The notes below the pieces were generated by a model. The model did no database searches and was not told where the DNA came from. It saw only the letters and a program-made list of their open reading frames with translations. Source: a virus. Taken from it: DNA of 30,016 bases. Shown piece after piece: positions 1-30,016 of the stretch; within the stretch, counting starts at the first letter, position 1; every line of letters begins with the position of its first letter. The DNA lies in the IMG/VR virus record IMGVR_UViG_3300048999_000341, positions 1 to 30,016 of that record; one strand, written 5' to 3'. The translations under genes and the position numbers were made by a program.

Positions 1-32
1 CGTAAACGCGGGATTAGCTGCTTTTCATCTTA

Positions 33-94
33 GGTTCCTTGCCATGAACGGAACCAAAAAGGGGCCTGGACCTGCGATGTTGCAAGCCCAGGCC
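33..94. other. Two inverted repeats upstream of the integrase (candidate attP or operator)
   Basis: Two imperfectly spaced inverted repeats lie just upstream of the recombinase: GGTTCC (33-38) with GGAACC (50-55), and GGCCTGG (63-69) with CCAGGCC (88-94). Large serine recombinases usually use an attachment site that is an imperfect inverted repeat of about 40-50 bp next to their own gene, so this is a plausible att half or full site. It could equally be an operator for the integrase promoter. No second copy is visible in the window, so the assignment is only positional. Confidence 0.3.
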
Positions 95-176
95 GGATGT
101 ACGCACGGTAGGCTTGGCTGGTTACACGAGGGGTCCGACAGCGACCTTAGACCAGCGGGCTGCTGGGAGCTGCGCC

Positions 177-1883
177 GTGGGTAAAGGATTGACCAAGAGG
201 GTGGCCCGGAGCGCTACCGGGGAGCTGCCACCGCTGCGAGCAGTGATCTACGCACGGGCTTCGCACGCGACGAAGGCTCGACGGGTGTCGGTGTCGTCAC
301 AGATTGCACACGGCCGGAGATTCTGTGAGCAGAACGGGATCTCCGTGGTGAAAGTGCTGGTCGACAACAACCTGTCCGGGTCTCGATACGAGACCGAGAT
401 CCGCGAGGACTACGAGGAGGTGCTGCGCCTCCTCGCGGCCGGTGAGGCCAACTTGCTGTGGACCTGGGAGAACTCTCGGGCACAGCGAAACATGGAAGTG
501 TTCATCCAGCTCCGGAAGATCCTGGATCGCATGGGCGGGTTCTGGGCCTATGACGACCGGATCTATGACATGAACGACCCGGATGACCGGATCGCCGTGA
601 CCGAGGACGCGGTGGACGCCGAGCGGGAGTCCGAGAAGACCCGCAAACGCGTTCGGCGCGGGGTCGCGGACCGTGCAGAGGACAGACTGTGGGCTGGCCC
701 GTTGTCCTACGGTCTGCGGATCGTGTACGACTCCCGGACCGGCGAGGCAGACCGGGAGATCGATCCGGAGCAGGCGCCGATCGCCCGGGAGATCGTCGAA
801 CGTGCGATCGAGACCGGCAACCTCGGGGTGATCGTGGCCGATCTGATCGAACGGGGCGTCCCGTGCGCGCGTGAGCAGCGCTGGCGGGCGGACCATGTAC
901 GCAAGCTGCACGAATGGTCGAAGGACCCGGAGAGGTGGGCGGCGTTCATCGAATCGCTGTCGCCGGAGCAGCAAGCGTCGGTCTTCGACGCGCTGGCACT
1001 GCTGCGTGAGCACTCGCCCAGCCAGGTGGCGCAGATCATGAACAAGGACGAGGCGGCGAGCCCCTTCCCCGGAGTGTGGAACGTCCCGAAGGTCCGCAAC
1101 ATCGCGCTCAACCCGGCGTTGGCGGGGTTGCGGGTGTTCCGGGGCAAGATCATCGGCGAGGGCAACTGGCCCACGATCATCACCGTTCAGCAACACAACG
1201 AGGTGATGGCGAGGCTCAGCGACCCGGCCCGGCTATCGGTCCGTGACGGCAACCGAGTGCGGTACCTGTTGTCCGGCATCCTCCGTTGCAGCATCTGCGG
1301 CAAGGGCACAGGGCCGAGGAAGAGCGGAAGGCCGATCTACAAATGCCCAGTCGGGCACTTGACGCGCGATATGGCGCGGACAGACGCGTTCGTGGAAGAA
1401 GTGGTGCTGTCACGGCTTGAGTCGCCGGATGCCGTTGAGCTGTTCCTGATTGAGCAGGAAGCCACTGGCCTTGGGAGTGCGATGAAGGAAGCCCGGGAGT
1501 TGCGCGCGCGGCTGGCCGGATTCACGGACAAGGCAGCCGATGGCGGTCTCAGCCCGGACGGGCTGGAACGGATTGAGGCGAAGCTGCTCCCGAAGATCGA
1601 GGCGGCGGAGGCTCGGGCCCAGCAGGCACGGATTGCGCCAGTTCTCGCGCCGGTTCTTGGTCCACAGGCCCGCGAGGTGTGGTCGACGCTGCCGATCGAG
1701 CAGAAACGGGAGGTGCTGCGGGCGATCGTGCGGCCGAGCCTGCTTCCGGCCCGTAGAAGCGGTGGAGTCGGTCTCGACACGGAGGCGATCGCCTTCACCT
1801 GGCTGGGCGTACCCGCATCGGTACCTGATCGGGTCAAGCCCAAACAGGCGCGAGCCGAGGACGCAGCGGCAGCCGCTGCCTGA
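177..1883 (+). CDS. Large serine recombinase (phage integrase)
   Basis: Site-specific recombinase that would integrate and excise the phage by concerted double-strand cleavage at attP/attB, using a covalent phosphoserine intermediate. The N-terminal resolvase domain begins with the motif VIYARAS; its serine (residue 29 from the GTG at 177) is the expected nucleophile. A recombinase domain follows, then a zinc-ribbon-like segment (CSIC, then YKCPVGH), and then a long charged, probably coiled-coil, C-terminal region. The length of about 570 aa fits the large serine integrase family. I chose the GTG at 177 because GGGAG lies 7 nt upstream; a TTG at 114 would add 21 unconserved-looking residues. 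The gene converges on the late operon and ends at a shared hairpin. A directionality factor is not identifiable. Confidence 0.93.
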   Translation: MGKGLTKRVARSATGELPPLRAVIYARASHATKARRVSVSSQIAHGRRFCEQNGISVVKVLVDNNLSGSRYETEIREDYEEVLRLLAAGEANLLWTWENSRAQRNMEVFIQLRKILDRMGGFWAYDDRIYDMNDPDDRIAVTEDAVDAERESEKTRKRVRRGVADRAEDRLWAGPLSYGLRIVYDSRTGEADREIDPEQAPIAREIVERAIETGNLGVIVADLIERGVPCAREQRWRADHVRKLHEWSKDPERWAAFIESLSPEQQASVFDALALLREHSPSQVAQIMNKDEAASPFPGVWNVPKVRNIALNPALAGLRVFRGKIIGEGNWPTIITVQQHNEVMARLSDPARLSVRDGNRVRYLLSGILRCSICGKGTGPRKSGRPIYKCPVGHLTRDMARTDAFVEEVVLSRLESPDAVELFLIEQEATGLGSAMKEARELRARLAGFTDKAADGGLSPDGLERIEAKLLPKIEAAEARAQQARIAPVLAPVLGPQAREVWSTLPIEQKREVLRAIVRPSLLPARRSGGVGLDTEAIAFTWLGVPASVPDRVKPKQARAEDAAAAAA

Positions 1884-1893
1884 CCAAACGAGG

Positions 1894-1930
1894 AATGGCC
1901 CCGGCACCCAAATTGGGTGCCGGGGCCATT
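1894..1930. terminator. Bidirectional terminator between integrase and late operon
   Basis: A perfect 16-bp stem (1894-1909 pairing with 1915-1930) encloses a 5-nt loop AAATT. It sits 10 nt after the integrase stop and 6 nt beyond the last late gene, so it can terminate both converging transcripts. Each arm ends in AATGG/CCATT and there is no long T-run, as is usual in actinobacterial terminators. Confidence 0.85.
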
Positions 1931-1936
1931 GTGTGT

Positions 1937-2122
1937 TCAGTTCAGGATGGAGCCGGAGCGGGTCAGGCGGCGAGCGGCCGGAGTGAAGATGCTGGTCAGA
2001 CGATCCCGCTGGGCGGGCGTGAAGGGCGGGGCGGCAGCAGCAGCGGAGCGGGCTGCCTGAACTTCGGCAGCAGTGAGGACTGCTGCCGGGACGGTTGCCT
2101 TCTGGGTGTTCGGGTCAGGCAT
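1937..2122 (-). CDS. Small late protein of unknown function
   Basis: A 61-aa protein, the last gene of the late operon. Its ATG overlaps the stop of the upstream holin gene by 8 nt, which suggests translational coupling. The N-terminus is Ala-rich (residues 12-32) and the C-terminal half contains FTPAQRDRLTSIF followed by PAARRL, a short amphipathic helix with Arg and Thr/Ser. Similar tiny proteins close the lysis modules of other actinophages, but I cannot assign a function. No signal peptide or membrane segment is visible. That it is coding is supported by the tight overlap and by its position just before the terminator. Confidence 0.65.
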   Translation of the reverse strand: MPDPNTQKATVPAAVLTAAEVQAARSAAAAAPPFTPAQRDRLTSIFTPAARRLTRSGSILN

Positions 2123-2393
2123 GGGCGGCGCCGGACTCGACCTCGGATGCGGGCAGGTCGGGGGTGAGCGCGTTGCCGTCGTTGTCCCGGGGGTCGACGA
2201 GCGGGGTCACGCGCTTCTCGGTGCCCACGACGATCCCGAACGCGGCCAGCAGGGTGACGGCGGCGGCAATCAGGCCGGTGGCGGCGTCGCCCTGCCCGGC
2301 GGTGATGAGGCCGGCACCGAGCAGACCGTTGATCAGGGCGGTGACGCCGCCGACGATCGTGCCGGTGACGCGCAGAGGGGTGCGGTTGGACAT
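2115..2393 (-). CDS. Putative holin (short form)
   Basis: A 92-aa membrane protein that probably forms the lesions releasing or activating the endolysin encoded just upstream. Two hydrophobic helices are visible at about residues 9-31 and 38-57, joined by a short Gly/Asp turn and followed by a charged tail of about 30 residues. This is class II holin-like topology. The ATG at 2393 has an AAGGAG ribosome-binding site 8 nt upstream, the best in the lysis cassette. The reading frame stays open upstream to a GTG at 2561, which would add a third membrane helix (see the separate entry). It lies directly after the GH25/LysM lysin and overlaps the last small gene by 8 nt. The holin assignment rests on topology and position, not on a recognised motif. 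Confidence 0.7.
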   Translation of the reverse strand: MSNRTPLRVTGTIVGGVTALINGLLGAGLITAGQGDAATGLIAAAVTLLAAFGIVVGTEKRVTPLVDPRDNDGNALTPDLPASEVESGAAHA

Positions 2394-2561
2394 GTGGTTC
2401 TCCTTCAGTTGACGGGGTGGGAGTGCGTCCAGCGCTTCGTAGGCGCGGACGAATGCGCGGGCGATCTTCCAGACGGCGTAGCCCGCCAGAACCAGCAGCA
2501 GCAGGAGCCCGCCACTGCCGGCATCCGCGGACGTGGCGGTAGCTACGGCAGCGACAGACAC
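2394..2561 (-). other. In-frame upstream extension of the holin with an extra membrane helix
   Basis: The holin frame continues upstream for 56 codons to a GTG at 2561 that overlaps the end of the lysin gene by 19 nt. The extension is not random: it encodes a Gly/Leu-rich membrane helix (GLLLLLVLAGYAVW) followed by an amphipathic Arg/Ala/Glu segment. It reads either as an N-terminal extension giving a 148-aa three-helix holin form, or as a separate small membrane protein that has lost its stop and is now fused. No strong ribosome-binding site precedes the GTG. Confidence 0.45.
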
Positions 2562-3511
2562 TGACCGGCTTGGATCTTGTTCGGGTTGGCGATCCCGTTC
2601 CGGGCGCATATGGCGGCCACGGTGGTGCCGTTGCGGACTGCGATCGCAGAGAGGGTGTCGCCGTAGCGAACCTGGTAGCGGCGGCCGTTGTCAGCGCCCG
2701 GACCCGGCAGCCGGAGCGTCTGCCCGGCGTAGATCAGGTTCGGGTTGCTGATCGCGTTGAGTGCGACCAGGGCTGCCACGGTGGTGCCGAACTTGGCGGC
2801 GATGCCGGAGAGGGTGTCCCCGGAGTGCACGGTGTAGGTCCCGCTTCCGGCGGCAGGCGGCTCGGGAGCCGGTGCCGGGGTCGGCGGAGACGCGGAGCCG
2901 TCCAGGGTGAGCTGTGCCAGGGCGTAGCTGCCCACGGTCGCGTCACGGTCGACGTTGCCCGCGACACCTGGGACGGTGCCCTTTTGGGTGTGCTGATGCA
3001 CCGCCAGCTGCGGGTGCGACCAGCCGGGGCGGCCGGGGTCGCCGTTGAAGCGGGCGATCCACAGCAGGACGTCCGGGTCTGCCCAGTCCCCCGGGCGCAG
3101 GACGTTGGTGTACCAGTCGAAGTTCGCGTAGACCAGCACACGGCGGATGCCGGTGGCCGCGCGCAGGCGGCCGATGAAGTCGGCCACGAAGCCGTTCGCG
3201 CCGCCCCGGAGGTCCGCGGCTTCCATGTCGAGCATCGGGGCGAGCGCGCCACCGCCAAGAAGGCCGGCCGCGCGCAGGCTCGCGGCGAAGTGGTCGACCT
3301 GGCCGCCGACGTCGCCGGATCGCGCGAAGTGGTATCCGCCGGGGACGATCCCGGCAGCGCGGGCGGCGGGGATGCGGCCGGGGCTGGTGGTGTCGGTGTA
3401 GGTGGTGCTCTCGGTGAGCTTGAACGAGCAGAACGAGATGCCGTTGCCCCGGATCGCGCTCCAGTCGGTGACGGAGTTCCAGTGCGAGACGTCAATTCCG
3501 TAGTCGGTCAA
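2543..3511 (-). CDS. Endolysin: GH25 muramidase with two LysM repeats
   Basis: A 322-aa peptidoglycan hydrolase for host lysis. Residues 1-200 form a glycoside hydrolase 25 (lysozyme-like) domain: it opens with GIDVSHWN (Asp7) and carries the catalytic MLDMEA motif (Asp95, Glu97), then VYANFDWY and the closing VHQH and DRDATVG segments. A Pro/Ala linker (about 207-222) leads to two LysM repeats, about 226-269 and 279-322, each with the GDTLS(G/A)IA signature, which anchor the enzyme to N-acetylglucosamine in the cell wall. There is no signal peptide, so export depends on the adjacent holin. The start is a TTG with AAGGA about 9 nt upstream, and it overlaps the preceding gene by 20 nt. The family assignment is secure. 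Confidence 0.95.
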
Positions 3512-3824
3512 GTGGTGATGGTCCTTCGGGTGGTTGTCCGAGCTGGGCGCGCAATGCGCCGACTTCGAGTAGCAGCCGTGCGTTTTCCTGGCGCAGGGCG
3601 ATCAGTTCCGTTTTCACGGCGGTGAGTTCTGCGAGCACGTCGCGGGTGTGTGTCGCCCGGTCGTCGAGCAGGGCTTGATAGCCGCTGTGTAGAGCGGTCA
3701 GGGCCTGCTGGTCCGAGCTGGTGCGGGCGGTGCGTACAGCTCGGCGCGCTGCCAGGAATCCGGTAAGGATGCCGGTGGTGGGGCCGAGGAACGCGGCCAA
3801 CGCGGTGAGCCATTCCGGCGTCAC
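3492..3824 (-). CDS. Small single-pass membrane protein with coiled coil
   Basis: A 110-aa protein with one N-terminal hydrophobic segment (about residues 4-25, rich in Ala, Leu and Gly). It is followed by a basic patch ([10 protein letters not shown]) and a helical, heptad-like region (about 55-98) containing [20 protein letters not shown], typical of a coiled coil. The GTG start has a GAAGGG ribosome-binding site. It lies between the tail-tip gene and the endolysin, where actinophages often encode holin-like or lysis-accessory membrane proteins, so it could be a second holin or an antiholin. A role as a membrane-linked tail component is also possible. The function is inferred from position only. 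Confidence 0.7.
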
Positions 3825-3855
3825 GGGTCGCCCTTCGGATCGTTCTGCCGTCGGT

Positions 3856-4401
3856 CTAGATGCCGACGTCGTCGACCCACACGAACGCGGGTTGTCCTGT
3901 GTCGGCGCGGAAATCGGTGGTCCCTGAGCCGCCGGTTCGGCGGACGAAGAATCCGATGGTCACTTGCCCCGGAGGTAGGCCGGTGGCTTCAGCAGTAATG
4001 ATTTTCGGCCCTTCCCAGTTCCCCGGCGATCCAGCCGAGGTATCGCGGTAGTAGAACTGGGTTCCGGCGCTCGTGACGGTTGCGCCTGTGGCGTACCGTC
4101 CCCACACTCCGAAGTAGCTGGTGTCGCTGCCGACGTACTGGTAGTCCATCGTGACGCGGTATCGCCGTCCGGTTTGGACGGTGAAGGTCACTGCTTGCAG
4201 AAGGGTTTCGGTGGTGAACGCCGACGGGCCGATGCCCGCTGTCCGGCGCGATCCGGCAACGCGACCGAGCGAACTCGACGTAGCTCCTTCGAGGGCTTGA
4301 AGCCTGGCGTCGAGATCACGAATGTTGGCAAGTGCCTTGTTGTACTCGGCCGCCAGAGCAAGGCTACCCGCGACGGCGTTGGTCATGGGGACATTCGACA
4401 T
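3856..4401 (-). CDS. Putative minor tail protein
   Basis: A 181-aa protein with a short helical N-terminus (residues 1-40, including the heptad-like IRDLDARLQALEG, probably a trimerisation coil). A beta-rich domain follows (about 65-181) with alternating hydrophobic strands and the ending AFVWVDDVGI. This layout, a short coil then a jelly-roll-like domain, is typical of receptor-binding or accessory tail proteins at the tail tip of actinophages. The ATG has GAGGAC 8 nt upstream. It lies 13 nt after the large tail protein and just before the lysis genes, the usual place for host-binding proteins. I do not recognise a catalytic motif. Confidence 0.7.
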   Translation of the reverse strand: MSNVPMTNAVAGSLALAAEYNKALANIRDLDARLQALEGATSSSLGRVAGSRRTAGIGPSAFTTETLLQAVTFTVQTGRRYRVTMDYQYVGSDTSYFGVWGRYATGATVTSAGTQFYYRDTSAGSPGNWEGPKIITAEATGLPPGQVTIGFFVRRTGGSGTTDFRADTGQPAFVWVDDVGI

Positions 4402-4414
4402 GACTAGTTCGTCC

Positions 4415-6883
4415 TCAGTTCCAAATCAGGCTTTGATCCCATCGGCCGTACTGCGGAGAATCCCAGATGCCTTGGCCTGGCGGACGAAGAAGCTCGACGC
4501 TCAGCGTGTCGACGAGCCCGCTGTCTCGGCTGAGCTTGCGATTGATGCCGAAGATCTGCATCCGCAGTCCGGCACCGAAGCCGTCCGGGTCCTCGACCTG
4601 GAGTGTGTCCGCGAGCTGAAGCCGAGGGTCGCCGGGCAACGAAACCTGTTGTGTCGTAGGGATTGGCTTCGTGGTTCGGGGAAGCAGGACGTTCAAAAGT
4701 CCCTTGCCGTTGTAATTCTGTTGATACCAGTCGCCCCGGGCCTCGAAGTTCCGCGGGCCGTACTTGGCCATCGAAGCTTTGTCGGTCGTGCGGAACACTT
4801 GGTCAGTTCCCTTGATAATCCGGGTTCCGTCGATCCGCAGGGCGGGTTGGTTGTCATTCTGGATGACGCTGCCGTCGCCCTTGCCGACGGCGAGCCGCGC
4901 GGTCTCCTGCCAAGGGTTGTTGATCCGCAGGACGAGCATGCCGTCGTTGTTGAAGAAGGCGTAGACGTCCAGCTCCACGTTCACGAAGTTGGGTTCCCGC
5001 CAGCCGTCGGGATAGAGCAGCTGCATGACGTAGCCGTGGTGGGACCACTCGTTCGACCACTGCAAGAACTGGTTCCCCGTAGGCGTTCCCAGTGGAATCG
5101 TGGTGTGGCGCGGGAGTCGGCGCGGCTCCGCGAACTGGACGTCGTCCACGTAGAGGATGAAATCCTTCTGAGTGAAACCGGGGATGATGAACTGGTCGAC
5201 CGACTGAGCTTCGTAGACGCGGGCGGCGCTGGCCGTGCGTTGCGCCGCCTGGACGGAGTAGATGTTGCGGACCGAGTCCAGCGAGTTGGTGATCTCCAAG
5301 CCTGACAGCGTGTCGAGCGAGACGGTCCGGACGATCTGCTCTTGCTTCGCCTTCACCGTGCTGTAGCTCCAGAAACGGAGGACACCGGTCTCGTCCCAGA
5401 ACACACTGCCGAACTCGGCGGCGGCCAACTCGGTGATGACGTCCCACGCATCTTTGCCGTTCACGCCGGGGTTAAACGAGAGCGTGTTCGCTCCGCGGTC
5501 GAGCACGGCCGCGTACCGAGCCGTGCGCCAGAGGGTCGTCTCCGGGATCGGGGTGCCTTGGAGAAGGTTCCGGAACCCGTAGCAGATGTTGAACATTGCG
5601 ACGCGGTGGCGGACGAGGAGCAGACCTTGCAGCGGGTCGAATGGGTAGACATTCGGGTCCAGGTTCGGCCCGATCGTGGTGTAGGCGCTCGCGTTGCTGC
5701 CTGCTCGGATGTACGCCTTGATCCCGTCGTTCTGGGAAATCATGGCGGTGGCGTAGACCTCGACACTGTCCTGTCCTGAGGGGATGGCGACCTTCGCCGA
5801 CAAGTACGACGCCTTGGCGTTCTCGTTGGAGACCTCCAGCCAAATCTGGTTGGCCTGCACGCGGATTCGGATCGCGTAGTTCCCACCCGCCCGGTACTCG
5901 TAAAGCACTGTGTCCGGGGCGGTCACGTGGTAGGCGGCGTTGGGGAAGCCGGGCACGGTCGACAGGACGAGCCCAAGGAAGTGCGAGCCCTCGGCGCGCG
6001 TGAGGTCACGGTTCGCGACCCAGTACTTCAGGTAGTCGCCGTCACCGTTGCCGCCCATCGCGGCCAACGCCATCGGCCGGCTGCTCTGGTCCGGCGAGTT
6101 CGGGTGTGGCTGGGCGCTGGCCTGGTACATCGGGATGCCGTCGACCGGGTAGGTGATGGCCTGTGCGTTGTCGAGCCAGCCGACCGTAGGGGTGATCCCG
6201 CCGTTGCCCGGCACGAACACTCCGACGCCATCGAGAGAGCCGTCCGGGACGTCCAGCTCAGCCCGGGTCGCGGGCCGGTACTTGGTGGAGGATGTGTCGC
6301 ACTGCTGAAGGCAGTTGTCGATGAAGCAGGCGGTGTCGGCCTGCTGGCCGGTCACCCGGCCGAGGTTGTTCCAGTAGTCGGAGACCGCCCAGGGCGCCAG
6401 CACCACGGGGCGGCGAAGCTTTTCCACGCGGTCCAGCGCGGTGACATGTACGTCACCGCTGCCCCGATCGACGTCGATCGTGGTGATGTTGCCGACGAAT
6501 TGGGGGTACCAGACGGTCCCGTAGGGAGTGTCGATCCCGATGTCGAAGACGCACTCCGTCCCTATCTGTTGCTTCGCGTATAGCGGCGAGAAACCGTTGT
6601 ACGGACTGAAGATCGCGTCAAATCCCAGGCCGGTTGCCTCGTCCCGTCCGGCGAGGATGACACGCAGTTCGGCGGCCGAGGCTCCCTCGATGAGCATGAT
6701 GGACTCCGGCGCGGAACCCTTGAGCGCGCGGTCAATCTCCGCCTCGATCACGTAAGGGGCAAGGAAACTCAACGGATGGTCGTAGAAGCCACCCGAGTTC
6801 CAGTCGCAGTTGAAGCGCCATCGGATCCGGCGTTCGTTGTCGGCGATGGCGCGGGCGGCGGCGGTGCCGCCTTGGTTCTGCAC
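4415..6883 (-). CDS. Large minor tail protein (tail-tip/baseplate hub-like)
   Basis: An 822-aa structural protein of the tail tip. The true start is the GTG at 6883: it overlaps the previous stop by one base (TAGTG) and has GGGAGG just upstream. The frame stays open far beyond it, but the translation there is Arg/Pro-rich out-of-frame noise. The N-terminal 200 residues are beta-rich with WRFNCDWN and a conserved-looking WYPQFVGNITTIDVDRG. The centre (about 290-430) looks like a jelly-roll/LamG-type insertion. The stretch from about 480 on (DAWDVITELAAAEFGSVFWD) resembles hub proteins that nucleate the baseplate. It probably binds the distal tail protein encoded upstream. No lytic motif was seen. 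Confidence 0.82.
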   Translation of the reverse strand: MQNQGGTAAARAIADNERRIRWRFNCDWNSGGFYDHPLSFLAPYVIEAEIDRALKGSAPESIMLIEGASAAELRVILAGRDEATGLGFDAIFSPYNGFSPLYAKQQIGTECVFDIGIDTPYGTVWYPQFVGNITTIDVDRGSGDVHVTALDRVEKLRRPVVLAPWAVSDYWNNLGRVTGQQADTACFIDNCLQQCDTSSTKYRPATRAELDVPDGSLDGVGVFVPGNGGITPTVGWLDNAQAITYPVDGIPMYQASAQPHPNSPDQSSRPMALAAMGGNGDGDYLKYWVANRDLTRAEGSHFLGLVLSTVPGFPNAAYHVTAPDTVLYEYRAGGNYAIRIRVQANQIWLEVSNENAKASYLSAKVAIPSGQDSVEVYATAMISQNDGIKAYIRAGSNASAYTTIGPNLDPNVYPFDPLQGLLLVRHRVAMFNICYGFRNLLQGTPIPETTLWRTARYAAVLDRGANTLSFNPGVNGKDAWDVITELAAAEFGSVFWDETGVLRFWSYSTVKAKQEQIVRTVSLDTLSGLEITNSLDSVRNIYSVQAAQRTASAARVYEAQSVDQFIIPGFTQKDFILYVDDVQFAEPRRLPRHTTIPLGTPTGNQFLQWSNEWSHHGYVMQLLYPDGWREPNFVNVELDVYAFFNNDGMLVLRINNPWQETARLAVGKGDGSVIQNDNQPALRIDGTRIIKGTDQVFRTTDKASMAKYGPRNFEARGDWYQQNYNGKGLLNVLLPRTTKPIPTTQQVSLPGDPRLQLADTLQVEDPDGFGAGLRMQIFGINRKLSRDSGLVDTLSVELLRPPGQGIWDSPQYGRWDQSLIWN

Positions 6884-7740
6884 TACGCCTCCCAGAGGGT
6901 GACCGTCACGTCGGACAGCGGGAACTGGGGCGAAGTGCTGGCGATCTGGTCGATCACGACTTTCGTGCTGCCGCCGCCGAGGTCCCACGGCGTTGCGGCA
7001 GCGCCGTATTCGACCTGTGGAGCGGCGAAAGCCGTGTTGTAGGTCTGTGCCGCACCGAACACGAATCCCGGGCTTAGCGCCGCTGTACCGGCTTCGGGGA
7101 GGTGGGTCAGGGTGAACCGCTGCCACGACGTCGTGACGTTCACTGTCAGGTTGGCTCCGCCAGCGATCGAAGAGCCGAACTTGTCGATCTTCTCCAGGTA
7201 CATGGTGATCGACCGGGCGGCGTCGGCCTTGAGGTAGACCGAGAAGGTCACCGGTTCTCCGGTGAGTACGGGGACGAACTTCTTGCCGCCGTCCAGGATC
7301 AGGTATCCCGGCGCGGGCGAGACGTTCGTGATCCGGAATGTGCGGTTGCCCGCTGGTGTCACATCCGCGGGATAGTCGAGCACGTAGTCGTAGCTGGAGT
7401 TGAGGGCTTGCCAGCCGTACTCGTGGACACTGTGGACGTAGCCCGTGCTGCACTGTGGCGAGAGCAGGTTGTGCCGCAACGGATTGATCAAGTAGTGCGG
7501 GCCGAGGTAGTGGCGTAGGTACAGGGCGCGCAGCCACTGGTAGTCGGCCTCTGCCAGGTAGGTGAAGTCGAAGTGATACTCCGTGCGGAAGCCGATGATA
7601 TCCGCGGTGCGTGAACCGTTGAGCGATTCGTGGACCCCGCCGAAGCGCTTCTCCGTAGTGGTCAGACCTGGCTCGGGGACGGGGAGAGCGCGCAGCTCCC
7701 CCAGCCATCCGAGGTACCAGGTTCCGGGATCGAACGGCAA
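6883..7740 (-). CDS. Minor tail protein (distal-tail-like with carbohydrate-binding fold)
   Basis: A 285-aa protein encoded directly after the tape measure gene, the usual site of the distal tail protein. Residues 1-110 resemble distal-tail N-terminal domains (PFDPGTWYLGWLGELRALPV, then the aromatic FRTEYHFDFTYLAEADY). Residues about 135-260 have the strand pattern of a CBM4/9-like jelly roll (VTFSVYLKADAARSITMYL and TTSWQRFTLTHL), so it may also bind cell-wall carbohydrate. I chose the TTG at 7740, one base after the tape measure stop and preceded by GCGAGGCTGAA. A longer form would start at 7800 inside the tape measure gene and has no better ribosome-binding site. It shares its stop with the next start (TAGTG). 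Confidence 0.8.
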   Translation of the reverse strand: MPFDPGTWYLGWLGELRALPVPEPGLTTTEKRFGGVHESLNGSRTADIIGFRTEYHFDFTYLAEADYQWLRALYLRHYLGPHYLINPLRHNLLSPQCSTGYVHSVHEYGWQALNSSYDYVLDYPADVTPAGNRTFRITNVSPAPGYLILDGGKKFVPVLTGEPVTFSVYLKADAARSITMYLEKIDKFGSSIAGGANLTVNVTTSWQRFTLTHLPEAGTAALSPGFVFGAAQTYNTAFAAPQVEYGAAATPWDLGGGSTKVVIDQIASTSPQFPLSDVTVTLWEA

Positions 7741-7741
7741 T

Positions 7742-10681
7742 TCAGCCTCGCCGTGCCTTCCGTGCGTTGGACTTGTTGACCAGCCGTGCGATACCGGCAC
7801 CGTCGACAGACATTCGCGCGCCGTCCAAGGCGGCCAGAACCCCGGCAGTCACTGCGTCCGTGAGCGCCACGAGGTCCACGCCCCGGCCGGCTGAACCGTC
7901 GGAACCACCGAGCACTGGCGCGCCACGGCTTACTCCTCCTCTGCCGGGCGGCGTCGTGATCGAGCCGGACACATCGAGGGGCAGCGAGTTCGTGAACCGG
8001 GAGAGGTAGTCACGGATCTCGGGTTCGCCCTCACTCAGTCCGGCGAGCAGACCGCGCATGATCAACCGGCCGTTGCCCGAGAGCAGGATGCGGTCCCGGG
8101 CGGGTGGGCCTTTCCACTGGGTGATCCAGCCAGTCAGCTGGCCGAGTTTGTCTTTCACCCAGCCGAATCCGGCGGAGATGCCGTCAACCAGGCCCCGGAT
8201 GATGTTGCGGCCTGCGTTCAGCAGCAGTCCGCCGAGGTCACCGAGCGCGCCCAGGATGCGGCCGGGCAGGCTGGCGAACCAGGAGAGCAGACCGCCGATT
8301 CCGTCGGAGACGACGCCGGAGATCGCGCCCCAGATTCCGCCGAGCAAGTTCTTGATCCCGGACCAGGCCTTGTTCCAGTCGCCGGTGATCAGTCCCATGA
8401 CGAGGTCAATCACACCCTGGATTGCCTGCATAGCACCGGAAATCACCGCGACGATCGCGGTGAAGATCGGCTGGACGAAGTCGAACAGGGTCTGAATGAT
8501 CGGGATCAGGAACTGCGCGATCTGCGTTATCAGCGGCGCGATGGCCGACACCAGCGACGCGAACAGGCCCGCGGCCTGCACGATGATCGGCAGTAGCGAG
8601 GTGATCAGGCCGAGCAGCGGCGGCAGCAGCGCGGACACCAGCTGCAAGATCGGCGGCAGGATCGGCAGCAGGGCCGTCACGATCGACAGGAACGCCGAGG
8701 CGAGCGGCGGAATCACCGGCAGCAGCGCCGAGAGAATCTGACCCGCGATCTGTCCGAGCAGCGTCCCCACCTCGGTCAGTACCGGAGTCGCCGTCTGCAA
8801 AGCCGAACCGACAACCTCGGCAAGCTGCTGAATCACCTGCACGATCACCGGCAGCACGGGCATGACGGCGTTCAGCGCGGCCAGGAGCACCGACGTGAAC
8901 AGCCCGGACAGCGCGGAGATCACCGGCATCACAGCCGATAGCGCTTGCAGCAACGCTCCGCCGAGCTGGGCGATCAACGGCGACAACGCGGTCATCAGCT
9001 CGCCGAGCACGGGAGCGACGAGTTGAATCGCCTGCACGAGCAGCCCACCGAACCCAGAGATCAGCGGCGCAAGCGTCTGCGCGAGCTGGACCAGCGCAGG
9101 CGTCAGCGTGGTGACCGCACCCCCGAGTGCGCTGCCGAGCTGGCCGACCAGAGTGGTGACCACCGGGGCAAGCGCCGCCACGATGGGCGCCAGCGCGGCC
9201 GCGGCCGGCACCAGCACCGCAGCCAGCGCCTGCGCGGCGGCACCGGCCACCGGTGCCAACGCCGCCAGAACCTGACCGAGCGGCGCGAGCGCTGGAGCCA
9301 GTGCGGCAAAGGCTTGCCCGATCATCGGCCCGAGCTGGCTGATCGCCGGAGCGATCGATGTCACGATGACCTGGCCGAGCGCTGCCAGCACCGGCAGCAG
9401 TCCCGCGCCGATCGCGTGTAAGCCGCCGAAGATCTGCACCAACGCGGTCGCGCCCTGCGCGGACTGTACGAACGCGGCGATCTGCCCGGTGATCGCGACC
9501 AGGGTGGACAGCAGCCCGCCGCCGCCGGTGTTCGCGGCGGAGAACACCGCGTACAAGATCTGGCCGAGGTTGCGCAGGATCGTGACCAGATCCCCGATAG
9601 CCGACAGCCCGGCCGAGATCCATTCCCGTAGTTGCCCGGTCTGGCGCGCCGTGGAGATGAAGTCCGCGAAGCGCTGGGCACCGTCCGCGAGCCCAGAGGC
9701 AAATCCGGGCAGGAACTCCGCGCCGACCGCCGCGATGTCCCGGAGTGCTTGCAGGAACGGCTGCACCCCGGCTGACGCTGCTCGCACGGACACACCGGTG
9801 CTATCCAGAATCGTGCGGACGTCATCGACGGTGCGACCCTCACGGGCAAACGCGGCGAGTCCGCCCGCTCCGACGTTGAGCCCGTCCGCGATGCCGCCCA
9901 GCTCGGTGCGCAGCATCGGAAGGTACGTCCGGGCCAGCCCGGTGATCTCTGTTGCCAACCCCGCAAACAGACGTTGCTGAACTTCCTGCCGCAGCCCGGT
10001 CAGTTCCGGGCGGAGCGCGCGGACCGCGTTCGCAGCAGCTGCCATGGCGGGCGGGAATGCGGCCACGGCCTGCGCGTACTTAGCCGGGTCGCTTTCCTTG
10101 AGCGCGTCGGCGAACCCGGAGACGCCGAGCTTGAGCGTGGCGATCGCCGCAGCCGCGGCAAGGCCGGCCGCCGGAACCACCAGCAGGGCGCCGGACGCGG
10201 TCGCCGCCGCCGAGCCAACGCCGCCGAGCACGGTCACGGCCTGGCCGACGGCGGCGGCCATCGCCCCGTACTTGAGCACCGCCGCGCCGACGGACAGCGT
10301 CATGCGCGTGAACTGCACGGTGGTGCGGTTGAGACCGTCGTCCAGCTCTCCGAGGCCGCGCACGGTCGAGCCGATCGACTTGTCGGCCACGGCCTTGATC
10401 GAGACCGACTTGCCCGACAGCTCGCGCACGAGCCGCTGAAACCGGGTCTCGGCCGGGACCGCGTCCAGCTCGGCCAGCAGCCGCACGGCGCTGTCGTTGC
10501 CTTCCCGAGCGGCGGCCCGGATCTGCTCCCTGAGCAGGGCCGTCTGAACCTGCGCGGTGAGGGTGATGGCGGGCGCTGTGCGCTCGTTCTGCCGAACCTG
10601 GTTGCGGATCTCCCGGCCGAGGCCTTGCAGGGTGGGCAGGAGCTTAAAGAAGGCGTGACCGATCGTCGCCACGGACGTCAC
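7742..10681 (-). CDS. Tape measure protein
   Basis: A 979-aa protein that sets tail length and is ejected into the host during infection. It is extremely Ala/Leu/Ile-rich, with long hydrophobic helical tracts (about 125-200, and a low-complexity zone about 400-800 made of repeated APxLxxL-type units). The C-terminal part (about 800-930) has the usual tape measure ending with repeated Gly/Trp segments (IKNLLGGIWGAISG, then WFASLPGRIL) and a linker WKGPPARDRILL. It follows the tail assembly chaperone genes and precedes the distal tail gene. It starts with GTG at 10681; a second GTG at 10672 has the purine run GGGGGTGA better placed and may be the true start. The family is secure from size, composition and position. 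Confidence 0.93.
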   Translation of the reverse strand: MTSVATIGHAFFKLLPTLQGLGREIRNQVRQNERTAPAITLTAQVQTALLREQIRAAAREGNDSAVRLLAELDAVPAETRFQRLVRELSGKSVSIKAVADKSIGSTVRGLGELDDGLNRTTVQFTRMTLSVGAAVLKYGAMAAAVGQAVTVLGGVGSAAATASGALLVVPAAGLAAAAAIATLKLGVSGFADALKESDPAKYAQAVAAFPPAMAAAANAVRALRPELTGLRQEVQQRLFAGLATEITGLARTYLPMLRTELGGIADGLNVGAGGLAAFAREGRTVDDVRTILDSTGVSVRAASAGVQPFLQALRDIAAVGAEFLPGFASGLADGAQRFADFISTARQTGQLREWISAGLSAIGDLVTILRNLGQILYAVFSAANTGGGGLLSTLVAITGQIAAFVQSAQGATALVQIFGGLHAIGAGLLPVLAALGQVIVTSIAPAISQLGPMIGQAFAALAPALAPLGQVLAALAPVAGAAAQALAAVLVPAAAALAPIVAALAPVVTTLVGQLGSALGGAVTTLTPALVQLAQTLAPLISGFGGLLVQAIQLVAPVLGELMTALSPLIAQLGGALLQALSAVMPVISALSGLFTSVLLAALNAVMPVLPVIVQVIQQLAEVVGSALQTATPVLTEVGTLLGQIAGQILSALLPVIPPLASAFLSIVTALLPILPPILQLVSALLPPLLGLITSLLPIIVQAAGLFASLVSAIAPLITQIAQFLIPIIQTLFDFVQPIFTAIVAVISGAMQAIQGVIDLVMGLITGDWNKAWSGIKNLLGGIWGAISGVVSDGIGGLLSWFASLPGRILGALGDLGGLLLNAGRNIIRGLVDGISAGFGWVKDKLGQLTGWITQWKGPPARDRILLSGNGRLIMRGLLAGLSEGEPEIRDYLSRFTNSLPLDVSGSITTPPGRGGVSRGAPVLGGSDGSAGRGVDLVALTDAVTAGVLAALDGARMSVDGAGIARLVNKSNARKARRG

Positions 10682-10768
10682 CCCCGCCCGGACTACCCGA
10701 TGAAGACGAATGTGCCGCGCAGAGCACTTGCAGGAGTCGAAGCTCCTTGAGACTCTGAGCGGGCGCCG

Positions 10769-10806
10769 GTCGCCTAGACCCTGCGTTTGTCGCCTAGACC
10801 CCGCGA
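10769..10806 (-). repeat. Two direct repeats with a 20-bp period between tail chaperone and tape measure
   Basis: The segment GTCGCCTAGACCCTGCG (10770-10786) recurs as GTCGCCTAGACCCCGCG (10790-10806), one mismatch in 17 bases and exactly 20 bp apart. It lies in the 133-nt gap before the tape measure gene. Its role is unknown; it may be a protein-binding pair, an RNA element in the leader of the tape measure mRNA, or a slippage duplication. Confidence 0.7.
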
Positions 10807-10814
10807 CCTGGCCA

Positions 10815-11231
10815 CTAAGACCTCATCCACACGGCAATCTCCCGCAGGGACTTCAGCTCGGGTTCGCCGATGCCGGCCGAGGCCGGGCTGACAGGCGGGG
10901 CGCTGGCCGTGGCGCTGAACGCCTCCATCGGATCGGCGAGTTGCGCTTCGGGGATCTCCTGGCCCAGTGCGGCGGCGACGGTCGCCCACAGGGCGGTGAT
11001 CCGCCGTTCGGTGACCGACGCGAGTATTTCCGCGCGGGTCCAGCCGCCGCGTGGGTCGAGCACGCGCCAGACGGCGGCGTCGTCGGGCAGGTGGGTCACC
11101 AGCGCGCACACCCGCCGGTAGGACAGGCTGCCCCGGTAGAGGTCGAGCAGGTCGACCCCGTACCGGAGCATGTCCGTTTCCAGGGCTTCGGCGGTCGCCT
11201 CCTCCGCGAGGAGCAAGGCGACCGCTATTGG
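10815..11231 (-). CDS. Tail assembly chaperone, frameshifted C-terminal part (GT-type)
   Basis: Encodes the 138-residue 'T' extension produced when ribosomes slip -1 at the G GGA AAC signal near the end of the preceding frame. The product is then a fusion of about 229 aa (91 residues from the first frame plus 138). In siphoviruses the short and fused proteins together load the tape measure protein during tail assembly. The extension is helical (EEATAEALETDMLRYGVDL) with the aromatic/basic SLSYRRVCALVTHL and WTRAEILASVTERRITALW, as in other actinophage chaperones of this type. Independent initiation is unlikely: the only early start is a TTG at 11216 with no ribosome-binding site, and the frame remains open back to the slip site. 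It ends 133 nt before the tape measure gene. Confidence 0.88.
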   Translation of the reverse strand, partial: PIAVALLLAEEATAEALETDMLRYGVDLLDLYRGSLSYRRVCALVTHLPDDAAVWRVLDPRGGWTRAEILASVTERRITALWATVAAALGQEIPEAQLADPMEAFSATASAPPVSPASAGIGEPELKSLREIAVWMRS

Positions 11232-11503
11232 TTTCCCCGGCCCAGCTCCTTCATGACCGCGGCGGAGAAGTCCTCGGCGTCCGCCGCCGTCGCGGCCAGG
11301 CCGCGCCAGGTTACGTACTGGTCGGTGCCAAGGATGAGCTTCAGCGCGGTGAGGTGCTTGCCCTCTTCCTCTGCCTCAAGCGCTTCAAGCGGGAAGTCAT
11401 CCGCGCTCGGCAGGACGAAACGCTTGCTGCGCCATGTCACTGTGTGGCCAGGCTCAGGCGAGCTGGGCTTGCCGACGGTTTCGGCGCGCTGGCGACTACT
11501 CAT
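11225..11503 (-). CDS. Tail assembly chaperone, short form (G-type)
   Basis: A 92-aa acidic protein ending in KELGRGNQ; the last four codons contain the -1 slippery heptamer. The middle carries an acidic helix (PLEALEAEEEGKHLTALKLI) as in other chaperones that bind the tape measure. I placed the start at the ATG at 11503. The frame is open back to a TTG at 11560, but those codons are AT-rich and belong to the inserted cargo DNA. Unusually for this position, no good ribosome-binding site precedes the ATG (TTATCAGAAAATG). The normal intergenic distance from the major tail gene has been broken by an inserted protease gene and its promoter region, so expression of this gene may depend on sequence brought in by the insert. 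Confidence 0.83.
   Translation of the reverse strand: MSSRQRAETVGKPSSPEPGHTVTWRSKRFVLPSADDFPLEALEAEEEGKHLTALKLILGTDQYVTWRGLAATAADAEDFSAAVMKELGRGNQ
11231..11237 (-). promoter_or_regulatory. Programmed -1 ribosomal frameshift site G GGA AAC
   Basis: On the minus strand the short chaperone frame reads CGG GGA AAC CAA TAG. The heptamer G GGA AAC fits the X XXY YYZ slippery pattern exactly in the zero frame, 6 nt before the stop. A slip by one base back continues as CCA ATA GCG GTC GCC TTG, which is the frame of the second chaperone part. Lambda uses the related GGGAAAG at the same gene pair. Confidence 0.9.
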
Positions 11504-11711
11504 TTTCTGATAAGTCCATTCGGCTGATTGACAACTACTTTGAGTACGTGTTTGGGCCAAATGTATGAACCCGTGAGATTTTGTTGCATCGGGTTAGCAA
11601 TTAGTTCTAGCTTTCAAAGTGGCATCGGGGATGGGTCGCCATGGTCGTCAGATTTCGCAAGGCCGCGCGGACTCCCTGGCCATTTCAATACGCAATTTTA
11701 AGAGGGGAAGA
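11504..11711. other. AT-rich insertion boundary carrying the protease upstream region
   Basis: About 200 bases of clearly lower G+C than the phage genes around it separate the chaperone start from the protease start. It contains a TTGACA at 11528-11533, but no convincing -10 box at 16-19 bp, and a run of AT-rich words (TTAGCAATTAG and others). I read it as the imported promoter and leader of the rightward protease gene, with the promoter position not resolved. Confidence 0.45.
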
Positions 11712-12989
11712 GTGCCCAGAATGCGTATTTCACGAAGATCTAGATGGTTGCCCACGTTTTTCGTAGCATTGCTCGCCACAGTGGGGGTCACCGCGCCAGC
11801 CATGGCCGCCGACCGCCTTGGCGGCTCGGACATCCTGGCCAACAGTGGCAACCTGTCGAGAGCGGGCAGTACCCTGGTGCCTTCACCGGCCCCGAAGGGA
11901 AGGTCCGCCATGGCCCCGTCTCCCGACCTCCGAGCTCTCGCCACAGCGATCCGCGACCAGGGAAAGCGAAGCCACCCCGACGGCTTCGTTCAGGCAGCCT
12001 TTTCGGACAATGGCGACACGTTGACGGTGTTCTGGCATGGAGATGTCCCGACGGGTATTGCCGCATTGGCGGCCAACTCGGCCAACCCCACCCAAGTTCA
12101 CTTCACGCAAGTTCCCTACACGCTCGCCCAATTGCGAGCCGAATCGAAGCGAATCTCCCTTGAGTACCCGTATGTTGCCTCAGCGGGACCTAGGTCTGAC
12201 TACACGGGGATCGAAGTCAAGATCAACCAGGCCAAGAAGTCTGCTAGTGCGGCTGAAATCGAGAGCAGCATGCCAGTAGACATCACATCAGGAGGAGGTG
12301 GTTGGGTCCCTTTAGTTCGTTATAACGATGCGGCCCCCTTCTCAGGAGGAACATGGATAAGTAACCCTGATTCGGGATTCGATTGCTCGACCGGATTCGC
12401 GATGACAACCACAACCGGAAGTCAAGCGATCAGCACCGCTAGGCACTGCTCCACGGCGGGTGCACCAAACTGGATGAACCCAGGCCACAATCGCATCTAC
12501 GGCACCGAGTTGCGATCGAATGCTCAAATAGACTCTATGCTGCTCTCTGGTCAATCCTACAAGGGGTGGGTTTACGTCGGAAACTGGGACAGCCCATACG
12601 GAGTTCCTGTGCATGGATGGAGCGATCCCTTTGTCGGGGACTTCACATGCGACGACGGTGGCCTCAGCGGTGAAGTATGCGGTGCGAAGGTAACGGCAAC
12701 GGACACATTCGCCGATGGGACCGGCCCCGGATACATCACCGATGTCACTGGAACCCACGATTTCGGCAGTTCAGGTGGCGGTGACAGCGGCGGGCCGAAC
12801 TATATTGCCGACGCCAACGGTGGAGTCATTGCGGCTGGTCAGATCACCTCGGGCCTTATTGAAAGCGAGGTAGATGCGTGTTCTCCGGGCGCTGTTCCAG
12901 CCGCTGGCCGCACTTGCTACCTTGTCGTGTTCCATTCAAATATTGAAGCTATTGACGATGCGCTGCTGGCGCACCCCATGACTGGCTAG
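11712..12989 (+). CDS. Secreted S1-family (trypsin-like) serine protease, phage cargo gene
   Basis: Exported endopeptidase precursor. The N-terminus is a classic signal peptide: basic RISRRSR, a hydrophobic core LPTFFVALLATVGVT, and an APAMA|A cleavage motif. A propeptide-like region of about 150 residues follows, then a chymotrypsin-fold domain with all three catalytic residues: His in STARHC (about 245), Asp in AQIDSML (about 274) and Ser in GGGDSGGPN (about 359). Cysteines flanking these sites fit disulfides. The start is a GTG close behind AGAGGGG; an ATG at 11721 is the alternative. It reads opposite to the late operon between major tail and chaperone genes and has lower G+C, so it is probably a lysogeny-expressed moron. 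It might also be an envelope-active virion or lysis factor, but the signal peptide argues for export by the host. Confidence 0.9.
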   Translation: MPRMRISRRSRWLPTFFVALLATVGVTAPAMAADRLGGSDILANSGNLSRAGSTLVPSPAPKGRSAMAPSPDLRALATAIRDQGKRSHPDGFVQAAFSDNGDTLTVFWHGDVPTGIAALAANSANPTQVHFTQVPYTLAQLRAESKRISLEYPYVASAGPRSDYTGIEVKINQAKKSASAAEIESSMPVDITSGGGGWVPLVRYNDAAPFSGGTWISNPDSGFDCSTGFAMTTTTGSQAISTARHCSTAGAPNWMNPGHNRIYGTELRSNAQIDSMLLSGQSYKGWVYVGNWDSPYGVPVHGWSDPFVGDFTCDDGGLSGEVCGAKVTATDTFADGTGPGYITDVTGTHDFGSSGGGDSGGPNYIADANGGVIAAGQITSGLIESEVDACSPGAVPAAGRTCYLVVFHSNIEAIDDALLAHPMTG

Positions 12990-13004
12990 CATTCGAATCT
13001 GAGT

Positions 13005-13048
13005 GGGGCTGCTGGTCATCGCGTCGCGGTGTCCAGCAGTTCCGCCCC
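13005..13048 (+). terminator. Terminator of the protease gene
   Basis: CTGCTGG (13009-13015) pairs with CCAGCAG (13033-13039), extended by GGGG (13005-13008) with CCCC (13045-13048) across a small bulge. It lies 15 nt after the protease stop and just outside the convergent end of the major tail gene, so it would block rightward read-through into the late operon. Confidence 0.5.
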
Positions 13049-13057
13049 ATGACCGCG

Positions 13058-13711
13058 TCACGGCTCCGACTGGCTCCCTGTGCCACCAAAGGCGCCACCT
13101 GTAAGTGCGGTTGGCGGCGATCCCGCGAATAGGACTGCGGGGTCGTTGGTCAGCCAGACCGCGATATATGTTTTGCCCGATGGCGGAGCTAGTGCAGAAA
13201 ACGTCATGCCCCAGCGGGCTTCCTGCGTCCTGGAGAACTGCGATTCCTCGGTTTCGGAAACCTCGGCGCGTGGGAGGTACAGTCGATGGCTGTAGACCTC
13301 GTCGTCGGAGACGACGTCGGTCCAGTCGACACAGAGCGCACGGATGTCACTCTTGGGGATCGAGCTGATTTCGGCCCGGTAGTTCTTCGGCGTTCCGGTG
13401 CCGACGGCAGCGAACTTCATGCCTCCGAAGTAGGCGGAGAGGACTTCGCCCTTGGTCTCCTGGAACACCGACGCCACAGTGAGTTCCTGGGACTTGTAGA
13501 TGTAGCGGGCCGGAGTCAGCTGCTGCCAGTGCTCGGTGCCTTCCTTCTCCACCTTGCGGGCCAACGTGGTGCCGTCCGGAGTGGACAGACCGAGGCCGGT
13601 CCAAGCCGCTGTCAGCGGGCTCGTGGCGTCGGGTGGTTCCGGAGTGTCCGGTACAGCAAGTGACACCTCACCGGTGCCGGGCACACGCACTAGCGCGCTG
13701 TTCATTGCCAT
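13058..13711 (-). CDS. Major tail protein
   Basis: A 217-aa tail tube subunit. The sequence is beta-rich with WTGLGLSTPDGTTL near the start, a central ELTVASVFQETKGEVLSAYF and a late RAEVSETEESQFSRTQEARW, the usual pattern of siphovirus tail tube proteins. The C-terminus is a flexible Gly/Ser tail. I chose the ATG at 13711, with GGAGG about 11 nt upstream; the frame also opens at a TTG six codons earlier that lies inside that ribosome-binding site. It lies between the tail terminator and the chaperones, as in canonical tail modules, although the protease cargo separates it from the chaperones here. The identification rests on position and overall pattern rather than on a single motif. Confidence 0.82.
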   Translation of the reverse strand: MAMNSALVRVPGTGEVSLAVPDTPEPPDATSPLTAAWTGLGLSTPDGTTLARKVEKEGTEHWQQLTPARYIYKSQELTVASVFQETKGEVLSAYFGGMKFAAVGTGTPKNYRAEISSIPKSDIRALCVDWTDVVSDDEVYSHRLYLPRAEVSETEESQFSRTQEARWGMTFSALAPPSGKTYIAVWLTNDPAVLFAGSPPTALTGGAFGGTGSQSEP

Positions 13712-13735
13712 GTAAGGAAAGACCTCCAAGCCGGG

Positions 13736-14173
13736 TCAGGCGAGCGGTGATGCCCGGTACGGTGTCCGGGCGTAAGTGGTGAGGCTGGCTGTCGCCAGCG
13801 GTTCGGCCGTGTAGGGGTCGATACCGGCAATCGGCGCGGCAACAGGTTCGCCGCGCAGCAGCGCCCCTGCCGGCTGCGGCGAGCACAGGAGGCCGAGCGC
13901 GATCCCGGCGAGCCGCTTCGCGGTGTGAGCGTCGCGGTGCCAGCAGGTCAGCCGGATGACCGCGCGCTGGACGGCGGGCCAGTCCCACCCGTGTCCGTCC
14001 TCCGCGACCAGAAGCCACGGCAGGGACGGTGGTCCTCCGTCGTGGCCGCGCCCGGTCTCGGTGGAGACCTTCACCTGTGCGGCGGCCGGATCGGTCACGG
14101 CGGTGAGCTGGACGCGCAGGCGCCGAACGATCAGCTCGGCCACGTCGAGCGGGACCGGTGGGAGCGGGCTCAC
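13736..14173 (-). CDS. Tail terminator-like protein
   Basis: A 145-aa protein expected to cap the tail tube and join it to the head. It begins with a helical segment (PLDVAELIVRRLRVQL) and has a strand/loop core with WLLVAEDGHGWDWPAVQRAVIRL and a second helix AHTAKRLAGIALGLL, matching the alpha/beta layout of tail terminator and minor tail U-type proteins. Its GTG start overlaps the preceding stop by 4 nt (GTGA), so translation is coupled. It precedes the major tail gene by 24 nt. I infer the function from order (connectors, terminator, tail tube) and from size. Confidence 0.72.
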   Translation of the reverse strand: MSPLPPVPLDVAELIVRRLRVQLTAVTDPAAAQVKVSTETGRGHDGGPPSLPWLLVAEDGHGWDWPAVQRAVIRLTCWHRDAHTAKRLAGIALGLLCSPQPAGALLRGEPVAAPIAGIDPYTAEPLATASLTTYARTPYRASPLA

Positions 14174-14493
14174 CCGACGTCGCCGGGGTCGAGACCGGTC
14201 ACTTCGAACCCGTTGGCTTCGGCAGCTCGCTTGAGCACGCCGTGCCAGGCTTCCATGCCGACACCAGCCGCGTGCGGGATCGCGACCGTAGCGGAAACCC
14301 GGTCGGTGGGCGGCTCGGTGATGACCTCCACCGGCAGCACCTCACCGTCGATGACGCGGTGCCCCTGCGCGCTGGCGGTGTCGGCCACCCGCTGCGCGGC
14401 CGCGCGCACGGCCTCGGCGACTTCCGGGGAGTTCAGTAGCTCCCGCGCGCCGTCCGAGTCGATCGTGATTCCGAAGATGCTGGGTAGCGCCAG
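14170..14493 (-). CDS. HK97 gp10-like head-tail joining protein
   Basis: A protein of about 107 aa with helical VAEAVRAAAQRVADTA at the start, then strands around EVLPVEVITEP and DRVSATVAIPH, and a final AWHGVLKRAAEANGFE. This is the pattern of gp10-type completion proteins. The usual ATG/GTG search gives only a truncated start at 14409 inside the first helix. The frame continues to a CTG at 14493 placed 3 nt after the preceding stop with GGAGG 7-8 nt upstream, which restores a full N-terminus. I therefore propose a CTG start. It is coupled to the tail terminator by a 4-nt overlap. Confidence 0.7.
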   Translation of the reverse strand: MALPSIFGITIDSDGARELLNSPEVAEAVRAAAQRVADTASAQGHRVIDGEVLPVEVITEPPTDRVSATVAIPHAAGVGMEAWHGVLKRAAEANGFEVTGLDPGDVG

Positions 14494-14496
14494 GGG

Positions 14497-14856
14497 TCAG
14501 CCCTCCGTGTGGGTCAGGACGGTTTCGTAGTGCAGGAAGCCCGGTCGGGGCTCGAACCGGGCAGGTTCCCCCTCGACGGCGAACGTGCGGCCGTCGAAAA
14601 GAACGCGCTCACGGGCGTGGATCTGCTCGGTGGTCAGCAGCCACCAGGCCCCAGTGACCGCGACGCGCCCTGGGAACGAGTAGGTGCCGCCACTGCGGGC
14701 GGCTTCGCGCGGCAGCAGGAGGCCGGCCACGGCGCGCCGGGGCGCCTCTGGTCCGTAGTCCAGGGCCGGGGCTGGGTTGTCGTAGACGTCGGGCACCTCC
14801 CGGGGCGTGATGACGATCAGCTGATGTGGCAGGTTCAGAGCGGCGGCTCCTCCCAT
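14497..14856 (-). CDS. Head-tail stopper-like protein
   Basis: A protein of about 119 aa expected to close the portal-adaptor channel. It is beta-rich, with LPHQLIVITPREVPDVY, a loop, then SFPGRVAVTGAWWLLTTEQ and VLFDGRTFAVEGEP, matching small head-closure proteins in composition and size. The start is uncertain. The ATG at 14856 overlaps the adaptor gene by 22 nt but lies upstream of the strong GGGAGGAG. A CTG at 14838 is 8 nt downstream of that ribosome-binding site and may be the real start. The open frame runs on to 15114, but the translation there is out-of-frame Arg/Pro noise. Confidence 0.72.
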   Translation of the reverse strand: MGGAAALNLPHQLIVITPREVPDVYDNPAPALDYGPEAPRRAVAGLLLPREAARSGGTYSFPGRVAVTGAWWLLTTEQIHARERVLFDGRTFAVEGEPARFEPRPGFLHYETVLTHTEG

Positions 14857-15308
14857 GGGAACGGCTCGGTCTGCTGGCCGTCCGGCCCGAGGACGGGCAG
14901 CGTGACGGGACCGAGGTCGTCGGGTTCGGCCGCGTATGGAGTCCGGACCGAGCGCAGGCCGCTGCGGCGGGCCAGTCGCCGCAGGGTCTTGTGGTCGTGC
15001 TCGGTGAGGTAGACCCCAGACGTGGCGTCGTCGCCGTAGCGGTAGGTGTATTGGCCTGCGGTTTCGGAGCTGAAGCCCTCGGGGTTGCGCACCGCTCGGC
15101 CCGCCGCCTGGCACACGATGGTGACGACGGCGGGCGGGACGGTCGGGGTGAGCAGCGCGGGCGGCAGCTCGGCGCGCACCAGGTTCGACGCGTCGACCAG
15201 CGCGGTCAGGGCGCGGGCTTCGGCGTCGGAACCGGTGAGGGTGATCCCCGGGCGAGCTTTCAGCTGGGCGAGGGTCGCCAGCGGGGCCGGCTCCGCGGCT
15301 TCGGTCAC
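14835..15308 (-). CDS. Head-tail connector (adaptor-like) protein
   Basis: A 157-aa protein that is mainly helical: APLATLAQLKARPGI, then DAEARALTALVDASNLVRAEL and AVVTIVCQAAGRAVRNPEGF. This is the signature layout of phage head-tail adaptors that bind the portal, including the N-PEGF turn seen in many actinophage adaptors. It ends with an acidic Pro-rich tail. The GTG start overlaps the coat protein stop by 4 nt (GTGA). Immediately downstream come the stopper and gp10-like genes, so the three form a connector cassette. Confidence 0.82.
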   Translation of the reverse strand: MTEAAEPAPLATLAQLKARPGITLTGSDAEARALTALVDASNLVRAELPPALLTPTVPPAVVTIVCQAAGRAVRNPEGFSSETAGQYTYRYGDDATSGVYLTEHDHKTLRRLARRSGLRSVRTPYAAEPDDLGPVTLPVLGPDGQQTEPFPWEEPPL

Positions 15309-16201
15309 GCGGCGGGCGCGGTGGTGAACCGCACGGCCCGCTTGACCGCGCCGTCGTCCACGGTCGTGCTCGTGCCCGCCAGCGTCGAGACCACTGAGCG
15401 ATCCTGCTGGAAACCGGGGTCGTAGTCGCGGATCAGCCGCATGGCGAATCCGCCGTAGGTCATCGCCTGCCCGAAGGTCGCACCGGCCGGGACGTCCAGC
15501 GCGCGAGTCACCAGCGGGAACGCAGTCGGGTGATACGCGATACCGGAGCCGTCGGCAAGGTAGTTGCTGGGCAGGACGGTGAAGCCGTAGAGGCGGCCGA
15601 TGATCGCCTCGCGCAGCGCCTGCGGCGACCCGGAGGCGTCGACCGGCACCAGGCGTTTCTGTGGGTCGTTGAGCAGCATCGATTCCAGGTCGGCCGACAC
15701 CGCGAACCAGCGATCCTCGAACGGCACGCCCGCCTTGTTCAGCAGCGCACGGGCCTGGATCAGCTGGCTGTGGATGTCGGTCCCGTCGCCCTTCACAGTG
15801 ACGGTCGAGGGGAGGGCGTTCATCTGCCCGGCGACCATAGTCTCCAACCCGATGGCGACGCTCTTTGCCTGCGGAGTGGCGATCTGTTTCGTGAAGTCCT
15901 TGACTTGCAACGTGAGTTGCTCATCGGGAAGGTTGATTCCCTTGTACAGATAGGTATCGATCTTGATATCGACGGACTTCTCTTCGACGTCGTCGATCAC
16001 GATGGGCTTGTTCTGGGCCCGGTTGAATGTCCGGACCGTACCCACGACGGTATCGGTGCGGATGGTGACGGTGTCGCCCTGCTTGCCCTGGAAGTCGGCT
16101 TCGGCATCGCGCCAGGTGGTTCCGGCCAGGACGGTCTGCTGGGTCAGCGCTGCAAGGGACGCGGACGCGATCTGCTTCGGGGTGAGGAACTTGTTGACCA
16201 T
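15305..16201 (-). CDS. Major capsid protein, P22 coat-like
   Basis: A 298-aa coat subunit. The N-terminus VNKFLTPKQIASASLAALTQQ and the following GTTWRDAEADFQGKQGDTVTI match the P22 gp5-like coat family, in which the first helix and the 'TVTIR' strand are conserved. Later segments NLPDEQLTLQVKDF and RWFAVSADLESMLL also fit. The fold is HK97-type. I set the start at the ATG at 16201 because homologues begin there; a TTG seven codons upstream gives a less likely N-terminus. It lies directly after the scaffold gene and is coupled to the adaptor gene. It should be the most highly expressed protein of the virion. Confidence 0.92.
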   Translation of the reverse strand: MVNKFLTPKQIASASLAALTQQTVLAGTTWRDAEADFQGKQGDTVTIRTDTVVGTVRTFNRAQNKPIVIDDVEEKSVDIKIDTYLYKGINLPDEQLTLQVKDFTKQIATPQAKSVAIGLETMVAGQMNALPSTVTVKGDGTDIHSQLIQARALLNKAGVPFEDRWFAVSADLESMLLNDPQKRLVPVDASGSPQALREAIIGRLYGFTVLPSNYLADGSGIAYHPTAFPLVTRALDVPAGATFGQAMTYGGFAMRLIRDYDPGFQQDRSVVSTLAGTSTTVDDGAVKRAVRFTTAPAA

Positions 16202-16252
16202 AGGACTGGTTTGGTTCTCCAAAGTTGTTGATGCGGAACGGAAAGGGCTGGG

Positions 16253-16726
16253 TTACTTGCCCCAGACCAGGCGGCTGATCTGCTCGGGGGTGTCCTCGAC
16301 CGGCTCGGCCGGAGCGCTGGCCGTCGGGCGCAGCGCCTCGACCGGGGGCCGTCCGGTAGCGGTCCGAGGGGGCGGAGCGGCCGCGGCGACTAGCGCCGAG
16401 ATAACCTCGGCCAGCGCTGCGGCATCGGCTGTCAGTTCCTCGGTGGTCGCCCCGGCGAGCCGGGAGGCGAGCGCATCGGGCAGCTTCGCCGTGCGGATCA
16501 CAGTCAGCCGGGACAGGTCGAGTTCGGCAGCCTCGGCGCGCTGCTGCGCGGCAGCGGCCTGTTCGGTGAGCTGCTGCGCCTGCTCGCGCAGGGACACCAA
16601 CTCGGCGGGTTCGGCGGGCTGCTCGGCCGCCGGTGCCGGCTGCGGGACGACCGGCGCGGCCGGAGTGACCGGACCTACGGGCTCGTCCGCGGGCTGGCCG
16701 GTCTCGGCCGAGGGAGCATCGGGCAC
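16253..16726 (-). CDS. Capsid scaffolding protein
   Basis: A 157-aa, acidic, highly helical protein. It starts with a disordered Pro/Ala/Glu region (1-42), continues with a coiled-coil core (about 43-75, LREQAQQLTEQAAAAQQRAE), and ends with RTAKLPDALASRLAG and a final ISRLVWGK that probably binds the coat shell. This layout and its place just before the coat gene are typical of scaffolds, which direct procapsid assembly and then leave. The GTG has TTGGAGACC 7 nt upstream. No protease domain is present, so its removal mechanism is not evident. Confidence 0.87.
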   Translation of the reverse strand: MPDAPSAETGQPADEPVGPVTPAAPVVPQPAPAAEQPAEPAELVSLREQAQQLTEQAAAAQQRAEAAELDLSRLTVIRTAKLPDALASRLAGATTEELTADAAALAEVISALVAAAAPPPRTATGRPPVEALRPTASAPAEPVEDTPEQISRLVWGK

Positions 16727-16861
16727 TGCTGGTCTCCAAGGGGTCGGTGGACAAGAAGCGGGTGGAAGGCCACCCGCCCGGTTTCCTCATGCGCGACAGC
16801 GGGAAGAGGGCTGTTGTCGGGCTGTCGTGGGAATCCGGGCGGGCGGCCAGTCGGTGGGCGC

Positions 16862-17623
16862 TCAGCCGCGACGGGCGGCGTGAGCGCGGCGGAAGGCGTT
16901 GCGTGCGGCCTTGCCGGATAACCCGTCGGTGGAGGTCTCCCACAATGCGGCGAACCGCTGGGAGGCATCGGGAAGCACGACGGTGCGAAACACCGGTTCG
17001 GTCTGGCAGCCGCAGCCGTCGTGGTAGGGCTCGTAGGTGCCACCTCGAGTACTGGCGGAGCGCGGCGTCAGGTAGACCGCGCCCCGGCTGGCGAGCATCG
17101 CGCAGAACCAACACGGATTTCCGTCGGTGACGCGCAGCCAGCTGCGCGCCGCCGGGTCCTCGCCCAACGCGCGGTCAACGACCTCACGCCCGGCCGCGAG
17201 CGCGTGCCGGGAACTGGCCGCCGCGACGGCTGGCCCGGCTTTGTCCAGGGCCCGCGAGGGGTCCCAACCGCCGAGGATGAGCCGGGTGACTACGCGCGTG
17301 CCGGTGACGCGCAGCGAGGTGAGCGCCCGGTCTCGCCACAGCGAGGAAGTGCCGGCCACAACGGGGCGCGGCGCGAACGCCACAGCCGCGGGGACCTCAG
17401 CGCGGCGGAAGTCGCGGTAGTAGCTCGCGGCCAGCTTGGCGGAGTCGTCGCGGTGCCGTGCGAGGGCAGCAAGGACCTGCCCGGCCCATCCGTGATCGGT
17501 CAGCCGAAGCGGATCCAGAGACCGCCAGATGCCGAGGACGTCTGACACGACCCGCGCCGAGATGCGGCCCTGGGCCAGGCGGTGCGCAGTGCTGGCCGCG
17601 CGCCCGGCTGGGGTATTGGCCAC
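16862..17623 (-). CDS. MuF-like minor capsid protein
   Basis: A 253-aa head protein of the type often called MuF-like or capsid maturation-associated in actinophages. The hallmark is a C-terminal zinc-binding-like cluster: GNPCWFC (Cys171, Cys174), then YHDGCGC (His201, Cys204, Cys206). The N-terminal two-thirds are helical, with VAAASSRHALAAGREVVDRAL just before the cluster. It lies 4 nt after the portal gene, the standard position, since such proteins bind the portal or its vertex and may be ejected with the DNA. The start is a GTG with GGCGGTGA 4-5 nt upstream. Toxin-type C-terminal extensions, found in some MuF proteins, are absent. Confidence 0.88.
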   Translation of the reverse strand: MANTPAGRAASTAHRLAQGRISARVVSDVLGIWRSLDPLRLTDHGWAGQVLAALARHRDDSAKLAASYYRDFRRAEVPAAVAFAPRPVVAGTSSLWRDRALTSLRVTGTRVVTRLILGGWDPSRALDKAGPAVAAASSRHALAAGREVVDRALGEDPAARSWLRVTDGNPCWFCAMLASRGAVYLTPRSASTRGGTYEPYHDGCGCQTEPVFRTVVLPDASQRFAALWETSTDGLSGKAARNAFRRAHAARRG

Positions 17624-17627
17624 CGGG

Positions 17628-18956
17628 TCACCGCCCGGTCAGGTCAGTGGTGGCGCGGGCCAGGGTGTCGGCCAGCAGCGCGTGCCCGTCGACAGCCGCG
17701 GGCATCTGCTCCCAGCGGCGCACGTCCTGATCCGTGACGCCCGGCAGACGCTCCCAGGTCGCTCGCGCAGGAACATCGAGCATCTGCACGGCCTTGCCCC
17801 AGGCATCAACGACGCCCGCCAGGGAACGGGTCGAGGTGTCGCGCCAGCGCACGACCGACGTGGTGTCGAGCCAGCCGGCCTCATCCCCGGCGGCGAGGCA
17901 GGACAGCCGCAGCGTCTGCTGCCACGACTCCCCGTAGGACGTCTTCCGCTCCCCGACCCTGCGCTGTAGTCCAGCATCGGCGGCGTCGATCGTGTCGGCG
18001 GCCAGATTCGACAGCGACCCGTGCAGCGCCCATGCCGGGGTCTGGGTGATCGCAGCCAGGTGCCGGAGGATCTGTTCCAGCACGGAGACATAGCCGGACA
18101 TGTCGGTGGAGTCGAACGTCCCGAACCTCGTCTCTGGCGAATCGGAGTGCAGCAGCCGGTCCGGGCCGATCGGTGGCTCTTCGTCGTCGTCCAGCTCCAG
18201 CCCGGCGGCCCAGCGCTGCCGGTGCGCGCCGTGCTCACCGGTCGTCATGAGCAGAAACGTCTGGTAGTTCAGCCGGTCCTGAATGTCGAGGACCGGGGCG
18301 ACCACACCGGGGCTGTCGGCGTCGAGGTCGTCTTCGTCCAGGAAACGGACGACCGGGCAGACGCCGAGGCCGTGTTCGGCGTGGTCGAGGTAGGCCGGGC
18401 CTTGACCGGGGTCGTTCTCGGCGAGGGTGTAGACGGCCGTGTCGTCGAACAGCCGGTAGACCTGGCGTGGGCCGTCCGGAGTCCAGGAGGTTTTCCGTTG
18501 TAGCGCGTAGATCGGCCAGGGGTCGGCGTAGACGGCGGTCATGTTCCGCGGGGACACGCCCCGGATGACCGGGGCCGTGTCGCCGGGCAGGACGGTGGTG
18601 TAGGCCCAGCCGTACTTCAGCGTGGCCCGGTGCACCGCGGCCTGGCGGCGCGCCAGGCCGTTCTGGTTCCAGTGCGACCAGCCCAGCGGCTCGTCCGCCT
18701 GGTCGTCGCCGAGCGCGCGGTAACCGTCCACGAACAGGTTTTGCGCCAAGAGCTGCATCAGCAGGCGGCACCAGTTCGTCCGGGACCGGTCGAGCAGCCA
18801 ACGGTACGCCCGCCGGGCCGAGCGGGGCGCGAACGGCAGATCGTGATCACCCTGGACGTAGCGGTGAATCCGGTTGTTGCGGGCCTGGTCTGGCCAGACC
18901 GCTTCGATGCGCTTGGCGACTTCTCTTGCGTCGGAAGGGGAAAACAGAGACTTCAC
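17628..18956 (-). CDS. Portal protein (SPP1 gp6-like)
   Basis: A 442-aa subunit of the dodecameric ring through which DNA enters and leaves the capsid. Recognisable features are the wing/stem region around GVVAPVLDIQDRLNYQTFLL and the crown-helix segment HLAAITQTPAWALHG, both characteristic of SPP1 gp6-type portals of actinophages, plus the aromatic WLLDRSRTNWCRLLMQLLAQ near the N-terminus. The start is a GTG at 18956 right behind GAGGGG, an unusually tight ribosome-binding site. A CTG four codons later would have better spacing, so the exact start is open. Upstream, the junction to the terminase is occupied by an inserted rightward gene, and the portal start lies only 42 nt from that gene's start, so the two diverge from a very short region. 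Confidence 0.93.
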   Translation of the reverse strand: MKSLFSPSDAREVAKRIEAVWPDQARNNRIHRYVQGDHDLPFAPRSARRAYRWLLDRSRTNWCRLLMQLLAQNLFVDGYRALGDDQADEPLGWSHWNQNGLARRQAAVHRATLKYGWAYTTVLPGDTAPVIRGVSPRNMTAVYADPWPIYALQRKTSWTPDGPRQVYRLFDDTAVYTLAENDPGQGPAYLDHAEHGLGVCPVVRFLDEDDLDADSPGVVAPVLDIQDRLNYQTFLLMTTGEHGAHRQRWAAGLELDDDEEPPIGPDRLLHSDSPETRFGTFDSTDMSGYVSVLEQILRHLAAITQTPAWALHGSLSNLAADTIDAADAGLQRRVGERKTSYGESWQQTLRLSCLAAGDEAGWLDTTSVVRWRDTSTRSLAGVVDAWGKAVQMLDVPARATWERLPGVTDQDVRRWEQMPAAVDGHALLADTLARATTDLTGR

Positions 18957-18998
18957 CCCCTCGATCGTGTCAACTCAATGCAGGTATCGTGCGGCGTC

Positions 18999-19562
18999 AT
19001 GAATCATTCAACTTCCGCATTATCACCTACGATCCTCAGAGGTCACCTGACCGTCATAGGCGAGGCTTTAGCATCACACAAATCAGATCTAGCCAAGCTG
19101 TCAAACTTGTCAATAATCCTTAAAGGTATCGCGAATAACGCTATACTCTCAGGAGTTCCACGAGAGCTTGTCTGCGCACTATTTGACTCGGCCGCCCTCT
19201 ACTCAAGCACAGGAGATGAGCAAGACAAAGAATACCTGTTCCACCTATCCACTCCCTTAGACAGTCGCACACTGGCACCAGGAGTACTCAATCGACACTT
19301 ACGTTTGATCTCCGAAACAACGACAGAGTTAACCAATTTAGAAACAAGGCTGGATACATCCTCTCAAACGGTTCACTCCCTGGTGAGAAACGCAGTGAAG
19401 TCGGGGGTTCCGAGAGATGATCTTCGCGAGATCATCGGGTCCGCCGGATGCGCTCCAGAATGGGACCTCACATCGGATGACTTTCCATTTCTGTCACGTA
19501 GTCTACTTCTGGCCGAGAAACACCTGAATAGAGCCATAGCAAAATCGAGATCGACTAGGTGA
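18999..19562 (+). CDS. Unknown two-repeat protein, cargo gene between portal and terminase
   Basis: A 187-aa protein I do not recognise. It contains two copies of one unit of about 84 residues: LRGHLTVIGE (13-22) with NAILSGVPRELV (47-58), matching LNRHLRLISE (97-106) with NAVKSGVPRDDL (131-142). Each unit is helical and ends in a polar, Asp-rich loop. There is no signal peptide or membrane helix, so it should be cytoplasmic. Its G+C is well below the neighbours and it uses codons they avoid (TTA, AGA, ATA), signs of recent transfer. It reads rightward inside the leftward late operon and overlaps the terminase stop by 8 nt. No clear ribosome-binding site precedes the ATG, so it may be leaderless. 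A lysogen-expressed role such as superinfection exclusion or antiphage defence is only an inference. Confidence 0.78.
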   Translation: MNHSTSALSPTILRGHLTVIGEALASHKSDLAKLSNLSIILKGIANNAILSGVPRELVCALFDSAALYSSTGDEQDKEYLFHLSTPLDSRTLAPGVLNRHLRLISETTTELTNLETRLDTSSQTVHSLVRNAVKSGVPRDDLREIIGSAGCAPEWDLTSDDFPFLSRSLLLAEKHLNRAIAKSRSTR

Positions 19563-21231
19563 AGACACGGAGCTTACCGCTCCGTCTGCGCCCGCGCTTA
19601 GCCCACTCCGGAGAGGCCAGTACCAATCGGCGAACATGGCGCGCACCGATCAGACACACGGCAAGGTCGATCTTGTGTGGAGAGTCCCGCGCCTCCTTAC
19701 GGATGAGCACGCCGTAGCGGGTCGGCAGCCGACGCGCGTTGAGCACGTGCCGGGTCAGGCGGGAGTCGCCATCATGAGTCAGGGCCTTCTGCCTGATCTC
19801 AGCCAGGGTGCGTTCCACGGCGGGGGTGAACTCAGGGACCTTGGCGCGCATGTCAAACGCGACGGCGGCGCGGCTGCGGCCGGTGGTCGCGTCGACCAGC
19901 AGCTGGTCCCCGAACTCGAATCCCCACGTGTCGACGTAGGACTCGAACTCGCGGACGTCGGCGAAGAACCCGACGACGTCGAACCGGTCGAACGCGGTGC
20001 GCACCGCCAGGTCCGCGGCCGCCCGATCGACCTCCCATCCGGCACCGGCGGGACCTTCGGGCTTCTCCTGGCAGTGCAACACGGCCGCGTGTCCGTCGGA
20101 CATCCGCACGGCAACCAGGCCGGTGGCGTCGTCGTTCTTGCTGCCGTCGAAGAACATGACCACCGTGTCGCCGTCGAGCAGCGGGGGCCGTTCGGGGTCG
20201 AGGCAGGCCGACCACTCCGGGGCGGTCGTCCACGCGGTGGCGGCCGATGAGCGCTGGTTGAAGAAGTACCGGCGGGACTCCTCCGGGGCCTTGGTGAGGT
20301 CCCAGAACTCGTTCTCGACGATGCCGGGCAGGTCCATCCAGTCGGCCGCTGGGCCGTAGACCTCCCGCAGGGCGGCCACCATCGCGTCCAGATCGGTCAG
20401 TTCAACGTCGGCCGGGGCCTCGCGGTGGTCCCACAGCAGCCGGGCCGAGCGGGTGCGGCCCTCCCGGATCGCCTTGGCCTGCCGGTCCAGCGCTTCGAGG
20501 ATCGAGTCTTCCCCGGCCTGGTACATCGTGGACGTCAGCAGGCCCCAGGGCTGCGCGGCCTTGCGCTTGCGCAGGTTCCGGTCCACGGTCTTGAACATCC
20601 GCCGCAGCTCGGGCGTGATGTAGAGGTGCGGTTCGTCGAAGATCGCGAGCGATTCCTTCCCGCCGTCCTTCGCGGACGAGCTGGCGGTGGACGGGACGAT
20701 TTCCCCGCCGCCGGGCAGCAGCACGCGCGTGAGCCCGGCCGCGCCGTTCGGCAGATCCTCTCCGAGCGGGCCCTCGGTGAGGTTGAAGTGGATGACGTCG
20801 AACGTGTTGCCGGTCTGGCTCTCTTCCGTTGCCAGGCAACGAATGTAGGGGTAGACGAGCGGCTGGCCCATCGGCTCGCCGGGCTCGTAGGTGTAGGTGA
20901 AGTCCCGCCACTGGTAGGTCTCACCACCGGTGGCCCATCCGGAGAACCGGCACGGGCCGAACGCCTCGTACAGCCCGACGAACCCGGCGATCTCCGACTT
21001 GGCGCGGCCCTTCGCGCGTGAGAGCACGGCCCGGCTGTACTGGCGGCGTCCGTGGCTGTCGAGTGCGTAGGCGTCGACCAGGAACCCGGCGAACTCGTCG
21101 TCGAGGTCGACGTCGTCGCCCTGGACGTCGCCGGGGCCGTGCACGGTGAAGTGCTCGGTCCACGCCGCCGCGAGCCAGCCCAGCGAGCGGCCGCGGTCGT
21201 GGCCGGGGGCGTAGACCAGCTCACGCGTCAC
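19555..21231 (-). CDS. Terminase large subunit
   Basis: A 558-aa DNA-packaging motor. The ATPase part has a Walker A-like loop SRAKGRAKSE (71-80), in the actinophage variant, and a Walker B LAIFDE (195-200) with the catalytic Glu. The nuclease part is an RNase H-like fold with acidic residues at D362 (FFDGSKNDD), D425 (FFADV) and D522 (KIDLAV). It cuts and pumps concatemeric DNA into the procapsid through the portal. The GTG start overlaps the small subunit gene by 11 nt. Its stop is overlapped by the stop of the convergent repeat protein, so the end of the gene was preserved when that cargo arrived. Confidence 0.96.
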   Translation of the reverse strand: MTRELVYAPGHDRGRSLGWLAAAWTEHFTVHGPGDVQGDDVDLDDEFAGFLVDAYALDSHGRRQYSRAVLSRAKGRAKSEIAGFVGLYEAFGPCRFSGWATGGETYQWRDFTYTYEPGEPMGQPLVYPYIRCLATEESQTGNTFDVIHFNLTEGPLGEDLPNGAAGLTRVLLPGGGEIVPSTASSSAKDGGKESLAIFDEPHLYITPELRRMFKTVDRNLRKRKAAQPWGLLTSTMYQAGEDSILEALDRQAKAIREGRTRSARLLWDHREAPADVELTDLDAMVAALREVYGPAADWMDLPGIVENEFWDLTKAPEESRRYFFNQRSSAATAWTTAPEWSACLDPERPPLLDGDTVVMFFDGSKNDDATGLVAVRMSDGHAAVLHCQEKPEGPAGAGWEVDRAAADLAVRTAFDRFDVVGFFADVREFESYVDTWGFEFGDQLLVDATTGRSRAAVAFDMRAKVPEFTPAVERTLAEIRQKALTHDGDSRLTRHVLNARRLPTRYGVLIRKEARDSPHKIDLAVCLIGARHVRRLVLASPEWAKRGRRRSGKLRVFT

Positions 21232-21664
21232 CGGACAGCCTCCGGCGCCGCTCGTCGAGCCGGGTCACCGCCGCGGCGTCCGGTGCCGGCGGGGCGTCAG
21301 TGGCCTCGCCGGGAGTGGTGTAGCGGATGCGCAGCTTGAGCCGGTCCTCGTGGGTGAGGCCGAGCTTGGCCGCGCGCAACCGCAGCTCGGCGGCGCGGTT
21401 GGCCTCGCCCCGCCAGAACGCGTCGACCAGCACCGCGGTTTCCATCGCGAAGCGCCAGTCGGTGTCCGTCCAGAGGCGGCAGTGCGGCATCCGGCGGACC
21501 GCGTCCCACCAGGCCAGCGTCTCCGCGTGCCACTTCTTCCGCCCGTTCTTCGGCAGCTCCGGCGACGGCCCTTCGAAAGGGGCCGCCTCGATCGCGGTCC
21601 AGTCGTAAGCCTTGAGGTTGCGGTTGCGCGGGTTGGCCGAGGGCGGCCGTCCGGTGATTGCCAC
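21221..21664 (-). CDS. Terminase small subunit-like protein
   Basis: A 147-aa protein directly upstream of the large terminase and overlapping it by 11 nt. The N-terminus is basic and Pro-rich (GRPPSANPRNRNLKAYDW), then a helical core has RKKWHAETLAWWDAVRRM and AMETAVLVDAFW, and the end is a basic helix (RLDERRRRLSG). This matches the P27/actinophage type of small terminase, which binds the packaging site and stimulates the large subunit. The GTG start follows GAGGGGGTGAGCC. The gene order and the TW/WW core support the call, but no HTH is clear by eye. Confidence 0.85.
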   Translation of the reverse strand: MAITGRPPSANPRNRNLKAYDWTAIEAAPFEGPSPELPKNGRKKWHAETLAWWDAVRRMPHCRLWTDTDWRFAMETAVLVDAFWRGEANRAAELRLRAAKLGLTHEDRLKLRIRYTTPGEATDAPPAPDAAAVTRLDERRRRLSGDA

Positions 21665-21680
21665 GGCTCACCCCCTCGGC

Positions 21681-22436
21681 TCAGGCAGGGGCAGCCGGAT
21701 ACGGCTTCGCCAGCGGGCCGACCTGACGACGCATCGCGCGGTCCAGCGGATAGAGGTAGCGGTGTTTCACCGTGCTCTCGACCACCCGGCGCACGTGTGG
21801 GTCCACGGTGCGCCGCACGAAGTCCTCGGCGGTCTCTCCGGCCGGCCGATGGACCGCCATGTGGCGCAGCGTCCGGCCGTGCACCAGCTGCCCATGCACG
21901 ACGTAAGACGCGTTGGCCGGGTTGGTGGTGCCGGTGTAGATCCAGTTCCCGGCCTGGTAGATCCCGCCCCGATGGCCCTGGGCGGTGTCGGCGTAGGACA
22001 CGATCAGCCGCAGCCCGGGGCACGCGGCGCGAAGCTGGCGCAGGCTGGCCGCGACCATCTGCGTCACCGGGTGCTCGTGCGGGCGCAGCGCGACGCGCAG
22101 CAGCTCCACGCACTCGGTCTGGTCCAGGCCGTAGGGGTTGCCGAGCGCGGCCGTGGCGGACCGGCCGAACATGACCACGCCGGTGAACTCGCCGTGCTCC
22201 CACACCCCGAACGGGGCGATCTTGCTGCGCGGCATCTTCTGCGAGTAGTGCCAGCGCAGCACGGAGTACTGCGCGGCGTGCCACGAGCACGGGGCGACCA
22301 GCAGCGGGACGGACAGGTCAGCGTGCGGCCCACCGGGCGGAGGCAGTTCCACGGCTCCGGCGGGCGAGGGTGCGGGCAGAGAGCTGGTCGAGGCGGGGCA
22401 CGTCGGCGAGCGGGCGGAAGTCGGTTTCGCGGGCAT
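21681..22436 (-). CDS. Mom-like DNA modification protein (adenine methylcarbamoylation family)
   Basis: A 251-aa member of the phage Mu Mom-like family (GNAT fold), which converts some adenines in phage DNA to N6-methylcarbamoyl adenine and so protects the DNA from host restriction. The family hallmarks are present: WHYSQKMPRSK (62-72), then GVWEHGEFTGVVMFG and the signature SYADTAQGHRGGIYQAGNW (147-165). A disordered Pro-rich stretch (1-45) precedes the domain. It sits at the head of the packaging module, so modification may occur late, just before packaging. The ATG at 22436 has AAGG too close upstream, and a stronger AGGAGGT lies 45 nt further up in another frame, so its translation start deserves attention. 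Confidence 0.88.
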   Translation of the reverse strand: MPAKPTSARSPTCPASTSSLPAPSPAGAVELPPPGGPHADLSVPLLVAPCSWHAAQYSVLRWHYSQKMPRSKIAPFGVWEHGEFTGVVMFGRSATAALGNPYGLDQTECVELLRVALRPHEHPVTQMVAASLRQLRAACPGLRLIVSYADTAQGHRGGIYQAGNWIYTGTTNPANASYVVHGQLVHGRTLRHMAVHRPAGETAEDFVRRTVDPHVRRVVESTVKHRYLYPLDRAMRRQVGPLAKPYPAAPA

Positions 22437-22788
22437 CCTTGGTCCGGGGACGGGGTGAGGTGGCGGCCAGAGCGCGTCACCTCCTGGATAAAGGGTAGGC
22501 GAGCGCGAGGCGCGGAATCAGATGCCCGGCTGCAGTAGTCGATGGACGAGTTTGGTTGTGGACGACCGCCTCAGGCGTTGGACAAGCAGGCGCTACCTGC
22601 GCATGGGGATGGCGAGTCGGACAGACGAGGTTTATGCCAGATTGGCAAAAAGATCCTCTGACCTGCGGCGTTACGGCTGCTTTCCACAAGTTTGTCCCCA
22701 GGCCGCTTTGACAAGGGCTTGTGGCCAGGGGGACCATCTTTTTGGCCCCTTCGAGCATGGACCTTGATCTTTAAGGAGAGGTAGGTCC
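22437..22788. promoter_or_regulatory. 352-nt non-coding region with palindromes between mom and the rightward membrane gene
   Basis: No convincing gene is seen. It holds a 13-bp palindrome TGCCAgatTGGCA (22635-22647), a CCACAAG...CTTGTGG inverted repeat (near 22684-22724) enclosing TTGACA (22708-22713), and the AAGGAGAGG ribosome-binding site of the rightward gene (22773-22781). With an 18-bp spacer, TTGACA would face GACCAT, a weak rightward promoter. The leftward late operon may also start here. Both are suggestions; the palindromes would be operator candidates. Confidence 0.45.
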
Positions 22789-23211
22789 ATGCCGGTGGGT
22801 GTGTGGTTCGCGGCTATCGCGTGCATTTTGGTCTTGGCAGGCCTCGTGCTTGTGTCTGTTCTGCTTCTCAAGCTTGACGCCCGCATGTGTCTTCGCCAGA
22901 TCAAACTTGACGCTCGGGCGGGCCGATGGTTCGGCCTGACGTTTCAAGTTGAACGAGAACCGCACGGCGAAACCGTGGCCAAACCGAGCGAGTCTGGCGG
23001 ACACAACGCACGCGAGAGAGCCACCATCCCGGCTCGTGATTCAGAGGGGAGCCTGCCCCCACCTTCGCCGTCAGGACCCGTGAAGCCGCCGGGGTCTGAG
23101 GCCGGCCGCGGCGAAATCGCCGGAGTTTCGTACAGACCGCGAGGTGCTATGCCTAACCGGTGCGGCGGCCAGGGCGGCGAGGGGTCATCCCCCAGGGGTG
23201 GCGGTGCGTGA
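22789..23211 (+). CDS. Small single-pass membrane protein, third rightward cargo gene
   Basis: A 140-aa protein with a clear N-terminal membrane helix (about residues 5-29, VWFAAIACILVLAGLVLVSV). Next comes a basic segment LDARMCLRQIKLDARAGRWF and a long, disordered Pro/Ser/Gly tail rich in Arg and Glu. The ribosome-binding site AAGGAGAGG is among the best in the window. Short N-anchored proteins with a cytoplasmic basic stretch occur as phage superinfection-exclusion or regulatory factors, but there is no recognisable family here. It reads against the leftward head genes and its 3' end overlaps the 89-aa gene by 27 nt. The basis for calling it real is the ribosome-binding site, the membrane segment and the conserved-looking core rather than homology. 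Confidence 0.68.
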   Translation: MPVGVWFAAIACILVLAGLVLVSVLLLKLDARMCLRQIKLDARAGRWFGLTFQVEREPHGETVAKPSESGGHNARERATIPARDSEGSLPPPSPSGPVKPPGSEAGRGEIAGVSYRPRGAMPNRCGGQGGEGSSPRGGGA

Positions 23212-23454
23212 CGGACGTCGATCGCGCCGTGCGGACTCGCTGGTCACCGGCTCGGCTGGTGCGGCGGGTTCGGACTCGGCCGGGCCGGTCGACTCGGCGG
23301 CGGACGGTTCGGCCGGGCGGTCCGGCTCGGCCTCCGCGTCCGGTGCGGCGATGGCCATGCCGGTCGAGAGCAGCCATTCGGCGGCGGCCTGGTCCTGGTC
23401 GATCACGGTGCGGGGAGGGTGGCCGCCGAGGGAGCGCAGCAGCAGTACGCGCAT
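23185..23454 (-). CDS. Small head-region protein of unknown function
   Basis: An 89-aa protein. The first 40 residues are ordered and conserved-looking (RVLLLRSLGG, then DQAAAEWLLSTGMAI), and the rest is Ala/Glu/Pro/Ser-rich and probably disordered. Short proteins of this type, with 'WL..G.A' near residue 30, occur near terminase and HNH genes in actinophages. The ATG has AAGGTGA 5 nt upstream and follows the HNH gene by 4 nt, so the two are coupled. I cannot assign a role; it may be a head-decoration or completion protein. Confidence 0.65.
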   Translation of the reverse strand: MRVLLLRSLGGHPPRTVIDQDQAAAEWLLSTGMAIAAPDAEAEPDRPAEPSAAESTGPAESEPAAPAEPVTSESARRDRRPSRTATPGG

Positions 23455-23458
23455 CGAG

Positions 23459-23749
23459 TCACCTTTCGATCAGGCCGGGGTGCGGCTCAGCGGGACGGCG
23501 CGCGGACGGGCGCCGGGCAGCAGCGGCCCGGCCGCCTTCGCGTCCGCTCTTGCTGGCGTGGCACGGGGTGCAGATCCCTTGCAGGTTGGCATCCGTGTGG
23601 TCGTCGCCGGGGATGACGTGGTCGACCTCGGTCGAGGGCGCGAGCAGGCACACCCGGCAAACGGGGTCGCGCCGCAGAATGCGGGCACGTCTGCGAGGCC
23701 AATCCCGTGGAAGGCGGGCGGCACGGTCGCTGCCGGACCAGGCAGGCAT
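23459..23749 (-). CDS. HNH endonuclease
   Basis: A 96-aa HNH nuclease. Structural Zn-like pairs Cys31-Cys34 and Cys60-Cys63 flank the catalytic DH at Asp43-His44, with Asn55 and His64 completing the fold. The order C-x2-C, D-H, N-L-x-G-x-C-x2-C-H matches the HNH domain that phages place next to terminase, where it assists packaging or cos cleavage together with the large subunit. Here it lies upstream of mom and the terminase genes. The N-terminus is very basic and the C-terminus Arg/Ala-rich, consistent with DNA binding. It is the first gene of the head-side part of the late operon. Confidence 0.92.
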   Translation of the reverse strand: MPAWSGSDRAARLPRDWPRRRARILRRDPVCRVCLLAPSTEVDHVIPGDDHTDANLQGICTPCHASKSGREGGRAAAARRPSARRPAEPHPGLIER

Positions 23750-23813
23750 GACTCACCGCCCCGACGCCGTTGGACGGGCCGCGCGTGGCGCTGGTGAGGA
23801 GGTGCGGAAATGG

Positions 23814-23856
23814 GAGAGCCCCGACTACCGAGGGGGAGGGAGTAACCGGGGCTCTC
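23814..23856 (-). terminator. Hairpin downstream of the triple-HTH regulator
   Basis: GAGAGCCCCG (23814-23823) pairs perfectly with CGGGGCTCTC (23847-23856) across a 23-nt purine-rich loop. It lies about 90 nt after the leftward regulator gene and 65 nt before the HNH gene, so it could end the early transcript or control read-through into the late genes. The long loop also allows a role as an RNA control element. Confidence 0.6.
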
Positions 23857-23942
23857 GACCGAAGCTTAGGGGATCGCCGTGCAGGCACACGAATCCAACT
23901 TGATCAATGTAGCGTTCGGTGCTGGTCAGGCGCAAGCGGGTT

Positions 23943-24572
23943 CTATTCGCGAATGGCAGTGACGTATTTGTGTGCCGTGGTGTAGTGCACCCCGAGGCGT
24001 CGAGCGATCTCAGCGACGGACAGCGGCTGCCCGTCGTCGCCGCGCTCGGCAACCAGCTCGGCCACGCGCGCGGGCAATTCCGCGCGCGGAATCGTCTCAG
24101 CGGTTCCGGCGGGACGGCCGCCGGCCTGTTTCCGTCCGGGCTCGGCTCGATCGGCGCGGTAGGCATCCACCGTGCTGCGGTGCCAGAACGGAACTCCGCC
24201 GTGTTCCTCGTCAGGGGGCGGCACCAGCGGACGTTCCCCCTCCGCCCGAGTCCGGTCGCGTTCCATGCTTTCGTACCGCGTCCAGGTGGCAACCGAGAGT
24301 CCGGCAGCCTCAGCCGCCTCGGTCCGGTCGAGCAGGTCTCCGGGGCTGCCGAGCGCGGGCAGCTCGGGCACGGGCTCGCCGCGGGCGAAGGCGGTGGCTT
24401 GCTCGGAATCCCAGAGCCGTCGGTGTGTCCGGCCTCGGGCGGGGTTGACCTGCGCGGGGTGGTGCGGGTGGTCCCACGGTGGCGGTTCGGCCCGCCGGGC
24501 GGTGCGCAGGCTCATGCCGTGAAGCTCGGCGATCTCCTCTTGAGTGATGAGCGTGCGGCCCGCCGGTATCAC
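23943..24572 (-). CDS. DNA-binding regulator with three HTH-like motifs
   Basis: A 209-aa protein with three separate helix-turn-helix-like units: LITQEEIAELHGMSLRTARR (8-27), a MerR/excisionase-like LLDRTEAAEAAGLSVATWTR (80-99), and a C-terminal LSVAEIARRLGVHYTTAHKY (184-203). Between them lies a Pro/Arg-rich linker with FWHRSTVDAYR. The middle motif is typical of phage excisionase-like regulators. It sits at the boundary of early and late genes, so it might control late transcription or integration/excision. The GTG has GGAGGAGGGACAC upstream. No single family fits the whole length; the three-domain arrangement is unusual. Confidence 0.75.
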   Translation of the reverse strand: MIPAGRTLITQEEIAELHGMSLRTARRAEPPPWDHPHHPAQVNPARGRTHRRLWDSEQATAFARGEPVPELPALGSPGDLLDRTEAAEAAGLSVATWTRYESMERDRTRAEGERPLVPPPDEEHGGVPFWHRSTVDAYRADRAEPGRKQAGGRPAGTAETIPRAELPARVAELVAERGDDGQPLSVAEIARRLGVHYTTAHKYVTAIRE

Positions 24573-24618
24573 GTGTCCCTCCTCCCGCCACCCGGGCGGG
24601 TGGTCCGTCTACAGTGTG

Positions 24619-24650
24619 CCGCCCCGGCTCCGAGTCCGGAGCCGGGGCGG
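24619..24650 (-). terminator. Terminator after the DUF2786 gene
   Basis: A perfect 14-bp stem (24619-24632 with 24637-24650) of almost pure G/C with a 4-nt loop AGTC, 11 nt after the leftward stop. There is no T-run. Confidence 0.8.
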
Positions 24651-24661
24651 CGGGGTTGGGC

Positions 24662-25432
24662 TCAGCCAGCGGTCACGGCCGCGGAGCCGTTGCCGTTCAC
24701 CTTGGTCTGGCCAGTGTCGGCGTTGCGGCCGTCACGGTGGCCAGCGATGGCCCCGGCCACGTTGTGCTTGTCCTCCCGGCCGTAGGACAGGTCCGGGAAA
24801 CGCTTGTCGAACGCGGTCTTGGTGCGCTCGGCGTCGGAGACCAGGACCAGTTCCCCGGTCTTGCCCTTGACCTTCTCGGCCATCGCTTCCCGGGACACGG
24901 CGATCTTTTCCGCAACGCCTCGGCCGTAGCCGGGGAGGTAGGAGCGGAAGAACGTCCGGCGTTCGATGTTGGCGTTAGCAGCGGTGTCGAACATGCCCTT
25001 GCGCTCGGCCATGTGCGCCTTGGCCGCCGCCATACCCTGAGCCTCGGCCTGCATGAGGATCGAGGGCAGCAGCATGTCCAGTGCCTTGAGCGTGGCGACC
25101 GGGCCCATGATCAGCACCCACCGAGTGTTGCCGTTCATTTTGTTGCCCAGCGTGCACACCGAGCAGCCGTGAGCTTCGGCAACCGAGTAGACCAGCGAGG
25201 CGCGAGCCTTGCCGTGCCAACCCTGGCCGGAGATCTCGAACTCCAGGAGCTTGATCGGCTCCGGCCGCTTGCCTTCGCGGTGGCGCACGGTGGCCTGGTC
25301 GAGGTTGTGTTTGGCGATCAGCTCCGCCGCCTTCGCGGCGTAGGTCTGCGCCTCCTCAGGAGTGACGGCCGCGTCCTCGGCCTTGTCCAGCAGCTTGCGG
25401 ACCCGCTCGGCAATGTTGGTTGCGGTAGCCAT
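24662..25432 (-). CDS. DUF2786-domain protein
   Basis: A 256-aa protein. The N-terminal 45 residues match the DUF2786 helical domain common in phages and prophages (VRKLLDKAEDAAVTPEEAQ, then YAAKAAELIAKHNLDQA). The next 110 residues (LLEFEISGQGWHGKARASLV, then VYSVAEAHGCSVC and NGNTRWVLIMGPVATL) resemble the domain that usually follows it, often linked to DNA binding or protection. The C-terminus is basic, Gly-rich and disordered. The biochemical function is not known. The ATG follows GGAGGGAAACACC at the end of leader copy 1, and transcription probably starts at its TATAGT. A strong hairpin ends it. Confidence 0.8.
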   Translation of the reverse strand: MATATNIAERVRKLLDKAEDAAVTPEEAQTYAAKAAELIAKHNLDQATVRHREGKRPEPIKLLEFEISGQGWHGKARASLVYSVAEAHGCSVCTLGNKMNGNTRWVLIMGPVATLKALDMLLPSILMQAEAQGMAAAKAHMAERKGMFDTAANANIERRTFFRSYLPGYGRGVAEKIAVSREAMAEKVKGKTGELVLVSDAERTKTAFDKRFPDLSYGREDKHNVAGAIAGHRDGRNADTGQTKVNGNGSAAVTAG

Positions 25433-25447
25433 GGTGTTTCCCTCCGG

Positions 25448-25516
25448 TGATGACGGTGATTGTGTTGCGGGAGCGGGGTTCTAGGTCCGTTCCGACAAGA
25501 AGAACTATATCTGATG
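25448..25516 (-). promoter_or_regulatory. Promoter/leader module, copy 1
   Basis: On the minus strand it reads TATAGT (25509-25504, a -10 box), then 15 nt, then GGACCTAGAACCCCGCTC, a short spacer, and CACCGTCATCA directly before the ribosome-binding site of the DUF2786 gene. The -35 region is not canonical. Copies 2 and 3 share CTAGAACC and CACCGTCATCA at similar spacing. Confidence 0.65.
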
Positions 25517-25542
25517 TTGAGGTCATGCGAAAGGGCCGCGGA

Positions 25543-25580
25543 GGTGGCCCGCCCCACATTGAACCTTGGAGCGGGCCACC
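25543..25580 (-). terminator. Terminator after the first CxxC protein gene
   Basis: GGTGGCCCGC (25543-25552) pairs with GCGGGCCACC (25571-25580) around an 18-nt loop. It lies 13 nt after the leftward stop at 25594 and just upstream of leader copy 1, so each early gene here is isolated by a terminator and restarted by its own promoter. Confidence 0.75.
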
Positions 25581-25593
25581 GCACAGACCCGGA

Positions 25594-25962
25594 CTACCCT
25601 TGCCCGCCTGAGCCAACATCGGCAGAAGGACGGTTTTCGTTGGCGCGCTTGACAATGAGCCGATACAGGTGGGTTGCGCACATCATGACGTGCACGTGAG
25701 GCGGCAGCTCAAAGACGTCCACCTCAAGCGGCCTGATACCAGTGCGCAGGCTCAACCTCGCGTGCTGCGCATAGGCGTGCGCCTTGGCTCCCGGACACGG
25801 CCCCTCGGCGCCCACTCGTCGGCAGTGGCCACACGGGGCCGCGCTGTCGAGGGGAACCGGCAACGTCCACAGGACCGAGGGAATGGGGACCGCCGGGGGT
25901 TCAGGAACGCTATAGACCACCCAGACTTGACGCGCATGAGCATGTCCATTATGGCTAGTCAC
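25594..25962 (-). CDS. Small CxxC protein, paralogue A
   Basis: A 122-aa protein with a zinc-finger-like core: Cys44, Cys47 (PCGHC) and Cys56 (CPGAK), followed by the beta/helix stretch DVFELPPHVHVMMCATHLY. It aligns along its whole C-terminal half with its neighbour at 26100-26462 (PCxxC, CPG(A/M)K, VxELP, then a helix ending R/K-rich), so the two are tandem paralogues. The GTG at 25962 has AAGGAAG 8 nt upstream, better than the in-frame starts to 26085. No enzyme family is recognised. A fourth metal ligand could be His in one of the HxH pairs. Confidence 0.72.
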   Translation of the reverse strand: MTSHNGHAHARQVWVVYSVPEPPAVPIPSVLWTLPVPLDSAAPCGHCRRVGAEGPCPGAKAHAYAQHARLSLRTGIRPLEVDVFELPPHVHVMMCATHLYRLIVKRANENRPSADVGSGGQG

Positions 25963-26045
25963 TGACGATCTTCCTTTCGGGCACAAGGATTTCAGGCCCG
26001 ACAACCGAGCGGGTAGCCCGGTCGACCGCCGGGCAGTGCTGGAAA

Positions 26046-26083
26046 GCGGGGCGGCGAACGGGTTTTTACTCTCGCCGCCCCGC
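26046..26083 (-). terminator. Terminator after the second CxxC protein gene
   Basis: A perfect 12-bp stem (26046-26057 with 26072-26083) encloses a 14-nt loop; on the transcribed strand the loop contains AAAAA. It lies 17 nt after the stop of the leftward gene. Confidence 0.8.
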
Positions 26084-26099
26084 ACGGGCTAGCGCTCGG

Positions 26100-26462
26100 T
26101 CACTGCTGCGAGATGACACCTCGGGAAAGGATCAAGCACTTGATGGCCTTCATGGCCAGGCGCCAGTCCAGCCCGTCCGGAAGCTCGACCACAGCCGTGT
26201 GTAGTTGGTCGCCCGCCTCAAGGTCGGCGCGATCACGCTCCATAGTCACGTGGAGCTTCATGCCGGGGCATGTCGCAAGCCGCCGCTCGAAGCAGTACAC
26301 GCACGGCTCGCTGCCGGTTGTCAGGTCGGCCAGCAGTCGCACGATCGACGGTTCCCACAGCGTGGCCGCCGTGGCAGCCTCGCCCCACGGGTGGCCGTCG
26401 AGGTGGTTCGCCAGCGCCGTGTAGCGGTAGAGCACCCACCACTGAATCATGTTGCCGTTCAA
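26100..26462 (-). CDS. Small CxxC protein, paralogue B
   Basis: A 120-aa protein. The core holds Cys54, Cys57 (PCVYC) and Cys65 (CPGMK), then a helix-rich acidic region (ERDRADLEAGDQLHTAV) and an amphipathic end (WRLAMKAIKCLIL). It parallels paralogue A in motif order and spacing, though overall identity looks low. The start is a TTG at 26462 behind GGAAGGAAACCC at the end of leader copy 2; an ATG four codons later has the ribosome-binding site too far away. The N-terminus WWVLYRY matches VWVVYSV of paralogue A. The function is unknown; it may be a host-takeover or DNA-binding early protein. Confidence 0.74.
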   Translation of the reverse strand: MNGNMIQWWVLYRYTALANHLDGHPWGEAATAATLWEPSIVRLLADLTTGSEPCVYCFERRLATCPGMKLHVTMERDRADLEAGDQLHTAVVELPDGLDWRLAMKAIKCLILSRGVISQQ

Positions 26463-26479
26463 GGGTTTCCTTCCGATAC

Positions 26480-26551
26480 TGATGACGGTGATGTGGCGCT
26501 GCGAGCGGGGTTCTAGGTCCGCTCCCAACACAGATAACTATATCCTATGTT
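26480..26551 (-). promoter_or_regulatory. Promoter/leader module, copy 2
   Basis: On the minus strand it reads TATAGT (26542-26537), 16 nt, GGACCTAGAACCCCGCTC, a spacer, and CACCGTCATCA before the ribosome-binding site of paralogue B. GAGCGG and CCGCTC flank ACCTAGAACC, so the core can form a 6-bp hairpin that displays CTAGAA. It is nearly identical to copy 1 in the 18-nt core. Confidence 0.68.
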
Positions 26552-26594
26552 TGAGACGAAGGGAAGGTTGAACAGGAGTTGTGACCCGCCCCAT
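26538..26594 (-). other. 18-codon mini-ORF after leader copy 3
   Basis: An ATG at 26594 begins the peptide MGRVTTPVQPSLRLKHRI, ending inside the -10 box of leader copy 2. GGAGGAAG lies 12 nt upstream, farther than ideal. It may be a leader peptide or the remnant of a gene that once followed leader copy 3. Coding status is doubtful. Confidence 0.25.
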
Positions 26595-26615
26595 ATACTG
26601 GCGGTGCTTCCTCCG

Positions 26616-26660
26616 TGATGACGGTGAAAGCGGGCGGGGCCGGCCGGTTCTAGCCACCCT
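26616..26660 (-). promoter_or_regulatory. Leader module, copy 3 (no intact gene behind it)
   Basis: On the minus strand it reads GGCTAGAACCGG, 18 nt, TTCACCGTCATCAC and GGAGGAAGCACC. It shares CTAGAACC and CACCGTCATCA plus the ribosome-binding site with copies 1 and 2. Where copy 1 has ATG after the ACC, copy 3 has GCC, so the start seems lost. No TATAGT is seen at the expected place upstream. Confidence 0.55.
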
Positions 26661-26684
26661 TCGGGGCGGTCGACCGGCCCCGCC
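26633..26684 (-). terminator. Terminator after the zinc-finger/HTH protein
   Basis: GGCGGGGCCGG (26633-26643) pairs with CCGGCCCCGCC (26674-26684). The stem starts 6 nt after the leftward stop and its loop contains the core of leader copy 3, so the hairpin and the leader overlap. Confidence 0.75.
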
Positions 26685-26689
26685 ACCCT

Positions 26690-27682
26690 TCAGCCGGCCA
26701 AAAGCGCGCCTCGGCGGCGCTGCCAGGACGTGAACACCGCGTTGCGCTCGTACAGCGGCCGTCGCCGGGACCCGTGGTTGGCCCACCCGTCCTCGCCTCG
26801 CCAGCGTCTCAACGTCCCGGCCGGAACGTTGAGCCAGGCGGACAGTGCGGCGACGTCAGACACCGGCGTGCCCTGTGCGTCGCTCAGTTCGTCCCAGCTC
26901 GCACGGGGCCATCGGGTCCGGCACCTCGGGCAGGTGATCCGGTCGGCGTCCGGGCGCACCCGAAGCCGGGCACCGCATGGCTGCCGCGTTGCCTCGTCCG
27001 GTGTCGGGCAAGTGCCAACCGGGACGCTGGACTCGGCCATGCCGGTCGCCGCGTGCACCATGCCGAGCAGGCCGCGGACTTCGCTTGCCAGGTCGTCCAC
27101 CCAGTACTGGCGGGTGACGTAGTCGAACCACTCGACCAGGAACGCGGCCTCCCCGGCAACCGTGCGGGCGCGCAGGCCGAGCTGTTCGGCGATCTCGTCC
27201 CTCAGCTGCCCCAACGGGGTGTTCAGGTTTCCCGCCCATGGCTGGTGAGCCGTGAAGTCGAGCCAGCCGACCAGCAGTTGCCCCTGACGCTGCGCTTCCG
27301 GCTCCAGGGCCCCCATGCCGGTGTCGTCGCGGATGTTGTCCGCCCAGCCCGAGAGAATCGCCAGGACCGAATGCGGGTCGCCGTCGTCTTCGGCGCGGGT
27401 CCGCCGGTCGGTCAGAACCAGGACGGTGTCCCGCGCCGGAGAACGAGAGCCATAGCCGGGCGTGCCACGTCCGCCGGCCAGGACGCCACCACCGGGCACG
27501 GCGGCCCGGACCAGCTCGGGGTACAGCCTGGCGAGTTCCTGAATGTCGGCGCGCAGTTCGTCCGCGCACGGATCACACGTGCGGTAGCCGTGCTGGACTG
27601 GGAACGGCTCACCCGTGCGGGTGCGACAGCCGAGCAGGCACCGGTGGTTCGGGTCCTCGGCCTGGACGGTGCGGGTGGTCAT
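26690..27682 (-). CDS. Zinc-finger protein with C-terminal HTH
   Basis: A 330-aa early protein. The N-terminus has a Cys cluster (Cys15, Cys19, Cys36, Cys39) and a second ribbon lies near the C-terminus (Cys225, Cys236, Cys251, Cys254). The middle is a helical region with Trp-rich segments (GQLLVGWLDFTAHQPWAGNL) and the end has a helix-turn-helix (VAALSAWLNVPAGTLRRWR, about 277-296). This combination is common among actinophage DNA-binding early proteins. The ATG at 27682 follows AGAGGGAGAACGCACG and overlaps the preceding stop by 4 nt (ATGA). The frame runs on upstream to 28174, but that part is noise. It probably acts in replication or transcription control; the precise role is not clear. 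Confidence 0.8.
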   Translation of the reverse strand: MTTRTVQAEDPNHRCLLGCRTRTGEPFPVQHGYRTCDPCADELRADIQELARLYPELVRAAVPGGGVLAGGRGTPGYGSRSPARDTVLVLTDRRTRAEDDGDPHSVLAILSGWADNIRDDTGMGALEPEAQRQGQLLVGWLDFTAHQPWAGNLNTPLGQLRDEIAEQLGLRARTVAGEAAFLVEWFDYVTRQYWVDDLASEVRGLLGMVHAATGMAESSVPVGTCPTPDEATRQPCGARLRVRPDADRITCPRCRTRWPRASWDELSDAQGTPVSDVAALSAWLNVPAGTLRRWRGEDGWANHGSRRRPLYERNAVFTSWQRRRGALLAG

Positions 27683-28269
27683 CGTGCGTTCTCCCTCTGG
27701 GTTTTCTGCGTGGTAGCCGCCCGGCGGGCGAGCTGCGCACGGGCGAACTCGAGGCGGGACGGATGCATCCGGGTCGTTTTGTCGCGCAGCTCTCGAACTC
27801 CGGCGCGGTTGCGTGAGAGCGGCCCGCACACAGACCACGCCTTGGCCTTGCAGAACGGGCACGCCACGCTGCGGGCAAGGTCGTGGTCGGCGTTGCGCTG
27901 CCAGCCCATGGCCTCGTAGGCAGCGCGGATGCCGCGCATGCCCGCCTGCCGGTGGTAGTCCCGGTCCGGGCCGGACGAACGGGCTCGTCGATGCTGGACC
28001 GGGGCCGCCGAAGCCGTAGCCGGCCCCGGCGGCCCGGACTCCGCGGGCCGGTCGCGCGCCGCGTCGCAGCTCCCGGCAACGTCGGACGGGGTGGCCCGGC
28101 GTGCGCTCGGGCCCATCGCGCTCATGGCGGCGTGGCACTCGGCCAAGCTGTAGCCGGAGAGACCGGACAGCCACGAAGTCACCAGCCCGTCAGTCACCTG
28201 CGCGTCGGTGTGCCGCATGAGCAGGCCGCGCACGTCGCTGCGGCTCATGACGGCGTACATCGTGCTCAT
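27679..28269 (-). CDS. Zinc-ribbon protein, possible replication accessory
   Basis: A 196-aa protein. The N-terminal 65 residues are helical and end in AMGPSARRATPSDV, similar to the helical N-domain found in phage helicase-loader-like or replication accessory proteins. After a Pro/Ala-rich linker comes a helix (IRAAYEAMGW) and a cysteine motif ACPFC...C (Cys137, Cys140, Cys148). It lies between the replication protein and the zinc-finger/HTH protein, with a one-base stop/start overlap to the former (TGATG) and a 4-nt overlap to the latter, so the three form one translation-coupled unit. The function is inferred from position. Confidence 0.75.
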   Translation of the reverse strand: MSTMYAVMSRSDVRGLLMRHTDAQVTDGLVTSWLSGLSGYSLAECHAAMSAMGPSARRATPSDVAGSCDAARDRPAESGPPGPATASAAPVQHRRARSSGPDRDYHRQAGMRGIRAAYEAMGWQRNADHDLARSVACPFCKAKAWSVCGPLSRNRAGVRELRDKTTRMHPSRLEFARAQLARRAATTQKTQRENAR

Positions 28270-29501
28270 CAGGCCGCCTGCCCTTCCACGGCGGAGGTCA
28301 GCGCGGCGTCCAGGATCGCGCTGAGCTGGTCGGCGTCCGCGTGCTGTGGCCGGGCCAGCCGGACCGCCAGCCCGACCCCGTGCTGTTCGTCCTCGGCGAT
28401 CGCGGACGCGCGCAGGCCCTCGAAACGCTCGGCCATCTCGGCGTCCCGAGCCCTCTTTTTCGGGTCGGTACCCGCAACGCGAGTGGCACGCATCCGCTCA
28501 CCGACCAGCATGGACAGGAAGTTGGGCGGCAGAGTCTTGGTCGACCAGGCGGCCAGCCCGGAGCCCACAACCGCTCCGGAAATGCCTTCTCGCAGCAGCG
28601 GGATCACTTCGGACACGAGCTGCGCCCGGACACGGGCAGGTACCGACTCGGCGTAGAACTCCACCAGCCGCTCAGCCTCAGCGCGACGCTGCTGCCGAAC
28701 CGATCCGCTAACCAGCTGGCTCGTCTCCGCAGACCGGGACGCCTTGTCCGCTTGCGCCGCTGGGGTTCCAGCTGGTAGCTGCGTGGCGCGCACGTCGCGC
28801 GCCACGCGCGGGGGTAACCCCACTTTCCCATCACTCGAAGAAAGAATGGGTTCTCCAGTCTCCCGCTCCCTACTCCCTTCTCCCAGGTCCTTCGGTGAAG
28901 GCGTCGTGGAAGGGTTCGGCGAGGGGTTCGCCGGAGCCGTAGCAGCGTCGGCGGGCGACAGCTCGGGCGCCAGGGCCGGCTGCTGGATCGCAGCGGGCGG
29001 GCGGGTCGAGCCGCGGACGGTCATCGTGGCCTTGACCTCCGGCGGCAGCCCCCGCGCTCCGGCTTCCAACGCGTCGGCCGCTACGAGTGGGGCTGGGCCG
29101 GTGATCTCGACCGGCAGCCGCCGCAGCTCGGCGGCCAAGGCGGCCCGCAGAATCGGCGACTCGATCTCGAACGCGACCCGCAGCGCGCCACGCAGGACGT
29201 TCGGCTGCTTGTACAGCTCGTCATTGCGGATGAACGTGCGGACCAGAAGCTCCTCAGTGTCCTGGTCAATCACTACGAACCGGGCGGCGTCCAGCTCGGA
29301 GAGCGCCGCGCGCATCTCGGTCAGGTCCAAGTCCGCGTGCGGCCGGTTCCAGCGCTTCACTGCCAGGTCCAGCACGCCCGCGTAGGACAGCTTCCGCTGC
29401 GAGAACAGCTGGAGGTAGAGAAGTTTCGCCGCGAGCGAAAGCGCGCGGAAATCGTCGTTGTCCCAGATATTCAGATCAAGGCGTGCGTGATCACGCGCCA
29501 C
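28269..29501 (-). CDS. Replication initiation-like protein
   Basis: A 410-aa protein. Its first 110 residues (RLDLNIWDNDDFRALSLAAK, LLYLQLFSQRKLSYAGVLDL, and later VRTFIRNDELYKQPNVLRGA) match the winged-helix N-domain that opens replication proteins of many actinophages and prophages. Next is a long Pro/Ser/Thr-rich disordered linker (about 160-260), and the C-terminal 130 residues are helical and may recruit a helicase loader or helicase, as in DnaD-type proteins. The GTG has GGGGGATTCTTC upstream. It is translation-coupled to the next gene. It would bind the phage origin, which is not visible here as clear iterons. Confidence 0.85.
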   Translation of the reverse strand: MARDHARLDLNIWDNDDFRALSLAAKLLYLQLFSQRKLSYAGVLDLAVKRWNRPHADLDLTEMRAALSELDAARFVVIDQDTEELLVRTFIRNDELYKQPNVLRGALRVAFEIESPILRAALAAELRRLPVEITGPAPLVAADALEAGARGLPPEVKATMTVRGSTRPPAAIQQPALAPELSPADAATAPANPSPNPSTTPSPKDLGEGSRERETGEPILSSSDGKVGLPPRVARDVRATQLPAGTPAAQADKASRSAETSQLVSGSVRQQRRAEAERLVEFYAESVPARVRAQLVSEVIPLLREGISGAVVGSGLAAWSTKTLPPNFLSMLVGERMRATRVAGTDPKKRARDAEMAERFEGLRASAIAEDEQHGVGLAVRLARPQHADADQLSAILDAALTSAVEGQAA

Positions 29502-29541
29502 GAAGAATCCCCCTACGGGTCAAGAAAAGCGGGCACGGTGG

Positions 29542-29572
29542 GGCGCCCGCCGTGTGCCCCACGGCGGGCGCC
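29542..29572 (-). terminator. Terminator between the first early gene and the replication gene
   Basis: A perfect 13-bp GC stem (29542-29554 with 29560-29572) and a TGCCC loop, 15 nt after the leftward stop. The replication gene starts 41 nt further on. Confidence 0.78.
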
Positions 29573-29587
29573 GAACGGAACGAATCG

Positions 29588-30016
29588 TCAGCCGGGTAGC
29601 GGCTGGTCGACAGACGGGCGATCGTGCAGCGCGACGACGTCCAGCGAGTAGACCGGCTGGAGCTTGCCGACGTTGCGGCCCGCTCGATCGGTCGAGCGGA
29701 CGTAGCGGCCGGTCGTGACCAGCAGCCCCATGGCGCGCAGCCGGTTAGCCGTGGCCCCGATGAGCTGGGGTTGCACCCAGACCGGGAGCAACGGCCGCCA
29801 CCGGTTCGCGAAGGTCTCGCGCAGTGGATCGGCAAGCGCGTCGCGCACGATGATCGTGACGATCGCCAGTACTGGTGCTTCGTTGCGCGGTTCGGCGGTC
29901 AGCAGGGCGGCGACCGTCGCAGCCGTCTCGCCCGAGCCGGCCGGGCTGGCGACACTGACATCGGCGATCATCGCCCTGGCCAGCGCCACCAGATCGGCGA
30001 ATGAAACAGCCGTCAT
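29588..30016 (-). CDS. Winged-helix-like early protein
   Basis: A 142-aa protein whose ATG is the last codon of the window, so a longer N-terminus outside cannot be excluded. The first 80 residues are helical and Ala-rich (DLVALARAMIADVSVASPAG). The C-terminal part has the strand-turn pattern of a winged helix: PQLIGATANRLRAMGLLVTT, then a basic hairpin RYVRSTDRAGRNVGKLQ and YSLDVVAL. That suits a DNA-binding regulator or a replication accessory at the start of the early operon. It ends at a strong hairpin. No specific family could be named. Confidence 0.7.
   Translation of the reverse strand: MTAVSFADLVALARAMIADVSVASPAGSGETAATVAALLTAEPRNEAPVLAIVTIIVRDALADPLRETFANRWRPLLPVWVQPQLIGATANRLRAMGLLVTTGRYVRSTDRAGRNVGKLQPVYSLDVVALHDRPSVDQPLPG

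Follow-up and report, generated by a model that had tools for sequence, protein, structure and literature searches.

What is a gene of 187 codons doing between the portal and terminase genes of this phage, on the strand opposite to both? The window, that is, the whole 30,016-bp virus record analysed, carries its late genes on the minus strand and encodes tape measure, major tail proteins, capsid, scaffold, protease, portal, terL and terS, as well as a serine integrase, a Mom-like protein and a replication initiator. The phage is probably a temperate siphovirus, the temperate lifestyle being indicated by the serine integrase, and its relatives point to Amycolatopsis-like actinobacteria as the host genus. 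No Rfam family was found in the window. The Mom-like DNA modification protein is encoded directly upstream of terS (21681–22436, minus strand; phrog_1384, E 1.7e-48).

The portal gene (17628–18956, minus strand; phrog_104, E 2.9e-97) and the gene for the terminase large subunit, terL (19555–21231, minus strand; phrog_9, E 3.8e-66), leave a 598-bp gap between the portal start and the terL stop (18957–19554), and this slot is filled antisense by the P0001 gene (18999–19562, plus strand). The open reading frame is intact and overlaps the terL stop tail-to-tail by 8 bp (19555–19562), in agreement with the preliminary description of the locus; an identical overlap is present in the related contig L022. 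The ATG at 18999 agrees with the N-termini of the homologues described below (P0004 and P0006), an alternative in-frame ATG lies at 18978, and the open frame also extends into the portal gene antisense. The open stretch is at about the 99.9th percentile of Markov-sampled slot sequences, and we read it as coding mainly because homologues at 19–23% identity retain the same frame. The non-coding reading, in which the locus would produce an antisense RNA only, was dropped for the same reason.

We compared the slot in six phages, several of which are known only as contigs: the window, L002 (the same as L011, from Amycolatopsis orientalis), L010, L012, L022 and L070. In all six of these closely related Amycolatopsis-type phages (terL 94–97% identical) the slot holds an antisense gene of low G+C that reads into the end of terL or into adjoining sequence. 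These genes belong to three unrelated families: the two-repeat family of P0001 in the window and L022, a multi-pass membrane family in L002, L010 and L012 (about 210 residues, three to five predicted membrane passes, 50–51% identical), and an unrelated 227-residue protein, P0007, in L070. A degenerate membrane-protein gene had been suspected in L010 and L012; this was ruled out, as both are full length. In the A. orientalis prophage the slot contains, in addition, about 3.4 kb of sense-strand DNA (L002:6425–9790), the reading frames of which, judged by eye, we take to resemble host lipoprotein and WXG100/PPE-type secretion genes.

In these phages the flanking DNA is 84–94% identical. This similarity breaks off a few bases from the terL stop on one side and near the portal start on the other, and the DNA in between shows none. 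The slot proteins of the window and L022 are 19–21% identical, in contrast to 94% for terL and 93% for portal, suggesting either that the gene was replaced from a diverse pool or that it changes very fast. Relatives with terL 64–78% identical mostly join terL to portal with 11–53 bp (seven relatives, at 72–78% identity, have gaps of this size). The exceptions, L014 (300 bp) and, at lower identity, L017 and L018 (186–223 bp), have phage-like G+C and no convincing cargo gene. In Streptomyces phage Samy and Arthrobacter phage Wildwest terL adjoins portal. The P0001 gene is thus missing from most relatives, including those whose flanking genes adjoin, as is characteristic of morons, and relatives do not share it as a component of the late operon. 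The preliminary description had proposed inserted cargo, and both the nearly empty slot of most relatives and the three unrelated families within near-identical flanks bear this out. We have little doubt that the P0001 gene is cargo in an exchangeable slot.

The lower G+C and foreign codon use claimed earlier were also seen. The G+C of the P0001 gene is 0.49 compared with about 0.67 for the window, and its GC3 is 0.47 compared with 0.75–0.93 for the other phage genes tested, excepting the protease cargo gene discussed below (0.62). The slot genes of the six phages have similar values (G+C 0.49–0.56, GC3 0.47–0.58). Such composition, unlike that of the phage, is a further mark of a moron.

Antisense placement among lytic genes, which are silent in the prophage, is typical of accessory loci and of genes expressed during lysogeny (PMC7067206). 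A weak candidate −10 element, TATCGT (18985–18990, plus strand), lies 8 nt before the ATG of the P0001 gene, so that the transcript would be leaderless. In L022 TAGGAT is similarly placed, the putative elements of the two phages being 6–8 nt before the start codon, where a TANNNT match is expected by chance about once per 80 bases. Neither the P0001 gene nor its L022 homologue has a clear ribosome site. Leaderless genes in actinobacteria have a −10 element just before the start and no clear ribosome site. A scan for consensus sigma-70 promoters found none at the P0001 gene start. The membrane-protein versions carry a purine-rich ribosome site and, about 30 nt ahead of the start codon, a −10-like TATAAT or TACAAT. 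We consider it fairly likely that the P0001 gene is expressed in lysogens, where a promoter of its own would drive transcription with the late operon inactive.

The protein was said to belong to no known family, and indeed its family is undescribed in the libraries tried, with no match in Pfam, PHROGs, NCBIfam, PADLOC or PDB sequences; PADLOC defence profiles gave none up to E 10 for P0001 and up to E 1 for P0004 and P0006. Direct searches of genome contigs, viral contigs and phages with P0001 only returned no homologue, and the homologues were reached only via the terminase neighbourhood and then by profile. Within the collections covered, in which the number of genomes was capped, two full-length relatives were found, both in other actinobacterial (pro)phages. 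P0004 (175 residues; BLASTP E 5e-6) occupies the same terL–portal slot in the metagenomic phage contig L022, and is the further copy sought between portal and terminase genes. P0006 (186 residues) is a profile match in a genome that shares its family with Amycolatopsis orientalis. The 35-kb viral record L088 encodes the same protein; there its gene is in sense orientation, behind an HNH-like gene and upstream of terS. The two-repeat family recurs near terS in an unrelated prophage. Whole-protein alignments gave z-scores of 8.3, 14.3 and 15.7. Other weak profile matches, named by eye, were judged to be due to chance: TetR-like regulators (L089–L091), a match within a SnoaL-like frame (L093) and a frame antisense to homoserine dehydrogenase (L101).

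P0001 is internally duplicated. The two-copy unit reported earlier was recovered with repeats exactly 84 residues apart (LRGHLTVIGE at 13–22 and LNRHLRLISE at 97–106; NAILSGVPRELV at 47–58 and NAVKSGVPRDDL at 131–142). Residues 8–65 and 92–149 form a gap-free 58-residue match with a BLOSUM62 local score of 72, a value reached by none of 2000 shuffles (mean 25.7, s.d. 4.8). The duplication is also significant in P0006 (0/2000 shuffles) and weaker in P0004 (p=0.015).

AlphaFold2, run with a three-member alignment, predicted the same layout for both repeats, a 41-residue helix, a G[VI]P turn and a 10-residue helix, at a mean pLDDT of 69 overall and about 80–85 within the repeats. Unit 1 (residues 8–65; 19020–19193, plus strand) has predicted helices at 10–50 and 55–64, and unit 2 (residues 92–149; 19272–19445, plus strand) at 94–134 and 139–148, each pair joined by a GVP turn. 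The C-terminal tail (residues 150–187; 19446–19559, plus strand) shares a P-x-WD-L motif with P0006 and has a low-confidence predicted helix at 165–185. A model of the single unit, built from six unit sequences (pLDDT 81), kept the layout, with helices at 7–47 and 52–61. The halves are thus alike in the predicted models, in the sense of matching secondary structure and sequence and not of coordinate superposition. With Foldseek, the full model had no match at E<=0.001, and the single unit had none at E<=10. VIA-align rows reaching Z 8.7 (p85 iSH2, tubulin cofactor A, STAT) were set aside, as antiparallel helices reach such Z by general shape. The fold searches gave no match that hints at a function. 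We read P0001 as a soluble protein of the cytoplasm, all-helical and composed of two fused units of about 58 residues, each a helix, a G[VI]P turn and a helix.

A single unit was found in P0010, a 94-residue chromosomal protein (hhalign probability 93%, E 2.8e-7; shuffle z of 11.1 against P0006), which we take as a relative despite a marginal per-genome E (7.6e-4) because the profile and shuffle tests are independent. P0010 was absent from 15 related genomes searched. Its gene (L100:1438–1722, minus strand) lies between acyl-CoA dehydrogenase-like and MerR-like genes and has a host-like GC3 (0.88). The existence of this protein suggests that tandem duplication of one unit probably gave rise to the two-unit form. 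The single unit may dimerise, and P0001 is best read as an intrachain pseudo-dimer of it, and the relatives with one and with two repeats would allow the conversion of a dimer into a fused pseudo-dimer to be tested. The chromosomal position of P0010 between ordinary genes also indicates that the family is not restricted to phage defence.

The closest parallel in architecture is Tab (tail assembly blocker), a moron of Pseudomonas phage JBD26, which is encoded on the minus strand between terS and terL with its own promoter, is expressed constitutively from the prophage and blocks tail assembly of invading phages (PMC10884400). For the comparison the tab gene was located in JN811560. Both proteins are small, have no known domain and are encoded antisense to the late operon beside terL. 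However, they are not homologous (hhalign probability 0.2%, BLASTP E 0.51): Tab has 83 residues and lacks the P0001 repeat, its gene lies between terS and terL rather than between terL and portal, and it has a partner, anti-Tab, in the late operon. P0001 may therefore work like Tab but is not Tab. As in morons of lambdoid and other temperate phages, an extra gene of deviant composition, often in opposite orientation, stands between genes that adjoin in relatives; here, in contrast, one exact site has received three unrelated gene families in near-identical phages, and a simple scan, which does not cover all actinobacterial terminators, found no terminator for the P0001 gene. RexAB-like pairs of actinophage prophages (Sbash gp30/31, Butters gp30/31; PMC6426596, PMC7542560) combine a cytoplasmic with a multi-pass membrane component, and the terL–portal slot likewise hosts a cytoplasmic and a multi-pass membrane family, but different phages have one or the other, and no slot has both. 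DUF4747 (RexA-type exclusion) was not matched in Pfam scans of P0001, P0004 and P0006.

Our best explanation is that the P0001 gene is a moron in an exchangeable terL–portal slot of a temperate siphovirus of Amycolatopsis-like actinobacteria, whose protein would bind a component of a superinfecting phage, or an intermediate made by it, to the benefit of the lysogen. The effect would be exclusion or interference with assembly in a Tab-like mode, and the rapid change and swapping of slot content would reflect an arms race. We put this explanation forward as a whole tentatively, a lysogen-expressed moron protecting against superinfecting phage being possible rather than probable, and the anti-phage function taken by itself is held with lower confidence still. 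It is on the doubtful side that P0001 represents a new prophage exclusion family, formed by tandem fusion of a helical-hairpin unit, in an antisense slot that exchanges soluble and membrane anti-phage genes. A lysogen-expressed cargo that serves the host otherwise, in stress, secretion or growth control, fits the evidence from slot, composition and orientation equally well; the second antisense cargo gene of the window resembles one for a secreted serine protease and is not evidently a defence gene, and the single-repeat relative is chromosomal. We nevertheless regard this alternative as rather unlikely, since very fast divergence and swapping (19–21% identity within 93–94% identical flanks) are more typical of conflict genes.

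The position of the gene invites other readings. Convergent transcription across the terL end, or P0001 itself, might quiet the packaging genes in lysogeny, consistent with the 8-bp overlap kept in L022 and with all six cargo genes converging on terL; this is improbable, as most relatives lack the insert and must do without it, and three unrelated slot proteins cannot all be the regulator, though the transcript could be. A lytic-cycle accessory protein, a helper of packaging or head assembly or a counter-defence factor, would suit a gene sitting among packaging genes and the sense-direction placement of P0006 near terS. This too has a low probability, since both slot members are antisense to the late operon and most relatives have these packaging genes but lack the gene. 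Finally, each G[VI]P turn could be a degenerate helix-turn-helix of a DNA-binding regulator: all seven units fit A-x3-G-[VI]-x4-[LV]-x2-hydrophobic, like a helix-turn-helix turn, and there are weak profile matches to TetR helix-turn-helix segments. We consider it very improbable, because these matches are at chance level (per-genome E about 1e-4, with 400 genomes covered), no helix-turn-helix family was matched in Pfam or NCBIfam, the moderate-confidence model has a continuous 41-residue helix and a short helix per unit without a tri-helical core, and P0001 is near neutral (net charge about −1).

In kind the locus is ordinary, a moron; what is new is the protein family and the documented exchange site. 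A simple search rule for this phage group, a gene lying antisense in the gap from terL to portal, yields undescribed, fast-changing cargo genes, with three families so far, none in Pfam. If they protect the lysogen, they would be new exclusion systems in antibiotic-producing actinobacteria, and if the exclusion reading is true, the slot could be mined for other unknown defence genes.

Antisense cargo was also seen at other sites. In the window, a second lower-G+C gene (11619–12989, plus strand) lies antisense between the tail chaperone and major tail protein genes. Its product has no Pfam, PHROG, NCBIfam or PDB-sequence match; the TARHC and GDSGGP motifs and the signal-peptide-like N-terminus suggest that it is probably a secreted chymotrypsin-like serine protease. 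The same gap holds an antisense gene for 155 residues in L010 (10823–11290, minus strand) and L012 (16711–17178, minus strand), and no gene in L086. The changing content of this second slot strengthens the cargo reading and does not imply a role of the cargo in defence. In another phage group, the site between terS and terL of L088 is a further antisense cargo site among packaging genes, encoding a protein with a single membrane helix (P0008; 8725–9339, minus strand; GC3 0.62).
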